Made by a program: the position numbers and the translations under genes. This document shows, one piece after another, positions 1-64,000 of a stretch of 64,000 nucleotides of DNA. The notes under the pieces were generated by a model, which worked only from the letters and a program-made list of their open reading frames with translations, did no database searches and had not been told where the DNA came from. The DNA lies in contig NZ_JADCKQ010000007.1 of the NCBI RefSeq assembly GCF_016123485.1, positions 62,001 to 126,000 of the forward strand, given 5' to 3'. How positions within the stretch are numbered: the first letter of the stretch is position 1; each line of letters opens with the position of its first letter. This stretch comes from Halocynthiibacter styelae (GTDB taxonomy: Bacteria; Pseudomonadota; Alphaproteobacteria; Rhodobacterales; Rhodobacteraceae).

Positions 1-1311
1 GAAGAGTTTCTGAGTGAGATTGGAGAGGAAGCGCTGATGGCGCTTCCTTTTTTGTTTGAGTTCTGGGCGTTGCCGCACCAACTGCCGCCGGAGACCTGTG
101 AAGATGGGCGCGACTGGCGGACATGGCTGTGCCTTGGCGGCCGTGGTGCGGGGAAGACCCGGGCCGGGGCCGAATGGGTGCGCAGCGAGGTTGAGGGGGA
201 CATGCCGTTGGATGCCGGGCGGTCAGGCCGTGTGGCGCTGGTGGGGGAAACCTTTGATCAGGTGCGGGATGTGATGATTTTCGGGGACAGTGGGATTATG
301 GCCTGTTCGCCTGCAGATCGTCGCCCGGAGTGGCATGCCGGTAAACGTCAATTGATCTGGCCCAATGGTGCAATGGCCCAGGCGTTTTCCGCGCATGAGC
401 CAGAAAATCTGCGGGGGCCGCAATTTGATGCGGCCTGGGTGGATGAACTGGCGAAATGGAAGAAATCCCAGGAAAGCTGGGATATGTTGCAGTTTGCCCT
501 GCGTCTGGGGGATATGCCGCGCCAATGCGTGACGACGACACCACGCAATGTGCCGGTGCTGAAATCTCTGATGGAGAACCCGTCAACGGTGATGACCCAC
601 GCGCCGACAGAGGCGAACAGGGCCTATCTGGCGGATAGCTTCATTGAAGAGGTCCGGGCGCGTTATGCCGGTACGCGGCTGGGGCGGCAGGAGCTTGACG
701 GGGTGTTGTTGCAGGACGCGGAAGGCGCGCTCTGGACACAGGAGATGATTGAAGGGGCGCGCTGCGAAAGCGCGCCGGAATTCGACCGGGTGGTCGTGGC
801 GGTGGACCCGCCGGTGACGGGACATGCGGGATCGGATGATTGCGGGATTATTGTTGCCGGAGTGGTGACACAGGGCGCGCCGCAGGATTGGCGGGCCTGG
901 GTTCTGAAGGATGCATCTGTTTCGGCCAGCTCACCTATGGAATGGGCGCAGGCTGCGATCAGTGCGCGGGATGAACTTGGCGCGGAACGCCTGGTAGCAG
1001 AGGTCAATCAGGGCGGTGATATGGTGGAAACCATCATTCGTCAGATTGACCCGCTTGTGCCCTATACCGGCGTGCGGGCCAGCCGGGGGAAAGTGGCCCG
1101 GGCGGAACCTGTCGCGGCGCTTTATGAACAGGGACGTGTGCGGCATGTCCGGGGGCTGGGCAGGCTTGAGGATCAGATGTGTCTGATGAGCGCGCGGGGT
1201 TACGCGGGGCCGGGCAGCCCGGACCGTGTTGACGCGCTTGTCTGGGCTTTACAGGCCCTGATGATCGATCCGGCAGTCAGCTACAGGCGGCCACAGGTGC
1301 GCAGCCTTTAG
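1..1311 (+). CDS. g2: GTA large terminase (g2), 5' end cut by the window
   Basis: Packaging motor of a Rhodobacter-type gene transfer agent: an ATPase pumps host DNA into the head and a nuclease domain cuts it. Counting from the ATG at 37, Walker A GGRGAGKT is at 34-41, a Walker B-like AAWVDE at about 132-137, the coupling segment TTTPRN at 166-171, and an RNase H-type nuclease strand with Asp at about 257 (VAVDPP). The frame is open to base 1, and the twelve residues before the first ATG look native, so the true start may lie outside the window; the ATG at 37 has an AGAGGA seven bases upstream as the alternative. A TGA at 11-13 in frame 2 could end the small terminase gene g1. It is glycine-codon rich in GGG, unlike the capsid gene. 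Family assignment is firm; only the start is open. Confidence 0.95.
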   Translation, partial: EEFLSEIGEEALMALPFLFEFWALPHQLPPETCEDGRDWRTWLCLGGRGAGKTRAGAEWVRSEVEGDMPLDAGRSGRVALVGETFDQVRDVMIFGDSGIMACSPADRRPEWHAGKRQLIWPNGAMAQAFSAHEPENLRGPQFDAAWVDELAKWKKSQESWDMLQFALRLGDMPRQCVTTTPRNVPVLKSLMENPSTVMTHAPTEANRAYLADSFIEEVRARYAGTRLGRQELDGVLLQDAEGALWTQEMIEGARCESAPEFDRVVVAVDPPVTGHAGSDDCGIIVAGVVTQGAPQDWRAWVLKDASVSASSPMEWAQAAISARDELGAERLVAEVNQGGDMVETIIRQIDPLVPYTGVRASRGKVARAEPVAALYEQGRVRHVRGLGRLEDQMCLMSARGYAGPGSPDRVDALVWALQALMIDPAVSYRRPQVRSL

Positions 1312-1408
1312 CGGCGGATATCTGAGAATTTGAAAAGATGAAACGGGGTGATCCGCGGGTCACGCCTGAACTGGTGCGGCCAGATGAATCACATGAGGAG
1401 CGAGCTCT

Positions 1409-2587
1409 ATGGTATTTGATTTTTTGAAAAAATCAGCGCGTGGCGCGGCGGAGGTCAAAGCCTCGGCGGCGGGTCCGGTGATTGCAATGCAGGGCGGCAT
1501 GTCTGGCCGCGTGGCCTGGAGCCCGCGGGATGTGGTGAGCCTGACGAAGGCCGGGTTCACCGGCAATCCCGTGGGGTTTCGTTCGGTCAAGCTGATTGCG
1601 GAAGCGGCGGCAGCATTGCCTTTGGTGTTACAGAATGCGGATCAGCGGTTTGAACAGCACCCGGTGCTGGATCTGGTGCGGCGTCCGAATGCGGGCCAAG
1701 GGCGTGCGGAACTGTTTGAGGCGCTGTATGGCCAGATGCTTTTGTCGGGGAATGGCTATCTCGAAGTTGTGCCGGATGAGGAAGGTCAGGCGGCGGAGCT
1801 GCATGTTTTGCGCTCGGACCGGATGAATGTGGTGCCGGGCACGGATGGCTGGCCGGTGGCCTATGAATATGCGGTTGGCGGGCGTCGGCACCGGTTTGAC
1901 ATGACCGGGGACATTCAACCGATCTGTCATATCAAGACGTTTCACCCACAGGATGATCATTATGGTCTGTCGCCCATGCAGGCGGCTGCCAGTGCGATTG
2001 ATGTGCATAATGCCGCAAGCCGTTGGTCCAAAGGCCTGCTGGACAATGCGGCGCGCCCGTCTGGGGCGTTTGTCTATTCCGGTGGTGAAGGCCAGCTGAG
2101 CCAGGATCAGTTTGAACGTCTGCAATCGGATATGGCGAGTTATCATCAGGGCGCGGCGAATGCCGGGCGTCCGATGTTGCTGGAAGGGGGGCTGGACTGG
2201 AAGCCCATGGGGTTCAGCCCGTCTGATATGGAATTCCAGAAGACAAAAGAAGCCGCCGCGCGGGAAATTTCCGTGGCCTTTGGTGTGCCTCCGATGTTGC
2301 TGGGTATTCCGGGGGATGCGACCTATGCGAATTATCAGGAAGCGCACCGGGCGTTTTACCGCCTGACGGTTCTGCCGCTGGCAACCAAAGTGACGGCGAC
2401 GATTTCAGAATGGCTGTCGGGGATTGCCGGAGAACAGGTGACGTTGCAGCCGGATCTGGATCAGGTGCCGGCGCTGTCGGGGGAACGTGAGGCGCAATGG
2501 CGTCGCATCGCGGATGCGGATTTCCTGACAGAGGCTGAGAAACGCAGCCTGCTGGGCCTGCCAAAGCGGGTGGACAGCGATGAGTGA
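1409..2587 (+). CDS. g3: GTA portal protein (g3), HK97 family
   Basis: Forms the dodecameric ring at the special head vertex through which DNA enters and leaves. The 392 residues match the HK97-type phage portal family in length and layout: an N-terminal arm, a segment containing FHPQDDHYGLSPMQAA (about 178-193), the stem region and a C-terminal crown ending in GLPKR. ATG at 1409 follows GAGGAG at 1395-1400. The gap of about 97 bases after the terminase holds no clear signal. The 3' end overlaps the next gene by eight bases, suggesting translational coupling. No frameshift or missing segment is seen, so the gene looks functional. Confidence 0.95.
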   Translation: MVFDFLKKSARGAAEVKASAAGPVIAMQGGMSGRVAWSPRDVVSLTKAGFTGNPVGFRSVKLIAEAAAALPLVLQNADQRFEQHPVLDLVRRPNAGQGRAELFEALYGQMLLSGNGYLEVVPDEEGQAAELHVLRSDRMNVVPGTDGWPVAYEYAVGGRRHRFDMTGDIQPICHIKTFHPQDDHYGLSPMQAAASAIDVHNAASRWSKGLLDNAARPSGAFVYSGGEGQLSQDQFERLQSDMASYHQGAANAGRPMLLEGGLDWKPMGFSPSDMEFQKTKEAAAREISVAFGVPPMLLGIPGDATYANYQEAHRAFYRLTVLPLATKVTATISEWLSGIAGEQVTLQPDLDQVPALSGEREAQWRRIADADFLTEAEKRSLLGLPKRVDSDE

Positions 2588-2828
2588 AACGCCGGGGAAA
2601 CAGACAGGATCGCGTTTTTTATACGACAGTTTTGATGCGGCGCGGGCCAGGATTGATGCCAATGAACGGGTCAATCAGATGCAGTTTGATGCGCTTGGTG
2701 AGCGGCTTGGACGGATCGAGATGATGATTGAGCGTCTGGAAAAGCGGCTTTGGCTGACAGTTTACAGTGTTGTCGGGGTGATCCTCGCGCAGGGGGTGAC
2801 ATCGATCATTGATGCGGTGCCGAAATAG
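2580..2828 (+). CDS. GTA g3.5-like small membrane-anchored protein
   Basis: 82 residues. The first two thirds are charged and helical (repeated ERLGRIEMMIERLEKR-type heptads, about 40-58, likely coiled coil), followed by one hydrophobic helix at about 59-78 (LTVYSVVGVILAQG). It sits between portal and protease, where Rhodobacter-type GTA clusters carry the small gene called g3.5. It overlaps the portal gene by eight bases and is followed by the protease start 20 bases on. The exact role is not known to me; position suggests head formation. The overlap and the clean helix-plus-anchor design argue that it is a real gene and not a chance frame. Confidence 0.8.
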   Translation: MSETPGKQTGSRFLYDSFDAARARIDANERVNQMQFDALGERLGRIEMMIERLEKRLWLTVYSVVGVILAQGVTSIIDAVPK

Positions 2829-2848
2829 GCGTGGCGGAAGGAAAGAGC

Positions 2849-3418
2849 ATGAATTTTGAAAGCAAATCCGGGCTGGAAGTGAAATTCTGCCGGGCGGACG
2901 GGGCCGTGACCCTGACGGATGGAATTACGATTGAAGGCTATGCGTCGTATTTCGGTGTGCCGGATAAGGGCGGTGATGTGGTGCAACGCGGGGCTTATGC
3001 GGCCTCGCTGAAAGCGCTGCGGGCGAAGGGGCGCAACGTGAAGATGCTCTGGCAGCATGATCCGGCGCAGCCCATCGGCACCTGGGATGAAATCCGGGAA
3101 GATGAAAAGGGCCTTTATGTGAAGGGCCGCCTTCTGGATGAGGTCGAAAAGGGCCGCGAGGCAGCGGCGCTGATTGAGGCGGGCGCGATTGACGGGCTGT
3201 CAATTGGCTATCGCACGAAGAAGGCGACAAAGAACGACAGAGGCCAGCGGCTTCTGCATGAGCTGGAGCTTTGGGAAGTGTCGCTTGTGACCTTTCCGAT
3301 GCTGCCGGAAGCGCGGATTGGGGCGAAGGGCGAACTGCCCGAGCATGATGATCTGCGGGAACTGGCGGGGGCAATTGAAGCGGCCCGTCAGATCCTTCAC
3401 TCCGGCCCTGAAGGCTGA
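2849..3418 (+). CDS. g4: GTA prohead protease (g4), HK97 / S78 family
   Basis: Serine protease that trims the capsid protein's scaffold arm during head maturation. From the ATG at 2849 it has 189 residues, normal for the family. Putative catalytic residues are His70 (LWQHDP), Ser118 (GLSIGY) and Glu143 (LWEVSLVTFP), the S78 arrangement. I chose 2849 over an in-frame GTG at 2831 because GGAAGGAAAG lies five bases before the ATG and the protein then opens with the usual short arm before the beta core. It precedes the capsid gene as in HK97-like phages but is separated from it by 218 bases rich in hairpins. Confidence 0.94.
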   Translation: MNFESKSGLEVKFCRADGAVTLTDGITIEGYASYFGVPDKGGDVVQRGAYAASLKALRAKGRNVKMLWQHDPAQPIGTWDEIREDEKGLYVKGRLLDEVEKGREAAALIEAGAIDGLSIGYRTKKATKNDRGQRLLHELELWEVSLVTFPMLPEARIGAKGELPEHDDLRELAGAIEAARQILHSGPEG

Positions 3419-3636
3419 CCCGGACGGGCTGGCTGCGGGGGCTGAACCTCCTGAAAAGGGTGCAGGCATACTGCTGCAAAACTGATGGTCACTATTTTGC
3501 GGAAGGGCAGTGCCCGGCCGCGGGTGGGTGTGAAGCACCCGCCCATGGGGGCGGTCGGGTGCTGCCCGGTGTTTCCACCGGGCGGGACATTGCTGAAACA
3601 CACAACTGTTCCCGATCAGAATAAGGAAAAATCTGA
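3419..3636 (+). promoter_or_regulatory. Hairpin-rich leader before the GTA capsid gene
   Basis: No reading frame of note. Three inverted repeats are visible: GCGGGTG 3520-3526 with CACCCGC 3536-3542; GCACCCGCCC 3535-3544 with GGGC 3549-3552 plus GGGTGC 3557-3562 (a four-base bulge); and a perfect GCCCGGTG 3564-3571 / CACCGGGC 3576-3583 with a TTTC loop. The first two share bases 3535-3542 and cannot form together. The capsid ATG follows 53 bases later behind AAGGA. None has a T-tract, so RNA stability, processing or translational control is more likely than termination; that is inference. Confidence 0.6.
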
Positions 3637-4818
3637 ATGAATAAATCCGAGACGACGTCACGGGACAGAGAGATTCTGTCTGGTGATATCTCCCCGGTGG
3701 CGGAGGTGAAAACCGCGCTGCAGGGGTTCATGAGCGACATCAATTCAAAGCTTCAACAACAGGAAGACAGGCTGACTATGTTTGAACGTAAATCTGTGAT
3801 CACCGGGCGTCCCGCCCTTTCCGCATCTGCCGAGGCCGAGGTGCCACATCAGAAGGCTTTCAACGCTTATCTGCGTTCCGGTGATGAGGACGCGATGCGC
3901 GGCCTTGAGATCGAAGGCAAATCCATGAGCACCGCAGTGGCGGCTGACGGCGGTTATCTTGTGGACCCGCAGACATCGGATACGATTATGTCTGTGTTGA
4001 AATCTTCGGCATCCCTGCGTTCCATTGCGAATGTGGTGAATGTTGAAGCGACATCTTACGATGTGCTGGTGGATCACACGGAACTTGGCGCCGGCTGGGC
4101 GGATGAAGTGGGGACGGTCACTGAAACCGCATCCCCGCAGTTTGACCGCATTTCCATTGCATTACATGAACTGTCTGCTTTGCCAAAAGCATCCCAGCGT
4201 CTGCTGGATGATGCTGCGTTTGATATTGAAGGCTGGCTGGCTGGTCGCATCGCGGATAAATTCGCCCGTGCGGAAGCTGCGGCCTTTATCAATGGGGATG
4301 GTGTCGACAAACCGCGCGGTCTGCTGAACCATACGATCGTTGAAGACAGCACCTGGTCCTGGGGCAATCTTGGTTATATTGCCACGGGTGCGGATGGTGA
4401 TTTTGACGGTGCAAACCCGGCGAATTCTATTCTGGATCTGGTCTATGCCCTGGGTGCGGAATATCGCGCGAATGCGTCTTTTGTGATGAATTCCAAGACC
4501 GCAGGTGTTGTGCGTAAAATGAAGGATGCGGATGGTCGTTTCCTCTGGACGGATGGTCTGACCGCGGGCGAGCCAGCCCGTCTGCTGGGCTATCCGGTTC
4601 TGATTGCGGAAGACATGCCGGATATCGGTTCCGATGCCCATGCGATTGCTTTTGGTGATTTTTCCACCGGTTACACCGTGGCAGAACGCCCGGATCTGCG
4701 TGTGCTGCGTGATCCGTTTTCTGCCAAGCCGCATGTTCTGTTCTTTGCAACCAAACGTGTTGGCGGTGACGTCAGCGATTTTGCAGCGATCAAACTGCTG
4801 AAATTCGCGGTGAGCTGA
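3637..4818 (+). CDS. g5: GTA major capsid protein (g5), HK97 fold
   Basis: Main head subunit, 393 residues. Residues 1 to about 100 are the scaffold-like arm, with a helical coiled-coil stretch at about 25-55 (VKTALQGFMSDINSKLQQQEDR), expected to be removed by the g4 protease. The HK97 core follows from about 100 (GGYLVDPQTSDTIM), with the P-domain region SLRSIANVV and a C-terminal FFATKRVGGDV strand. ATG at 3637 has AAGGA nine bases upstream. Codon choice differs from its neighbours: I count GGG for about 4 of 33 glycines against about 18 of 38 in the terminase, which resembles a highly expressed gene. Flanked on both sides by strong hairpins. Confidence 0.96.
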   Translation: MNKSETTSRDREILSGDISPVAEVKTALQGFMSDINSKLQQQEDRLTMFERKSVITGRPALSASAEAEVPHQKAFNAYLRSGDEDAMRGLEIEGKSMSTAVAADGGYLVDPQTSDTIMSVLKSSASLRSIANVVNVEATSYDVLVDHTELGAGWADEVGTVTETASPQFDRISIALHELSALPKASQRLLDDAAFDIEGWLAGRIADKFARAEAAAFINGDGVDKPRGLLNHTIVEDSTWSWGNLGYIATGADGDFDGANPANSILDLVYALGAEYRANASFVMNSKTAGVVRKMKDADGRFLWTDGLTAGEPARLLGYPVLIAEDMPDIGSDAHAIAFGDFSTGYTVAERPDLRVLRDPFSAKPHVLFFATKRVGGDVSDFAAIKLLKFAVS

Positions 4819-4943
4819 TCATTGCGAAGAGTGTCGGATCGGGCGAATGCCTGTTCTGACACGTGGCGCGCGCTGCATATTTCCATGTTTTCCAGCTGCT
4901 CCCCTCCGTTCGGGCGATATGGGTGGCGCGCGTCTTTTCAGAA

Positions 4944-4961
4944 GGCCCGGTGCTCCGGGCC
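4944..4961 (+). promoter_or_regulatory. Hairpin between capsid and adaptor genes
   Basis: Perfect seven-base stem GGCCCGG 4944-4950 / CCGGGCC 4955-4961 with a TGCT loop, 26 bases before the adaptor start at 4988. It has the same GCCCGG core as the hairpin before the capsid gene. There is no T-run, so it is not a standard terminator; a 3' RNA-stabilising or processing element for the capsid message is an inference. Confidence 0.5.
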
Positions 4962-4987
4962 GGAGGGGCAGAATTTCGGAGATTTTT

Positions 4988-5575
4988 ATGATGTTAATCG
5001 AGCAGACCCCGGTTCTCTCGGCCGCTTTGCCGCTGGCTGAATTCAGGGACCATCTGCGTCTGGGCACAGGGTTTGCCGATGATGCAGTGCAGGATGGCGT
5101 GTTAGAGCGCGCCTTGAGGGCGGCGCTTGCGATGATCGAAGCACGCACGGGTAAAGTATTGCTGACGCGTGATTTTCTCTGGCGCACCACGGGCTGGCGG
5201 GATGCGTCTTGTCAGGCTTTGCCGGTGGCCCCTGTGACGTCGCTGGTCAGCCTGCAGATCGTGGATCGTGTGGGGGATGCGGTGGTGATTGATCCCGCGC
5301 GCTATCGCCTGCAGGAAGATGATTTTCGTCCGCGTCTGGTGGCGACAGGGGGTATCCTGCCGCAGATCCCGGCTGCGGGTGAGGCAGAGATAGGTTTTCA
5401 GGCGGGTTATGTTGCCTGGGGGGACGTCCCGGCGGATCTTGCACAGGCGGTCTTTATGCTGGCGGCCGGGTTGTATGAGAACCGGGATGGCAACAGCGAA
5501 GATGTGTTTTCAGGGGCCATTGAAACCCTGATTGCCCGCTTTCGCACAGTCAGATCATTGGGGGGTGCACGGTGA
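4988..5575 (+). CDS. g6: GTA head-tail adaptor (g6)
   Basis: Connector subunit that binds below the portal; 195 residues, mostly helical (LERALRAALAMIEARTGKVL at about 36-55, DLAQAVFMLAAGLYENRDG near the C terminus), fitting the phage gp6-like head-tail connector family. The frame is open further upstream to 4847, but the peptide there is low-complexity and the first good start is ATG 4988, with CGGAG six bases before it (a second ATG follows at 4991). The 3' end overlaps the GTG of the next gene by four bases. Assignment rests on helical content, length and gene order. Confidence 0.9.
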   Translation: MMLIEQTPVLSAALPLAEFRDHLRLGTGFADDAVQDGVLERALRAALAMIEARTGKVLLTRDFLWRTTGWRDASCQALPVAPVTSLVSLQIVDRVGDAVVIDPARYRLQEDDFRPRLVATGGILPQIPAAGEAEIGFQAGYVAWGDVPADLAQAVFMLAAGLYENRDGNSEDVFSGAIETLIARFRTVRSLGGAR

Positions 5576-5907
5576 GTTATGTTCTCAACAAAGAACTGAC
5601 GCTGGAACATCCGGTGCTGAACCCGGATGGGGCCGGGGGCTGGGTGCAGAGCTGGGTTGCGCAGGGAACGCTCTGGGCGCGGCTTGAGGCTGCGGCAGGA
5701 CGCGAGAAATCTGCGAACCTCTCGACCCGGTCAGTGGTGCGTTACAACATTCTTGTGCGCGGTGGCCCGTTGGGGGCGCCGTCGCGCCCGGGACCAGAGC
5801 AGCGTTTCACAGATGGCACCAGGATCTGGAAGATCACGGCGGTGAAAGAACATGATCCGCGTGGCCAGTATCTGATTTGTCATACGGAAGAGGAGGTTGC
5901 CTCATGA
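5572..5907 (+). CDS. g7: GTA head-closure / stopper protein (g7)
   Basis: 111-residue beta-rich protein of the SPP1 gp16-like head-closure class, which plugs the neck after DNA filling. Typical features are an N-terminal strand pair, the W-x-R-L-E-x-x-x-G-R-E-x-S segment (about 35-47, WARLEAAAGREKS) and a C-terminal strand ending in YLICHTEEE. It starts with GTG at 5572, inside the stop of g6 (GTGA overlap), and ends in an ATGA overlap with g8. Such stop/start overlaps on both sides indicate coupled translation of the neck proteins. Confidence 0.88.
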   Translation: MSYVLNKELTLEHPVLNPDGAGGWVQSWVAQGTLWARLEAAAGREKSANLSTRSVVRYNILVRGGPLGAPSRPGPEQRFTDGTRIWKITAVKEHDPRGQYLICHTEEEVAS

Positions 5908-6314
5908 GTTATGCTGTTTCTTCTGCCCTGCAATCTGCTGTCTATCAGCGGCTGGTGGCAGACACGGATCTGGCGCTTTTGGTGGGGACGGCGATTTATG
6001 ACACGCTGCCTGCGGGCACGGTGCCAGCGACTTACGTCAGCCTTGGTCCGGAAGATGTGCGGGACCGGTCAGATCAGACCGGGGCGGGTGCGTTGCACTA
6101 CGTCACGATCAGTGTTGTGACGGATGCCGCTGGTTTTCAGACTGCAAAAGATGTGGCCGCTGTGGTGTCAGACGCTTTGATTGATGCCGAGCTGATCCTT
6201 GCGCGTGGCCGCCTGATTTACCTGCGATTTGACCGGGCCACGGCCCGGCGTGTCGGTGTCGGGGAAACCCGGCGCATTGATATTCGTTTCCGCGCCCGCG
6301 TGGAAGACAATTAA
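5904..6314 (+). CDS. g8: GTA tail terminator (g8), DUF3168
   Basis: 136 residues from ATG 5904, which overlaps the g7 stop as ATGA and follows AGGAGG at 5891-5896. The protein matches the DUF3168 family: an N-terminal helix (SSALQSAVYQRLVADTDLALLVG), a central YVSLGPE strand and a helix AAVVSDALIDAELIL before the last strands. In the R. capsulatus particle the g8 product caps the tail tube at the neck. A further in-frame start at 5877 would only add nine unlikely residues. Confidence 0.9.
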   Translation: MSYAVSSALQSAVYQRLVADTDLALLVGTAIYDTLPAGTVPATYVSLGPEDVRDRSDQTGAGALHYVTISVVTDAAGFQTAKDVAAVVSDALIDAELILARGRLIYLRFDRATARRVGVGETRRIDIRFRARVEDN

Positions 6315-6338
6315 CCTTACCAAGACCGGAGAAAACGA

Positions 6339-6752
6339 ATGGTTGCTCAGAATGGGAAAGATCTGCTGATCAAAATGGATATGACCGGCGCAGGGCTGTT
6401 TGAAACCGTAGCGGGCCTGCGGGCGACGCGGATCAGTTTCAATGCGGAAACTGTAGATGTCACCAGCCTTGAAAGCGAAGGCGGTTGGCGGGAACTGCTG
6501 GGTGGTGCGGGTGTGAAATCCGCATCTATCAGCGGATCCGGCGTGTTTAAGGACGAAGGCACCGATGAACGTGCGCGTCAGATTTTCTTTGATGGCGAAG
6601 TGCCCGCCTGTCAGGTGGTTGTGCCGGATTTCGGGGTGATTGAAGGGCCGTTTATGGTGACGTCACTGGAATACAGCGGGTCACACAATGGCGAGGCGAA
6701 TTATGAGCTTTCGCTGGCTTCTGCCGGTGCTTTGACCTTCACGGCGCTTTAA
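6339..6752 (+). CDS. g9: GTA major tail tube protein (g9)
   Basis: 137 residues, TP901-1-type major tail protein that polymerises into the tail tube. The sequence has the expected run of beta strands: GKDLLIKMDM, TRISFNAETVDVTSLESEGGW (a hallmark of this family), ASISGSGVFKD, PFMVTSLEYSGSHNGEANYELSLASAG. ATG 6339 follows GGAG nine bases upstream in a 24-base gap from g8. The next gene starts one base after its stop. Intact by length. Confidence 0.93.
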   Translation: MVAQNGKDLLIKMDMTGAGLFETVAGLRATRISFNAETVDVTSLESEGGWRELLGGAGVKSASISGSGVFKDEGTDERARQIFFDGEVPACQVVVPDFGVIEGPFMVTSLEYSGSHNGEANYELSLASAGALTFTAL

Positions 6753-6753
6753 T

Positions 6754-7095
6754 ATGGCGAACCCCTGGAGTGGTGAAGTGGCGCTGACCCTGGATGGGGA
6801 ACGCCACGTTCTGAAGCTGACACTGGGTGCGTTGGCGGAACTGGAAAGCGTGCTGGAAACCGGGACGCTTGTAGATCTGGTGGAACGGTTTGAAACGCGG
6901 CAGTTTTCCACCCGTGATGTCCTGGCGCTGATTGTCGCCGGGTTGCGTGGTGGGGGCTGGCAGGGTCAGGCGCGGGATCTTGTGCATGTGGACATTGAGG
7001 GCGGCCCTTTGCAGGCGGCCCGTGTGGCCGCGCAATTGCTGACGCGGGCTTTTGCCCTGCCGGATGAAGGGCACGGTGATGGCGCAGGCGTTTGA
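6754..7095 (+). CDS. g10: GTA g10-family tail assembly protein
   Basis: 113 residues. It belongs to the gene transfer agent family found between tail tube and tape-measure genes: strand pair MANPWSGEVALTLDGERHVLKLTLGALAELE at the N terminus, then a helical part with RQFSTRDVLALIVAGLRGGG. By position and size it corresponds to the G-type tail assembly chaperone of siphophages; chaperone function is inferred. Starts one base after g9 and overlaps the following gene by 17 bases, similar in layout to the paired chaperone frames of tailed phages, though here by ordinary gene overlap. Confidence 0.85.
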   Translation: MANPWSGEVALTLDGERHVLKLTLGALAELESVLETGTLVDLVERFETRQFSTRDVLALIVAGLRGGGWQGQARDLVHVDIEGGPLQAARVAAQLLTRAFALPDEGHGDGAGV

Positions 7096-7294
7096 ATGGG
7101 GTGCGCTTTTGCGGGCCGGTATTCGTGGGGCGGGATTGAAGCCCCATGAATTCTGGCAGCTGACCCCGGCTGAACTGATGCTGATCCTGGGTGTTGACGG
7201 TCAGGGGCGCGCTTTCAGCCGGGGCAGGCTTGATGCGCTGCTGACACAATACCCGGATGAGGCGGTGAAAGGAGAGAGTGATGGCGGAATTTGA
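7079..7294 (+). CDS. Small tail assembly chaperone (GTA g10.1 position)
   Basis: 71 residues from ATG 7079. It matches the short phage tail assembly chaperone-like proteins (rcc01693 type) that follow g10: core FWQLTPAELMLILGVDG and a C-terminal RLDALLTQYPDE helix. It overlaps g10 by 17 bases in a different frame and overlaps the tape-measure gene by 14. Upstream in-frame codons exist but the g10 overlap and motif position favour 7079. Likely acts with g10 to keep the tape-measure protein unfolded or soluble before tail assembly (inference from position). Confidence 0.82.
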   Translation: MAQAFEWGALLRAGIRGAGLKPHEFWQLTPAELMLILGVDGQGRAFSRGRLDALLTQYPDEAVKGESDGGI

Positions 7295-7946
7295 TGAGGT
7301 CGATAATCTTGATCAGAGCCTTGAAACCCTTGAGACGGCCCTGGGGTCTGCGACGGGGATGACCCAGGCCTTTGGCAATGAACTGTCACGGCTGGATGAG
7401 GCCATGGGTGGGACTGCGAAAGAGGTCACAACGCTTAGTCGCGGGGTGTCCCGCGGGCTGAAGCGGGCGATTGACGGGCTGGTGTTTGACGGGGACAAAC
7501 TGTCGGTGGCACTGGACACTGTCGCGCAGTCGATGCTGAACACCGCATATTCTGTTTCCGTCAAACCGGTTACGGATCGCATTGGCGGGCTGATTGGCGA
7601 AGGCATGAACAGCCTGTTTAACGGGTTGTTTCAGTTTGCTGATGGCGGATCTTTTGCGCAAGGCAGGGTGATGCCCTTTGCCAATGGCGGGATTGTCAGC
7701 GGGCCAACGATGTTCCCCATGCGGGGTGGCACGGGCCTGATGGGCGAAGCAGGACCAGAGGCGATTATGCCGCTGTCCCGTGGTTCTGACGGCAGGCTGG
7801 GTGTGCGCACGGATGGCAGCAATGCCAAACCTGTGCAGGTGGTGATGAATATCTCAACACCGGATGTGAGCGGCTTCCAGCGGTCGCGCAGTCAGATTGC
7901 CGCACAGATGGGCCGGGCCCTTGGTCAGGGTGCCCGAAACCGGTGA
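7281..7946 (+). CDS. g11: GTA tape-measure protein (g11)
   Basis: 221 residues, unusually short for a tape-measure protein but normal for this GTA type, whose tail is short. N-terminal half: amphipathic helices (LDQSLETLETALGSATGMTQAFGNEL) and the segment SRGLKRAIDGLVFDGDKLSVALDTVAQSM. C-terminal half: Gly/Ala-rich tract with FADGGSFAQGRVMPFANGGIVSGPTMFPMRGGTGLMGEAGPEAIMPL, the usual hallmark. ATG 7281 has GGAG at 7271-7274; the GTG just before it is less likely. The gap to g12 is 73 bases without obvious signal. Confidence 0.92.
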   Translation: MAEFDEVDNLDQSLETLETALGSATGMTQAFGNELSRLDEAMGGTAKEVTTLSRGVSRGLKRAIDGLVFDGDKLSVALDTVAQSMLNTAYSVSVKPVTDRIGGLIGEGMNSLFNGLFQFADGGSFAQGRVMPFANGGIVSGPTMFPMRGGTGLMGEAGPEAIMPLSRGSDGRLGVRTDGSNAKPVQVVMNISTPDVSGFQRSRSQIAAQMGRALGQGARNR

Positions 7947-8019
7947 ATACACAGATATGAGCAGCAGTCAGAGGCGCGGGTTTTCCGGGCCTCTTTTTCT
8001 TTGAACGGAGGGTATTCCC

Positions 8020-8652
8020 ATGGGGTTTCATGAAGTCAGATTTCCGGCGAACCTGAGTTTCGGGTCGCTGGGCGGGCCAGAGCGGCGCACAGATGTGGTG
8101 ACGCTTGCCAATGGGTTTGAGGAACGCAACACGCCCTGGGCGCATTCGCGCAGGCGTTATGATGCCGGGCTGGGGATGCGTTCTCTGGATGACATCGCGG
8201 TGCTGATTGCGTTTTTTGAGGCGCGCCGTGGGCAATTGCACGGGTTTCGCTGGAAGGACTGGTCTGATTACCGCACGGGGCGGTCAGCGGATGCTGTCAG
8301 CTATACGGATCAGGTCATCGCGATTGGGGATGGTGTGACGCAAAGCTTTCAGCTGGTGAAGCATTATGTGTCAGGTGAGCACAGCTATGAACGCCCGATC
8401 ACAAAGCCGGTGGAACATTCGGTGAAGATTGGCCTTGATGGCGACGCGTTGCAGGAAACCATCGGATACAGCGTCGATCCTCTGACGGGTATGGTGCATT
8501 TTGACCATCCGCCGGATGAGGGTGCAGAGGTGCAGGCCGGGTTTGAATTTGACGTGCCTGTGCGTTTTGATGTGGATCGCATTATGACGTCTGTCGCCAG
8601 TTTTCAGGCCGGTGATGTGCCCAATGTCCCCGTGGTGGAGGTACGTGTCTGA
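8020..8652 (+). CDS. g12: GTA distal tail protein (g12), DUF2460 / TIGR02217
   Basis: 210 residues. Opens with the diagnostic GFHEVRFPANLSFGS and carries the R-x-Y-D-A-G-x-G-x-R-S-L-D-D motif (about 47-60) and FRWKDWSDY of the DUF2460/TIGR02217 family. In the R. capsulatus particle this protein is the distal tail ring. ATG 8020 is preceded by ACGGAGGG 8 bases upstream. Ends in a TGATG overlap with g13, so tail-tip genes are translated in series. Confidence 0.94.
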   Translation: MGFHEVRFPANLSFGSLGGPERRTDVVTLANGFEERNTPWAHSRRRYDAGLGMRSLDDIAVLIAFFEARRGQLHGFRWKDWSDYRTGRSADAVSYTDQVIAIGDGVTQSFQLVKHYVSGEHSYERPITKPVEHSVKIGLDGDALQETIGYSVDPLTGMVHFDHPPDEGAEVQAGFEFDVPVRFDVDRIMTSVASFQAGDVPNVPVVEVRV

Positions 8653-9626
8653 TGGCGTTTTCAGCGGATCTTGCGGCCCATTTGCGCGAAGGAGTGACAA
8701 CCACCTGCGGGGCCTGGGCGATTGTGCGGCGTGACGGGCAGATTTACGGCTTTACCGATCACGATATGAACCTTTCTTTTGAAGGCATTGATTTCATTGC
8801 CAACACGGGCCTGACGGCGAAGGCCCTGATGCAGACCACGGGCCTGTCCGTTGACAACAGCGAGGCCATGGGTGCGCTGACCTCTGCTGCGGTGACAGAA
8901 GAGGATATCATCGCGGGCCGGTTCGATGGTGCGGAAGTGCGGGCCTGGCTTGTGAACTGGGCCGATGTGGAACAGCGTGTTTTACAGTTCCGCGGTGAGG
9001 TCGGCCAGCTGACGCGGGGCAATGGTGCCTTTGAGGCAGAATTGCGCGGATTGACCGAGGCCCTTAACCAGCCACAGGGGCGGGTGTTTCAAACACCCTG
9101 TTCTGCGGTGCTTGGGGATGGGCTGTGTCGCTTTGATCTGGATACCCCGGGCTATGCAGTGGAGCTGCCTGTACAGGTGGTTGAGAGGCAGCGGGTCTTT
9201 CGCTTTGAGGATCTGAGTACCATGGATAGCTTTGATCACCGCTGGTTTGAACGTGGCCGTCTGGAAGTTCTGTCTGGTAAGGCGCAGGGGCTGGTGGCGG
9301 TGATCAAGAATGACCGACTTTCTGCGGATGGTCGTATGGTTGAACTGTGGGATAGTCTGCAGGCGGATATCGGGCCAGGTGATCTGATCCGGCTTGAGGC
9401 AGGTTGTGACAAGCGCGTGGCCACCTGCCGCTATAAGTTTGACAACTTCCTGAATTTTCGCGGCTTCCCGCATATGCCCGGCGAAGACTGGTTGATGGCG
9501 GTTCCAAAGCAGGCGGACAGCAATGAGGGTGGTGCGCTTGTTACCGGTGACACGGTGTCTGATGGCTTTGGTATTGGTGGTGGCGGTAATGGCGGTGATC
9601 CGGGCTTTGAAGGGCCGGGCGCATGA
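8652..9626 (+). CDS. g13: GTA tail hub protein (g13), DUF2163
   Basis: 324 residues of the DUF2163 / phage BR0599 family. N terminus LAAHLREGVTTTCGAWAIVRRDGQ, then VRAWLVNWADVEQ and the conserved Cys cluster CSAVLGDGLCRFD and GCDKRVATCRYKFDNFLNFRGFPHMPGEDW, with four Cys that may bind metal (a hub metal site is known for related tail hubs). The last 30 residues are a glycine-rich flexible tail (GFGIGGGGNGGDPG). Start overlaps the stop of g12 by one base; its end overlaps g14 as ATGA. Confidence 0.93.
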   Translation: MAFSADLAAHLREGVTTTCGAWAIVRRDGQIYGFTDHDMNLSFEGIDFIANTGLTAKALMQTTGLSVDNSEAMGALTSAAVTEEDIIAGRFDGAEVRAWLVNWADVEQRVLQFRGEVGQLTRGNGAFEAELRGLTEALNQPQGRVFQTPCSAVLGDGLCRFDLDTPGYAVELPVQVVERQRVFRFEDLSTMDSFDHRWFERGRLEVLSGKAQGLVAVIKNDRLSADGRMVELWDSLQADIGPGDLIRLEAGCDKRVATCRYKFDNFLNFRGFPHMPGEDWLMAVPKQADSNEGGALVTGDTVSDGFGIGGGGNGGDPGFEGPGA

Positions 9627-10060
9627 ACAGCCAAATTGTAGAAGCTGCAAGGGGCTGGATTGGCACGCCTTATGTGCATCAGATGTCCGTAAAGGGCGCA
9701 GGTTGTGATTGCCTGGGGCTTTTGCGGGGGATCTGGCGGGAGGTGCTGGGCGGGGAGCCTGCGGACGTGCCGCCTTATACAGCGGATTGGTCTGAGCCGG
9801 GCCGCGATGAGGTGCTCTGGCGGGCGGCCTGCCGCTATCTGGTGGTGAAACCACTGACACAGGCGGCAACGGGGGATGTGCTGTTGTTTCGTATGCGCCG
9901 TGGGGCGGTTGCAAAACATCTGGGGATCCAGAGCATATTCGGTGACACGCCTGCCTTTATCCATGCCTATAGCGGTCACGCGGTGACCGAAAGCCCGCTG
10001 AGCACACCCTGGCAGCGCCGGATTGCGGCGCGGTTTGAATTTCCACAGGAGAAGAACTGA
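9623..10060 (+). CDS. g14: GTA tail peptidase (g14), NlpC/P60 fold
   Basis: 145 residues of the NlpC/P60 papain-like cysteine hydrolase superfamily. Putative catalytic Cys30 (GCDCLGLLRG) and His99 (AVAKHLGI) are present, with an aromatic/acidic region after. Within the tail tip it is thought to cut peptidoglycan stem peptides so that DNA can cross the recipient cell wall. ATG overlaps the g13 stop (ATGA) and its own stop overlaps the g15 ATG (TGATG). Size and active-site spacing are normal. Confidence 0.93.
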   Translation: MNSQIVEAARGWIGTPYVHQMSVKGAGCDCLGLLRGIWREVLGGEPADVPPYTADWSEPGRDEVLWRAACRYLVVKPLTQAATGDVLLFRMRRGAVAKHLGIQSIFGDTPAFIHAYSGHAVTESPLSTPWQRRIAARFEFPQEKN

Positions 10061-13000
10061 TGGCGACGATTGTATTAGGGGCCGCTGGCGCGGCTTTGGG
10101 TTCTGCTGTGGGCGGCACGGTTCTGGGGCTGTCCAGTGCAGTGATTGGCCGGGCGATTGGTGCCACCATTGGGCGGGCGATTGATGCGCGGATTATGGGA
10201 AGTGGTGCGGATCCTGTGGAAACCGGGAAAGTGGATCGTTTTCGTCTGATGACGGCATCTGAAGGTGCCCCGATCCCGCATGTGTACGGCGCGATGCGTG
10301 TCGGGGGGCATGTGATCTGGGCTTCTGATTTTCTGGAAACCTCTGCGACCACGCAAAGCAGCGGCGGTAAAGGTGCGCCTAAGGGACCGAAGGTCACGAG
10401 TTATGAGTATAGCGTGAGCCTTGCTGTTGCCGTCTGTGAGGGGGAAATCAGCGGTATTGGCCGGATCTGGGCCGACGGGGATGAAATTGCGCCGGAAGGT
10501 CTGAATATGCGCGTCTATACCGGGCGCGAAGATCAGATGCCGGACCCGAAGATTGAGGCAGTACAGGGGGTGGGAAATGCGCCTGCCTATCGTGGGATTG
10601 CCTATGTGGTGTTTGAGGATCTGCCGCTTGGGCCGTTTGGGAACCGTATCCCGCAACTGTCCTTTGAGGTGGAAAGGCCAGAGCGAGGTGTTGAAGGTGA
10701 TGTGATCTCTGAAGCCTCTACACTGGCGGAAGGGGTGCAGGGGGTGGCTCTGATCCCGGGGACGGGGGAATATAGCCTGGCGACAACGCCTGTTCACTAC
10801 AGTGACGGACCAGGGCTGTTGCGTGGCGCGAATGTAAACACACCCACGGGGCTTACGGATTTTGAAAACTCGGTTGCGGCGCTGGGCAGTGCTTTACCGG
10901 AATGTAAGTCAACCTCGCTTGTGGTCAGCTGGTTTGGTGATGATCTGCGGATGGGGCATTGTACCCTACGTCCGAAGGTTGAACAGAACACAAATGACGC
11001 CGCTGCTATGCCCTGGGCTGTGAGCGGGGTGCGTCGCGATACAGCGGAACTGATCCCGCAAGATGACGGGCGTGCGATCTATGGGGGCACGCCGACAGAT
11101 CAGTCGGTGATAGAAGCGATCACCCATATGCGAGATGCCGGGCGGGAAGTGGTGTTTTACCCGTTTATTCTGATGGATCAGCTGTCCGGGAATGGCCTGT
11201 CTGATCCTTGGAGCGCTGCAACCGATCAGCCACGTCTGCCATGGCGCGGGCGCATCACGGGGAATAAGGCACCCGGCCAGGTGGGGAGTACCGATGGTAC
11301 GACTTCTGCGGATGTTGAGGTGGCTGCATTCTTTGGGACTGCTGATGCCAGTGATTTTGCAACGGTCACTGTTCCCGCTGCCGCCCCGGAAGCCCATGGG
11401 GCGATTGCGGAGGTCGATCCGGGCAGTAGTGTGAAGACCGCCGTGAATTATACCGGACCTGCAGAATGGTCTTATCGACGCTTTATCCTGCATTACGCCC
11501 ATCTTTGTGCCGCTGGGGGGGGCGTTGATGCCTTTTGTATCGGCTCCGAAATGCGTGGCATGACGCAATATCGCGGGGAGAATGATACATTCCCGGCCGT
11601 TGATGCGCTGATTGCCCTGGCGGCGGATGTGCGCATGATCCTCGGGCCTGAAGTGAAGATTGGGTATGCCGCCGACTGGTCCGAATATTTCGGCTATCAC
11701 CCGCAGGATGGATCTGGTGATGTGTTCTTTCATCTCGATCCGCTCTGGATGGACCCGAACATCGATTTCATCGGGATGGATAACTACATGCCACTTGCCG
11801 ACTGGCGTGAAGGGCATGATCACCTGGATGCGGATTGGGGGGCGATCTATAATCCGGATTATCTGCGTGGCAATGTAATGGGTGGTGAGGGCTATGATTG
11901 GTATTACCATTCTGGTGAGGCCCGTGATGCCCAGATCCGCACGCCGATTACGGACGGTGCAGAGAATGAGCCATGGGTGTTTCGTTACAAGGACATTCAT
12001 TCCTGGTGGACCAGGCTGCATTACAATCGCCGGGGTGGTGGCGTGCGTGAGGCGGATCCGAATGTCTGGGTGCCGGGAAGCAAACCGATCTGGTTTATGG
12101 AATATGGCTGTGCTGCGATCGACAAAGGTGCGAATGAGCCGAACAAATTCCTTGATCCAAAGTCATCCGAAAGTGCGTTGCCGCATTATTCTGATGGCAC
12201 GCGTGATGAGTTGATGCAGCGGGCCGCGCTGGGCGCGGTGCAGGCTTACTGGGCTGATCCGGCGCATAACCCGGTGGATCCGGACAGCGGGCATCAGATG
12301 GTGGATATGTCACGCGCCCATGTCTGGGCCTGGGATGCGCGACCTTACCCGTGGTTTCCGAACAATGGAGCGCTTTGGTCGGATGGGGTGAACTATCCGC
12401 GTGGGCACTGGCTGAATGGCCGGTCGTCTGGCTGGGCCCTGGCAGCGGTTGTCGAGGGGATTTGCAAACGATCTGGTGTTCAGAAGATCGATGTTTCGGA
12501 GTTGCATGGCTATTTGCGTGGTTATCTGGACGATGGCGGACGTGATGCAAGGGCGGCGCTGCAGCCCCTGATGCTGGCCTATGGATTTGATGCGGTAGAG
12601 CGCGAGGGGGTTCTGAAATTCCGTCAGCGGGATGGGCGGGCAGAGATTTCTGTTCCCTCCGGTGACCTTGCTGTTTCTGATGAGCAGGAGGCACGTGTCC
12701 AGACCACACGTGCGCCCGTTGCCGAAGTGGCAGGGCGTGTCAGGCTGAACCATGTGGAAAGCGGCGGAGACTATGATGCGCGGGCGTCAGAGGCGGTTTT
12801 TCCGGATGAGGCGACTTATTCTGTCAGCCAGAATGAGCTGCCATTGGCCATGACTGGCAATGAAGCGCGGGCGACGGTTGAACGCTGGCTGGCGGAAGCA
12901 CGGGTGGCGCGTGATACAATTCGCTTTGCTCTGCCGCCCTCACGATTGCCTTTGGGGGCGGGGGATGTGGTGCATCTGCCGGATGAAGAGGGCGTCAATG

Positions 13001-14064
13001 CGCTGTATCGCATTGATCATGTGGAGCAATCCGGTCTGCAGATTGTTGATGCTGTGCGGGTGGAACCTGGTGTGTATGTTCCGGGGGACAGCAATCTTGA
13101 AACGCCGGTGCTGCGGCCTTTCCTGCCGCCGGTGCCTGTGCTGCCGGTCTTTATGGATCTGCCTCTGATTGGCGGGAATGACGTGCCACATGCACCCTGG
13201 ATGGCAGTTGCGGCGAAACCCTGGCCCGGAACTGTGGCGCTGATGAGTTCAGCCAATGACAGTGGTTATGAGCTGAACACACTATTCCCGACAGGTGCGG
13301 TTTTTGGTGTGACTCTGTCAGAGCTGAAGCGCGGCCCTGTAGGGGTGAAGGATCGCAGTGCGGTCTTAACGGTGAAACTGTCGACTGGAGTACTGTCATC
13401 TGTTTCGTGGGAGGATGTCCTGAATGGGGCAAACCTTGTGGCAATCGGGGATGGTACGGCTGAGAGCTGGGAGTTGATACAGTTTGAAGAGGCCAACCTG
13501 TTGGCACCGGATACCTGGGAGTTGAAAGGTTTTCTGCGTGGACAGAAGGGCAGTGATGGGTTGATGCCGGTGGACTGGCCTGCAGACAGCCTGTTCGTTC
13601 TGATGAATAGCGCGCCGCAACAAATCGAACGTGCGATTGAAGCGCGTGGTTTGGATCGTCATTACCGTGTCGGTCCGGCGAGCAGGCCGATTGTCGATCC
13701 GTCATATCTGCATCTGGTCGGCAACTTTAAGGGGAATGGTCTGCGTCCCTATGCTCCGGCACATCTGAAACTGCGTGAGGACGGTGGGGATCGTCATTTC
13801 AGCTGGATCCGTCGGACACGTGTGGATGGGGACAGCTGGGAGGGATTTGAGGTGCCTCTTGGCGAAGAGAGTGAGCTTTACCTTGTCAAGGTCTGGGTCG
13901 CTGGTGCGCTTGTCCGGGAAGAGACCGTGAGTGTGCCGGAATGGGGGTATTCTGCCGGGATGCAGACGGCTGATGGCGCCGTCGCACCATATGTCGTGCA
14001 GGTGAGCCAGATTTCGACGCTTTTCGGGCCGGGACTGGCTAGTGAGATCGAGGTGCCGGCATGA
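10060..14064 (+). CDS. g15: GTA giant tail-tip / host-contact protein (g15)
   Basis: 1334 residues, the largest gene here; matches the GTA g15 'megatron' with a TIM-barrel-like glycosidase domain (GTA_TIM) and phage-tail_3 domain. N terminus has a short hydrophobic, glycine-zipper-like stretch (LGAAGAALGSAVGGTVLGLSSAVIGRAIG, split about 4-33). The barrel spans roughly 430-750 (KIGYAADWSEYFGYHP, FIGMDNYMPLADWREG, PIWFMEYGCAAIDKG, RAHVWAWDARPYPWFP). A later region (about 780-1000) matches baseplate/hub beta domains, and the C terminus carries beta repeats likely to contact the cell surface. Uninterrupted frame, so the GTA tail tip looks functional. The stop overlaps the next ATG. Confidence 0.96.
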   Translation: MATIVLGAAGAALGSAVGGTVLGLSSAVIGRAIGATIGRAIDARIMGSGADPVETGKVDRFRLMTASEGAPIPHVYGAMRVGGHVIWASDFLETSATTQSSGGKGAPKGPKVTSYEYSVSLAVAVCEGEISGIGRIWADGDEIAPEGLNMRVYTGREDQMPDPKIEAVQGVGNAPAYRGIAYVVFEDLPLGPFGNRIPQLSFEVERPERGVEGDVISEASTLAEGVQGVALIPGTGEYSLATTPVHYSDGPGLLRGANVNTPTGLTDFENSVAALGSALPECKSTSLVVSWFGDDLRMGHCTLRPKVEQNTNDAAAMPWAVSGVRRDTAELIPQDDGRAIYGGTPTDQSVIEAITHMRDAGREVVFYPFILMDQLSGNGLSDPWSAATDQPRLPWRGRITGNKAPGQVGSTDGTTSADVEVAAFFGTADASDFATVTVPAAAPEAHGAIAEVDPGSSVKTAVNYTGPAEWSYRRFILHYAHLCAAGGGVDAFCIGSEMRGMTQYRGENDTFPAVDALIALAADVRMILGPEVKIGYAADWSEYFGYHPQDGSGDVFFHLDPLWMDPNIDFIGMDNYMPLADWREGHDHLDADWGAIYNPDYLRGNVMGGEGYDWYYHSGEARDAQIRTPITDGAENEPWVFRYKDIHSWWTRLHYNRRGGGVREADPNVWVPGSKPIWFMEYGCAAIDKGANEPNKFLDPKSSESALPHYSDGTRDELMQRAALGAVQAYWADPAHNPVDPDSGHQMVDMSRAHVWAWDARPYPWFPNNGALWSDGVNYPRGHWLNGRSSGWALAAVVEGICKRSGVQKIDVSELHGYLRGYLDDGGRDARAALQPLMLAYGFDAVEREGVLKFRQRDGRAEISVPSGDLAVSDEQEARVQTTRAPVAEVAGRVRLNHVESGGDYDARASEAVFPDEATYSVSQNELPLAMTGNEARATVERWLAEARVARDTIRFALPPSRLPLGAGDVVHLPDEEGVNALYRIDHVEQSGLQIVDAVRVEPGVYVPGDSNLETPVLRPFLPPVPVLPVFMDLPLIGGNDVPHAPWMAVAAKPWPGTVALMSSANDSGYELNTLFPTGAVFGVTLSELKRGPVGVKDRSAVLTVKLSTGVLSSVSWEDVLNGANLVAIGDGTAESWELIQFEEANLLAPDTWELKGFLRGQKGSDGLMPVDWPADSLFVLMNSAPQQIERAIEARGLDRHYRVGPASRPIVDPSYLHLVGNFKGNGLRPYAPAHLKLREDGGDRHFSWIRRTRVDGDSWEGFEVPLGEESELYLVKVWVAGALVREETVSVPEWGYSAGMQTADGAVAPYVVQVSQISTLFGPGLASEIEVPA

Positions 14065-14378
14065 GCTTGCGCCCGATCCTCTGGCAGGATGTGTTGGCGT
14101 TAAGTGCGGCGCTGCGAGACATCCCTCGTCACTTGCGTCGGGATGCTGTGAGAAATGCACTGCGTTGTGCGGAGGCCGCTGATGCCTGGCGTAAAACCCA
14201 TGGCAAGAGGCATCCGGAATGGGGGGATGGGACATTGGCAGCGGTCTGCGGTGCTGCAGATCGCGGCTTAGTGCCGGGTGGGGGTGCTGAGGCAGCAAAC
14301 CTCATGTTGATCTTTCAGGAAATCTCGTACTGGCGTTCAGAAAAGGCGGAAAAGAACGAACTGAAGAGAATTTTCTGA
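14061..14378 (+). CDS. Small conserved-looking protein after g15, function unknown
   Basis: 105 residues, starting by ATGA overlap with g15, so co-translated with the GTA operon. Helical throughout: LWQDVLALSAALRDIPRHLRRDAVRNALRCAEAADAWRKTHGKRHP (split about 8-52), a WGDGTLAAVC segment and a charged C terminus. No signal peptide or membrane helix. I do not recognise a function; genes in this position at GTA loci of Rhodobacterales are usually annotated hypothetical. The coupling to g15 suggests a small accessory of GTA production or a leftover of the ancestral phage; both are guesses. Confidence 0.75.
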   Translation: MSLRPILWQDVLALSAALRDIPRHLRRDAVRNALRCAEAADAWRKTHGKRHPEWGDGTLAAVCGAADRGLVPGGGAEAANLMLIFQEISYWRSEKAEKNELKRIF

Positions 14379-14560
14379 GAAAACCTGACTGCCCTGCGGT
14401 TTGCGGGAATTATTTCCGTGGTGGGGCGGATCGAAGGGGAATGTTCTGATTTTTTCTATCCTGGAGATATTTTTCCTTTTGCCAGTGTGGTAACCTCGAC
14501 AGCAATGCACTGAATGCCTAAGTCCAGAAATCTGAGGCATTGCTTACCGGAGGACGCCAG

Positions 14561-15415
14561 ATGGGACGGAGTGAAAGTACTCATAACACAGCACCGGAAT
14601 TGCGGGAAATCGACCCGGTGTGGACGCGTATCCGGGAAGAGGCCGCAGAAGCTCATGGTGAGGAGCCTCTGCTGGGTGGTCTGTTGCACTCAACCGTTCT
14701 GCATCACAAGACGCTGGCGCAGGCCCTTGGGTATCGTATTGCGCTGAAGCTGGCATCTGGTGAGATGTCTGAGCAGCTTTTGCGCGAAGTGGCGGATGAC
14801 ATGTATCAACGTCACCCAGATATTCTGCAAGCCGCCAGAGCGGATCTGGTTGCAGTTGAAGAACGTGACCCCGCATGCCATCGCCTGCTGCAGCCTCTGA
14901 TGTATTTCAAAGGGTTTCAGGCCGTGCAGGCGTATCGTATCGGACATGCACTGTGGAAAGAGGGGCGGCGTGATCTGGCCTATTTCTTTCAGATGCGTGT
15001 GTCGGAATGCTTTGGCATTGATATTCACCCGGGTGCCACCATTGGCCGTGGCATTATGATTGACCATGCGCATTCCATCGTGATCGGGGAAACGGCAGTG
15101 GTCGGGGACAATGTTTCCATGCTGCATTCCGTGACATTGGGCGGGACCGGGAAAGAAGATGAAGATCGTCACCCGAAAATCGGTGATGGTGTGCTGATTG
15201 GTGCTGGTGCGAAAGTGCTGGGCAATATCAAAGTGGGGCATTGTTCCCGCATTGCCGCAGGTTCTGTGGTTTTGCAGGAGGTTCCCCCCTGCAAAACTGT
15301 GGCTGGTGTGCCCGCGAAGATTGTCGGCGAAGCAGGTTGTGATCAACCTTCTGTCACCATGGATCAACTTCTGAGCGGGAAGCAGGCTTTGCCGGCGGAT
15401 GTTCAGGACAGTTGA
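14561..15415 (+). CDS. cysE: Serine O-acetyltransferase
   Basis: Makes O-acetylserine from serine and acetyl-CoA for cysteine synthesis. 284 residues from ATG 14561, which has GGAGG seven bases upstream (an in-frame TTG at 14540 is less likely). N-terminal helical SATase domain to about 145, then a left-handed beta-helix of hexapeptide repeats (GIDIHPGATIGRG, IVIGETAVVGDN, VLIGAGAKVLGN). Asp154 (DIHP) and His169 (IDHAH) correspond to the E. coli catalytic Asp143 and His158. Separated from the GTA operon by about 180 bases with its own likely promoter. Converges on and overlaps the next gene by 13 bases. Confidence 0.96.
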   Translation: MGRSESTHNTAPELREIDPVWTRIREEAAEAHGEEPLLGGLLHSTVLHHKTLAQALGYRIALKLASGEMSEQLLREVADDMYQRHPDILQAARADLVAVEERDPACHRLLQPLMYFKGFQAVQAYRIGHALWKEGRRDLAYFFQMRVSECFGIDIHPGATIGRGIMIDHAHSIVIGETAVVGDNVSMLHSVTLGGTGKEDEDRHPKIGDGVLIGAGAKVLGNIKVGHCSRIAAGSVVLQEVPPCKTVAGVPAKIVGEAGCDQPSVTMDQLLSGKQALPADVQDS

Positions 15416-15735
15416 TCAAAAGCTTCAAGGGCTTTGGCGCCATACATGTAGCCGGGCCCGCCATTCATCAGAACACAGACATTGACCATTTCTTCAATCT
15501 CCGCGCGGGTCGCACCGGCGCGGATTGCGGCCTTTACGTGAAAACCAATGCAGTCGTTGCATTGCTTTGAAATACCAATGGCGAGCGCGATCAGTTCCTT
15601 GTGTTTTGTGTCCAGAGCATCAGGCGTGAAGGCGGCTTCATGCAAGGCATGAAACCCTTTGGCTGTATCGCCCTGTTCAGCGCGCATGGGTTTTAGCAAA
15701 GAAGCGGTATGTGCGAGGGAAGCTTTCCAGTCCAT
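15403..15735 (-). CDS. AhpD-like / carboxymuconolactone decarboxylase family protein
   Basis: 110 residues. Carries the AhpD-type redox motif C-x-x-C-x-x-x-H (CNDCIGFH, Cys48/Cys51/His55 approximately) in the helical CMD fold, so a peroxidase-like or alkylhydroperoxidase activity is more likely than decarboxylation. N-terminal DWKASLAHTASLLKPMRAEQGD is typical of small stand-alone AhpD-like proteins. RBS AAAGGA lies seven bases before the ATG. A 21-base dyad, ATCAGG-N9-CCTGAT, at 15751-15771 covers the leader region and could be an operator. The 3' end overlaps convergent cysE by 13 bases. Confidence 0.85.
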   Translation of the reverse strand: MDWKASLAHTASLLKPMRAEQGDTAKGFHALHEAAFTPDALDTKHKELIALAIGISKQCNDCIGFHVKAAIRAGATRAEIEEMVNVCVLMNGGPGYMYGAKALEAFDQLS

Positions 15736-15750
15736 TTCAGGATCCTTTGT

Positions 15751-15771
15751 ATCAGGTTACATATTCCTGAT
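15751..15771 (-). promoter_or_regulatory. Operator-like dyad upstream of the AhpD-like gene
   Basis: Perfect six-base arms ATCAGG 15751-15756 and CCTGAT 15766-15771 with nine bases between, ending 16 bases before the AhpD-like start codon. Spacing and symmetry suit a dimeric repressor such as an Rrf2 or LysR-type regulator; the regulator is unknown. No matching site was noticed elsewhere in the window. Confidence 0.4.
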
Positions 15772-16055
15772 AGCGGGGGAGAAATGGTAGACTTTGAGGC
15801 AGATCAAACCTCTCGCGGGCCCTGCACGAGAGGGGTAAGAACGTTACGTTCACTCAGGCCGGAACGACTCGTACATTCGAATGTACCTGGAAAAGGCCGG
15901 AGGTTTAGACGATGAGGAAGTTCATCCAGCCGAACTGGTCACGACACAACTGTAGCGCGAATTGCCGTAAATTGCCAGGTAAGGATTTCCTTACTGATAG
16001 GGCTAACAGAAAAACCCGCCGGATTGGCGGGTTTTTTGTTTTATTGTCAGAGGCT
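15772..16055 (+). other. Palindrome-rich intergenic stretch; possible structured RNA on + strand
   Basis: About 320 bases between the AhpD-like gene and pdhC without a convincing gene. Inverted repeats: CCTCTCG 15809-15815 / CGAGAGG 15827-15833; GAACGTTACGTTC 15839-15851; a perfect 16-base palindrome GTACATTCGAATGTAC 15871-15886; GTAAGG 15979-15984 / CCTTAC 15989-15994; and the terminator at 16011-16040, whose T-run is stronger on the + strand. A 43-codon arginine-rich frame (15784-15915) starts behind GGGGGAG but has no recognisable features. An RNA of about 230-260 bases ending at the terminator would explain the structure; this is inference. Confidence 0.35.
16011..16040. terminator. Bidirectional intrinsic terminator after pdhC
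   Basis: Stem AAAACCCGCC 16011-16020 / GGCGGGTTTT 16026-16035 with a GGATT loop. On + it continues TTGTTTTATT; on the - strand it is followed by TTTTTCTG. It lies 16 bases past the pdhC stop, so it can end the pdh transcript, and equally a + transcript from the palindrome-rich gap. Confidence 0.75.
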
Positions 16056-17357
16056 TCAGGCCAGCATAGCCATCGGGTTTTCTAGATTCTGAACGATCGC
16101 TTCCAGAAGCTCTGCCCCAAGTGCCCCGTCAATGACCCGGTGATCGACGGAAAGGGTCACGGACATAACAGTGGCGACAGAAAGATCTCCATCAGTATTC
16201 ACCACAGGTTTCTTTTTACCCGCACCCACGGCCAGGATCGCCCCATGCGGAGGGTTGATCACGGCATCAAAGTTATCAATGCCCATCATGCCGAGGTTTG
16301 AAATCGCAAAGCTGCCACCCTGATACTCATGTGGCGCAAGTTTGCGGTCGCGGGCACGGGAGGCGAGATCTTTCATCTCGCTGGAGAGCGCGGAGAGTGT
16401 TTTCACCTCGGAATCCTGCAGGACAGGTGTGAACAAGCCGCCTTCAATTGCTACGGCGACCGCAACATCAGAAGCTTTCATCTTCAGGACACGATCACCG
16501 GCCCAGACAGCGTTGGCGTCAGGCACCTGTTGCAGTGCAAGCGCGCTGGCTTTGATGATGAAATCATTGACGGAAAGCTTTACGCCCCGGTGTTCCAGCT
16601 GTTTGTTCAGCTGACCCCGGAAGGCCAGAAGCGCATCCAGCTGAATATCGCGGCGCAGATAAAAATGCGGCACGGTCTGTTTGGCTTCCGTCAGGCGGGC
16701 GGCAATGGTTTTGCGCATACCATCCAACGCCACTTCCTCATATTCGCGGCCTTCATACATGCGGGCAACAGAGGCTGCGTCTGCGGATTGCGGCAGAGCC
16801 ACTGGCGTGGAAGCAGCAGTGGTAGCGGCCACAGAGGCAGGGGCGGTTGCCGTTGCACCTTCCACATCCGCCTTGATGATCCGCCCACGCGGGCCAGAGC
16901 CAGCGACTTGCGTCAGGTCCAGACCTTTGTCAGCCGCAATGCGTCGTGCAAGAGGGGTCGCGAAGATACGGTTGCCGTCTTTCGCGGGCGCTGCCGAAGC
17001 GGCTGTCGCAGGGGCAGGGGCTTCAGTGGCCACCTGCAGGGCTGCTTCAGTCCCTGCGTCGGACTTCGCCGACAGTGCCGCTGCAGGTGTTGTACTGATA
17101 TCATCAGCGCTTTCACCATCTTCCAGAAGTATAGCAATCACGGAATTCACGGCGACATTCGCCGTGCCTTCTGCGATCATGATCTTCCCGATCACGCCTT
17201 CATCCACGGCTTCAAATTCCATGGTGGCTTTGTCGGTCTCGATTTCGGCCAGAAGATCGCCGCTTTCCACGGTATCTCCTTCTTTCACCAGCCATTTCGC
17301 CAGCGTGCCTTCTTCCATTGTGGGGGAAAGGGCGGGCATAAGAATTTCTGTTGGCAT
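16056..17357 (-). CDS. pdhC: Pyruvate dehydrogenase E2, dihydrolipoamide acetyltransferase
   Basis: Transfers the acetyl group to CoA and forms the core of the pyruvate dehydrogenase complex in the cytoplasm. 433 residues: lipoyl domain 1-80 with Lys43 in [10 protein letters not shown]; Ala/Pro-rich linker; peripheral subunit-binding domain about 131-166 ([23 protein letters not shown]); second linker; catalytic domain with VDHRVIDG (His406, Asp410). Last gene of the pdhA-pdhB-pdhC operon, 12 bases after pdhB, RBS GGGAGA. The lipoyl domain is nearly the same as that at the start of pdhB, at both protein and DNA level. Confidence 0.97.
17118..17357 (-). repeat. Lipoyl-domain coding repeat, copy in pdhC
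   Basis: First 80 codons of pdhC. Its partner lies at 18498-18737 in pdhB, same orientation, 1380 bases apart. Only about nine of the first 82 residues differ, and long runs of identical bases are shared. Recent duplication or gene conversion is implied; the coordinates mark the coding span and are not an alignment result. Confidence 0.7.
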
Positions 17358-17369
17358 TGCCTGTCTCCC

Positions 17370-18737
17370 TTAACGATACGTGACTTGTTTGACTGCCGCG
17401 ATGACCTCATCCGTGGTCACAAGCGCCAGTTTTTCAAGATTGGCCGCATATGGCATTGGTACGTCTTTGCCACAGCAGTTGATCACGGGCGCATCGAGGT
17501 AGTCAAAGGCACGTTCCATGATGGTGGCGGACAGGTGGTTGCCGATGGAGGCGACAGGCCAGCCTTCTTCAACCGTGACGCAGCGATTTGTTTTCATGAC
17601 AGAATTCAGAACTGTGTCGTAATCAATCGGACGCAGAGAGCGCAGATCAATGACCTCCGCAGAAATCCCGTCTTCCGCCAGCTTATCCGCTGCTTCCAGC
17701 GCATATTGCATGCCGATCCCGAAGCTCACGATGGTCACATCAGTGCCTTCGCGCCAGATTTTTGCTTTGCCGATTGGCACGGTGTAATCTTCAAGAACGG
17801 GCACATCAAATGAGCGGCCATAGAGGATCTCGTTTTCAAGGAAAACAACCGGGTTCGGGTCGCGGATCGCGCTTTTCAGCAGGCCTTTGGCATCGGCTGC
17901 AGAATAAGGCATCACAACTTTCAGGCCCGGGATCTGTGCATACCATGCGGCATAATCCTGGCTGTGTTGGGCACCTACACGGGCGGCGGCACCACTGGCA
18001 CCGCGGAAAACCATGGGCGCCCCCATCTGACCGCCAGACATATAAAGCGTTTTGGCGGCAGAGTTAATGATATGGTCAATCGCCTGCATCGCGAAGTTGA
18101 AGGTCATGAATTCGACAATCGGGCGCAGGCCCGCCATGGCAGACCCAGTCGCAATCCCGGTAAAACCATGTTCGGTGATTGGCGTGTCGATCACACGGCG
18201 CGCGCCGAATTCATCCAGCAGACCCTGGGACACTTTATAAGCGCCCTGGTATTCCGCCACTTCTTCACCCATCAGGTAAACAGTTTCGTCCCGGCGCATT
18301 TCTTCGGCCATCGCGTCGCGCAGAGCTTCGCGGACCGTGGTGGAACGCATCTCTGTGCCGGCCGGAATTTCGGTATCCTCTGGCACCACAGTCGCAACCG
18401 GGGTGGCTGCCACGGGCGCTGCGGTTTCTGTGGCTGTCGGGGCGGCATCGGCAACGGGGGCAGGGGCCGAAACAGCCGCTGTGGATGCGTCTTCGCCTTC
18501 TTCCAGCAGCACCGCAATCGCGGTGTTCACAGCCACATTCGCCGTGCCTTCTGCAATCAGGATCTTTCCGATTACGCCCTCATCCACCGCTTCAAATTCC
18601 ATAGTCGCTTTGTCGGTTTCGATCTCAGCCAGGATGTCGCCGCTTTCCACGGTGTCACCTTCTTTGACCAGCCATTTCGCCAGCGTACCCTCTTCCATCG
18701 TAGGGGACAGGGCAGGCATCAGTATTTCAATCGCCAT
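17370..18737 (-). CDS. pdhB: Pyruvate dehydrogenase E1 beta with N-terminal lipoyl domain
   Basis: 455 residues: lipoyl domain 1-80 (Lys43 in [10 protein letters not shown]), Ala/Pro/Thr-rich linker about 85-128, then the E1 beta transketolase-like fold ([64 protein letters not shown]). The extra lipoyl domain is a known variant in alphaproteobacteria; classical E1 beta lacks it. It forms the decarboxylating heterotetramer with pdhA. Located 26 bases after pdhA and 12 before pdhC, with AGGACGGAGA before the ATG. The linker is low complexity and could vary between strains. Confidence 0.97.
18498..18737 (-). repeat. Lipoyl-domain coding repeat, copy in pdhB
   Basis: First 80 codons of pdhB, direct-repeat partner of 17118-17357. 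Recombination between the copies would delete the E1 beta catalytic domain while leaving a lipoyl-E2 frame, so conversion without deletion must be favoured by selection. Confidence 0.7.
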
Positions 18738-18763
18738 GTGTTTTTCTCCGTCCTGTCAGTGGC

Positions 18764-19759
18764 TTACGCTCTCGCGTAAATATCTGTCCAAAGTTCTTCA
18801 AGCGCCGGTTCCGGGCTTTCGCGTGAGAAATCAGCGGCCTCATTCACGACCTTCTTGATCTCTTTATCAATTGCTTTCAGATCATCTTCTGACGCGTGAT
18901 TGCCCGCAAGGATCAGCTCGCGCACATGTTCAATCGCATCGCGTTCTTCGCGTACTTTCTGGACTTCTTCCCGCGTGCGATATTTCGCCGGGTCAGACAT
19001 GGAATGGCCGCGATAACGATATGTTGTCATCTCAAGAATATAGGGGCCTTCGCCAGCACGGCAGTGGGCCACGGCTTTTTCTGTTGCCGCTTTCACCGCC
19101 AGAACATCCATGCCGTCCACTTCTTCACCCGGGATGCCAAAAGCAGCACCGCGTGTGTAAAGGTCAGGCGTGGAAGACGCCCGCTGTTGGCTTGTGCCCA
19201 TGGCGTACTGGTTGTTTTCGATCACGAAAATCACCGGCAGTTTCCAGAGAGATGCCATGTTGAAGGTTTCATAGACCTGGCCCTGGTTGGCTGCACCATC
19301 ACCAAAATAAGCAAAGCTCACCCGGTCATTGCCCATGTATTTATCTGCAAATGCCAGACCCGCACCCAGAGGCACCTGCGCGCCTACGATGCCGTGACCA
19401 CCGTAGAAATGTTTCTCTTTCGAGAACATATGCATAGAGCCGCCTTTGCCTTTGGAATAGCCGCCTTCGCGCCCGGTCAGTTCGGCCATCACGCCTTTCG
19501 GATCCATGCCGCAGGCCAGCATATGGCCGTGGTCGCGATATGAGGTAATGCGTTTATCGCCTTCCTCGGTCACGGCTTCAATGCCGGTGATGACGGCTTC
19601 CTGACCGATATAAAGGTGGCAGAAACCACCAATCAGCCCCATGCCATACAGCTGGCCGGCCTTTTCTTCGAATCGTCGGATCAGTAGCATATCCCGGTAG
19701 TAACCCAATAACTCCTCTGCAGAAGTATTTGATTTCCCGGTTTTTTTCTTTGCTGCCAT
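18764..19759 (-). CDS. pdhA: Pyruvate dehydrogenase E1 alpha
   Basis: Thiamine diphosphate-dependent decarboxylating subunit; 331 residues. The ThDP motif is GDGAANQG (153-160) with the closing Asn at about 182-183 (IENNQYAMGTS). Phosphorylation-loop equivalent YRYRGHSMSDPAKYRTREE is present near 270. The N terminus is Lys-rich. First gene of the operon: AGGAGGTAAG precedes the ATG, and an inverted repeat TAGTTTA-N4-TAAACTA lies 38-55 bases upstream, suggesting transcriptional control of the whole pdh operon. Confidence 0.97.
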   Translation of the reverse strand: MAAKKKTGKSNTSAEELLGYYRDMLLIRRFEEKAGQLYGMGLIGGFCHLYIGQEAVITGIEAVTEEGDKRITSYRDHGHMLACGMDPKGVMAELTGREGGYSKGKGGSMHMFSKEKHFYGGHGIVGAQVPLGAGLAFADKYMGNDRVSFAYFGDGAANQGQVYETFNMASLWKLPVIFVIENNQYAMGTSQQRASSTPDLYTRGAAFGIPGEEVDGMDVLAVKAATEKAVAHCRAGEGPYILEMTTYRYRGHSMSDPAKYRTREEVQKVREERDAIEHVRELILAGNHASEDDLKAIDKEIKKVVNEAADFSRESPEPALEELWTDIYARA

Positions 19760-19796
19760 GGCGTCTTACCTCCTGGGTGGGGCGCGAGATTGCAGT

Positions 19797-19814
19797 TAGT
19801 TTAGCGTTAAACTA
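19797..19814 (-). promoter_or_regulatory. Operator-like inverted repeat before pdhA
   Basis: TAGTTTA 19797-19803 and TAAACTA 19808-19814 with a GCGT centre, perfect arms, 38 bases upstream of the pdhA start. The surrounding AT-rich run (ACTATATATAAAGG) may hold the promoter -10. Binding protein unknown; position fits a repressor or activator of the pyruvate dehydrogenase operon. Confidence 0.45.
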
Positions 19815-19927
19815 TATATAAAGGATAAATTCCGGCAAGGCGAGAAAAAACTATAATACCTCAAATACCGGTGAAGCGATTACTGTCACGGGGGAGGCAA
19901 GGCCAGTGGCAAATAGAGATTTTCAGA

Positions 19928-20221
19928 TCAGGGAATGATCACTTCGTCTGCGCGAACGTAACCCAGGCGATCACGGGCCTGTTGGTCCAGCAGATCAAGA
20001 TCAAGGAAATTGTCAGAGAGGCGCAGGGTTTTGTTTTCCAGATCGGCGACTTCTGCCTGATACATTTCCAATGTCTCATGCAGCTCCTGCGCTTCAGCTT
20101 CTGCCTGAACGCGTTGGAAGAGCCCGCCATCGCCCTGCACAGCCGTAAAGCTGAAGTACATGCCTAAGAAAAGACATGTGCCGTAATACAGAAATGGTCC
20201 GATGGCGGGTCTGGTCTTCAT
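19928..20221 (-). CDS. Septum formation initiator family protein (FtsB-like)
   Basis: 97 residues from the ATG at 20221 with GAGG six bases upstream. One membrane helix at about 8-26 (FLYYGTCLFLGMYFSFTAV) followed by a leucine/glutamate-rich coiled coil (QAEAEAQELHETLEMYQAEVADLENKT in pieces, about 36-62) and a short C-terminal part with LDLLDQQARDRLGYV, the DivIC/FtsB signature. Such proteins link early and late divisome components. It precedes pdhA in the same direction, an arrangement common in alphaproteobacteria, but 168 bases with an operator separate them. Confidence 0.88.
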   Translation of the reverse strand: MKTRPAIGPFLYYGTCLFLGMYFSFTAVQGDGGLFQRVQAEAEAQELHETLEMYQAEVADLENKTLRLSDNFLDLDLLDQQARDRLGYVRADEVIIP

Positions 20222-20357
20222 CGATAGCCTCAATATATCCACCTCTTTTCGGGCGGTGAATACACAATGCCACAAGTGATTCGCTTTGTGAATCCCTTAT
20301 GATTCGATTTTGTGATTTTTTTGTATGATCCGAAAAAAGTGAGTCAGATTTATCGCA

Positions 20358-20381
20358 TAAAAAAGGGCGCCGCAGCGCCCC
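20358..20381 (-). terminator. Intrinsic terminator of the aldolase gene
   Basis: On the - strand GGGCGC-TGCG-GCGCCC (20380-20375 and 20370-20365) followed by six T (20364-20359). It lies 24 bases past the aldolase stop. Strong and perfect. Confidence 0.9.
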
Positions 20382-20404
20382 ATTCAAATCTTATCCGGCT
20401 GAAT

Positions 20405-21298
20405 TCAGCCTGCAACAGATGCCGCATGGATGGACCCAACGGAGGCATCCAGGGTCGCATCAAATTCTGCTTCTGACTGCTGTGCAGACAGGCCTTCGGT
20501 CAGCGCGCGGGAGAAGCTTGCAATCATGCCGCTGTTCTCAGACAGGCGACGGTTGGCTTCATCACGGTTATAACCGCCGGACAGGGCCACAACGCGCATC
20601 ACCTTCGGGTGATCCACCAGGGCTTTATACTGGTTTGCCGCTTCTGGCAGGGTCAGTTTCAGCATCACCTGCTGGCCTTCCGGCACCATATCAAGAGACG
20701 CCAGGATCGCGTCGCGCAGCATATCTTCCGCGTCGGATTTGTCTTCCATGTTGATGTTGATTTCAGGTTCAACGATCGGCATCAGGCCATGGGCCAGAAT
20801 ATCGCCAGCCAGTTCAAACTGCTGTGCAACATTGGCTTTGATGCCCTTAGAGGACGCCTGATTGATCACAGAACGCATCTTGGTGCCGAAAATACCTTTG
20901 GACACAGCTTTTTCCAGCAGCGTATCCAGACCATCAATCGGCTTCATCAGTTGAACGCCATTGGCTTCGTCTGCCAGACCTTTGTCGATCTTCAGGAAAG
21001 GCACAACGCCACAGCTGTCCCACAGATATTGCGCAGTCGGCACGCCGTCCACGTCACGATCCATGGTCATTTCAAACAGGATCGCGCCAACAACGCGCGC
21101 GCCTGTGAAAGCGTCAGATTTGATGATCCGTGTGCGCATCGCGTGGATCTGATCGAACATTTCGGCTTCGCCGTTATAAGCGTCTGCTTCCACACCATAA
21201 AGCGCCAGCGCCTTCGGGGTGGAACCGCCGCTCTGGTCCAGAGCCGCTACAAAGCCGCCGCCATTGGTCATCTGTTCGGTTTGTTTTTCTTTAGACAT
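20405..21298 (-). CDS. fba: Class I fructose-bisphosphate aldolase
   Basis: Schiff-base aldolase of glycolysis/gluconeogenesis; 297 residues. N-terminal GGGFVAALDQSGGSTPKAL is typical of the bacterial class I enzyme; the presumed Schiff-base lysine lies in VMLKLTLPE (about 223) and the acid pair in PIVEPEININ (about 182-190). Located downstream of pgk in the same direction with 126 bases between, including two hairpins, so it may have its own message. Strong terminator follows. Class II aldolase signatures (zinc His residues) are absent. Confidence 0.93.
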   Translation of the reverse strand: MSKEKQTEQMTNGGGFVAALDQSGGSTPKALALYGVEADAYNGEAEMFDQIHAMRTRIIKSDAFTGARVVGAILFEMTMDRDVDGVPTAQYLWDSCGVVPFLKIDKGLADEANGVQLMKPIDGLDTLLEKAVSKGIFGTKMRSVINQASSKGIKANVAQQFELAGDILAHGLMPIVEPEININMEDKSDAEDMLRDAILASLDMVPEGQQVMLKLTLPEAANQYKALVDHPKVMRVVALSGGYNRDEANRRLSENSGMIASFSRALTEGLSAQQSEAEFDATLDASVGSIHAASVAG

Positions 21299-21327
21299 TC
21301 GTTCCGCCCGGGCAATTGGTTACAAAT

Positions 21328-21355
21328 CTGCCCCGCTTTTAGGCCAGCGGGGCAG
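21328..21355. terminator. Strong hairpin between pgk and aldolase genes
   Basis: Perfect nine-base stem CTGCCCCGC 21328-21336 / GCGGGGCAG 21347-21355, loop of ten. On the - strand it is followed only by ATTTGT, so it may be an inefficient terminator of pgk or a stabilising 5' structure of the aldolase message. A second hairpin, CTGCGTT 21404-21410 / AACGCAG 21417-21423, sits directly behind the pgk stop. Confidence 0.5.
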
Positions 21356-21424
21356 GGCTGGCAATTGTGATAGCGCCAACATGTCCATGCAGGCGCATCA
21401 TAGCTGCGTTACGTTAAACGCAGA

Positions 21425-22627
21425 TTAATCTTCAAGCGCGGCAACACCGGGCAGGGTCTTGCCTTCCATCCATTCAAGGAACGCGCCGCCCGCGGTGGAG
21501 ATATAAGAGAAATCATCGCCTTTCCCTGCCGCATTGATCGCTGCCACCGTGTCACCGCCACCAGCAACAGAGACAAGCGCACCGGCATTGGTCTGCGCAG
21601 CAATCACGTCAAGCATCGCAAAAGTACCGGTCTGGAAAGGTTCCATTTCAAACACACCAAGCGGGCCATTCATGATCAGAGTTTTCGCGCCCTTCACGAC
21701 CTCTGCGATATAGGCGCTGCTGTCTGGGCCAACATCCAGGATCATCGCATCATCAGGGCAAGCATCCACCGCGACAATATCGTGGTCGGCATTGGCTTTG
21801 AATTCTCGCGCAACAGTGATGTCACGCGGCAGAACGACTTCGCAACCGGCCGCCTCAGCTTTCGCAAGAATCTCGCGGGCGGTATCGGCCAGATCATGTT
21901 CACACAGGGATTTGCCGACGTTCACGCCTTTTGCCGCAAGGAACGTATTCGCCATGCCGCCACCAATCACCAGGTGATCCGCTTTGCCCACAAGATTGCC
22001 CAGGAGGTCCAGTTTGGTCGATACTTTCGCACCACCAACCACAGCCACAACCGGGCGTTCCGGCGCGCCAAGTGCGCCTTCCAGGGCTTCAAGTTCCGCC
22101 TGCATCAGACGTCCGGCACAGGCAGGCAGAAGACGTGCGATCGCCTCAGTAGATGCATGAGCACGGTGGGCCGCAGAAAATGCATCATTGCAATAAATAT
22201 CGCCAAGCGCCGCAAGGGATGCTGCGAACATCGCGTCATTCTTTGTTTCTTCTGCGTGGAAACGAGTGTTTTCCAGCAGCAGGGTTTCACCGGCTTCCAG
22301 TGCTGCAACGCCTTGTTTGGCTTCTGCGCCAATGCAGTTTGCGGCAAATCTGACAGGGCTGCCAAGCGCGCCTTCCAGAGCCTCGCGCACCATGCCAAGG
22401 GACATATCTGCGCGCACTTCGCCTTTGGGGCGGCCGAAATGTGCCAGCAACACCGGTTTGCCACCGGCAGCGAGAACATCCTTCACCGTGGGCAGGATCC
22501 GCTCAATCCGGGTCATATCGGTGACGCGTCCGTCTTCCATTGGCACGTTGATATCCACACGGATCAGCACAACCTTGCCGGCCAGATCCATATCATCGAG
22601 TGTCTTCCAGGGTTTTGCGGCAGCCAT
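21425..22627 (-). CDS. pgk: Phosphoglycerate kinase
   Basis: 400 residues. Converts 1,3-bisphosphoglycerate and ADP to 3-phosphoglycerate and ATP. N-terminal substrate-binding half begins [29 protein letters not shown] (split about 6-34) with [11 protein letters not shown]; hinge and nucleotide half carry [34 protein letters not shown] and the C-terminal [15 protein letters not shown] 22627 has GGAG seven bases before it; codons upstream to 22687 are open but unlikely. Divergent from the cyclophilin pair. Confidence 0.97.
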
Positions 22628-22754
22628 AACGCACTCCAAAGCATAAATTTCGCATCCTTTAACACAACATCCCGGCACATACGTCAATTCTGCTTTTCCC
22701 CGGCGGGTGCTTTAGATAAGCTTCGCGGCAAATATCATACAAAGGACGCCCAAA

Positions 22755-23261
22755 ATGGCTGAAATCAAAGATCCCGAAAACACCATCATCATGGAAACCA
22801 CCAAAGGCACTGTGACCATCGCACTGCTGCCAGACGTTGCACCAAAGCACGTAGAGCGTATGAAGACCCTGGCGCGTGCCGGCGAATATGATGGTGTTGT
22901 TTTTCACCGCGTGATTGACGGTTTCATGGCGCAGACCGGTGACGTTGCAAACGGCAACTGGGACAAAGATTTCAACATTGGCCGCGCGGGCACGGGTGGA
23001 TCTTCCCATGATGATCTGCCAGCTGAATTCTCTAAGGTTCCACATGCACGTGGGTCCATCGGCGCTGCACGTTCCGCCAACCCGAACTCTGCCAACAGCC
23101 AGTTTTTCATCAACTTCAAAGACAATGACTTCCTGAACGGTCAGTACACTGTTTACGGTCAGGTGATTGAAGGCATGGACATTGTTGACGAAATTCAGCG
23201 TGGCGAGCCACCAATGAACCCGGATCGCATGACTTCTGTGAAAGTGGCGTCAGATGCCTAA
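22755..23261 (+). CDS. ppiB: Cytoplasmic peptidyl-prolyl cis-trans isomerase, cyclophilin type
   Basis: 168 residues, no signal peptide. Cyclophilin motifs FHRVIDGFMAQTGDV (about 54-68), GSIGAARSANPNSANSQFFI (about 99-118) and LNGQYTVYGQVIEGMDIV are complete, including the Arg/Phe/Gln active-site set. It overlaps the following exported paralogue by eight bases, so both are made from one message. Codon choice is of the highly expressed type. RBS is weak (AAAGGACG, about 8 bases upstream). Confidence 0.94.
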   Translation: MAEIKDPENTIIMETTKGTVTIALLPDVAPKHVERMKTLARAGEYDGVVFHRVIDGFMAQTGDVANGNWDKDFNIGRAGTGGSSHDDLPAEFSKVPHARGSIGAARSANPNSANSQFFINFKDNDFLNGQYTVYGQVIEGMDIVDEIQRGEPPMNPDRMTSVKVASDA

Positions 23262-23856
23262 GCTTGACGTTCTTCCGGCAACCCTTGGGGCGCTGGGGCT
23301 TGGCATTCTGGGGGTGTTCTATTTTGCAACGCTCCCGGCGCAGGCCCAGGACAACCCCGACACACCGAATTTGGTGATCGAGGTTGACGGCAGCACCCAG
23401 GGTCAGATCGTGATTGATCTGATGCCTGGCGTTGCACCGCAGCATGTGGAACGTGTGACCACGCTGGCTTCGGATGGAAAATATGACGGGGTGGTGTTCC
23501 ATCGCGTGATTGATGGCTTCATGGCGCAGACGGGTGATGTGGAATTTGGCCGTCTCGGCGAAAACCTGCGTCGTGCCGGCACTGGTGGCTCTGACCAACC
23601 GGATGTTCCTGCCGAATTCGGGGATGTTTCCTTTGATCGCGGGACTGTTGGCATGGCGCGTTCGGGTCATCCTGATTCCGCGAACAGCCAGTTCTTCATC
23701 ATGTTTGAACCAGCCCCGCATCTGAACGGGCAGTACACTGTCTTTGGTCAGGTTGTGGAAGGTCAGGAGGTGGTTGATGCCATCAAACGTGGTGCCCCCG
23801 GCAGTGGTTCGGTCGATGACCCCGACTATATGAAGTCTGTCACTGTGACTGAATAA
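23254..23856 (+). CDS. Exported cyclophilin-type peptidyl-prolyl isomerase
   Basis: 200 residues with an N-terminal signal sequence (about 1-31, LGALGLGILGVFYFATLPAQAQ) and then a cyclophilin domain: FHRVIDGFMAQTGDV, GTVGMARSGHPDSANSQFFI, LNGQYTVFGQVVEGQEVV. A tandem paralogue of the preceding cytoplasmic enzyme; the pair serves the two compartments. Eight-base overlap with it suggests coupling. The strong hairpin with T-run after the stop ends the operon. Confidence 0.93.
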   Translation: MPKLDVLPATLGALGLGILGVFYFATLPAQAQDNPDTPNLVIEVDGSTQGQIVIDLMPGVAPQHVERVTTLASDGKYDGVVFHRVIDGFMAQTGDVEFGRLGENLRRAGTGGSDQPDVPAEFGDVSFDRGTVGMARSGHPDSANSQFFIMFEPAPHLNGQYTVFGQVVEGQEVVDAIKRGAPGSGSVDDPDYMKSVTVTE

Positions 23857-23863
23857 TACTTAG

Positions 23864-23895
23864 AACGGCGCCTCTCGCGGCGCCGTTTTCTTTCT
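23864..23895 (+). terminator. Terminator of the cyclophilin operon
   Basis: AACGGCGCC 23864-23872 / GGCGCCGTT 23879-23887, loop TCTCGC, followed by TTCTTTCT. Lies eight bases past the stop. It is fused to a double-hairpin repeat that starts at 23883. Confidence 0.85.
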
Positions 23896-23928
23896 AAGAA
23901 AACGGTTCGGAAACTTTGAAAGTTTCCG
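23883..23928. repeat. Double-hairpin 3'-end repeat, copy 1
   Basis: Two adjacent hairpins: CCGTTTTCTT 23883-23892 / AAGAAAACGG 23896-23905, then CGGAAACTTT 23908-23917 / AAAGTTTCCG 23919-23928. A near-identical copy is at 34327-34372 and an architectural relative at 39250-39297. This copy overlaps the last codons of the FemAB-like gene on the - strand. Confidence 0.75.
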
Positions 23929-24826
23929 GCTCACCTCCACAAAAGTTTCTGAAACCAGAGAGGCGTGATGGCAACCGTCTTGCCAGAGGCGCGAGTGTGT
24001 TCATATAAAGCCAGGTTCCACCCTGACGCTGTGCGTTTGCCCCGATTCCAAGTTTGAAACGGGTCAGGGCTTCTGCATCTTTTCCGTTCAGAACGCCCAG
24101 ATCAAGCTGAATATAGCCTCGTTCTGACAGCCAGCACATAGCACGCCATAAAAGCAGGTTCATGGCATTCAGTTGCCGTCCCTCGGGAAGGTTGTGTCCG
24201 ATCTGCCAGGTGGCCATCCGTCGGTGTAACAGCACCACAATTCCGGCGATGATCTCACCCTGGTACTGTGCCTCAAACACTTTCGCCTGTCCGGGGTTGA
24301 TCTGTCCAAACATCGTTGAGAACCCTGCCGGATACCCTCGATACCCTTTTTGCCGGGCCTGTGTGTCTTCCGTGGCAATCAGCCAGTGACGGTCCTGCAG
24401 ATCATAGCATTTCACTTTGATTTTACACGCTTCCGCCCGCCGCAATCTGTTGCGCCATTTCTGCCCCATGGCGCTGCGCATGTTTTGCGCGCCCCCCAGA
24501 TCGGTTATGCCCAGAGTTACAGGGGTGATCAGCGGCCAGAAGCCATGATTTCGCAACAGATCTGATCTGCAGGGGGGCGCATTGAGCAACAGCGGTGTTG
24601 TGTTGTGATACTGTTGCCAGTGCTGCAGCCAGGCTTCCATATTTCCGACAGGTCCGCGCGTTACCAGATCCACAAGGCCAAAGCCGCCAATCCCTTTGCT
24701 TTGCACCTGCCAGGACAGGCCGCTGCTATTGCATACGTGGTGCGTCACAAGTTGTCCCATGGCTATCAGGCAGCGTGCGAACTCCGGGCTTTGTTGCAGG
24801 GGCAGGAGAGGGGGCCGATTTTCCAT
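23894..24826 (-). CDS. FemAB/GNAT-like acyltransferase-type protein
   Basis: 310 residues resembling GNAT proteins of the FemAB-like group: QKWRNRLRRAEACKIKV (about 121-137, recalling the N-acyltransferase entry helix), a second half with AKVFEAQYQGEIIAGIVVLLH and GHNLPEGRQLNAMNLLLWRAM, then LDLGVLNGKDAEALTRFKLG. Substrate unknown; FemAB relatives attach amino acids to peptidoglycan or lipids, so an envelope role is possible. The last eleven residues (ETFKVSEPFS and neighbours) and the stop are encoded inside a dispersed hairpin repeat, so the C terminus may have been replaced. RBS weak. Confidence 0.75.
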   Translation of the reverse strand: MENRPPLLPLQQSPEFARCLIAMGQLVTHHVCNSSGLSWQVQSKGIGGFGLVDLVTRGPVGNMEAWLQHWQQYHNTTPLLLNAPPCRSDLLRNHGFWPLITPVTLGITDLGGAQNMRSAMGQKWRNRLRRAEACKIKVKCYDLQDRHWLIATEDTQARQKGYRGYPAGFSTMFGQINPGQAKVFEAQYQGEIIAGIVVLLHRRMATWQIGHNLPEGRQLNAMNLLLWRAMCWLSERGYIQLDLGVLNGKDAEALTRFKLGIGANAQRQGGTWLYMNTLAPLARRLPSRLSGFRNFCGGEPETFKVSEPFS

Positions 24827-24871
24827 GTGCCCATTAATGAAAATTAAACTTTAAATCTGGTTAATAGTCTT

Positions 24872-25018
24872 ATGAAACACCAGAACGTTCGCAGATTAAA
24901 AACGGGAGATATTCCCGCCCCGCAATTCACACCGGCGGCGGCGCTTCTGCTTGCTCTGATCCTCTCAATTCCTTTCATTTTCATAGGAATGGCGGAGGTT
25001 TTGCGCGCCCTGATATAA
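24872..25018 (+). CDS. Possible 48-residue single-pass membrane protein
   Basis: Short frame from ATG 24872 to TAA 25016-25018. Residues 1-21 are polar and basic (KHQNVRRLKTGDIPAP), residues 22-41 a clean hydrophobic helix (AAALLLALILSIPFIFIGMA), then VLRALI. The positive-inside charge pattern predicts an N-in membrane protein. No good RBS is visible; a TTAAAT/TTAATA sequence just upstream could be a -10 for a leaderless message. It lies between the divergent FemAB-like gene and the tyrS terminator. I do not recognise a family. Confidence 0.45.
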   Translation: MKHQNVRRLKTGDIPAPQFTPAAALLLALILSIPFIFIGMAEVLRALI

Positions 25019-25048
25019 AAAGCCCTGCAACATCAGATGCTGCAGGGC
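25016..25048 (-). terminator. Terminator of tyrS
   Basis: On the - strand GCCCTGCA 25048-25041 / TGCAGGGC 25029-25022 followed by TTTTTA (25021-25016). Twenty-eight bases past the tyrS stop. It also sits directly after the small + frame. Confidence 0.85.
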
Positions 25049-25075
25049 CTTGCATTTCAGAATGTCAGGAAAAGA

Positions 25076-26329
25076 TTAACCTTCCAGCACGACCAGAGCG
25101 TGGCGCTTTTTACCAGCAGACAGCTTTACAGGTTCGGCCAGATCAGACGCCTGCAGCACAACACCGGTGCTTTCCAGCGGTGCATCGTTCATCTTCGCCC
25201 CGTTTTCACCGATCAGACGTTTCGCATCTTTGCCGGATTTCGCGAGGCCGGATTTCACGATCAGCTGCACGATGGAGATGCCGTCACCGATATCCGCCGC
25301 AGACAGTTTCAGCGTCGGCAGATCATCCCCCATGCCGCCTTTTTCAAACACTTCCCGTGCAGTGGCTTCCGCGTTTGCGGCGGCCTCGGCACCGTGGGCC
25401 AGCGTTGTCACGGCATTTGCAAGAATGATCTTGGCGTCGTTGATCTCGGACCCTTCCAGGGCACCCAGGCGTTCACATTCCTCGATCGGCATTTCGGTGT
25501 AAAGCTTCAGGAAGCGGCCAACATCTGCATCCGTCGTGTTGCGCCAGAACTGCCAGAACTCATAAGGCGAACGCATATCCGCATTCAGCCAGACCGCACC
25601 ATCCTGGCTTTTGCCCATTTTCTTGCCGTCAGAGGTTGTCAGCAGGGGCGACGTCAGGCCGAAAATCTGGTTGTCCAGCACACGGCGCGTCAGGTCGATC
25701 CCGTTGATAATATTGCCCCACTGATCCGATCCACCCATCTGCAACAGACAGCCGTAACGGCGGTTCAGTTCCAGGAAGTCATAGGCTTGCAGGATCATGT
25801 AGTTGAACTCAAGGAAGCTCAGGCTTTGTTCACGATCAAGACGTGATTTCACGCTTTCAAAGGCCAGCATCCGGTTCACCGAGAAATGACGACCAATGTC
25901 GCGCAGGAACTCAAGGTAGTTCAGATCATCCAGCCATTCCGCGTTATTCACCATTGTCGCGTCAGTATCACCATCGCCAAAGCTGACGTAGGAGCTGAAG
26001 ACCTTCTTGATGCCAGAGATGTTGTCATCGATCTGATCAGGCGTCAGCAGCGGGCGTTCATCAGCACGGAAAGACGGATCTCCCACCTTTGTTGTGCCGC
26101 CGCCCATCAGAACAATTGGCTTATGGCCGGTTTTCTGCAACCAGCGCAGCATCATAATCTGGATAAGGGACCCGACATGCAGAGATTTTGCAGTCGCGTC
26201 AAAGCCGATATATGCTGGCACAACCCCCGCCATAAACGCGTCATCCAGCGCCTGATAGTCGGTGCAATCGGCCAGAAAGCCGCGCTCGATCATCACACGC
26301 ATAAAGTCAGATTTGGGGTGCCAGGTCAT
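25076..26329 (-). CDS. tyrS: Tyrosyl-tRNA synthetase
   Basis: 417 residues, class I synthetase. HIGH-type motif LHVGS (about 50-54) and KMSKS-type motif KMGKS (about 236-240) are present; tyrosine-binding GGSDQWGNI lies between. C-terminal S4 RNA-binding domain from about 345 ([23 protein letters not shown]). Start ATG at 26329 is divergent from anmK with 67 bases between, so the two likely share a promoter region. Confidence 0.97.
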
Positions 26330-26396
26330 TACGTTTCATCCATAGAATTCTATCTGTGCTACGGATATAACGGGGGCAGGTTAAAAGGGAAAGCGA

Positions 26397-27506
26397 ATGT
26401 TGAAACAGGATGCAATCTGGTCGCTGGGTGCGATGACAGGCACGTCTTTGGACGGGATCGATGCGGCGATGGTGCTGACCGACGGGCATGAGATTCTGGA
26501 ATTTGGCGAAAGCCGGTACCGTGAATGGACACCAGAGGAACGCGCAACGATTGCCTCGGGGTTTGGTCACTGGCAGGGCGATCCGGGGATCGAAGACCTG
26601 TCCGAAATGATCGAAACCGCCCATGCCGAGGCTTTGTCGCCTTTTGGGGAGGCGCAGTTGATCGGCTTTCACGGCCAGACCCTGGCCCATGACCCGGACA
26701 ACGGGCGCACCCACCAGTGTGGCAATGGCCATGTCCTGGCCGAAGTGCTGAACACCCCGGTGGTCTGGGATTTTCGCACGACAGATATGGAAATGGGCGG
26801 GCAGGGCGCGCCGCTTGCGCCGTTCTTTCATTTCGCCTGTGCCAAACTGATCAATGCGGAACGCCCGCTGGCTTTCCTTAATCTCGGCGGTGTTGGCAAT
26901 ATCACCTATGTCGACCCCACCAAAGAACGTCCCGAAGATCCTGGTGCATTGCTGGCCTTCGACACTGGCCCCGCAAACGCGCCGATCAATGATCTGATGT
27001 TGTCCCGGCGTGGCCTGCCATGGGATGAAGATGGTGCGCTGGCGTCCGAAGGCGAAGTCGATGAAGGTATCGTCAGCGATTTCCTGGAATATGACTATTT
27101 CTACCGCGAACCGCCCAAATCACTGGATCGCAATGACTTCCCGAATATTCTTGAACTGGTGGAAGTTCTGGAAGATGCCGACGCCTGCGCCACGCTGACA
27201 GCGATTGCTGCGGCCTCTGCCGCACGGGGATTGCGTCATTGCCCGGAAATGCCCGAAGGCGTCCTGGTAACCGGCGGCGGGCGCAAAAACCCGATGTTGA
27301 TGTCCATGCTGTCCCTTCTGATGGATTGCCCGGTGGCCCCGGTCGAGGATGCAGGCCTTGATGGCGATATGCTGGAAGCCCAGGCTTTTGCCTATCTTGC
27401 GGTGCGGACCAGATATGGTCTGCCGAACTCAGCACCCGGTACCACGGGCTGCCACGCGCCGGTGGTTGGGGGGCATATCTCGAAGCCGGGTAAATTGCGT
27501 CGCTAG
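26397..27506 (+). CDS. anmK: Anhydro-N-acetylmuramic acid kinase
   Basis: Phosphorylates and opens 1,6-anhydro-MurNAc during peptidoglycan recycling. 369 residues: N-terminal [31 protein letters not shown], the phosphate motif [14 protein letters not shown] and the conserved [14 protein letters not shown], then [25 protein letters not shown] precedes the ATG. Followed by a 74-base gap and an unrelated secreted protein gene. Divergent from tyrS. Confidence 0.95.
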
Positions 27507-27580
27507 GTGAGTACGAAATCCTTTGTAATAAACATCACTCCAGGGCAGGATCGGAAAAAAAGAACTGTCCAGGAGTTTCC

Positions 27581-28153
27581 ATGTCACTATTGAACCTACG
27601 TTCGTTGTTTATTGCTTCCTTTATGGCCATCAGTGCAGCCCCGGTTGCCGCCGAAGGATATAAACCTGTAGGTGGGTACGACAAATACGTGGAAGAGCAT
27701 GTTTTTGCCGCCAGCATTATGGAAGAACTGAATGCGCATTCTATCTTCGTCGATCTTGAGTATTGCGGCTTTATTTATCGCGAACAGGATGAACTGAAAG
27801 CGACCCGTGCCCAGAAAGGCCAGGCGGCCAGTTGTCTGCCTATGCTGCCTCAGGGCAATGTGGAAATCTTTGCCAGCTATCACACGCATGCCGCTTTTGA
27901 TCCGGCCAGCTATAACGAAGTGCCCTCCCTTCAGGATATGGAAGGGGATTTCGCGCGTTTTGAAAACGGATATATCACCACCCCGGGGGGGCGCTTTTGG
28001 TTTGTGGAAAATCAGAAACGCCAGGCGCGGCAGCTGTGTGGTTACCGGTGCATGCCGTTTGATTCACTGTATCAGGAAAGCCCTGATAAAAAGGTGCCTT
28101 ACAGCTTAACCACTGCGGATCTGGAGGTGCTGTTCAACCAGCCGATTGAATAG
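27581..28153 (+). CDS. Secreted DUF4329 / JAB-like protein
   Basis: 190 residues. Signal peptide 1 to about 24 (FIASFMAISAAPVAA). The mature part has the DUF4329 pattern: SYHTHAAFDPASYNEVPSLQD (His101, His103, Ser116, Asp119) and GYITTPGGRFWFVE. This resembles a JAMM/JAB metal site (Glu, H-x-H, S-x-x-D), with a longer H-to-S spacing than usual; Glu60 (VDLEYCG) could be the catalytic acid. Four cysteines may pair in the periplasm. DUF4329 often occurs in toxins or Rhs tips, but here it is stand-alone and has no immunity-like neighbour, so a periplasmic peptidase or amidase role is inferred. RBS CAGGAG. Confidence 0.75.
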   Translation: MSLLNLRSLFIASFMAISAAPVAAEGYKPVGGYDKYVEEHVFAASIMEELNAHSIFVDLEYCGFIYREQDELKATRAQKGQAASCLPMLPQGNVEIFASYHTHAAFDPASYNEVPSLQDMEGDFARFENGYITTPGGRFWFVENQKRQARQLCGYRCMPFDSLYQESPDKKVPYSLTTADLEVLFNQPIE

Positions 28154-28155
28154 AT

Positions 28156-28590
28156 CTATACTTTGCCGGGAATGGTGAAGTGAGCAGGTGCCAGCTTGAA
28201 GCCTTCAAACTGAAACCCAGGTGATACGGTACAGCCGACAAGCGTCCAGTCCCCTGTGGTTTCCGCAGCTTGCCAATGTCCCGTTGGGACGATCAGCTGG
28301 GGCATTTGCCCGCCCATCACATCCGGCCCCAGAACATCCTGCGTTGCCGGGCCGGTTTCACTTTCCGCGCGATGCAGGATCAGCGGCGCACCGGCATAAT
28401 AGTGCCAGATTTCAACCGCATCGACCTTATGCCAGTGACTGCGTACGCCTTCTTGCAGCAGAAAGAAAATACAGGTCCCCGCCGCACGTTCACCTTCAGA
28501 TGCATCCGCAATCCAGGTCTGCCGGTAATACCCGCCTTCGGGATGCGGGGCGAGGTTGAGGCACTTGATCAGGTCCTGGGCGGTGGTCAT
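28156..28590 (-). CDS. Cupin protein of the DUF985 family
   Basis: 144 residues from ATG 28590 (GGAG six bases upstream). Cupin barrel with HPEGGYYRQTW, IFFLLQEGVRSHWHKVDAVEIWHYYAGAPL (metal-ligand His cluster, in two pieces) and GGQMPQLIVPTGHWQA. The DUF985 family includes small RmlC-like cupins of unknown substrate. Convergent with the DUF4329 gene two bases away. The eno terminator lies inside the leader of this gene, so it likely uses a promoter or read-through from eno. Confidence 0.85.
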   Translation of the reverse strand: MTTAQDLIKCLNLAPHPEGGYYRQTWIADASEGERAAGTCIFFLLQEGVRSHWHKVDAVEIWHYYAGAPLILHRAESETGPATQDVLGPDVMGGQMPQLIVPTGHWQAAETTGDWTLVGCTVSPGFQFEGFKLAPAHFTIPGKV

Positions 28591-28603
28591 CGTATTCTCC
28601 AAC

Positions 28604-28630
28604 AAAAAAGCCCCGCCAGAATGGCAGGGC
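28604..28630 (-). terminator. Terminator of eno
   Basis: On the - strand GCCCTGCCA 28630-28622 / TGGCGGGGC 28618-28610 (one G-U pair), then TTTTTT (28609-28604). Twenty-five bases past the eno stop and immediately before the cupin RBS. Confidence 0.85.
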
Positions 28631-28654
28631 TTTGAAATCGTGCAAGGGCTGATA

Positions 28655-30019
<1,365 letters not shown>

Positions 30020-30047
30020 TTACGCTAACCCTGTGTGGGGTGGTTGC

Positions 30048-30932
30048 TTATTCATCCACAGGCGGTACGCGGCTTTCAAGCACACGACGTTCACGCATGA
30101 TGACGTAGATGCCGGAGGATATAATAATGCCGGAACCGACAAGCGTCCAGAAATCCGGGACTTCGTCAAAGATGAAATAGCCGAGGATGATTGAGAAGAC
30201 GAGACGCGAGTAACGGAAAGGCGCAAGAGCGGATGCTTCGCCCATGCGCATGGCTGTCACGATCAGGTAGTAACCAAAGCAGCCAAAGACCACGCAGGCG
30301 GCAAATTGCAGAAGCTGATGGAATTCAGGCCAGACAGGTGCATCCAGTAGCAGCAGCAGGAAGATCCCGGCGGGAATAACGCCCATGAACCCCCAGAAGG
30401 ATACAGCAACGGATGGGGTGCCACCAGGCAGCTGACGTGTCGCCAGATCCCGTCCGGCAAGCACCACAGCGGCAGCGACGGCAAGCAGGGCTGCGGGCTG
30501 AAACCCGTCAAAGCCCGGACGGATAATCACCAGCACACCAAAGAGGCCGATAAAGATTGCGGTCCAGCGCCGCCAGCCAACTTTTTCACCCAAAAGGAAA
30601 GCCGCACCAATGGTCACAATCAGGGATGTGGTCTGCAGCAGGGCAGCGGCAATCGACAGGGGCACCAGCCAGAGAGCGGTCGCGAAGAACAGTGCCGATC
30701 CGGTTTCCCCAAGGGTGCGCCAGAACAGCATCTTGCTGAAGACACGCGGGCCAATGATGGGCTGACGATTGACGAATGCAACAGTTGCAAAGACACAAGA
30801 ACCGCCGATCCCCAGAAAAATCAGAACCTGACCCACGGGAAAGGTTTCGGCCAGGGATTTGATAAAGCTGTCCTCAATGGTGAACATAGCCATGGCCACT
30901 ACGACCAGAAGAATACCGCGCAGATTGTCCAT
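30048..30932 (-). CDS. DMT-superfamily (EamA) transporter
   Basis: 294 residues with about ten hydrophobic segments in two EamA repeats (about 5-140 and 150-282). First repeat: FTIEDSFIKSLAE, TLGETGSALFFATALWLVPLSIAAALLQTTSL (split); second: FRYSRLVFSIILGYFIFDEVPDFWTLVGSGIII. This is the RhaT/EamA-type exporter family in the inner membrane; substrate cannot be predicted. Upstream 224-base gap contains a GGGGGCCAGCCCCC element. No operon partner. Confidence 0.88.
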   Translation of the reverse strand: MDNLRGILLVVVAMAMFTIEDSFIKSLAETFPVGQVLIFLGIGGSCVFATVAFVNRQPIIGPRVFSKMLFWRTLGETGSALFFATALWLVPLSIAAALLQTTSLIVTIGAAFLLGEKVGWRRWTAIFIGLFGVLVIIRPGFDGFQPAALLAVAAAVVLAGRDLATRQLPGGTPSVAVSFWGFMGVIPAGIFLLLLLDAPVWPEFHQLLQFAACVVFGCFGYYLIVTAMRMGEASALAPFRYSRLVFSIILGYFIFDEVPDFWTLVGSGIIISSGIYVIMRERRVLESRVPPVDE

Positions 30933-31076
30933 GGGGACTCCGTTACTTAAGAGACAGTCAATGTCAGGAAGCTGCAGTGGTTATCCCCTGCATTGCGTCA
31001 GTGGTGACAGGCTGTCGCAGGCGGTTCAAGCACAAAAGCGACTTTGGGGTCGGAAATTGTATCCAATCGGAATGTG

Positions 31077-31123
31077 GCTGGGGGCCAGCCCCCATACCCC
31101 CGGGATTTTTGTGGAACCAAAAT
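31077..31123. repeat. GGGGGCCAGCCCCC element, copy 1
   Basis: GGGGGCCAGCCCCC at 31080-31093 followed by ATACCCCCGGGATTTTTGTGG. The same core followed by a CCCC(T/C)GGGAT(A/T)TTTG block recurs at 54988-55036. Such blocks look like dispersed intergenic elements of Rhodobacterales. It lies between the start of the DMT gene and the end of the Fur-type gene. Confidence 0.65.
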
Positions 31124-31156
31124 GCGCGCGACAGGCAAGATCGCACCTGGCGAGTG

Positions 31157-31558
31157 TCACTTAATCTTTTCGCCGTAAAGTTCCATCCGGTGGCCTTTCA
31201 GGCGGTATCCCAGACGTTCGGCAATTTTTTCCTGAAGGGCTTCGATCTCAGGGTCGACGAACTCGATGACTTCACCGGTGTCCAGATCAAACAGGTGGTC
31301 ATGATGTTCGCGATCTGCGGCCTCATAACGTGCGCGTCCGTCGCCGAATTCCACCCGTTCCAGGATGTCATTTTCCTCAAACAGTTTTACCGTGCGGTAC
31401 ACTGTGGCAAGGGAAATTCCGGCATCCTCTTTTGCGGCACGGGCAAAGAGTTCCTCCACATTCGGGTGGTCATGGGCGGCGTCCAGCACCTGCGCAATAA
31501 TGCGGCGCTGTCCGGTCTTACGCAGACCGGAGGCTTCAAGGCGTTTAACGATACTCAT
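31157..31558 (-). CDS. Fur-family metalloregulator, Mur-like
   Basis: 133 residues: winged-helix part (GLRKTGQRRIIAQVLDAA, SLATVYRTVKLFEEND) and dimer domain with the REHHDHLFDLDTGEVIEF metal motif. The C-terminal Cys-x-x-Cys structural zinc sites of classical Fur are absent. In alphaproteobacteria such Fur homologues usually act as manganese regulators (Mur), with iron sensed by Irr and RirA/IscR; that assignment is family knowledge, not shown here. It starts eight bases after the antiporter gene ends, so the two are co-transcribed. Confidence 0.9.
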   Translation of the reverse strand: MSIVKRLEASGLRKTGQRRIIAQVLDAAHDHPNVEELFARAAKEDAGISLATVYRTVKLFEENDILERVEFGDGRARYEAADREHHDHLFDLDTGEVIEFVDPEIEALQEKIAERLGYRLKGHRMELYGEKIK

Positions 31559-31566
31559 AGTTTTGC

Positions 31567-32838
31567 TTACACCAGATCCGGTTCACGACCAAAGTGATTT
31601 GCCACACGGGTGACTGTCAGCCCCTGGATGATGATCGAGAACAACACAATCACATAGGTCGCGGTCAGGATCAGGGGTTTCCATTCGCTGTCGGGCAGGG
31701 ACAGGGCCAGGGCCACAGAGATCCCGCCTTTCAACCCGCCCCATGTCATGATCGGAACCACGCCGGGGCTGAATGTACGGAAGGGGCGCAGCACGGTGAC
31801 AGGCACATAAACCGCCGCAAAACGGGCGAACAGGGCCAGAGCAAGGGCAAAGCAGCTGGCGATCAATGCGTCGAACGAGAAGGCAACAGCGAAGACTTCA
31901 AAGCCGATCATCAGGAACAGAACCGCATTCAGGATCTCGTCAATCAACTTCCAGAACGCATCAACATATTTGCGGGTTTCCTCAGACATGCCGTGTTTCG
32001 CGCCGATATCGCCAATCAGAAGGCCTGCGCAAACCGCCATAATCGGTGCAGAGAAATGCAACCAGACCGCAAGGGAATAACCACCAAACGCCAGGCTGAG
32101 GGTCAGCAGGACCTCAAGCGAATAGTCATCAATGCGGCGCATGACGCGGAAGGTCAGCCAGCCCAGAACAATACCAAGCACAGCGCCACCAATGGCTTCC
32201 TGCACAAAGAGTTGCGCGGCAGTAGCAAGCTGGGATGGTTCTTCGCCATGGTGTCCACCGCCGTGCCCACCTACATCCGGGAAGGCGAGGCCAACCAGCA
32301 CAAGGAACACCACATAGCCAACGCCATCGTTAAACAGGCTTTCACCGGCGATCTTTGTTTCAAGGCTTTTGCGCAGATTGGCTTCGCGCAAAACGCCCAG
32401 AACCGCCACGGGATCAGTCGGAGAGATAAGCGAGCCAAAGACCAGCGCAATCATCAGCGGCATGCCTGTGATCCAGGAGAACCCAAAGCCGACAATCATT
32501 GTGGACAGGGCCACACCCATGGTCGCCATCAGAAAGACCACGCGCCATTCGCCGCGCAAGTCAGACAGTTTCACATGCAATGCACCGGCAAACAGCAACA
32601 GGCCCAACATGCCTTCAAGCAATGCATCAGAGAAATCAATGCTCAGCACGATGCCACGCACCTGATCCGCAATGCCAAGACCGGGGGCAAACGCATCAAC
32701 AATCAGAATGCCGACAGAGGCCAGAAGCGCAACGACCAGGATACCAATTGCGGAGGGCAACTTCAGAAACAGATAGTTAATCGCGCCGAAGGCACCGGCA
32801 AGGACGATAAGAAGGGAACTGATCTGTAATAAGGTCAT
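31567..32838 (-). CDS. Na+/H+ antiporter, CPA1 family
   Basis: 423 residues with about 12-13 membrane helices. CPA1 motifs: GSLISPTDPVAVLGVLRE (ion-binding region), GESLFNDGVGYVVFLVL with the Asn-Asp pair, and LKGGISVALALSLPDSEWK near the C terminus. A His/Gly-rich loop (DVGGHGGGHHGEEPS, about 186-200) faces one side and might bind metal. Exchanges cytoplasmic Na+ or K+ for protons in the inner membrane. Upstream gene of a two-gene unit with the Fur-type regulator. Confidence 0.92.
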   Translation of the reverse strand: MTLLQISSLLIVLAGAFGAINYLFLKLPSAIGILVVALLASVGILIVDAFAPGLGIADQVRGIVLSIDFSDALLEGMLGLLLFAGALHVKLSDLRGEWRVVFLMATMGVALSTMIVGFGFSWITGMPLMIALVFGSLISPTDPVAVLGVLREANLRKSLETKIAGESLFNDGVGYVVFLVLVGLAFPDVGGHGGGHHGEEPSQLATAAQLFVQEAIGGAVLGIVLGWLTFRVMRRIDDYSLEVLLTLSLAFGGYSLAVWLHFSAPIMAVCAGLLIGDIGAKHGMSEETRKYVDAFWKLIDEILNAVLFLMIGFEVFAVAFSFDALIASCFALALALFARFAAVYVPVTVLRPFRTFSPGVVPIMTWGGLKGGISVALALSLPDSEWKPLILTATYVIVLFSIIIQGLTVTRVANHFGREPDLV

Positions 32839-32904
32839 CTGAAAGGCCTCTGGCTGCGCATATTTTTGCCGCTTCTAACACGCCCGATGCGTTCAGGCCA
32901 CAGG

Positions 32905-33615
32905 TCAGATGGGCGCGACCTGTGGAAAAGCCTTAGAAAAATCGGCCCAGATCGGCAGATGATCCGAAGCACGGCGGGCAAGCGGGCTTTCAATCACGCC
33001 TGCGCTGTGCAAATGCCAGGCGTTGCAATGGGCGATGCGATCAAGATGCGCGATGGGACGTGCGGCGTGAAAACTGCGGCCGGGGGTGAGGATCGTGTAA
33101 TCCGAAAGAGGCTCCATCCCTTTATTGCGCGACCATTCGTTAAAATCGCCCGCAAGGATGGTGGGGCGGTTTGTCAGCGTGTTCAGGTGATCCTGCAGTG
33201 CTATCATCTGGCGCTGCCGATCCCGGCGTCGCAGGCCAAGGTGAAGGCCACAGATGCGGAGATCACCTTGAGGTGTCGTCAGATCCGCAATCAGCGCGCC
33301 GCGTGGTTCAAATCCGGGAAGATCAATGAAATGAATGCCCTGTGGGGTGATGTTCTCGCTGATCAGTATGCTGTTTCCATGGCTGCCCAGGCTGTCAGCG
33401 CCTCCGCCTTCCGGGAAAACAGACAGCCCGGTTTCTTCCCGGATCACGCTACGGGGTAAGGCCGCAGGGCGTGCGCCAAGGCGTTTATCCGCTTCCTGCA
33501 GCAACACCACGTCTGCGCTCAGATCATTAATAACCCGGGCCGTGCGCGCCGGGTCCCGGCGGCGATCAAGGCCAATACATTTGCGGATATTGTAGCTTGC
33601 GATGCGAAGGGTCAT
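32905..33615 (-). CDS. Endonuclease/exonuclease/phosphatase family protein
   Basis: 236 residues from ATG 33615 (MTLRIASYNIRKCIG). EEP fold motifs: IASYNIRKC, ADVVLLQEAD (catalytic Glu), GLHLGLRRRDRQRQM, ILAGDFNEW (Asp-x-Asn) and the final ASDHLPIWAD (Asp-His). All metal and catalytic residues are present. Could hydrolyse nucleic acid ends or phospholipid/phosphoesters; close relatives are annotated only as EEP proteins. No signal peptide with this start. Divergent from the next membrane-protein gene by 50 bases. Confidence 0.88.
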   Translation of the reverse strand: MTLRIASYNIRKCIGLDRRRDPARTARVINDLSADVVLLQEADKRLGARPAALPRSVIREETGLSVFPEGGGADSLGSHGNSILISENITPQGIHFIDLPGFEPRGALIADLTTPQGDLRICGLHLGLRRRDRQRQMIALQDHLNTLTNRPTILAGDFNEWSRNKGMEPLSDYTILTPGRSFHAARPIAHLDRIAHCNAWHLHSAGVIESPLARRASDHLPIWADFSKAFPQVAPI

Positions 33616-33665
33616 ATTAAGGATATAGGATGCGTGTAGCGCGAAACCAGATGTGGAGGTAAACA

Positions 33666-34319
33666 ATGAAGAACCTCAACCCGATCCGGGAACAAAGCAG
33701 AATTGTCTTTGTGATCTGGGGCTTTCTGGCCCTGGCACTTCTTGCGGCCCTTGTGACGTTCAACTGGTCGCTGGCGTTTATTGCCGTGGCGACGTTTTCG
33801 CTGTCATTGCTTCCGGTGTTTTTTGCCAACAGGTTTGAGATCCGCCTGCCGCATGGTTTCTTTGCGGCTGTCGTTTTCTTTATTTTCGGGACAATTTTTC
33901 TGGGCGAGGCTTTTGACTTTTATGAACGCTACGGATGGTGGGATGTGTTGTTGCATGGTGGATCCGCCGTGGGGTTCGGGCTGATCGGTTTTATCTTTGT
34001 ACTGATGCTGTTTGAAGGTGATCGCTATGCTGCGCCGCCCTGGGGCATGGCGTTTTTTGCCTTTTGCTTTGCCATGACAATCGGGGCCGTATGGGAGATT
34101 TTTGAATTTGGCATGGATCAGGTTTTTGGGCTGAATATGCAGAAATCAGGCCTGGTCGATACAATGGCGGATCTGATGGTCGACGGGCTGGGCGCTCTGA
34201 TCGGTGCGGCCGCAGGTTTTGCCTGGCTGAAGGGGCGCGAGAAGGGCAGCCTGACGGGACAGATTACACAGTTTGTTCGCGAAAACCGGGGATGGTTTCG
34301 CAGATGGCGGCGTAAATAG
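33666..34319 (+). CDS. Integral membrane protein, DUF2238/YjdF-like
   Basis: 217 residues with five to six membrane helices and a basic cytoplasmic tail (RENRGWFRRWRRK). Core motif YERYGWWDVLLHGGSAVGFG, then GAVWEIFEFGMDQVFGLNMQ and DTMADLMVDGLGALIG: paired acidic/His residues within helices, typical of DUF2238-like proteins. Function not known; the WDxxLH-x(n)-WExxE pattern suggests a membrane-embedded metal or proton site. RBS GGAGG precedes the ATG. A double-hairpin repeat follows the stop. Confidence 0.78.
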   Translation: MKNLNPIREQSRIVFVIWGFLALALLAALVTFNWSLAFIAVATFSLSLLPVFFANRFEIRLPHGFFAAVVFFIFGTIFLGEAFDFYERYGWWDVLLHGGSAVGFGLIGFIFVLMLFEGDRYAAPPWGMAFFAFCFAMTIGAVWEIFEFGMDQVFGLNMQKSGLVDTMADLMVDGLGALIGAAAGFAWLKGREKGSLTGQITQFVRENRGWFRRWRRK

Positions 34320-34326
34320 ACTGCGC

Positions 34327-34372
34327 CCGTTTTCTTTCAAAGAAAACGGAACGGAAACTTTGAAAGTTTCCG
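34327..34372. repeat. Double-hairpin 3'-end repeat, copy 2
   Basis: CCGTTTTCTTT 34327-34337 / AAAGAAAACGG 34339-34349, then CGGAAACTTT 34352-34361 / AAAGTTTCCG 34363-34372. Differs from copy 1 (23883-23928) at only a few bases. It sits between the convergent DUF2238-like and GNAT genes and may serve as a bidirectional terminator. Confidence 0.8.
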
Positions 34373-34378
34373 CGTGTC

Positions 34379-34828
34379 TCAGAACCTGCGGCTCATGCGC
34401 TGGTAAAGTTCATGGGTTCTGAAACCAAGTTTCTCATAAAGCATTTTGGCTTTTGGATTATCCGCTGCCACATCCAGGTTGACCCGCTGCACATCCATCT
34501 TTGCCAGCTCTTTCATAATCGCCATCAGGCACTGGCTGCCCATACCACGTCCACGCACAGAGGGACGGATCCAGATTTCATCAATCAGGGCTTCCCGCCC
34601 GCCAATCGCCATGCAAAAGCCAAAGGATACAATGATATAGCCCACCGGGGAAGATTTCGGCCCAATCAGCCATGCTGCCGCCTGCATCTCGCCGGAAAAC
34701 AGTATATCAATGCCTGTCGCGCGTTCAGCGTCCGTCGTCGGAAGTTCTTCTTCCGTGTGAAATTGCATCACCATGTTGGCAAGGCGTTCCCGGTCATCCG
34801 GGCTACAGAGAGACAGCATATTGCTCAT
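34379..34828 (-). CDS. GNAT-family N-acetyltransferase
   Basis: 149 residues from ATG 34828, which overlaps the stop of the nucleoside hydrolase gene (ATGA). Acetyl-CoA loop R-x-x-G-x-G in IRPSVRGRGMGSQCLMAIM (about 95-113) and the C-terminal DVAADNPKAKMLYEKLGFRTHELYQRM are standard GNAT features. Substrate unknown. Codons further upstream are open but lie within the upstream gene. Translational coupling to the hydrolase suggests a shared metabolic setting, but no specific link is evident. Confidence 0.88.
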   Translation of the reverse strand: MSNMLSLCSPDDRERLANMVMQFHTEEELPTTDAERATGIDILFSGEMQAAAWLIGPKSSPVGYIIVSFGFCMAIGGREALIDEIWIRPSVRGRGMGSQCLMAIMKELAKMDVQRVNLDVAADNPKAKMLYEKLGFRTHELYQRMSRRF

Positions 34829-35766
34829 AACCGGGCCAGCCTTTCTGTCAGCAGGGCAAAGAACCCATCTGCGTCCACGTCCCCAATGAACAGGGCGTTT
34901 GGCGCGTGATCTGTAACCCGCCACCAATCTGCAACCGTTGCCCCCATCGTCAGTTCAGACTGGGTTTCGATCTGAACATTAATATGGCGGCCTGTGAACA
35001 GATCCGGTTTTATCAGATAAGCTGTGACACAGGGATCATGCAGGGGCGCGCCGTCAGAACCGTATTTTTCTTTGTCGAAACGTTCAAAGAAATCCGTCAT
35101 ATCGGCGACCGCCTGGCCGACATGTGTGCCGATTTTGCGGAAGGCATCATTGCGGGGTTTCGTGACAAGAGCTTTATGGGTGACATCCAGCGGCATGACC
35201 ACAATCGGGATGCCGGATTTAAACACAATATCTGCGGCCAGGGGATCAACGTAGATGTTAAATTCGGCGGATGGTGTGATATTTCCGCCCTCAAAATATC
35301 CACCGCCCATCAGGACAACTTCCTGCACACGATCCACAATGTCAGGTGCTTTCTCAAAGGCACTCGCAATATTTGTCAACGGCCCCAATGGGCAGAGTGT
35401 CACAGTGCCAGGGGTTTCCTCTCGCAGGGTTTCAATGATGAAATCCACAGCATGCCCCGGTGTCAGCTCCATAACCGGATCGGGCAGTACCGGGCCATCA
35501 AGGCCGGTTTTCCCATGCACATGCTCGGCAGTGACCAGAGGACGGTTCATGGGGCGATCACAACCGGCAAAAACCTTCACATCTGTCTTCCTGGCAAGTT
35601 CACAGACAATGCGTGCGTTCTTCTGCGTCAGCTCTAACGGCACATTTCCGGCAACACAGGTGATGCCCAGAACATCCATATCTTCGGGGCTGGCAAGTGC
35701 CAGAAGAATAGCCACCGCATCGTCCTGGCCTGGATCCGTATCAATGATGATTTTGCGTGCTGTCAT
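34825..35766 (-). CDS. Inosine/uridine-preferring nucleoside hydrolase
   Basis: 313 residues. N-terminal calcium-binding motif IIDTDPGQDDAVAILLALASPEDM, then CDRPMNRPL, HGKTGLDGP, LCPLGPLTNIASAFEKAP, VLMGGGYFEGGNITPSAEFNIYVDPLAA and PLDVTHKAL, HDPCVTAYLI: the complete IUNH fold. Splits nucleosides to base and ribose in salvage. Upstream 190 bases hold its promoter region, behind the terminator of the iron-binding protein gene. Ends in an ATGA overlap with the GNAT gene. Confidence 0.94.
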   Translation of the reverse strand: MTARKIIIDTDPGQDDAVAILLALASPEDMDVLGITCVAGNVPLELTQKNARIVCELARKTDVKVFAGCDRPMNRPLVTAEHVHGKTGLDGPVLPDPVMELTPGHAVDFIIETLREETPGTVTLCPLGPLTNIASAFEKAPDIVDRVQEVVLMGGGYFEGGNITPSAEFNIYVDPLAADIVFKSGIPIVVMPLDVTHKALVTKPRNDAFRKIGTHVGQAVADMTDFFERFDKEKYGSDGAPLHDPCVTAYLIKPDLFTGRHINVQIETQSELTMGATVADWWRVTDHAPNALFIGDVDADGFFALLTERLARL

Positions 35767-35956
35767 ATCGCCCTCCGTGAGAGGCTGACAGTGGCTTTCC
35801 CCGCAGAGAATGTCCAGCCCGGAAAGGTGCCGGTGACGGGAAGCAGAGAAGATCTGCCGATGGGCCGGTGAGAGACGCCCTGCACGCGCAGCGTGCCATG
35901 CCCAACGCCTGAAATACAGCTTTGCTGTCTGGAGGGCGGCGGGAGCCTTCCGGGCA

Positions 35957-35986
35957 AAAGAAAGGCCCGCAGAAATACCACGGGCC
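35957..35986 (-). terminator. Terminator after the Fe-binding protein gene
   Basis: On the - strand GGCCCG 35986-35981 / CGGGCC 35969-35964, loop of eleven, followed by TTTCTTTT (35963-35957). A second perfect hairpin CTGATCCG 36012-36019 / CGGATCAG 36026-36033 overlaps the stop codon itself. Together they isolate the gene from anything downstream. Confidence 0.75.
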
Positions 35987-36029
35987 AGTCAGGGAAACTT
36001 TCAGAACGGATCTGATCCGATAAAGCGGA

Positions 36030-37046
36030 TCAGTTGCCCGCGTCGAAGTCGACTTCTTCCGTCAGGCGCAGGGCCGCGCCGCGCTGTTGTGCAATGTCCA
36101 TGAGGTTCACGTCATCCACCGTGAATTCGCCCCAGCTTGCAACCAGTTCCGCCGGGGTGGAACCCGGTGCGATCGGGTATTCAAAGTTGGCTTCGGCATA
36201 GATTTCCTGCGCTGCCGGAGAGGTCAGGAATTCCATCATTTTCAGCGCATTTTCGCGGTTTGGTGCGTGCGCCGTCATCGCCACGCCAGACACGTTCACA
36301 TGGGTGCCGCCGTCTTCAAATTCCGGGAAAACAATGCGCACAGAATCCGCCCAGGCCTGCTGTTCTTCATTGCTCAGCATTTTGCCCATGTAATAGGTGT
36401 TGCCCAGCGAAATGTCACATTCACCGGCCCAGATGGATTTTACCTGTGCGCGGTCATTGCCTTCGGGCGGATGGGCCAGGTTGGCTTTCACACCTTCAAG
36501 CCAGGCGCGGGTTTCTTCCTCACCATGGTGGTGCAACATGGCAGAAGTCAGAGCAACCGTATAGGCATGGGTACCGGACCGGGTGCAGATACGGCCTTCC
36601 CATTTCGGATCAGCCAGATCTTCATAAGTGGTGATTTCACCTTCAGCGACGCGATCGCGAGAGGCATAGACAATACGTGCGCGGGTGGTCAGGCCAAACC
36701 AGCGACCTTCCGGATCACGATAGAGATCAGGCACGTTTGCGTTCAGTACATCGCTTTCGACGCTCTGGGTCAGATCGGCTTCCACAACCGCGTTCAGACG
36801 GGAAATATCCACGGTGAACACAAGATCCGCAGGGGAGCGCGTGCCTTCTGCCTGAAGGCGCTCTACCAGACCCTGTTTCAGATGCACTACATTTACATCG
36901 ATGCCGGTTTCAGAGGTGAACGCATCGGTCAGGGGTTTGATCAGCTCGGGCTGGCGGTAAGAATAGATATTCACTTCCTCTGCAGATGCAGGGGCAGCAA
37001 CAGCAAGCAGAGTGCTGGCAAACAGGGTGGGTTTCAGTGCGGACAT
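36030..37046 (-). CDS. Fe(III) ABC transporter substrate-binding protein (FbpA/FutA type), orphan
   Basis: 338 residues with a signal peptide (about 1-22, FASTLLAVAAPASA). Opens NIYSYRQPELIKPLTDAF and carries the DVNVVHLKQG and GNTYYMGKM segments; the paired tyrosines are the usual ferric-ion ligands, with WFGLTTRARIVYASRD between. Binds Fe3+ in the periplasm for an inner-membrane permease. No permease or ATPase gene is adjacent, and a terminator follows, so it must work with components elsewhere. Promoter with two TGA-N9-TCA dyads upstream points to iron repression by a RirA/IscR-type regulator. Confidence 0.93.
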   Translation of the reverse strand: MSALKPTLFASTLLAVAAPASAEEVNIYSYRQPELIKPLTDAFTSETGIDVNVVHLKQGLVERLQAEGTRSPADLVFTVDISRLNAVVEADLTQSVESDVLNANVPDLYRDPEGRWFGLTTRARIVYASRDRVAEGEITTYEDLADPKWEGRICTRSGTHAYTVALTSAMLHHHGEEETRAWLEGVKANLAHPPEGNDRAQVKSIWAGECDISLGNTYYMGKMLSNEEQQAWADSVRIVFPEFEDGGTHVNVSGVAMTAHAPNRENALKMMEFLTSPAAQEIYAEANFEYPIAPGSTPAELVASWGEFTVDDVNLMDIAQQRGAALRLTEEVDFDAGN

Positions 37047-37078
37047 CAGACGCGCTCCATCAGTACAGGTTCGCGTCT

Positions 37079-37107
37079 TTTTAATCTGACTGATTTACTC
37101 AGGTCAA
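37079..37107 (-). promoter_or_regulatory. Promoter of the Fe-binding protein gene
   Basis: Reading the - strand, -35 TTGACC (37107-37102), 17-base spacer, -10 TTAAAA (37084-37079), about 32 bases before the start codon at 37046. The spacer contains one of the two TGA-N9-TCA dyads, the classic place for a repressor to block RNA polymerase. Confidence 0.55.
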
Positions 37108-37126
37108 TATCTGAATGTTTTAGTCA
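37087..37126. promoter_or_regulatory. Two TGA-N9-TCA iron-box-like dyads
   Basis: Dyad 1: CTGA...TCAG with TGA 37087-37089 and TCA 37099-37101. Dyad 2: ATCTGA...TCAGAT with TGA 37112-37114 and TCA 37124-37126, perfect six-base arms. Centres are 25 bases apart. TGA-N9-TCA is the pattern reported for IRO boxes bound by RirA-type Rrf2 regulators; in Rhodobacterales a related IscR-like site is expected. Dyad 2 overlaps the mazG stop codon. Confidence 0.55.
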
Positions 37127-37959
37127 GATGTCTGGCGTTGTTCCGCTTTCACGCGGTCCCAAAGCGCATCCATTTCCTCCAGATTACTGTCTTCCGGACG
37201 CTTTCCCATGGATGCAAGATGCGCTTCAACACCTTCAAAACGTTTGGTGAATTTATTGTTGGCAGCACGCAGAGCGGCTTCTGGTTCCACCCCCAGGTGA
37301 CGGGCAAGATTGGCCATGACAAATAGCAGATCTCCCATTTCTTCCTCAACCTCTGCCTGGGTCAGGGTGTCGCGGGCTTCGACCAGCTCGTCGCATTCCT
37401 CGCGAATTTTATCCAACACCTGGGTGGTTTCCGGCCAGTCAAAGCCTACCCTGGCCGCGCGTTTCTGTAATTTATACGCACGCAGCAGGGCTGGCAGGCC
37501 AACAGCCACACCGTCCAGCGCCCCTTTTTCCGCACGATCTGCCCGTTCTGCTGCTTTGATCTGTTCCCAATCCGCGGTCTGCTGTTCAGCGGATTTCTCG
37601 CGGCTCTCATCGCCAAAGACATGCGGGTGGCGGGCAACCATCTTGTCGGACATCGTGTCCGCGACCTCTTCAAAGGTGAAAAGCCCGGCATCCTCGGCCA
37701 TCTGTGCATGAAACACCGACTGAAACAGCAGATCGCCCAGCTCCCCCTTCAGTTCCCCCCATTCTTCCCGTTCAATCGCATCCGCGACCTCATAGGCTTC
37801 CTCAATCGTGTAAGGGGCGATGGTGGCGAACGTCTGTTCAATATCCCAGGGACAGCCTCTTTCAGGGTCGCGCAGACGCCGCATGATTTCACGTAGCCGT
37901 TCCATCCCGCCGCTAGGGGTGTGAACAATTGCATCGGAAGCAGAATAATCGCGGGCCAT
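37120..37959 (-). CDS. mazG: Nucleoside triphosphate pyrophosphohydrolase
   Basis: 279 residues from ATG 37959 (AAAGGA seven bases upstream). Two MazG domains: N-terminal CPWDIEQTFATIAPYTIEEAYEVADAI with the E-E-x-x-E metal motif and GELGDLLFQ, and C-terminal REECDELVEA with EEMGDLLFVMANLARHLG. Hydrolyses (d)NTPs, including damaged ones, to monophosphates; also lowers ppGpp in E. coli. Its 3' end overlaps one of the iron-box-like dyads of the downstream gene. Standard length and both metal sites intact. Confidence 0.95.
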   Translation of the reverse strand: MARDYSASDAIVHTPSGGMERLREIMRRLRDPERGCPWDIEQTFATIAPYTIEEAYEVADAIEREEWGELKGELGDLLFQSVFHAQMAEDAGLFTFEEVADTMSDKMVARHPHVFGDESREKSAEQQTADWEQIKAAERADRAEKGALDGVAVGLPALLRAYKLQKRAARVGFDWPETTQVLDKIREECDELVEARDTLTQAEVEEEMGDLLFVMANLARHLGVEPEAALRAANNKFTKRFEGVEAHLASMGKRPEDSNLEEMDALWDRVKAEQRQTSD

Positions 37960-38087
37960 GGGCTGTCCTTTCATATTAATGCTTCGGTAACAGAGGGGGG
38001 CGGGCTTGCCAACTGCCGTGAGAATACGGGCTTGCGCCGGGCGGGGTTTCAAAGGAAGTTAGCGCAAACCCCACAAAGGATAAAACC

Positions 38088-39248
38088 ATGCCCGTGATCA
38101 ACCGAATTGCTGCTTATGCCGAGGATATGAAAACCTGGCGTCGCCACCTGCATATGCATCCGGAACTGCAGTTTGACTGCCATGAAACCGCTGCATTTGT
38201 GGTGGAACGCCTGAAGGAATTTGGCGTTGCCGATATTCACACGGGTATCGCGCAATCTGGTGTCGTCGCGATTATTGAGGGCAAATCTGACGGCCCGACC
38301 ATTGGTCTGCGTGCGGATATGGATGCGCTGCCAATGCAGGAAACCACCGGGCTTGAACATGCCTCCACTGTGGAAGGCAAGATGCATGCCTGTGGGCACG
38401 ATGGCCACACAACCATGCTGCTGGGGGCCGCACGTTATCTTGCTGAAACCCGCAACTTTTCTGGCCGCGTTGCGCTGATTTTTCAGCCGGCGGAAGAAGG
38501 CGGCGGCGGTGCTGGTGTGATGGTGGATGAAGGCATCATGGATACGTTCGACATCAGTCAGGTCTACGGCATTCACAACATTCCCGGCCTTGAGGAAGGG
38601 TATTTTACCGCGACACCTGGCCCTGTGATGGCGGCCGTCGATACGTTTGAGATTAACATCAAAGGCAAGGGCGGTCACGCGGCTTATCCGCAGGAAACCA
38701 AAGATCCGCTGGTGGCCGCTGTGGCCATGGTCGATGCGATCCAGACCATTGTCAGCCGCAATCACTATACCATGCAGGAAGTGGTTGTTTCTGTGACCCA
38801 AATCCATGTGGGAAGCGCCGATAATGTGATTGCAGATGATGGTTTTGTCGGTGGCACTGTGCGTACCTTTGAAACAGACGTTCAGGACATGGTTGAAGCC
38901 CGCCTGGGTGAGATCGTGGCAGGAACCGCTGCGGCTTACGGGGTTGAGGCAGAGCTGAACTATGAACGCGGTTATCCGGCGACGGTGAACACGCCCGAGA
39001 AAACCGCCTTTGCCACTAAAGTTGCACAGGATCTGGTGGGCCCGGATAAAGTAGATCCGAATGCGATTGGCGGCATGGGGGCAGAGGATTTCTCTTACAT
39101 GCTGCAGGCGCGTCCCGGATCCTATCTGTTCCTTGGTACCGGTGAAGGCGCAGGGCTGCACAATCCGAACTACGACTTTAACGATGATGTTGCGCCGCTT
39201 GGGGCAAGCTTCTTTGCAAAGCTTGTGGAAACTGCGCAACCTGCGTAA
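38088..39248 (+). CDS. M20-family amidohydrolase (hippurate/IAA-amino acid hydrolase type)
   Basis: 386 residues. M20D motifs: WRRHLHMHPELQFDCHETAA, GLRADMDALPMQE, MHACGHDGHTTMLLGAARYL (Cys-x-His metal ligand), FQPAEEGGGGAGVMVDEG and MGAEDFSYML near the C terminus. Cytoplasmic zinc/manganese enzyme splitting N-acyl amino acids; exact substrate unknown, N-acetyl amino acid or hippurate being typical. Starts 128 bases from divergent mazG, RBS AAAGGA. A hairpin pair immediately after the stop likely terminates transcription. Confidence 0.92.
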   Translation: MPVINRIAAYAEDMKTWRRHLHMHPELQFDCHETAAFVVERLKEFGVADIHTGIAQSGVVAIIEGKSDGPTIGLRADMDALPMQETTGLEHASTVEGKMHACGHDGHTTMLLGAARYLAETRNFSGRVALIFQPAEEGGGGAGVMVDEGIMDTFDISQVYGIHNIPGLEEGYFTATPGPVMAAVDTFEINIKGKGGHAAYPQETKDPLVAAVAMVDAIQTIVSRNHYTMQEVVVSVTQIHVGSADNVIADDGFVGGTVRTFETDVQDMVEARLGEIVAGTAAAYGVEAELNYERGYPATVNTPEKTAFATKVAQDLVGPDKVDPNAIGGMGAEDFSYMLQARPGSYLFLGTGEGAGLHNPNYDFNDDVAPLGASFFAKLVETAQPA

Positions 39249-39249
39249 A

Positions 39250-39297
39250 CGGAATTTTACGAAAATTCCGGACCGGAGTTTTTCAAAAACTCCGGTC
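39250..39297. repeat. Double-hairpin 3'-end element, third example
   Basis: CGGAATTTT 39250-39258 / AAAATTCCG 39262-39270, then directly GACCGGAGTTTTT 39271-39283 / AAAAACTCCGGTC 39285-39297 (13-base stem, one-base loop). Same two-hairpin design and CGGA start as the copies at 23883 and 34327 but with different bases, as if stems co-evolved. Lies two bases past the amidohydrolase stop. Confidence 0.65.
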
Positions 39298-39319
39298 GAC
39301 CCACTGAAAGGCTGTGCTG

Positions 39320-39868
39320 ATGTCTCGTGTGATCCTGCTGAACAAACCTTTTGGCGTTCTCAGCCAGTTTACCGATAAGGGCACAGAGGGCAGCAAGCGC
39401 GAAACGCTGTCCGATTATGTTGATGTGCCAAAGGTCTATGCCGCCGGTCGGCTTGACCGGGACAGCGAAGGGCTGCTTGTGCTGACGGATGACGGCAAGC
39501 TGCAAAACCGCATCGCCAGTCCGAAATTTAAGAAACCAAAGACATATTGGGTTCAGGTGGAAGGTACGCCGGATCAGGCAGCCCTTCAGGCTCTGCGCGA
39601 TGGCGTGTCTCTGAAGGATGGAGTGACCCGTCCGGCAAAAGCGGATCTGATGGAGGAACCCGAAGATCTCTGGCCGCGCACCCCACCGATCCGTGTGCGT
39701 AAATCTGTGCCCGACAGCTGGTTGCGCCTGACGATTACAGAAGGGCGCAATCGCCAGGTGCGGCGCATGTGTGCGGCGGTTGGACATCCCTGTTTGCGTC
39801 TTATTCGCTATTCAATTGGGGACTGGACAATGGAAGGGCTTGAAACCGGGACATGGCGTGACGCATAA
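39320..39868 (+). CDS. rRNA pseudouridine synthase, RsuA/RluE type
   Basis: 182 residues from ATG 39320 (AAAGG eight bases upstream; a GTG at 39314 is less likely). RsuA/RluB/E/F family without an S4 domain: [14 protein letters not shown], catalytic-Asp motif [18 protein letters not shown] (about 40-57), [11 protein letters not shown] and the C-terminal [23 protein letters not shown]. Length and lack of S4 match RluE (23S rRNA U2457), which is the best guess. Followed by agmatinase in the same direction. Confidence 0.92.
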
Positions 39869-39911
39869 AGGGCGTTAAATAATTTGATCATATTATCCGG
39901 GAGGGGATGAA

Positions 39912-40889
39912 ATGTCACTGGAAGACGCGAAAAATCACGAAGATATGGCCATCACCCGCGACAGCCACCGGGGCCTGTCAAATGAGCTGACCTTTGCGGG
40001 CGCACCCAGCTTTCTGCGCCGCAAATACACCAAAGACCTGACAGACGTAGATGTGGCCGTGACAGGCATTTGCTTTGACCAGAGCGTCACCAACCGCCCC
40101 GGCACACGTTTTGGGCCGCGCGCGATCCGTGAGGCCTCCAGCCTTCAGGCGCCGGACAAACCCTATGGATGGGATTTTGATCCGATGAACGACATGAATG
40201 TCGCGGATTATGGCGATATGGCCTTTGATTACGGTAAGATCCAGGATTTCCCGGCAACGTTGCAGACCCATATCGCGAAGATCCTTGATGCTGGTTCCGC
40301 CAGCCTGGTTCTGGGTGGTGATCACTATATCAGTTTCCCGATCCTCAAAGCCTATGCCGAGAAATTCGGCAAGCCTCTGGCGCTTTTGCAGTTTGATGCC
40401 CACGGCGACACCTGGAAAGACGATGACATGGAGCGTATCGACCATGGCACAATGTTCTACAAAGCCATCAAACTGGGGCTGATTGACCCCAAGCGTTCCG
40501 TGCAAGTGGGTATTCGTACAGACAATCCAGATCCAATGGGCATGAACATCATTGATGCGCCGGAAGTACACCGGATTGGGCCAGAGGCGACCGTTGCTAA
40601 GATCAAAGAAATCATGGGCGATCACCCGACTTATCTGACCTTTGACATCGACGCACTGGATCCGGCTTACGCGCCGGGCACAGGTACGCCGGTCTGGGGT
40701 GGTCTGACGTCCGCACAGGCCGCAACGATGCTGCGCGGGCTGCGTGGTATTAACCTGCTTGGTATGGATGTGGTTGAAGTGAACCCATCCTACGACACCA
40801 CCGGCGCAACAGCCGTGGCCGGGGCCCATGTGGCAACCGAATTGCTGTGCCTTTACGGCTGGGGTAAACGCGCGCGCGGCGAACTCTGA
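39912..40889 (+). CDS. speB: Agmatinase
   Basis: 325 residues, ureohydrolase superfamily. Manganese ligands His138 (GGDHYISFP), Asp162/His164/Asp166 (QFDAHGDT), Asp245/Asp247 (TFDIDALDP), and the substrate loop PAYAPGTGTPVWGG. Converts agmatine to putrescine and urea. N-terminal residues GTRFGPRAIREAS are typical. A paralogous guanidinobutyrase or related ureohydrolase cannot be excluded. RBS GGGAGGGG. Possible imperfect-stem terminator behind the gene at 40894-40954. Confidence 0.92.
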   Translation: MSLEDAKNHEDMAITRDSHRGLSNELTFAGAPSFLRRKYTKDLTDVDVAVTGICFDQSVTNRPGTRFGPRAIREASSLQAPDKPYGWDFDPMNDMNVADYGDMAFDYGKIQDFPATLQTHIAKILDAGSASLVLGGDHYISFPILKAYAEKFGKPLALLQFDAHGDTWKDDDMERIDHGTMFYKAIKLGLIDPKRSVQVGIRTDNPDPMGMNIIDAPEVHRIGPEATVAKIKEIMGDHPTYLTFDIDALDPAYAPGTGTPVWGGLTSAQAATMLRGLRGINLLGMDVVEVNPSYDTTGATAVAGAHVATELLCLYGWGKRARGEL

Positions 40890-40893
40890 GTTT

Positions 40894-40954
40894 GAGTATT
40901 TGAGGCAAGATGAAGGGGCTGGCTCAGATCCTTTTCATCTTGCTTAATATACTC
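40894..40954. repeat. Long imperfect inverted repeat after agmatinase
   Basis: Arms 40894-40914 and 40934-40954 (21 bases, 18 complementary), each carrying GCAAGATGAA or its complement, loop of 19. Could act as a terminator or mRNA-end structure of speB. The motif GAGTATTT...CAAGATGAA has the look of a dispersed element. Confidence 0.55.
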
Positions 40955-40992
40955 CCGCCGGAGGCCTGAAATCTTTGCAAAGGAAGATAAAA

Positions 40993-41418
40993 ATGATGAC
41001 ATGGTTTCTGGCGGGGCTTCTGACGGCTGTTCTGATTGTACGCTTTTATGTGCGTCACGTGCCGCATGAGGCGGTAGATTTTCATTTGCAGAGTTACCCG
41101 AAAACTGAGGTGGGCGATTATCGCACAGATGGTGGGTTTGAAGCTGTGCGCCAGCCGGATGAACCCATGGCCGAAGCTATGGCGCGTTTGGTGCGGATCA
41201 TTGAAGAGAACGCCCGTACCACCCATCTGGGTGGCAGCCTGGACGCGGGACATATCAGCTTTGTCACGCGAACCCATTTCTGGGGGTTCCCGGATACGAC
41301 CAATATCTGGGTCTCGGGCGATCATCTGCACATTCATGGCCACCTGCGGTTTGGGAAGTCAGATCTCGGGGTAAATCAGCGGCGTATTCTGAACTGGCTG
41401 ACCCTTGCGCGGTTGTAA
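40993..41418 (+). CDS. DUF1499 family protein, membrane anchored
   Basis: 141 residues from ATG 40993, with AAGGAAG seven bases upstream (a TTG at 40975 is less likely). One N-terminal membrane helix (about 3-16, WFLAGLLTAVLIVRFY), then the DUF1499 core: YPKTEVGDYRTDGGFEAVRQPDEP, EENARTTHLGGSLDAGHISFVTRT, FWGFPDTTNIWV and [20 protein letters not shown]. No known function. Its last 60 bases overlap a secreted-protein gene on the other strand. Confidence 0.85.
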   Translation: MMTWFLAGLLTAVLIVRFYVRHVPHEAVDFHLQSYPKTEVGDYRTDGGFEAVRQPDEPMAEAMARLVRIIEENARTTHLGGSLDAGHISFVTRTHFWGFPDTTNIWVSGDHLHIHGHLRFGKSDLGVNQRRILNWLTLARL

Positions 41419-41652
41419 GCGCGAACTGAGGCAAAGATCACCAGTGTCGCGCCACATGGGCACATTCAGCGACATTTCACAGCGGGCCATAAAGGCACGG
41501 CCATCCACATACAGGCAGATCTCCTCTCCCAGCTCCTGTCGTGCGCCGGATGTATCTGTACAATAACAATCAATAACGCGGCCACCCGGCCCGGTGACAT
41601 CCGCCTGCAAAGGGGCTGCCGTGAACATAAAAATCAGGGCAATATATCTCAT
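41359..41652 (-). CDS. Small secreted cysteine-containing protein, unknown function
   Basis: 97 residues. Signal peptide about 1-17 ([15 protein letters not shown]), then a mature region with five cysteines (CYC, EICL, RCEM, DLCLS) spaced for disulfides in the periplasm. No family recognised. It overlaps the convergent DUF1499 gene by 60 bases at the 3' end and is divergent from prfA by 62 bases. The clean signal peptide and the position support a real gene. RBS is weak. Confidence 0.7.
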
Positions 41653-41714
41653 GGTGGTACGATAGCACGGATCGTGCCCTTGACCAAATCCGGCAAATAG
41701 CTGAAGGGATAGAC

Positions 41715-42764
41715 ATGGTTCCTTTTGATAAACTCTCCCGCATTACCGAGCGATTTGAATATGTCGAAGCGCAGATGAACGCTGGCCTTGGCGATATTGC
41801 AGCGCTTGGACGCGAATATTCTGAACTGCGGCCGCTTGTTGAACAGGTACAGGCCTATAAGCAGTTGCTTGAGGATATTTCTGAAGCCGAAGCCATGCTG
41901 GAAGATGTGGACATGAAGGAACTGGCAGAAGAAGAACTGCCCTTGCTGCGCGAACGTCTGCCGGTGGAGGAGCAGGCGCTTCAGGTGGCTTTGCTGCCAA
42001 AGGATGAAGCTGATGCACGCCCCGCGATGATTGAAATCCGTCCCGGCACCGGTGGGGATGAAGCAGCGTTGTTTGCCGGGGATCTGCTGCGTATGTATCA
42101 ACGCTACGCCGAAGGACGCGGCTGGAAGTTTGACGTGCTGGAAGAAAGCGTTTCGGAACTTGGTGGCATTAAGGAGGCGGTCATTCATGTGAAGGGCGAA
42201 AACGTCTTTCAGCGGCTGAAATTTGAAAGCGGTGTGCACCGGGTGCAGCGCGTGCCTGAAACCGAAAGCGGCGGGCGTATTCATACATCTGCGGCGACGG
42301 TTGCCGTGCTGCCCGAAGCGGTGGATGTCGATATCAAAGTCGATCCCGGTGATATCCGGATTGATACCATGCGTGCCTCAGGGTCTGGCGGGCAGCATGT
42401 GAACACCACAGATTCCGCCGTACGGATCACCCATATTCCTTCCGGAATTGTTGTGGTGAGTTCTGAGAAATCTCAGCACCGCAACCGTGAAATCGCGATG
42501 CAGGTTTTGAAGACCCGGCTGTATGATCTGGAACGTCAGAAACTGCATGATGAACGATCAGAGGCACGCAAAGGGCAGGTGGGGTCTGGTGACCGGTCGG
42601 AACGTATCCGCACCTATAACTTCCCACAGGGACGCGTCAGCGATCACCGCATCAATATGACACTTTATAAGCTGGATCAGGTGATTGCCGGGGATCTGGA
42701 TGAGTTCATCGACGCGCTGCACGCCGATGATACGGCGCAACGCCTGGCTGCTGAGGATCTGTGA
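41715..42764 (+). CDS. prfA: Peptide chain release factor 1
   Basis: 349 residues. RF1-specific stop-recognition tripeptide PET (181-183, equivalent of PxT) and the universal GGQ at 225-227 ([16 protein letters not shown]), whose Gln is methylated by the adjacent prmC product. N-terminal domain 1-100 is the helical RF domain. Reads UAA and UAG. The stop overlaps the prmC start by one base, so substrate and modifying enzyme are translationally coupled. Confidence 0.98.
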
Positions 42765-43609
42765 TGCGCGCCCAGGAAGTCTTGTTTCAGGGTGTTCAGC
42801 AGCTGAAAGAGGCCGCTGTTCCCGGGGCCGCCAACGATGCACGTCGCCTGATGGCCTGGGCTATGCAGGTTGAACCGGGACGACTGACGCTTGCCCTTGG
42901 GGATGATATTTCTGATGTGGCGCGGGCCCGATTTGAGAGCGCGATCAAGCAGCGGTTCTGTCGCGTGCCGGTTTCCCATATCACAGGGACCCGGGCGTTT
43001 TTCGGACGTGACTTCCATGTCTCATCCGCTGTGCTGGATCCGCGCCCCGAAACTGAACGTCTGGTGGAAATTGCGTTGCAACATCCGGGAAAGCGCCTGC
43101 TGGATCTGGGCACCGGATCGGGCGCAATTGCAGTTTCTGTGTTAGCTGAACGTCCAGATCTGTCAGGGCAGGCCTTTGATATTTCTGTTGATGCGCTTGA
43201 GGTTGCAAAACGAAATGCCGAAACCCATGGGGTGGCAGGGCGGCTTGAACTGAAACAATCCGACTGGTTTGGTGAGGCTGAAGGTCATTATGATCTGATC
43301 CTGTCCAATCCGCCCTATATCACCAGCGCGGAAATGCAGGATCTGCAACCGGAAGTCTTTGACCACGAACCCCATATCGCCCTGACACCTTATCCAAATG
43401 CAGAGAATGACGGGCTTGCCCCATACCGGATCATCACTGCGCAGATACAGGACTATCTGTCACCAGGCGGGCTTTTGGCTGTGGAATGTGGCCTGACGCA
43501 AGGGCAGGCGATTCAGCTGATGTTTGAGGTGGCGGGCCTGACTGATGTTCAGATTCACAAGGATCTGGACGGGCGGGATCGTGTGGTGGCAGGGAAAATG
43601 CCGGTCTGA
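42764..43609 (+). CDS. prmC: Release factor glutamine methyltransferase
   Basis: 281 residues from ATG 42764 (TGATG overlap with prfA). N-terminal helical bundle (about 1-75) binds the release factor; SAM-dependent domain has LLDLGTGSGAIAVSVLAE (about 107-124), FDISVDALEVAKRNAE and the catalytic NPPY in LILSNPPYIT. Methylates the GGQ glutamine of RF1/RF2. Standard length. Followed by 260 bases before the DUF4167 gene. Confidence 0.97.
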   Translation: MRAQEVLFQGVQQLKEAAVPGAANDARRLMAWAMQVEPGRLTLALGDDISDVARARFESAIKQRFCRVPVSHITGTRAFFGRDFHVSSAVLDPRPETERLVEIALQHPGKRLLDLGTGSGAIAVSVLAERPDLSGQAFDISVDALEVAKRNAETHGVAGRLELKQSDWFGEAEGHYDLILSNPPYITSAEMQDLQPEVFDHEPHIALTPYPNAENDGLAPYRIITAQIQDYLSPGGLLAVECGLTQGQAIQLMFEVAGLTDVQIHKDLDGRDRVVAGKMPV

Positions 43610-43717
43610 TCGCGATTCCTGCCATATTCCCGTCCAAATTGGCCAAAACTCGCAAATTTTCAGCATTTCTTTAAGTTTATCCTTGTAATGCGCTTAGGTG
43701 CATGGTTACTCCTGTAT

Positions 43718-43754
43718 CAGCAGAGGCGAGAGCCCATGGCGCTCTGATCTGCTG
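43718..43754 (+). promoter_or_regulatory. Nested hairpin in the leader of the DUF4167 gene
   Basis: Outer stem CAGCAGA 43718-43724 / TCTGCTG 43748-43754 with inner stem AGAGC 43729-43733 / GCTCT 43741-43745. It lies about 115 bases before the DUF4167 start. A 19-codon frame (ATG 43688 to TGA 43745-43747) ends within it but lacks an RBS. No T-run. The rest of 43610-43869 shows nothing else I can support. Confidence 0.4.
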
Positions 43755-43869
43755 TAAGCCAGAACATTGTTTGACCCGGTCGATGATGACCCCACGCAAG
43801 ACGCGCGGTTGCGGCAACGATATGAGAAACACTCAGGCCAATACATCTGAAGTTTAGCGAAGATTAAAA

Positions 43870-44523
43870 ATGAGATCATCTAAACAACGCTCGCGTGGTA
43901 AGTCGAACCGCAATCGCAATTCCAACGGGAATAACGTCAACCGCGTGTTCGACAGTTCCGGTCCGGAAGGCAAAGTGCGTGGCACCCCGCAGCAAATTAT
44001 TGATAAATATCAGGCGCTGACCCGTGATGCGCAATTGGCCAACGACCGTGTGGCCGAAGAAAACTTTCAGCAGCATGCGGAACATTATATCCGTCTGCTG
44101 GGCGATGCGACCCGCGAACAGGAAGCCCGCCGCGCGGAACAGGAAGCACAGCACCGTGAACGCCAGGCGCAACGTGATGCCCGGCATGAAGCGCGTAAAG
44201 AACAGCGTGATAACCGCCAGGATGCGGCAGATGCGCCGCAACCTGCTGCTGTGCAGTCAACCGGGCCTGCGGATGTGATTGATCCATCTGAGGCACCTCA
44301 GCCGGATCTGCCGTCTTTTATCACTGACGCACCATCAGCTGAGATTGTGGATACACCGGAAGCCGCAGAAAAACCGGCCCGCAAACCCCGCCGTCGCAAA
44401 CCGGCGGCAGAGGATGCGGAGGGTGGCGTTGCCGTGGAAGATGCCAAACCAAAGCCCCGCCGTCGCGCCCCGAAGAAGGCGTCCGAAGGCGACACCCCGG
44501 ACAGCCCGGAAGCGGCTGAGTAA
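43870..44523 (+). CDS. DUF4167 domain protein
   Basis: 217 residues. N terminus is basic, Asn/Arg rich (SKQRSRGKSNRNRNSNGNN), followed by the DUF4167 core VFDSSGPEGKVRGTPQQIIDKYQALTRDAQLANDRVAEENFQQHAEHYIRLLG (split, about 27-78). The second half is low complexity: Glu/Arg/Gln-rich, then Pro/Ala/Lys stretches (KPARKPRRRKPAAEDAE). Likely an RNA- or ribosome-associated protein by its basic tails, but its role is not known. Found behind prfA-prmC in many alphaproteobacteria. Strong terminator follows. Confidence 0.92.
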   Translation: MRSSKQRSRGKSNRNRNSNGNNVNRVFDSSGPEGKVRGTPQQIIDKYQALTRDAQLANDRVAEENFQQHAEHYIRLLGDATREQEARRAEQEAQHRERQAQRDARHEARKEQRDNRQDAADAPQPAAVQSTGPADVIDPSEAPQPDLPSFITDAPSAEIVDTPEAAEKPARKPRRRKPAAEDAEGGVAVEDAKPKPRRRAPKKASEGDTPDSPEAAE

Positions 44524-44541
44524 CGGACGTTGAGATATCGA

Positions 44542-44570
44542 AACCCGCCTCAAAACAGGCGGGTTTTTTG
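44542..44570 (+). terminator. Terminator of the DUF4167 gene
   Basis: AACCCGCCT 44542-44550 / AGGCGGGTT 44557-44565, loop CAAAAC, followed by TTTTGTTAT. Eighteen bases past the stop. Confidence 0.9.
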
Positions 44571-44693
44571 TTATATTGCGATTTTTGTCAACTTCAGGCC
44601 GGGACCGCGTTTACCCTAAATGCCTTGCACACTCTGTTGTTTGAACGCAGGGGCAGCAAGTCGTAAAAAGCATAACCGTAGAGTTGATGTAAA

Positions 44694-44716
44694 GTGATGG
44701 CCCTCGAAGCCATCAC
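44694..44716 (-). terminator. Hairpin after the small repeat protein gene
   Basis: GTGATGGC 44694-44701 / GCCATCAC 44709-44716, loop CCTCGAA; on the - strand followed by TTTACATC. Nine bases beyond the stop of the 44726-45052 gene. The poor T-run makes it a weak terminator. Confidence 0.5.
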
Positions 44717-44725
44717 AATAAACGA

Positions 44726-45052
44726 TCACTCTTCGATCTGAACCTCACCTTGCAACGGTAGGGCGATGGCTCTTGAACTCACTCCGATCTTAGCTGAGTT
44801 AGCTCCGACAGTGGCCGTGTCGATGCCGACAGCAACTGAGCTAACCCCGACTGTGGCTGAACCATCGGGGCCATCTATCATGACTGCTCCAGTAGGAGGT
44901 GCGATAGAGCATGGGTAGTTACCAGAACATACAACAACATCCCAACAATGCCCTTGTGCGTTGCATTCACTCAGAGCACTGGCCGTTGTGACTGATGCGA
45001 AAGTTGCTGTAACAGCAAAAAATGCTGACGTGATTTGATGTCTAATACTCAT
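44726..45052 (-). CDS. Small secreted protein with YadA-head-like heptad repeats
   Basis: 108 residues from ATG 45052 (an in-frame GTG at 45061 is possible). Signal peptide about 1-26. The mature N terminus has four cysteines at 30, 36, 42 and 48, exactly six apart. Residues 65-99 are five tandem seven-residue units (SATVGVS, SVAVGID, TATVGAN, SAKIGVS, SRAIALP) of pattern x-A-x-V/I-G-x-x, like the head repeats of YadA-type trimeric adhesins that form a left-handed beta roll. No stalk or membrane anchor is present, so it is not a full autotransporter. Base composition is more AT rich than neighbours. Role unknown; a surface or self-assembling protein is inferred. Confidence 0.65.
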   Translation of the reverse strand: MSIRHQITSAFFAVTATFASVTTASALSECNAQGHCWDVVVCSGNYPCSIAPPTGAVMIDGPDGSATVGVSSVAVGIDTATVGANSAKIGVSSRAIALPLQGEVQIEE

Positions 45053-45211
45053 TGTATTCACTCGCTTTTTGTCGTTTCCACAGGTTAATCCTGTGACAAG
45101 ACCACTCTTGCTGATGAATATGCGTAGCTCAATAACAGCCCCATGATATTGGATAACATTCCTCTGAATCGTGAGCTGAGAACATAGAATATTGTTTGGA
45201 CCAGGTTACCC

Positions 45212-46060
45212 TTAACGCATATGCGGGGCGATCTGCCGGGCGAGCGCACAGAAGCCTTCAATGTCAATCTGTTCCGCACGGTCGGTTGGTTTCAGACCTG
45301 CAGCTACAATATGATCTTCCATATCCGGTACGAAGTTTTTCAGCGCCGATCGCAGCATTTTGCGACGCTGGTTGAAGGCCTGGGCGACGACACGGTTCAG
45401 AACTTTGGGATCCGCGGGAAATAAAGGTTCTTCCCGGCGTTTCAGATGCACAACCGCAGAATGGATTTTCGGGGGTGGGGAAAAGGCCTCTGGGGGCAGG
45501 GTCATCACGGTCTGACACTGACAACGCCATTGCGCCAGAATGCCAAGCCGCCCGTAGGTTTTGCTGCCAGGGGCTGCGGTGATGCGTTCTGCCACTTCCT
45601 TCTGGAACATGAGTGTCAGGCTTTCCCAAAACGGTGGCCAGACATCCGGCGTCAACCAACGCACCAGCAATTCCGTGCCCACGTTATAAGGCAGGTTTGC
45701 AACGATACGCACGGGGGCTTGCAAGTGCTTAGACACGTCAATTTCCAGCGCATCAGCATTGATCACGTCCAGTTTTCCGGGATAGGCTGTCTGCACCTCT
45801 TCAAGGGCGGTGATACAGCGGCTGTCTTTTTCCACCGCCAGAACTTTGCGCGCACCTTCTGCCAACAGCCCCCGTGTCAGGCCACCAGGGCCAGGGCCGA
45901 TTTCCAGTATGTCACAGCCGGACAGATCGCCTGCGTATCGGGCAATTTTTGAGGTCAGGTTCAGATCCAGAAGAAAGTTCTGCCCCAGTGATTTCTTTGC
46001 AGCCAGTTCGTGGGTTTCAATCACGTCGCGCAGGGGGGGCAGATTGTCGATGGTGGCCAT
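45212..46060 (-). CDS. rsmA: 16S rRNA dimethyladenosine transferase
   Basis: 282 residues from ATG 46060 (AAAGGA about eight bases upstream, inside the end region of pdxA; stop and start are one base apart). KsgA/RsmA motifs: [63 protein letters not shown] (NLPY catalytic), and [14 protein letters not shown]. Dimethylates A1518/A1519 of 16S rRNA. Last gene of the lpt-surA-pdxA group, an order known from many proteobacteria. Upstream in-frame starts lie within pdxA. Confidence 0.97.
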
Positions 46061-46061
46061 G

Positions 46062-47042
46062 TCAGGCGTCCTTTCGGGCAGCGCCCATTTTTGCGGCAAG
46101 GCGCAGGGCTTCGAGTGTTGAAGCCGGATTGGCAAGACCTTTGCCTGCGATATCAAACGCGGTGCCATGATCGGGTGACGTGCGTACAAAGGGCAGGCCC
46201 AGGGTGACATTCACGCCGCGATCAAAATCCAGCGCTTTGATCGGGATCAGCGCCTGGTCGTGATACATGCAAATCGCGGCGTCATAGCTTTCGCGGGCGC
46301 GGGCGTGGAACATAGTATCAGCGGGCAGGGGGCCACGCAGATTCAGCCCTTCTTGTGTCAGCTTTTCAAGAACCGGCGCAATCAGGTCCATATCCTCGCG
46401 TCCCATCACGCCACCTTCACCTGCATGCGGGTTGAGGCCGGCAATGGCAAGACGCGGGGCGCTCAGGCCAAAGTCGCGTTTCAGGCCTTCGTGCGTAATG
46501 CGGATGGTGTCTTCCAGAAGGTCCGGGGTCAGCGCCTTCGGAACATCAGACAGCGCAATATGAATTGTCACAGGCACCACGCGCAGCAGGGGCGAGGCCA
46601 GCATCATCACGACATGATCGACATTGCCCAGATGCCCGAGAAATTCGGTATGTCCCGGAAAGGCAAAACCAGCCCCATCTTTCAGGGCTTTCTTGTGGAT
46701 TGGCAGGGTGCAGAGGCCCGCTGCCTGGCCGCTTTGTGCCAGAAACACAGCGCGTTCAATTGCGTTGATCACGCCTTTTGCATGGATTGGGTCCGGCGCG
46801 CCCGGACGGCGCGGGGCGCCGAAGTCCTGATGCAGGACGGGTAGGGCATTCGGGAATATATCTGCAACCTCTGTCGGGTCATCAATGCGCTTATGGGGCA
46901 CATTGCCGGGCAGGTGGTTCGCGTCCCCGATCAGAAAGAATTCCGGTCCGTCTGTGCGCAGTTCCTGCCAGGCCGTTTCCGCCAGTTCGGGGCCAATACC
47001 TGCGGGTTCACCGCAGGTCAGGGCAATGGGAAGATCAGCCAT
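46062..47042 (-). CDS. pdxA: 4-hydroxythreonine-4-phosphate dehydrogenase
   Basis: 326 residues. PdxA signatures: [15 protein letters not shown], metal-binding [28 protein letters not shown] (zinc His), and [43 protein letters not shown] (split near the C terminus). NAD-dependent step of vitamin B6 synthesis. Its ATG overlaps the surA stop by one base, its stop is one base before rsmA. Intact. Confidence 0.96.
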
Positions 47043-48334
47043 TATTCGTAAGTAATTGTGGCGTCAGCGCGCAGCTCTGCCAACAGGCTGTCTGCATATG
47101 AGCCCAGACGTTGCTGGCGCAGCTGGCCGCGCACTTCTTCGCGTGATGTGTCTTCGACAATTGCGTTCACGCGCCCACACAGCATCAGAACCGTAAGCTG
47201 AGGACCAGCCTCTGTCTGAACTGTCAGGTTCGTTGAAATTTCATTGTCATCCAGACGGGCCACTTCCAGGGCAATGTCATCCGGCACATCGGCAATGGCC
47301 AGTGTATCGCGCTGCAGACGTGAGGCATCCTGCCCCAGATTTACGCCGTAAAGATCATCACAGCTGTCGACCGTATTGATGACTTTCGCGGCTTGGTTCA
47401 GCGCAGCTTCAGTGCGTCCACCCGGAATGAAATAACGGGCGTATTCCACTGAAACCACTTCGGTTTCTGCCGCGTCGGTTTCCTCAACCGCGCGCAGCAT
47501 AAACAGGGCAATCGCATTGGGGACTTCGATAGGGGCCGTGATGTCACCCGGGGAAAGCGCCAGGATCTGGCTGCGGATTGCAGGTGGCAGGTTGCCGATC
47601 GGCAGCCAGTCAATCCGACCACCGCGCCCACGGGACTGAGACGCTGATACAGCGCGGGCCTGGGCTGCGAAACCTGCCTGAGAAGAGACACTGCGACTGA
47701 TGCGCAGGGCTTCTGCACGGGCCTGATCAATGGCTTCGGGCGGGGCTGGAATAATGATTTCAGACAGAAGCACACGCACACCACCGCTGCCGGAAGCAAG
47801 GGCAAGGGCACGGTCAATTTCAGCTTCGGTGATCTGAACGCGCGGGGCATAGCGCCCGCCGATCAGCTCACGCCAGGCGATCCCTGAGGATACGAAATCC
47901 CGGAAGGTTTCTTCAGCGACACCTTCCTGGGCAATTGCCGCGAGGAATTGTTCACGTGACAGCTGAGCACGGCTTGCAAATTCTTCCATCCCCGCTTCGA
48001 TCTGCGTGTCGGATACGGTGATACCTGCACGTGTAGAGGCTTCTGCACGCAGGCGATCATCGACCAGGCCTTTCAGGGCTTCTGCTTCAATATCACCGGG
48101 CTGGCGCAGGAGGCGCAGGAAGGTGATACGCTGGCGCAGCTCATAGTTGGTGACGACTGAGTCATTCACCTTTGCCGCCGGGGCAAAAAGGTTTTGTGCA
48201 GAAGCGGTTTCAGCCAGGGTAACGACTGACAATGCCCCCAGCGCTGCAGCAGTCAGAAGGTTGCGGGTTTTCATCAGAGTAGCACCTGCCAGATGCGCGG
48301 TTCTTTGCTGAAAGAAATTCATTTTCACTGCCAT
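47042..48334 (-). CDS. surA: SurA-type periplasmic chaperone / peptidyl-prolyl isomerase
   Basis: 430 residues with the longest start. An in-frame Met21 (48274) gives a cleaner 26-residue signal peptide (LLTAAALGALSVVTLAETASA), while ATG 48334 has AGAGG only three bases upstream; the true start is uncertain. SurA N domain: KVNDSVVTNYELRQRITFLRLL, EALKGLVDDRL. One parvulin-like domain about 200-300 (RVLLSEIIIPAPPEA, GGRIDWLPIGNLPPAI, LSPGDITAPIEVPN); the second half is divergent. Folds outer-membrane proteins including LptD, encoded just upstream. Confidence 0.9.
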   Translation of the reverse strand: MAVKMNFFQQRTAHLAGATLMKTRNLLTAAALGALSVVTLAETASAQNLFAPAAKVNDSVVTNYELRQRITFLRLLRQPGDIEAEALKGLVDDRLRAEASTRAGITVSDTQIEAGMEEFASRAQLSREQFLAAIAQEGVAEETFRDFVSSGIAWRELIGGRYAPRVQITEAEIDRALALASGSGGVRVLLSEIIIPAPPEAIDQARAEALRISRSVSSQAGFAAQARAVSASQSRGRGGRIDWLPIGNLPPAIRSQILALSPGDITAPIEVPNAIALFMLRAVEETDAAETEVVSVEYARYFIPGGRTEAALNQAAKVINTVDSCDDLYGVNLGQDASRLQRDTLAIADVPDDIALEVARLDDNEISTNLTVQTEAGPQLTVLMLCGRVNAIVEDTSREEVRGQLRQQRLGSYADSLLAELRADATITYE

Positions 48335-48432
48335 TGTCCTCTGCGGGGTCTGACGTCACCGTCTCTGTTAAGTGTCATTTCACATGAAACGCATTGTTTC
48401 AGGGCTGATGATCTGTGGTTGCCTTCTTTTAC

Positions 48433-50619
48433 CTAACGATTGCAGTGTCGCGCAAGCGTTCTGCCACCGGTGTTCACGCCAAAGCCTGAAAGTTTTACGG
48501 TAACCCCGAAATCGGTTGTCGGTTTGATCGTATCTGTCCGGGTAAAGCGCCGGGACGCGGTGAAATCAATCGCCGCACATTCGTTGCGATATTCCAGCCC
48601 AAGCCCGATGCGTGCGGCGCGGTCGTTGATGAAATCATAGCGCCAGTCAGCAGATCCGGTCCAGTTGTCGTTGAATTTATAGCTTCCGTCAAAGGCCCAT
48701 TCAGAAGCCTGAGGCCGGTTTTCCGCCGGGGCGGATTCAATCCACAGATAAGAGGATCCCAGAGAAACGCGATCACTCGCCCAGTGAATGCGGGTTTCAT
48801 TGCGCGAGAAATCCAGGTGATCGTCAAACAGGGCCCGATTGGAAACGGACAGCCCGTTGGCAAAGTTAATCTGCCCGGCAAGCAGCCAGTCAGAACTTGT
48901 TCCCTCAAGCCCCGATCCTGGGGTTAAAGCGGCAATACCGTTTTCGCGGTAAACCCGACCTGCGACAAGGGCCAGCGACCAGCCCGCCGGATCCTGACGG
49001 GTCCAGCTGACACCAATATTACTGCGCAGACCAGTTTCCACACGGTCGGATCCGGCAAAACGGCTATCAGACCAGAGATTGCCTTCGTCAAACTCAAGCA
49101 ATACGGAATCTTCATTTGGAATGGCCTCGCGGTTGCTGCGCCCGTAAAAGATCTGCATCACCGGTTCCAGCAATTGCGTGACGCCAGATTGTTCACGCCG
49201 GATCAGAGGCCAGCGCAGTTCTGCACCGATTGTTCCGGTGTAAAACAGGCCTTCCTGTTCTCCTGCGGCTTCATCCGTATAGGTGTAGTAATCCAGATCG
49301 CCGCCGGCCATTGTCGCAAAGACCATACCGTTGTTCAGCGTGAAGCTATTGCGCCAGTCCGTGCGCGCACTGAGCCTTGCAACATCGCGCCCGGCATCCC
49401 CGGGTGTGTTGGAGCTGCGATAGTGGGTATGTCCTTCAATCTGCCAGTCCAGTTCCCCGGCGATCCAGGCAGGTTCCGTACGGCGGTGCAGCAGGAAATC
49501 TCCGACAATTGTCGGCTGGGTGCTGTTGGATTCGCTCGACCGCAAAGTGTTGAAATGTGTCAGTTCTGCCAGAACGAATTTGTCACGCCGGGCCCGGGAA
49601 ACGGAGATGGCTGAATCCAGGCGATCTTTGCCCGAATAGCCATAATCCAGCAGATAGGCATCGTCTGATGTGGCCTCGATATCGAAATCAAGCCGGTAAT
49701 CCCGGGGCAGGGCGAAACTGCCTTCTGCAAAAAGATACCAGCGGTTGTCCGTCAGAAGATCATCCGATGACCAGGCACCGTTGAATTCAATATCCCCGGT
49801 GCGGAAAGCCTGACGATAGCGGGCTTCCAGTGTTCTGGTTTTCGTAGACAGCCAGGGTGTCAGCGTCAGATCACGGTGATCCCCCATCCGGATGAAATAA
49901 GGCGTCGCAAGTCCGGTGCCCAGGCGGGAACTGGAACGCAGTTCCGGCAACAGCCAGCCGGTGGCGCGCTTCAGGGTCGGATCAGGCAGGCGCAGACGCG
50001 GCAGCCAGAGGATCGGGACACCTTTGACAAGGAAGCTGGCATTATCGAAATAAAGCTGACGTCCTTCCTGGTCATGCACTACGGAACGCGCCCGGATCTG
50101 CCAGAGTGGTACAGGATTTTCGGCGCAGGTCTGACACGAGGTCACGACCGTATCTGTCAATCTCGCATAGCGGCCGTCAACCAGTCCGATTTCACCAGCG
50201 GCAAGTTGCAGCTGCTGATCCAGGACAATGCGGGCAGACCGCAGCACGCCATTGCGCAAATCCGCAGACAGATCACCGGAATCCGCCAGAATGATCCGCT
50301 CGGGGCCGTCCGTCAGGTGGATTGGTCCCACAAGGGTCAGGGTTTCATTGCGCCGGTCATATTGCAGTTCCTGCGCCTGAAGGCGGACACCATTGTGGAA
50401 TATTTCGACATTGCCTGAGGCCACGATCCCGGATTGTCCCACCAGGCGCAGATCATCTGCGATCAGGCTGGCATAGCTGACCTGGTTCTGGGCGACGGGG
50501 CGCGACGTCGGCACGGTTTGGGCCTGCAGGGCTGTTGTGCCCAGAGAGAAGGACAAAGCAGTGGTCGCAATCGCAAGCCCCATACCAAGGCTGCGAACTG
50601 GTTTCTTTGGCGGTGTCAT
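48433..50619 (-). CDS. lptD: LPS-assembly outer membrane protein LptD
   Basis: 728 residues. Signal peptide about 1-34 (LAIATTALSFSLGTTALQAQ), then the OstA/LptA-like N-terminal domain (VSYASLIADDLRLVGQSG, GNVEIFHNGVRLQAQELQYDR) and a long beta-barrel rich in alternating aromatic strands from about 210. Cysteine pair CQTCAENP (about 163-170) and a C-terminal CNR could supply disulfides. Inserts LPS into the outer leaflet with LptE. Overlaps lptG by four bases upstream; surA follows after about 100 bases. Confidence 0.95.
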   Translation of the reverse strand: MTPPKKPVRSLGMGLAIATTALSFSLGTTALQAQTVPTSRPVAQNQVSYASLIADDLRLVGQSGIVASGNVEIFHNGVRLQAQELQYDRRNETLTLVGPIHLTDGPERIILADSGDLSADLRNGVLRSARIVLDQQLQLAAGEIGLVDGRYARLTDTVVTSCQTCAENPVPLWQIRARSVVHDQEGRQLYFDNASFLVKGVPILWLPRLRLPDPTLKRATGWLLPELRSSSRLGTGLATPYFIRMGDHRDLTLTPWLSTKTRTLEARYRQAFRTGDIEFNGAWSSDDLLTDNRWYLFAEGSFALPRDYRLDFDIEATSDDAYLLDYGYSGKDRLDSAISVSRARRDKFVLAELTHFNTLRSSESNSTQPTIVGDFLLHRRTEPAWIAGELDWQIEGHTHYRSSNTPGDAGRDVARLSARTDWRNSFTLNNGMVFATMAGGDLDYYTYTDEAAGEQEGLFYTGTIGAELRWPLIRREQSGVTQLLEPVMQIFYGRSNREAIPNEDSVLLEFDEGNLWSDSRFAGSDRVETGLRSNIGVSWTRQDPAGWSLALVAGRVYRENGIAALTPGSGLEGTSSDWLLAGQINFANGLSVSNRALFDDHLDFSRNETRIHWASDRVSLGSSYLWIESAPAENRPQASEWAFDGSYKFNDNWTGSADWRYDFINDRAARIGLGLEYRNECAAIDFTASRRFTRTDTIKPTTDFGVTVKLSGFGVNTGGRTLARHCNR

Positions 50620-51770
50620 CCGTCCTCCATATGCAACAAAAGCCCCATCGCAAGCATGATCGCGACAAGCGGCGGCGCCCAGGCCGCCAGTTCAATCGGA
50701 ATATTGCCGTTTTCCCCAAGCACACGGGAAAAATTGCGCAGGAAAAACAAAGCAAAGCCCAGAAGAATGGCCATCAACACCATCGGGCCTGTCTGGCCAA
50801 GCCGGGTGTGGCGCATCGTGAAGCCCGCGCCAATCAGAACCATCGCCACCAGCATCAGGGGCAGGGCCAGTTCTGTATGCAGGAAAACCGAATGCGCCCG
50901 GGCCGCAAAACCTGCGTTTTCAAGTTGGGTGATAAACCCCGGAAGTTCCCAGATTCCAATAGCCGAAGGATCAGCGAAACTGTCGCGGATCTGTTCTTCC
51001 GTCAAAGTGGTCGCAAGCGTGATTTCGCTGTGCTCGGACGCGTCACGTTCCGGATTTACGGTTAACCCTGAAGTCCGTGACAGAGGCCAGATCTTGGCAT
51101 GTGTCAGCAGCCAGGATCCGTTTTCCAGAATCGCGCTTTCCGCTTCGATCCGTTCCAGTGGCAACCCCTGGGCGTTAAAGCTTATAAAGCTTACTTCGCG
51201 CAATTGCGTGCCGCCAAGGCTTGCTTCCTGCGCATGAATAACGGTCTGTCGGGGGGTCGCCGGATCCATCGTTTCGCTGGTTTCACCAGGCAACACATCG
51301 GGGTTGCCCTGACGCAGCCACAGGCCTTCGTCGCTGATTGACAGCGCAGATGTCGCACCAGAGCGCAGGACACTGACCCGGTTTTCATATTCGCCGGATG
51401 TTGCGGCAACAATCGGGTTCAGGACAGACACAGCTACAGCACCGATCAGGAAAATAGACACCACGGGTGCCACAAGGGATCGCAGGGCCGAACGCCCGGC
51501 CGCACGTGTCACCACAAGTTCGCTGGACCGTGCCAGCCCCAGAAACAGCGCAAGCGTCGCAAGGATCGTGATCAGGGGCAGGATCTGGTACAGCGTGGCG
51601 GGAATGTTCAGCAGAGACAGCGACAGGACTTCGCTGAAAGCCAAATTCAGATCCCCGAATTTGCGCAATTGTTCTGCGACATCCACCAGCAGAAGAATGC
51701 CAAGGAAGACAAAAAACACAGCGGTGAATGTGATCAGAAAGCGTCGGGCAAAATAGAGATGCAGTTTCAT
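50616..51770 (-). CDS. lptG: LPS export ABC permease LptG
   Basis: 384 residues from ATG 51770 (AGGAGG upstream; ATGA overlap with lptF). YjgP/YjgQ family: three N-terminal membrane helices (FLITFTAVFFVFLGILLLVD, LYQILPLITILATLALFLGL), a periplasmic beta-jellyroll domain about 120-270, then three more helices (GPMVLMAILLGFALFFLRNF, LAAWAPPLVAIMLAMGLLL). Pairs with LptF and the LptB ATPase to extract LPS. Assignment of F versus G is by order (lptF first), as usual. Confidence 0.94.
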   Translation of the reverse strand: MKLHLYFARRFLITFTAVFFVFLGILLLVDVAEQLRKFGDLNLAFSEVLSLSLLNIPATLYQILPLITILATLALFLGLARSSELVVTRAAGRSALRSLVAPVVSIFLIGAVAVSVLNPIVAATSGEYENRVSVLRSGATSALSISDEGLWLRQGNPDVLPGETSETMDPATPRQTVIHAQEASLGGTQLREVSFISFNAQGLPLERIEAESAILENGSWLLTHAKIWPLSRTSGLTVNPERDASEHSEITLATTLTEEQIRDSFADPSAIGIWELPGFITQLENAGFAARAHSVFLHTELALPLMLVAMVLIGAGFTMRHTRLGQTGPMVLMAILLGFALFFLRNFSRVLGENGNIPIELAAWAPPLVAIMLAMGLLLHMEDG

Positions 51771-52891
51771 GAGGCCTCCTGCCGGCGACGACGGAAGAGG
51801 GCCGGATGTTCGGAAATCCACAAAATCACGGCTGACACGGCAAGCCCCACAACAACAGGCAGATACATCAGCGCAACAAGGCTGCTGTCTTTGCGGGCGA
51901 TATCCACAACGGCATTGTCCAGGACCTTGATCACCACCAGCAGAACCACCGCAAAGACAATCTGACGCCAGATGCCGAACCGGCTGAAACCGCCAAGAAG
52001 CAGGCAGGAAAACCCGACAAGGGCTGTGACCATCGCAAGGAACGGTTCTGCAATGCGGCCATGGGCTGCGGCTTTGAACTGGGCGGGGTTTGATCCGGTT
52101 TGCGCGATCAGCCGTGGATCTGCACGCAGAAGCTGCCCTGTGGTCAATTCGCCGACAGCGGGTTTCCGGTTGCCGAAATCACCAATCAGGGCGCTGATAT
52201 CATAGGTGAAATCAGTGAAGGAGGTTGTCGCAAGCTTGTTTGCATCCCGGTCCAGTGTCTGCGCCATGCCGTCATACATCAGAAGGCGCGGCCCTTCGTC
52301 TGACCGCAACAGCAGCGCACGTCGGGCGGTATAGGTGGTTGGTCTGGCAGCATTGCGCTGATCAGACAGGAACAGATCGACCATCTCGCCGGATGGTTCG
52401 ATTTCCCGGATATACAGCGTCAGCCCTTCGGTCGGATGCAGAAAACTGCCATCCGAAAAAAAACGGGCAGAAATATTGCGGGCAATTTCGGATTCGCGTT
52501 CCGCAAGCTGACGTGCGGCAGCGGGGACAAGAATGTGCGACAGCAACGACAGGAATATCGCCACAGCCAGGCCGAAGGCCAGGACAGGCCGCGCCAACCG
52601 AAAAGAGGAAAAGCCAGTTGCCTGCACCACAACCAGTTCGCTTTCACGCGACAGGCGGTTGATTGTGTAAACCGTTGCGATAAAGGCTGAGATCGGCAGG
52701 ACGATTTGCACGACGCGGGGCAGGGTCAGGGCGGAAAATTCAAGAAAAACCGTGGCAGATTGTCCGTCTGCGATCAGCTGGTCAAACAGGCCAACTGCTT
52801 TGTTGACCCAATAAACCATGACCAGCACAAGTGAGAAAAACCCAAATAAAACCATCAGCTGCGAAATCAGATATCTGTCGAATCGCGCCAC
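51767..52891 (-). CDS. lptF: LPS export ABC permease LptF
   Basis: 374 residues. YjgP/YjgQ family: MARFDRYLISQLMVLFGFFSLVLVMVYW start, coupling segment ESELVVVQATGFSSFRLARPVL, periplasmic domain about 125-260 and three C-terminal helices (FLAMVTALVGFSCLLLGGF, IVFAVVLLVVIKVLDNAVVD, ALMYLPVVVGLAVSAVILWI). First gene of the LPS transport operon and divergent from pepA by about 138 bases, the usual arrangement in proteobacteria. Stop overlaps lptG as ATGA. Confidence 0.95.
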   Translation of the reverse strand: MARFDRYLISQLMVLFGFFSLVLVMVYWVNKAVGLFDQLIADGQSATVFLEFSALTLPRVVQIVLPISAFIATVYTINRLSRESELVVVQATGFSSFRLARPVLAFGLAVAIFLSLLSHILVPAAARQLAERESEIARNISARFFSDGSFLHPTEGLTLYIREIEPSGEMVDLFLSDQRNAARPTTYTARRALLLRSDEGPRLLMYDGMAQTLDRDANKLATTSFTDFTYDISALIGDFGNRKPAVGELTTGQLLRADPRLIAQTGSNPAQFKAAAHGRIAEPFLAMVTALVGFSCLLLGGFSRFGIWRQIVFAVVLLVVIKVLDNAVVDIARKDSSLVALMYLPVVVGLAVSAVILWISEHPALFRRRRQEAS

Positions 52892-53029
52892 TTCCGGCCC
52901 CTTATGGTTTCCTGTTGCTCTGGCGGTCAGATTAGCTGAATTCCTGTGCAGGTAAAACTGCTATCTGGTGTTTCCTCGTCCATGGGGGTAGCAATAGGAA
53001 AAACCTTGCCGCCTTCAGGAGAGAGAGCG

Positions 53030-54502
53030 ATGACAACGCCGACCGAAATTCATTTTAAAGAAACCGATATTGATGCAATTGCAGCGCTCGAAGGCCGTGT
53101 GGCGGTGTTCATTGCCGAAGATGGAAAGCTGGATGTCACCGCACGTCGTGTGAACCGTCTGATGAAAGGCGCGCTGGCGCGACTGGCGGAAGATGAAGCT
53201 TTTGAAAAGATGAAGTCTGCTGAGACAAAGCTGCTGGCCTATCCGGTTGGCATGGCGGCAGAGGCCGTGGTTGTTGTGAAACTGTCCCGTCGTCCATCTG
53301 CGGAACTTGCGCGTAAAGCGGGCGTTGCGATGGCTAAGCTGAAGGGCAAAGGAGCTCTGCATGTTCTGGGCGGAAATATTGCCCGCGCGGAAGAAATCTC
53401 TTTCGGTCTTGCGCTGCGCGATTATGAATTCGACATTTACCGCACAGACAGTGGTGCCCCACGCGAAGAAACCCGTGGCGATGTGACCATGATGGTGAAC
53501 AAACCGGAAGACGTGGCCCGTGATGCCGCGCCGCTGGCGGCTGTGGCGGAAGGTGTGTTCTTCACCCGTGATCTGGTGAATGAACCGGCAAACGTTCTGA
53601 CCACCGATGATTTTGCAGCCCGCCTGGCGGCGATGCAGGAAATTGGTCTGGATGTTGAAATCCTGGAAGAAGACGAACTTGAAAAACTCGGCATGCGCAC
53701 GTTGCTGGCGGTTGGGCAGGGGTCTGACAGCCCGTCGAAAGTCGTTGTTATGCGCTGGAATGGTGGTGAGAAAGACGAAGCCCCATTCGCGCTGGTTGGC
53801 AAAGGCGTGGTGTTTGACACCGGCGGTATCAGCCTGAAGCCAGCCGGTGGCATGGAAGACATGACCATGGACATGGGTGGTGCCGGTGTCGTGGCGGGCG
53901 TGATGCGCGCGCTTGCGCTGCGCAAGGCAAAGACCAATGTTGTGGGTCTGGTTGGCCTGGTGGAGAACATGCCATCCGCGCGGGCGCAGCGCCCGGGTGA
54001 TGTCGTGAAATCTATGAAGGGCGACACGGTTGAGGTGATCAACACCGATGCGGAAGGGCGCCTGGTTCTGGCAGATGTGCTCTGGTATGCGCAGGAACGG
54101 TTTGAGCCACGCGGCATGATTGATCTGGCGACCCTGACCGGCGCGATTATTGTGGGGCTGGGCCATGAAAATGCGGGCGTGTTCGCCAATGATGATGACT
54201 TGTGCAAAGCGATGCTGAAAGCGGCTGAGGCTGAGGGCGAAGGCGCATGGCGCATGCCGATGTCTCCGGCCTATGACAAGCTGCTGAAATCCAAGATCGC
54301 AGATATGCGCAATTCTTGCGGGCGTGGGGCAGGTTCAGTGACAGCGGCACAATTCCTGAAACGTTTCGTGAAAGAAGACATGCCCTGGATCCATCTGGAC
54401 ATCGCGGGCGTGGCCTCCACACCGACCGAAACCGCTTATGCCCCTAAAGGCGCTAGTGGCTGGGGCGTGATGACCCTGAACCGACTAATGGATGAAGTGT
54501 AA
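53030..54502 (+). CDS. pepA: Leucyl aminopeptidase, M17 family
   Basis: 490 residues from ATG 53030 (AGGAGAG six bases upstream; earlier in-frame codons are unlikely). N-terminal PepA domain, then VNEPANVLTTDDFAA, the metal/catalytic VGKGVVFDTGGISLKPAGGMEDMTMDMGGA (split) and NTDAEGRLVLADVLWYAQE, all diagnostic of M17. Hexameric dizinc enzyme removing N-terminal residues in the cytoplasm; in some bacteria also a DNA-binding protein. Followed 15 bases later by holC, a widespread pairing. Confidence 0.97.
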   Translation: MTTPTEIHFKETDIDAIAALEGRVAVFIAEDGKLDVTARRVNRLMKGALARLAEDEAFEKMKSAETKLLAYPVGMAAEAVVVVKLSRRPSAELARKAGVAMAKLKGKGALHVLGGNIARAEEISFGLALRDYEFDIYRTDSGAPREETRGDVTMMVNKPEDVARDAAPLAAVAEGVFFTRDLVNEPANVLTTDDFAARLAAMQEIGLDVEILEEDELEKLGMRTLLAVGQGSDSPSKVVVMRWNGGEKDEAPFALVGKGVVFDTGGISLKPAGGMEDMTMDMGGAGVVAGVMRALALRKAKTNVVGLVGLVENMPSARAQRPGDVVKSMKGDTVEVINTDAEGRLVLADVLWYAQERFEPRGMIDLATLTGAIIVGLGHENAGVFANDDDLCKAMLKAAEAEGEGAWRMPMSPAYDKLLKSKIADMRNSCGRGAGSVTAAQFLKRFVKEDMPWIHLDIAGVASTPTETAYAPKGASGWGVMTLNRLMDEV

Positions 54503-54517
54503 GCTGTAAGGCGCTGA

Positions 54518-54976
54518 ATGAGCTCTGTTTTCTTTTATCACCTGACGGAAAGCCCCCTGGGCGACGTCCTGCCTGTGCTGATCTCAAAAGCACGGCAGGC
54601 CGGGTGGCGGATTTGTCTGCGTGGGCGTAATCCGCTGATGATGCAGCAACTGGATCAACGTCTCTGGACAGGTGATCCTGGTGACTTTCTGCCTCATGGC
54701 CTGGCTGGTGGTCCGCATGATGCGGATCAGCCGGTTTTGCTGACCGTGGATGCCGAGATGCCCAACGGGGCGCACTGTCTGATGTCAGTGGATGGGGCGG
54801 ATGTTGACCCGGGTGAGGTTGCGGGGCTGGAACGAGCTATGATCCTGTTTGACGGGTTTGACCCGGATGCGGTGGCCCATGCCCGCACGCAGTGGAAAGC
54901 TGTGACCGGCGCAGGTGTTGCGGCGCAATACTGGGCGCAGGAAGACGGGCGTTGGGTGAAGAAGGCTGAAAGCTGA
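54518..54976 (+). CDS. holC: DNA polymerase III chi subunit
   Basis: 152 residues. HolC pattern: VFFYHLTESPLGDVLPVLISKARQAGWRICLRG (split at 4-36), LDQRLWTGDPGDFLPHGLAG and LTVDAEMPNGAHCLMSVDGADV, IILFDG-type strand (MILFDGFDPDAV). Links the clamp loader to single-strand binding protein. Downstream of pepA by 15 bases. A GGGGGCCAGCCCCC element follows the stop. Confidence 0.93.
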   Translation: MSSVFFYHLTESPLGDVLPVLISKARQAGWRICLRGRNPLMMQQLDQRLWTGDPGDFLPHGLAGGPHDADQPVLLTVDAEMPNGAHCLMSVDGADVDPGEVAGLERAMILFDGFDPDAVAHARTQWKAVTGAGVAAQYWAQEDGRWVKKAES

Positions 54977-54987
54977 TCAGGCATGAA

Positions 54988-55036
54988 GGGGGCCAGCCCC
55001 CATCTGCGCAGGCGCAGATTCCCCTGGGATATTTGG
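54988..55036. repeat. GGGGGCCAGCCCCC element, copy 2
   Basis: GGGGGCCAGCCCCC 54988-55001, a perfect hairpin ATCTGCG 55002-55008 / CGCAGAT 55013-55019, then TCCCCTGGGATATTTGGAC. The same core without the inserted hairpin is at 31080. Lies between convergent holC and the aspartic protease gene, so it may act as a shared transcript end. Confidence 0.65.
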
Positions 55037-55128
55037 ACTGAAAAGAAAGAGATTATCCCGTGCTCAATGCATGCACAGCTTATGCACATTCTGTATGCAT
55101 ATATGGCGGGAGGCAGCTTAAAGCGCTG

Positions 55129-55707
55129 TTAACGATGCAGGATCATCCTGCCACCTGCAATTTCAATGCGGGAGAAGCGGTTGAGGTAATCCATTCCCAG
55201 CAGGCTTTCAAAAAGTTCGCCACCATTCACCGCGGCACGCAGGTTGCGGTCGGTGATGTCTTCGAGCTGCACGTGATCAAGGGTAACCTGGGCAATCGGC
55301 ACGCTGCCATTGGCTGTCTGTGCGGAACCGAGATATAAAAGTTCATCCGGGGTCAGGCCAACGCGGCGGGCGGCGTCTTCTGTCAGGACAATCTGGCTTG
55401 CGCCTGTGTCCACCACGAAATTCACAGGCATGTTGTTGATGGTCAATGTGAGGTAGTAGTGACCATCGCGGGCGCGGGGGACTTCGATGCTGCCATTGCT
55501 TTGGGCGGACTGGCGCGCGCTGGTGGAACGCTGCACATCTTCCCAGAGACCAATCACGGCGACGGTGCCGATAAAGATAAAGCCCCATATCGCTGCAAAC
55601 TGCAGGTTCTTGCTGAGAGAGGCGCGGTTCTGGGTTACATACCAGCCGCCGAGGGCCACAACGAGAAAGCCAAGATACAACAGCCGTGCAATCTGGTCAC
55701 CATCCAT
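55129..55707 (-). CDS. TIGR02281-family membrane aspartic protease (retropepsin-like)
   Basis: 192 residues. Two N-terminal membrane helices (about 5-22 and 36-54), then a single retropepsin-like domain facing the periplasm: FVVDTGASQIVLTEDAARRVGL with Asp100-Thr-Gly, and LFESLLGMDYLNRFSRIEI near the C terminus (GMDFL-type motif). Clan AA proteases of this group work as dimers; substrate unknown. Located 12 bases before the ABC-F gene end, both on the - strand, but the ABC-F gene lies upstream, so they may be co-transcribed. Confidence 0.92.
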   Translation of the reverse strand: MDGDQIARLLYLGFLVVALGGWYVTQNRASLSKNLQFAAIWGFIFIGTVAVIGLWEDVQRSTSARQSAQSNGSIEVPRARDGHYYLTLTINNMPVNFVVDTGASQIVLTEDAARRVGLTPDELLYLGSAQTANGSVPIAQVTLDHVQLEDITDRNLRAAVNGGELFESLLGMDYLNRFSRIEIAGGRMILHR

Positions 55708-55718
55708 CGGGTTTTCTC

Positions 55719-57569
55719 CTAGACCTGAGCTTTTTCCAACTTCTCCTGGGCTTTCAGCCAGAGTTCTTCGGCCCGCTCCAGCGCATTGCGCAGCTCGCCA
55801 TATTTCTTCTGGAACACTTCAGCTTCTGCCGCCCGTTCCGGATCATACATCGCAGGATCCGCAAGTTTTGCTGTCAGTTTAACTTCCATGTCCTGAAGTT
55901 TGGTCAGACGTTCTTCGGATTTGCGGACTTCACTGCGCAATTCCTTAATCCGGTCCTGAGAAACCTTCTTAACGACAGGTTTCGCGGCTTTCTTTTCCTT
56001 TTGCGGTGCATCTTTCTGCAACAGGAATTTGCGGTAGTCTTCAAGATCACCGTCGTAGGGTTCGACACGTCCGCCAGACACCAGCCACAGCCGGTCTGCG
56101 ACAAGACCCAGCAGGTGCATATCGTGGCTGACAAGGATGACAGCGCCACTATAGGCAGTCAGGGCTTCGACCAGGGCCTCGCGGCTTTCGATATCAAGGT
56201 GGTTGGTCGGTTCATCGAGGATCAGCAGATGTGGCGCGTCAATCGTGGCCAACATCAGGGACAGGCGGGCTTTTTGGCCCCCTGACAGGCTGCCAACCAG
56301 CGTATCCGCCTGTTCGGTGCCAATACCAAAGCCAGCAAGGCGCGCGCGGAATCTTGCGGGTGTTTCAGAGGGGCGGAGGCGACGGACGTGATCAATCGGG
56401 GTTTCGTCGATATGCAGCTCGTCCACCTGGTGCTGGGCGAAATAGCCAATGCGCAGTTTGGACGAGTTGTTCATCGTGCCGCCCATCACATCAAGGCGAC
56501 CGGACAAAAGTTTGGAAAGGGTGGATTTGCCTTCGCCGTTTTTACCCAAAAGCGCGATGCGGTCATCCTGGTCAATGCGCAGGTTCAGACGTTGCAGGAT
56601 CGCCTTGTCGCCATATCCGACTGAACCGCCTTCGACATTGATGATCGGCGGGGACAGTTCTTCGGGTGTCGGGAAGCTGAATTTCTTCAGGGCCGCTTCT
56701 TTTGGCGTGGTGATCGGTTGCATCTTTGCGATCATTTTCAGGCGGGATTGGGCCTGAACCGCTTTGGAGGCTTTGGCGCGGAAACGATCCACAAAGCTTT
56801 GCAAGTGAGCCCGGCGGGCTTCCTGTTTGGTGGCCTCGGATTGTGCGACCAGCAGGCGTGCGGCGCGGGTTTCCGCGAATGTATCGTAATTGCCCTGATA
56901 GAAGGTCAGTTTCTTGTCTTCCAAGTGCAGGATGCCGCCGACCGCGCGGTTCAGCAGGCCGCGGTCGTGGCTGACGATGATGACGGTGTGCGGATAGCGG
57001 GCCAGGTAATGTTCCAGCCAAAGCGCGCCTTCAAGGTCAAGATAGTTGGTTGGTTCGTCGAGCAACAGCAGGTCAGGCTGCGAAAACAGCACCGCCGCCA
57101 GGGCCACACGCATGCGCCAGCCGCCGGAAAAGGCGGAACAGGGTTTTTTCTGCGCTTCGGGATCAAAGCCAAGACCACGCAGGATAGATGCGGCGCGGGC
57201 TTCGGCGGACCAGGCGTCAATATCAGACAGGCGCATCTGAATTTCAGCAATGCGATCCGGGTCAGTCGCTGTTTCAGATTCGGCGAGAAGGTCAGCACGT
57301 TCGGTATCTGCGGCCAGAACCGTTTCAATCAGTGACGTGTCAGAGGAAGGAACTTCCTGGCTGATGCCACCGATACGGGCGCGCTTTGGCAGGGTGATGG
57401 AACCACCTTCCAGCGGCATTTCTCCGTAAATCACCTTAAATAGTGTGGTTTTCCCCGTCCCATTACGACCGACAAGGCCAACTTTGTGGCCCTCCGGAAT
57501 GGAAACAGAGGCGTTTTCAACCAGCGTACGGCCGGCGACGGAATAAGTGATATCTTCAAGCTTGATCAT
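55719..57569 (-). CDS. ABC-F family ATPase (Uup/YheS-like)
   Basis: 616 residues from ATG 57569. Two ABC domains without membrane parts: Walker A GLVGRNGTGKTTLFK (about 33-47) and LLGKNGEGKSTLSKLL, signatures FSGGWRMRVALAAVLF and LSGGQKARLSLMLATI, Walker B LLLDEPTNYLDLEG and LILDEPTNHLDIES. The inter-domain PtIM linker is Lys/Arg rich (QSFVDRFRAKASKAVQAQ). C-terminal coiled coil about 545-610. ABC-F proteins act on the ribosome; resistance subtypes cannot be told apart here. An AT-rich hairpin with T-run lies about 68-90 bases upstream. Confidence 0.95.
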   Translation of the reverse strand: MIKLEDITYSVAGRTLVENASVSIPEGHKVGLVGRNGTGKTTLFKVIYGEMPLEGGSITLPKRARIGGISQEVPSSDTSLIETVLAADTERADLLAESETATDPDRIAEIQMRLSDIDAWSAEARAASILRGLGFDPEAQKKPCSAFSGGWRMRVALAAVLFSQPDLLLLDEPTNYLDLEGALWLEHYLARYPHTVIIVSHDRGLLNRAVGGILHLEDKKLTFYQGNYDTFAETRAARLLVAQSEATKQEARRAHLQSFVDRFRAKASKAVQAQSRLKMIAKMQPITTPKEAALKKFSFPTPEELSPPIINVEGGSVGYGDKAILQRLNLRIDQDDRIALLGKNGEGKSTLSKLLSGRLDVMGGTMNNSSKLRIGYFAQHQVDELHIDETPIDHVRRLRPSETPARFRARLAGFGIGTEQADTLVGSLSGGQKARLSLMLATIDAPHLLILDEPTNHLDIESREALVEALTAYSGAVILVSHDMHLLGLVADRLWLVSGGRVEPYDGDLEDYRKFLLQKDAPQKEKKAAKPVVKKVSQDRIKELRSEVRKSEERLTKLQDMEVKLTAKLADPAMYDPERAAEAEVFQKKYGELRNALERAEELWLKAQEKLEKAQV

Positions 57570-57636
57570 AAAGGGGGTGTGCCGGATGCAGCGGGCCGGG
57601 TCAATGGCCGGAATACACACAACGAGCCATGGAAAA

Positions 57637-57657
57637 ATCAAAATTTTGGATTTTGAT
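57637..57657 (-). promoter_or_regulatory. Attenuator-like hairpin upstream of the ABC-F gene
   Basis: ATCAAAAT 57637-57644 / ATTTTGAT 57650-57657, loop TTTGG; on the - strand the stem runs into TTTTTCC, terminator-like though AT rich. A 19-codon frame on the - strand starts within it (ATG 57660). Some ABC-F genes are controlled by leader attenuation; whether this one is remains a guess. Confidence 0.3.
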
Positions 57658-57765
57658 CATCTGAAATGATGAGTCCCTTAATTCCGGGCGTTCATGTTAG
57701 TAAATCACATGCCCTGAAGTGTGTGTTCGGGGTACGGTGACGGACCAATGTTATTACGAGTGCTT

Positions 57766-57800
57766 AAACCCGCAGTTGGTACTGCGGGTTTTGTTGTTTT
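57766..57800. terminator. Terminator beyond the first LysR gene
   Basis: AAACCCGCAGT 57766-57776 / ACTGCGGGTTT 57781-57791, loop TGGT, perfect. The longer T-run (TTTTGTTGTTTT) is on the + strand; the - strand side has only TTT. It is 14 bases past the - strand LysR stop. The + orientation would need an unannotated + transcript from 57570-57760; no gene is seen there. Confidence 0.7.
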
Positions 57801-57804
57801 CAGC

Positions 57805-58704
57805 TCAGTCGTCTGCAAGTTCTGTGACAAGATCAATCAACCAGAGCAATGCCGGGTCTTTGTCGCGGTGTCTGCTCCATCTCAGTTCATAGGGCAAATC
57901 GCCCAGATCAGCTGGGAAAGGCACGGCTGCCAGGTCAGAAAAAATATCTTCATGGACCAGTGTAGATGCGGAAATCAGAATGTCAGTTCCACGTACGATT
58001 TCAGACAATACGGCCGAGTCGCTGACGGTGTAGCGGAATTCTCTGGGGGAATAGCCGTTCTTTATCAGCCAGGCATCCACGATATTGTTTGAATGCGGCG
58101 ATCCTGACCGGAGCTGCACATATTCCGCGTTCACCACATCTTCAACCGTGCGGGGCGGCGGGCGCGATTCCGCGTCGTAGCAGAGGACAACAGAATAAGC
58201 CGCCAGAGGTTTGCTTTGGGTTTCCGGATGTTCTGGAAGTGCGATGCCGAGATACAGATCGGCTTCGTCCATCAACTGATCGTTTATACTGTCCCAACGT
58301 GCATAGTGATAGGAAAATGTAATATTTGGCGCGCGCTGTTTCAGGGCGTCAATCAGGCGTTTGTAGGGGCCGAGCAGATGGGATGAAAACCCGATGACCG
58401 TGAAATTCCGTGTTGAGGTTGTCGGGTCAAATTGCAAAGCGGGCCGGACTTCCAGAAAATCGGCCAGAACGGGTTTTCCCTTATCAACGATGGATTGCCC
58501 AAGGGGGGTAAGCCGCGTGATCCCCCCGGATCTGATCAGCAGTTCATCGTCATAGACGCGGCGCATTTTGTCCAACGCATAGCTTGCGCTTGGTTGGCTG
58601 ATGCCATGCGCTTTTGCGGCGTTCCCCACGCTTCCAAGTTCGGTAACTGCGATGAAGACTGAAAGATCCTGCAAAGACAGGCTATGTAGGCGATGTTTGT
58701 TCAT
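57805..58704 (-). CDS. LysR-family transcriptional regulator, tandem copy A
   Basis: 299 residues. N-terminal helix-turn-helix about 10-70 (LSLQDLSVFIAVTELGSVGNAAKAHGISQPSASYALDKMRRVYDD, split), with LLIRSGGITRLTPLGQSI; C-terminal effector domain from about 95 (NFTVIGFSSHLLGPY). NodD/PcpR-like beginnings. No divergent target gene: the only neighbour upstream is a second LysR gene in the same direction, 78 bases away, sharing the S-L-Q-D, S-Q-P-x-A-S-Y-A-L and L-L-I-R-S-G-G segments. Inducer and targets unknown. Confidence 0.92.
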   Translation of the reverse strand: MNKHRLHSLSLQDLSVFIAVTELGSVGNAAKAHGISQPSASYALDKMRRVYDDELLIRSGGITRLTPLGQSIVDKGKPVLADFLEVRPALQFDPTTSTRNFTVIGFSSHLLGPYKRLIDALKQRAPNITFSYHYARWDSINDQLMDEADLYLGIALPEHPETQSKPLAAYSVVLCYDAESRPPPRTVEDVVNAEYVQLRSGSPHSNNIVDAWLIKNGYSPREFRYTVSDSAVLSEIVRGTDILISASTLVHEDIFSDLAAVPFPADLGDLPYELRWSRHRDKDPALLWLIDLVTELADD

Positions 58705-58782
58705 AGGCTTTTCTTACCAGGTGAAGCCCTGAGGTCAAACATCAAAATATGGTGCAGAGGGGTTCGCAGCGGGGAATGTCCT

Positions 58783-59700
58783 TTATTGCGGTGCCGGGCT
58801 GGCGATGTCCTGATTGATTTTGTTACATTCCAGAAAAAGATCAACCATCCAGCGCAGGCAGGGCATATTTGATTTGCGTTTGCTCCAGCCAATGTAATGT
58901 GGAATTGGTTTGACCTTAAGCGGTTCCGGGATTGGCGCGATTGCAAATCTGGAGAAAATTGAATCCCGCAAGGCAAGGCTGGCGGTGACCAGCAGGTCCG
59001 TGCCGGTAATAAGGTCTGGATAAGATGAGAAATCATTCACGACAAACCGGAAAGTTCTGGGCGGATAATTCATTTCCCTCAGAGCTTTGTCGACATTCCC
59101 AACGATGGAATGCCGATCATTATAGGTCACAAACTCTGCATTGACGAAATCTTCAATGGTTTCAGGCGCGGAGCGCACAGAGGCATCGTAGTAGATGCCA
59201 ACCGGATACTCTCGCAGGACATGCCGTTCAATTGACGGAGCATCCGGGAGATTAGTGCCAACAAAAATATCTACATCTTCGTGCAGGCGTTCATGGCAAT
59301 TCGTCCGGTCATAGGTAACGTAAGAAAACGCAGCACCTGGCGCGCGATTTCGAAATTTGCCAGGAAGGCCAGCATATGGGCCTGTCAGTTCTGAAGTTGC
59401 CCCCATAATCTTGAATGTGCGATCGGACGTCAGTGGATCAAAGTTGGCCTGTCTTGTAATTCGGTTGAATTCTTCAAGAGATGACGTGGCTGTGCTGGCA
59501 AGTGCTTTCCCGGTTTCAGTCAGGTTCATCTTGCCGCCGCTTCTGATTAGCAAGGGATCATTGAAACCCCGTCGAAGTTTTTCGAGAGCGTAACTTGCCG
59601 TGGGCTGACTGACATTTAGTCTCCGGGCGGCTTCACTGACGCTCTGAGTGTCCGCGATCACTATAAACATGCGTATATCCTGGAGGGATAACGCCAACAT
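58783..59700 (-). CDS. LysR-family transcriptional regulator, tandem copy B
   Basis: 305 residues from ATG 59700 (GGAG nine bases upstream; an ATG at 59715 lacks an RBS). HTH part LSLQDIRMFIVIADTQSVSEAARRLNVSQPTASYALEKLRRGF (split) and LLIRSGGKMNLTETGKAL align with copy A; effector half TFKIMGATSELTGPYAGLP. Clear paralogue of copy A with divergent ligand domain, suggesting duplication and change of inducer. Upstream 338 bases separate it from divergent ndk. Confidence 0.92.
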   Translation of the reverse strand: MLALSLQDIRMFIVIADTQSVSEAARRLNVSQPTASYALEKLRRGFNDPLLIRSGGKMNLTETGKALASTATSSLEEFNRITRQANFDPLTSDRTFKIMGATSELTGPYAGLPGKFRNRAPGAAFSYVTYDRTNCHERLHEDVDIFVGTNLPDAPSIERHVLREYPVGIYYDASVRSAPETIEDFVNAEFVTYNDRHSIVGNVDKALREMNYPPRTFRFVVNDFSSYPDLITGTDLLVTASLALRDSIFSRFAIAPIPEPLKVKPIPHYIGWSKRKSNMPCLRWMVDLFLECNKINQDIASPAPQ

Positions 59701-60038
59701 ATTAACATTCTCCATACTTGAAATCTAATATACATGCTTTTGAAAATAAAGTCATATCTGTAAGATGTAGGTGTTAATCTTGTCCGGTTCCGACCTTCGG
59801 AACCGCCCCTTTAAACATATGACGAGCTTGCAGCGTGTAACGAGTAAATGCCCACAGTCAGGGGCTGTGGGCGATTTCTTCAGGCAGGTTTTGTAACTTT
59901 TGGGCGTTCTCTTCCGGCAAATTTTCACCATTAGACTTGTGAGGGGTTTTCCGGGCGCGACAGGCGTGTTAAGGCGCTGGCGCAACAGGCAGAGGCATGG
60001 GGCTTCTGACCTGAAACAGTTTTCTGAAAGAGACCGAC
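59701..60038 (+). other. Gap between LysR copy B and ndk with two strong hairpins
   Basis: No supportable gene in 338 bases. Hairpins: CGGTTCCG 59785-59792 / CGGAACCG 59798-59805 (loop ACCTT) and GCCCACAG 59850-59857 / CTGTGGGC 59865-59872 (loop TCAGGGG), the second followed by GATTTCTTC. Spacing and shape would suit a small RNA or a long 5' leader of ndk (ATG 60039, RBS AAAGAGA). The rest looks like ordinary divergent promoter DNA. Confidence 0.35.
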
Positions 60039-60461
60039 ATGGCCCTGGAACGTACTTTTTCCATCGTGAAACCCGACGCAACCAAACGCAACCTGACTGG
60101 CGCAATCGTTGCAAAATTCGAAGCAGCTGGCCTGCGTGTTGTTGCATCCAAGCGCATCCAGCTGACACTGGCACAGGCTCAGCAGTTCTACGGTGTTCAC
60201 TCTGAGCGTCCATTCTTTGGCGAACTCTGTGAATTCATGATCTCTGAGCCAATCGTTGTTCAGGTTCTGGAAGGCGAAAACGCCATCGCGAAAAACCGCG
60301 AAGTTATGGGCGCAACCAACCCGGCAGAAGCTGCGGAAGGCACCATCCGTAAAGAATTCGCACTGTCCATCGGTGAGAACTCTGTACACGGTTCCGACGC
60401 ACCTGAAACCGCTGCAGAAGAAATCGCATTCTTCTTCTCCGGTCTGGAACTGGTTGGCTGA
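60039..60461 (+). CDS. ndk: Nucleoside diphosphate kinase
   Basis: 140 residues. Starts [31 protein letters not shown]; catalytic His117 in [22 protein letters not shown]. Transfers phosphate between NTPs and NDPs through a phosphohistidine. Codons are of the highly expressed type (few rare codons). Monocistronic: long leader upstream and a perfect terminator 25 bases downstream. Confidence 0.98.
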
Positions 60462-60485
60462 AGCAAGGCTTCCGACTGAAATTAT

Positions 60486-60520
60486 AAAAGCCCCGCATGA
60501 TCCATCATGCGGGGCTTTTT
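60486..60520. terminator. Terminator of ndk
   Basis: AAAAGCCCCGCATGA 60486-60500 / TCATGCGGGGCTTTTT 60505-60520, loop TCCA. T-runs on both sides, so it can also end the convergent lipoprotein transcript at 60559. Confidence 0.93.
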
Positions 60521-60558
60521 ATGTCTTATGGTCCCGAAATCCGGGTGTCCGCCAGAAC

Positions 60559-60666
60559 TTAGTTCACGGCTTCCACGGAAGGATCTGTAATTGTGATGGG
60601 ATCATATTTATAGCTGCAGCCGGACAGGGCTGCTGCGGCCAGGGTGGCCAGAACAAAGGTACGCAT
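60559..60666 (-). CDS. Mini-lipoprotein, 35 residues
   Basis: ATG 60666, stop 60559-60561. Signal peptide with lipobox LSGC at 14-17 (FVLATLAAAALSGC), mature peptide only 19 residues (CSYKYDPITITDPSVEAVN). RBS TTTTGGAG lies seven bases before the start. Too short for common gene callers, but lipobox and RBS are both good. Resembles entericidin-like small lipoproteins in size but not in sequence. Convergent with ndk, sharing its terminator. Confidence 0.7.
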   Translation of the reverse strand: MRTFVLATLAAAALSGCSYKYDPITITDPSVEAVN

Positions 60667-60849
60667 TTTTTTACTCCAAAACATAGTCAACTTGTCATGT
60701 CACTTATTGAAGAATATCACTTTTCCGGATGCTTTACAGCTGTCCATTCAGTCACATTCTGCCCCACAAGCGGTGCAATAGCAGAGTGTTGGCTGTGCTT
60801 GATGGGGAAAAAACCCGTCCCGGTTGCAGTTTGGTATTTTGGGAAGAAA

Positions 60850-61278
60850 TTATTGATTCTGATGCAACCAGAGCCGCAGAAGCTGCATGTTCCGGGTGCT
60901 TGCGTTCCAGGTGGCATCAAAAATATCCCCGACGATGGGAACCACACCAACCAAAAGATCAACACCAACATTCAGACACATGCGGATCAAGACCCGGCGT
61001 GACACGCCCGCACGCGCCGCCGCACGGATGATGTAGGCCGCGGGCACAAGCGTGCAGAGGTCGCCAATCACGGGAACAAGCCCCAGGAAACTGTCCAGCC
61101 CGATGCGCACGGATGTACCGGGCAGGGGCAGCAGGTTTTCCATTGTCCAGGCGATGTTGTCCAGCCGCTTCAACTCCTCTTCGGTCAGAGGGTCCGAGGT
61201 CACGTGAAAGGGGTGTGTTTCAGACCTTTGGGCTGGAAGGGGCGTATTGTAAATATCGGCGTCAGAAAAATCATTCAT
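60850..61278 (-). CDS. DUF4112 family membrane protein
   Basis: 142 residues from ATG 61278; codons further upstream are open but run into the neighbouring gene and look unnatural. DUF4112 core: LKRLDNIAWTMENLLPLPGTSVRIGLDSFLGLVPVIGDLCTLVPAAYIIRAA and LNVGVDLLVGVVPIVGDIFDATWNASTRNMQLL (both split). The repeated G-L/V-V-P-I/V-G-D motifs are characteristic. Two hydrophobic hairpins suggest inner-membrane association. Function unknown. Third in a row of small membrane-protein genes on the - strand. Confidence 0.88.
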   Translation of the reverse strand: MNDFSDADIYNTPLPAQRSETHPFHVTSDPLTEEELKRLDNIAWTMENLLPLPGTSVRIGLDSFLGLVPVIGDLCTLVPAAYIIRAAARAGVSRRVLIRMCLNVGVDLLVGVVPIVGDIFDATWNASTRNMQLLRLWLHQNQ

Positions 61279-61357
61279 GACTGATATATGGGTATTGTAA
61301 GAGGAAATTTGAAGTGCTGTGTGCGCCGAAACTGACAAAGCTGCGAAACCAACATGT

Positions 61358-62287
61358 TTATGATCCGTCGATCGTGCCAGTGGTGCCGGGGTGTGAGGCA
61401 GGCCCTGGTGTGCTTTCTGGTGCTGTGTGCCAGATCGTTGCAATATGCAGGGGCAGGGCGCAGATCGTCAGCCAGGATGAAAACCGCTTTAACAGCATCG
61501 CTTTACCGGCCGTTAACGGATTAAAGCTGAAATACGGGCTTTCATGTTGCACCGCCAGGGTCAGAAAGCCATCCCGGATCATCAACCCGTGAAATCGTGC
61601 ACCATCGGTCAGGTGGTCTGTTGTTTGTCTGATCCGGGGCCGTAAATCGGCAAGCGTGCTGCGGGCTTTATCTGCATCTTCCCTGTACCAGACTTCAAAC
61701 AGATCTGATCCGATCTCAACCGGATCATAAAATTTTTCCGGCAAATCTGTCTTGTTTCCCATCTTTGCAATAAGCAGGTCGGGCGTGTCAAAGCTGTTGT
61801 TTGTTTTAAAAAGATAGCCGCTGAAACGATTGCTATTGTGATGTCCTGAAGCGGTTGCAAACTGATCCATCGTCATCAGGATGTTGTTATCACCGCAGGA
61901 CAGGCTGTAATCGCAATCGGCCTTTTGCGCCGGAAACAAACCACTGCGCCCGGCTTTCTTCACCCGCATGGATGTATATCTGTCCGGTTCATGACAGTTC
62001 ACACCACTGACACCCGCAATAAGGGGCAGGGCTTGCGTGATCACACGTTTCTGCGCCCGGCGTTTGAAAACTTCCCAGGACATACTGATTATCAGGACCG
62101 GGCCCAGGATGTGTCCGACCAGAAACCCCTTGCCTTCAAAGGCATAAGGGGTAAACGCCAGCCCGAAAAGCAGCAGGCTGCATCCCGCGACCAGGGCCGC
62201 AGGAAATTGCATCCACTTGCGCCAGCGCAGGAAATCATCGGCGATACCTTCAAGAGCGGAAAGATCGGTCGGCGCTGTGTCGGGCAT
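61358..62287 (-). CDS. DUF3137-like membrane protein, copy B
   Basis: 309 residues from ATG 62287, ten bases after copy A. N-terminal cytoplasmic SALEGIADDFLRWRKW, two membrane helices (about 26-46 FPAALVAGCSLLLFGLAFTPY and 54-70), then a soluble domain with the DUF3137-like SGLFPAQKADCDYSLS, SPYFSFNP and a C-terminal LLKRFSSWLTICALPLHIATIWH. Function unknown. Paralogue of the preceding gene. Family name is my reading of the S/T-G-L-F-P region and domain layout and is less certain than the paralogy. Confidence 0.75.
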   Translation of the reverse strand: MPDTAPTDLSALEGIADDFLRWRKWMQFPAALVAGCSLLLFGLAFTPYAFEGKGFLVGHILGPVLIISMSWEVFKRRAQKRVITQALPLIAGVSGVNCHEPDRYTSMRVKKAGRSGLFPAQKADCDYSLSCGDNNILMTMDQFATASGHHNSNRFSGYLFKTNNSFDTPDLLIAKMGNKTDLPEKFYDPVEIGSDLFEVWYREDADKARSTLADLRPRIRQTTDHLTDGARFHGLMIRDGFLTLAVQHESPYFSFNPLTAGKAMLLKRFSSWLTICALPLHIATIWHTAPESTPGPASHPGTTGTIDGS

Positions 62288-62297
62288 ATGTTGTTCC

Positions 62298-63275
62298 TTA
62301 TTTCTCAACCGTATCCTCTTTATGCCAGATCCGGAAAATTTCCAGTGGCAAGGCCGCGACATCCAGCCAGTCTGAGAAGGTTTTCACAAATTTCAGCTTA
62401 TTTGTATATACGCCGGGCACATCGAACAGGCGTTCCTGATGTTTCAGGACAATGGAAATCTGACCTTTGTTGCATTCAAAACCCTGAAGACCCGCCCCGG
62501 TGGGGATTTCCATCCATGTTGCATCCAGAAGATCGGTGATCTGATCAAGCTTTGCTTCCATCAGGTTCAGATCCCGGCAGTAGATCTCATATCGGCTGCC
62601 ATTTTTCAGGGATACGGTGAAGTCGGCCTCATGTTTCATCGGCTTTACCGCGGCACCAGACAGGCTGGCAGCCAGATACCGGCGTGCCTTGCCTCTGGGC
62701 AATCGCAGAACGATGTCGGGCATATCTGACGGTGCCTGAAACTGCAACAAAGACCCTTTGAATGTGGTCTTTGTCTGGGTTTTACCATCATCTGTATAGG
62801 TCTGCGACATGCTGAACCGATCCCACTTCACATCACCTTTCTTGTCGGTTTTCTGAATTCCGAAGCCACAGTTCAGATCGTGACCTGGAAACAGGCCAGT
62901 ACGCACAAGGGCCTTGATGCGGTTATATCCATCCGCTGAACGAACCTTATAGGTGAGGCCGATCGCACTGCAGATAACGGGCAGGGCCTGTTCCTGCAGG
63001 TCTTTGCTGATTTTTGCTGCGGGGTAGATCAGCATGCCGCACAGGGCAAAGCCGAGGATGAAACAGAGGAAGGCCGCGAAACCTCCTGTGCTGAACGCCC
63101 GAAGCAGAGAAAGCACAAAAATTGTAGCGCAACTGGTTATCCAGGGTTGCATACGCCTGTAGTAGCCCCTGCGCCAGGCCAGCATTTCATCCGCAATACC
63201 AGGCAGTGATTCAAGACCCGCGATTTTGTTGGATTTTGTCGGGGCAGGTGACGCAGAAGAGGGCGTGTGGGGCAT
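62298..63275 (-). CDS. DUF3137-like membrane protein, copy A
   Basis: 325 residues from ATG 63275. Pro/Ser/Thr-rich start, then GLESLPGIADEMLAWRRGYYRR, two membrane helices (about 42-62, 66-82; FLCFILGFALCGMLIYPA), and a soluble domain: TGLFPGHDLNCGFGIQKTDKKGDVKWDRFSM, FKGSLLQFQAPSDMPDIVLRL, ending FVKTFSDWLDVAALPLEIFRIWHKE. Matching blocks with copy B at both ends show tandem duplication. No enzyme motif seen. Upstream neighbour is the DsbA-type gene behind a terminator. Confidence 0.75.
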   Translation of the reverse strand: MPHTPSSASPAPTKSNKIAGLESLPGIADEMLAWRRGYYRRMQPWITSCATIFVLSLLRAFSTGGFAAFLCFILGFALCGMLIYPAAKISKDLQEQALPVICSAIGLTYKVRSADGYNRIKALVRTGLFPGHDLNCGFGIQKTDKKGDVKWDRFSMSQTYTDDGKTQTKTTFKGSLLQFQAPSDMPDIVLRLPRGKARRYLAASLSGAAVKPMKHEADFTVSLKNGSRYEIYCRDLNLMEAKLDQITDLLDATWMEIPTGAGLQGFECNKGQISIVLKHQERLFDVPGVYTNKLKFVKTFSDWLDVAALPLEIFRIWHKEDTVEK

Positions 63276-63310
63276 GTGGGAAAGCCGAAAACAAGATACA
63301 ATAGGCAAAT

Positions 63311-63339
63311 AAAAACCCGATGCGGGGGCCGCACCGGGT
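63311..63339 (-). terminator. Terminator after the DsbA-type gene
   Basis: On the - strand ACCCGGTGCGG 63339-63329 / CCGCATCGGGT 63325-63315 (one G-U), followed by TTTTATTTG. Eighteen bases past the stop; separates the oxidoreductase from the DUF3137-like pair. Confidence 0.8.
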
Positions 63340-63357
63340 GAAATATGGCGGTTATTT

Positions 63358-64000
63358 TCAGCCGTTGTCGCGTTGATCGGCGATGATTTCCTGCATACCG
63401 GCCTGTGGCAGGAAGCCCCGCAGCAGGTGATCACCGATCACAAAGCTTGGGGTGCCGGAAATCTGCATGCGCTGACCCAGAAGGCGGGTATCGCGGATCA
63501 CATCAGAGACGTCTTCAGAATTCATCTGCGTCGCAATCGCCGCCATATCATGGCCGAATTCGCCTGCGATGCGGGTCAGGCTGGCTTCGTTCACATTGCC
63601 GCGCATCGCCATCAACGCATCCTGCGCAAGCTTATAAGCGTCATCCCCATGCAGCTGTTTCACAGCAATCGCGAAACGAGAGGCCAGAACGCTTTCTTCG
63701 CCAAGGATTGGATATTCTTTCACGATCAGGCGGATGTTGCCATCTTCCGCCAGCAGGGAGGCAACTTCGGGGTGGGCACGTTTGCAATAGCCACAGCGGT
63801 AATCCAGGAATTCAACGATGGTGATGTCGCCGTCAGGATTGCCACCCTGCCAGGAAAACCCGTCATTGTGCAGCGCATCCAGGTTACCAGCCACAAGATC
63901 CACGTCGCGGGCGACTTCCTGTTGTGCTTCGCGTTCCTGCAGAATGGCGACGGCTTCCATGATGACTTCGGGGTTTTCCAGAAGATAAGCACGCACGGCT
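63358..64000 (-). CDS. DsbA-family thiol oxidoreductase, 5' end beyond the window
   Basis: About 213 residues visible; the N terminus, including any signal peptide, lies beyond base 64000, since the frame stays open. Thioredoxin fold with active site CGYC (VEFLDYRCGYCKRAHPEV), an inserted helical domain (LASRFAIAVKQLHGDDAYKLAQDAL) and cis-Pro loop SGTPSFVIGDHLLRG. The leading helix MRAYLLENPEVIMEAVAILQERE is typical of the Com1/DsbA-like group. Likely periplasmic disulfide formation; DsbG/ScsC-like roles are possible. Confidence 0.92.
   Translation of the reverse strand, partial: AVRAYLLENPEVIMEAVAILQEREAQQEVARDVDLVAGNLDALHNDGFSWQGGNPDGDITIVEFLDYRCGYCKRAHPEVASLLAEDGNIRLIVKEYPILGEESVLASRFAIAVKQLHGDDAYKLAQDALMAMRGNVNEASLTRIAGEFGHDMAAIATQMNSEDVSDVIRDTRLLGQRMQISGTPSFVIGDHLLRGFLPQAGMQEIIADQRDNG

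Follow-up and report, generated by a model that had tools for sequence, protein, structure and literature searches.

A small, probably exported orphan protein with a regular cysteine block and YadA-head-like heptads encoded in an intergenic insert

Gene neighbourhood and layout of the open reading frame

The open reading frame (ORF) is located at 44726-45052 on the minus strand of the window, the whole 64,000-nucleotide stretch of DNA that was analysed, and encodes 108 amino acids followed by a stop codon. These coordinates had been given correctly in a preliminary account of the locus (hereafter the sequence-only reading), which left the strand unstated; the plus-strand translation of the same interval is full of stops. 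Based on its translation and its homologue, the product is a small, probably Sec-exported orphan protein. The N-terminal segment (residues 1-26; 44975-45052, minus strand) has a short charged start followed by a hydrophobic stretch that runs to TTASA, where the cleavage site was placed by eye, and by eye it has the appearance of a typical Sec signal peptide. Judged from this N-terminus the product is likely exported, in agreement with the small secreted protein proposed in the sequence-only reading. The signal-like segment is followed by four cysteines, a Pro/Gly linker, five heptads (residues 65-99) and nine final residues.

The genes upstream on the ORF strand are rsmA, pdxA and a surA-like gene, and the frames preceding the latter read as lptD and two lptF/G permeases, assigned from sequence and gene order and not from profiles. 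The opposite flank holds prfA, prmC and a DUF4167 gene, which point towards the ORF, and the insert that carries it separates two housekeeping blocks (prfA-prmC-DUF4167 and rsmA-pdxA-surA), as had been stated earlier. The ORF starts 159 nt past rsmA, and a consensus scan showed no convincing promoter for it; it may be transcribed as the final member of this outer-membrane assembly run or from its own promoter.

RNA folding placed a terminator-like hairpin with a short U tail just past the stop codon (approximately 44687-44717, minus strand; z = -4.7 for 44680-44735). Its stem is kept in the corresponding locus of Thalassobius sp. I31.1, where the one change falls in the loop. A second hairpin of six to seven pairs (CACAGG-ATTAA-CCTGTG; approximately 45070-45090, minus strand) stands ~20 nt before the start codon and is possibly a leader element; the significance of its fold is weak (z = -1.8), and in the alignment with I31.1 two pairs change to G-U with the pairing kept. 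The search of Rfam returned nothing beyond one match with E = 0.45 at the terminator of the DUF4167 gene.

Distribution of the insert and of the ORF

Comparison of gap lengths and composition delimited an expanded intergenic region of 688 bp between rsmA and the DUF4167 gene (44524-45211). In a third congener the two genes are ~100 bp apart with no such ORF between them, and among 15 other genera with a readable distance, 13 have a gap of 3-92 bp. Larger gaps in two other genomes were found to hold unrelated frames and no homologues of the ORF. The local GC content of the insert (44570-45200) is 47.1% as against 56.0%, the lowest value among all 631-bp segments sampled in the window, which confirms the AT richness of the surrounding DNA described before. 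No second copy of the insert was present in the genome, and among the sampled relatives it occurred only in Thalassobius sp. I31.1.

A single homologue was found, in Thalassobius sp. I31.1, which was isolated from a shell lesion of a lobster (PMC6368651); this homologue is 96% identical, stands in the same place and has an intact frame. From its identity and position the genome of the window was assigned to the same genus. The search for neighbours in other genomes thus gave the same locus in I31.1 and an empty site in the congener, and no frame decay was seen in the sole relative with the gene. The recent acquisition considered possible in the sequence-only reading is supported by this empty site. 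On the simplest reading of the sequences, ~0.6 kb would have been gained by the ancestor that the two species share; loss in the third is possible.

No further homologue was obtained from genomes, GTDB genome contigs, viral contigs, phages or plasmids, the overlapping genome samples comprising 296 and then 395 members of the family, 385 of the class and 349 of the phylum. Weak family-level matches (E ~1e-3 to 1e-2) were read singly and proved to be antisense frames, signal-peptide look-alikes or unrelated proteins. In G329, another genome of the same family as the ORF host, two nearly identical small exported proteins of ~110 aa each, of unknown family, are encoded in tandem (contig 3, 348577-349243). 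This pair was rejected as homologous, only the signal peptide being common to it and the ORF product. Pfam, NCBIfam, PHROGs and PDB searches gave no family match for the ORF, the only PDB alignment being a chance one to colicin A (E = 0.95), and the earlier statement that no described family combines these features held when membership in a known family was looked for.

Sequence constraint and coding status

The ORF differs from its I31.1 counterpart at 7 of 327 positions (2.1%) and the non-coding flanks at 22 of 361 (6.1%; Fisher p = 0.012 in a post hoc comparison). It is thus about three times less diverged than the flanks, and indels are present in the flanks and absent from the ORF. All four amino-acid changes (I/V, A/T, L/I and V/L) are conservative, and the cysteines and the glycines, serines and threonines of the heptads are unchanged. 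In a neutral simulation, changes as few and as mild without a stop arose in 1.6-3.4% of runs. Upstream of the start codon the reading frame continues, but in I31.1 this extension is broken.

The dN/dS of 0.44 derives from only seven changes (N:S 4:3) and on its own is not distinguishable from 1, and the dS of the ORF is unusually low (0.038, compared with 0.12-0.23 in neighbouring genes). Given this low dS and the weak dN/dS, the constraint may include RNA or a shared recent history and not the protein alone. The lower divergence of the ORF, the conservative nature of its changes and the hairpin past the stop codon together support a functional, young, lineage-restricted secreted protein, and the ORF is very likely a real protein-coding gene.

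The cysteine block and the heptad repeats

The cysteine block (C-x5-C-x5-C-x5-C, residues 30-48; 44909-44965, minus strand) has its cysteines at residues 30, 36, 42 and 48, in exactly six-residue steps, and all four are identical in the I31.1 homologue. Equal spacing of four cysteines is expected by chance with a probability of 6e-4 in the 82-aa mature part, or of 0.8% if clustering is taken as given, and the regularity emphasized in the sequence-only reading was upheld by these spacing statistics. Beetle antifreeze protein has a cysteine every six residues in a beta-helix. The C-x5-C step is common to both proteins, whereas the ORF product has only three such steps and lacks the TxT motif, and the likeness is an analogy of spacing only.

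The five heptads (SATVGVS/SVAVGID/TATVGAN/SAKIGVS/SRAIALP; residues 65-99; 44756-44860, minus strand) are rich in G, A, S and V. Their period-7 score was reached in 0 of 2000 shuffles, and none of the periods from 4 to 15 scored as well in 500 shuffles; the 35-residue block is therefore as regular as had been claimed. No tandem repeat with a 21-bp unit is visible in the DNA of this region.

The canonical YadA head repeat is GxNSVAIGAxSxAx (PMC9543794), and both this motif and the inner-strand SVAIG signature of YadA heads have been described (PMC9543794, PMC2483945). Of the 20 positions that the motif specifies over 28 residues, 12 are matched by residues 69-96 (shuffle p ~1e-5); a six-frame scan of the window gave 8 of 20 for the second-best 28-mer. 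When the heptad block itself was shuffled, 12 of 20 was never reached in 100000 trials, and the match is therefore specific in position and not merely compositional. Glycine is present at position 8 of the motif in both coils (G76 and G90), and Lys-88 occupies a position where the motif has alanine. At the profile level, Pfam PF05658 (YadA_head) gave no match in the fragment at E <= 10 and none in this genome or two congeners at E <= 1. The claim that the heptads read like trimeric-adhesin head repeats accordingly is borne out by the motif and not by the profile. Neither of two AlphaFold2 monomer runs yielded a confident structure (pLDDT 39 and 41), which, with an input of two sequences only, says little either way. 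From the repeat pattern, folding of the heptads as a beta-roll appears to have a little under an even chance.

The seven/fourteen-residue G-x-x-S-x-A-x-G periodicity is common to the ORF and YadA-type heads (PF05658), which form a left-handed parallel beta-roll. YadA-type adhesins differ from the ORF product in that the latter has a four-cysteine block preceding its heptads, lacks a profile match and has repeats amounting to ~2.5 coils, far below the 8 coils of YadA and the 11 of BadA (PMC2483945). The C-terminal YadA_anchor beta-barrel of type Vc systems is absent, the ORF ending nine residues past the heptads with no Pfam match, and no neck or coiled-coil stalk is present in the 108 aa, which agrees with the earlier description of heptads without stalk or anchor. 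With ~2.5 coils and with anchor, neck and stalk absent, the ORF product is not a trimeric autotransporter adhesin. A literature search for anchorless YadA-head proteins gave no match; if the ORF is real, we know of no smaller array of YadA-type head repeats standing without the rest of an adhesin.

Interpretation and alternative readings

We tentatively propose that the ORF is a genuine gene of recent, lineage-specific origin and encodes a small exported protein, which would mature as follows. The Sec signal would be removed, and, either extracellularly or in the oxidising periplasm, the four cysteines would pair into two disulfides, yielding a compact N-terminal knot. The five heptads, as their motif suggests, may adopt a YadA-head-type fold, a left-handed beta-roll of only ~2.5 coils, which on the same grounds would probably require self-association for stability. 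The product would be a small oligomeric envelope or matrix binding protein and not an anchored adhesin, and transcription would proceed by read-through from the upstream run ending surA-pdxA-rsmA or from an own promoter.

A bolder reading is a free-standing, newly born 'mini-head', in which a YadA-type roll of ~2.5 coils without stalk or anchor is stabilised by a disulfide-locked Cys-hexad cap, and which arose in one Thalassobius lineage in the intergenic insert behind surA-pdxA-rsmA; we consider it rather unlikely. The combination of motifs is rare. If real, the locus offers a clear before-and-after case, two sister species with the gene and a third with an empty site, of a small secreted repeat protein arising in an intergenic region. 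Bacteria have many orphan secreted proteins, and for most purposes the ORF product is one of these.

It is also possible, and to be held with similar reserve, that the ORF encodes a real small secreted, disulfide-bonded protein in which the heptads are not a YadA-type roll but a segment rich in small residues, self-associating or membrane-active in the manner of a glycine zipper, as in a bacteriocin-like or envelope-active peptide. The richness in G, A, S and V, the silence of Pfam YadA_head and the absence of a fold predicted by AlphaFold2 fit such a protein, but the YadA repeat match is specific in position, the block shuffles never having reached 12 of 20 in 100000 trials. In its favour, the paper on the I31.1 genome mentions bacteriocin clusters, in general terms and not at this locus (PMC6368651); against it, no immunity or transporter gene adjoins the ORF.

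That the ORF is a functionless protogene, or an open frame arisen by chance in non-coding inserted DNA, is unlikely. Confinement to two sister species would be expected of such a frame, an ATG-initiated ORF of at least 108 aa occurred in 2.6% of insert shuffles, and N:S of 4:3 alone does not reject neutrality. However, a signal-like N-terminus, regular cysteines and heptads are jointly very unlikely by chance, the ORF is less diverged than its flanks with all changes conservative, and a hairpin follows the stop codon.

Descent from a trimeric autotransporter adhesin gene, as a free-standing remnant that lost its stalk and anchor, would explain the YadA-type motif and the foreign composition of the insert, and is nevertheless very unlikely: the ORF has its own stop with a hairpin directly after it, no stalk, neck or anchor sequence occurs as far as the DUF4167 gene, YadA_head has no match elsewhere in the genome or in two congeners, no full-length adhesin with a matching head was found in the related genomes searched, and the frame is kept in two species. 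As far as we know, a four-cysteine block is not part of the heads of trimeric autotransporter adhesins.

A bufferin/captophorin-type copper RiPP precursor of the BufA2 family (NF050166), which like the ORF product is small and exported with cysteines after the signal peptide and which gave the best NCBIfam match (E = 0.023, 14.9 bits over signal peptide and cysteine block), is highly improbable and was rejected, as score, motifs and partner genes all fail: 14.9 bits is far under the 60-bit cut-off, the EGKCG and Cys-Lys motifs described in PMC12668002 are lacking, and neither an MNIO gene (DUF692/PF05114) nor another partner adjoins the ORF. The two MNIO genes of the genome are on contig C12, where a DUF2282-like precursor already stands beside the gene, and at C37:8392-9168, ~98 kb from the ORF at C37:106729.

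Both MNIO loci have features of their own. On contig C12 (~26.2-27.6 kb), the MNIO (PF05114) gene has a small DUF2282-like exported cysteine protein (EKCYGVSLAGANDC...) just upstream and forms a standard bufferin-type pair. On contig C37, outside the window (~8.4-9.9 kb), the second MNIO gene adjoins a cysteine-rich frame of ~262 aa (with NHC, NSCAGQGYC and NNCANQGGC), which is possibly an unusual large MNIO substrate.
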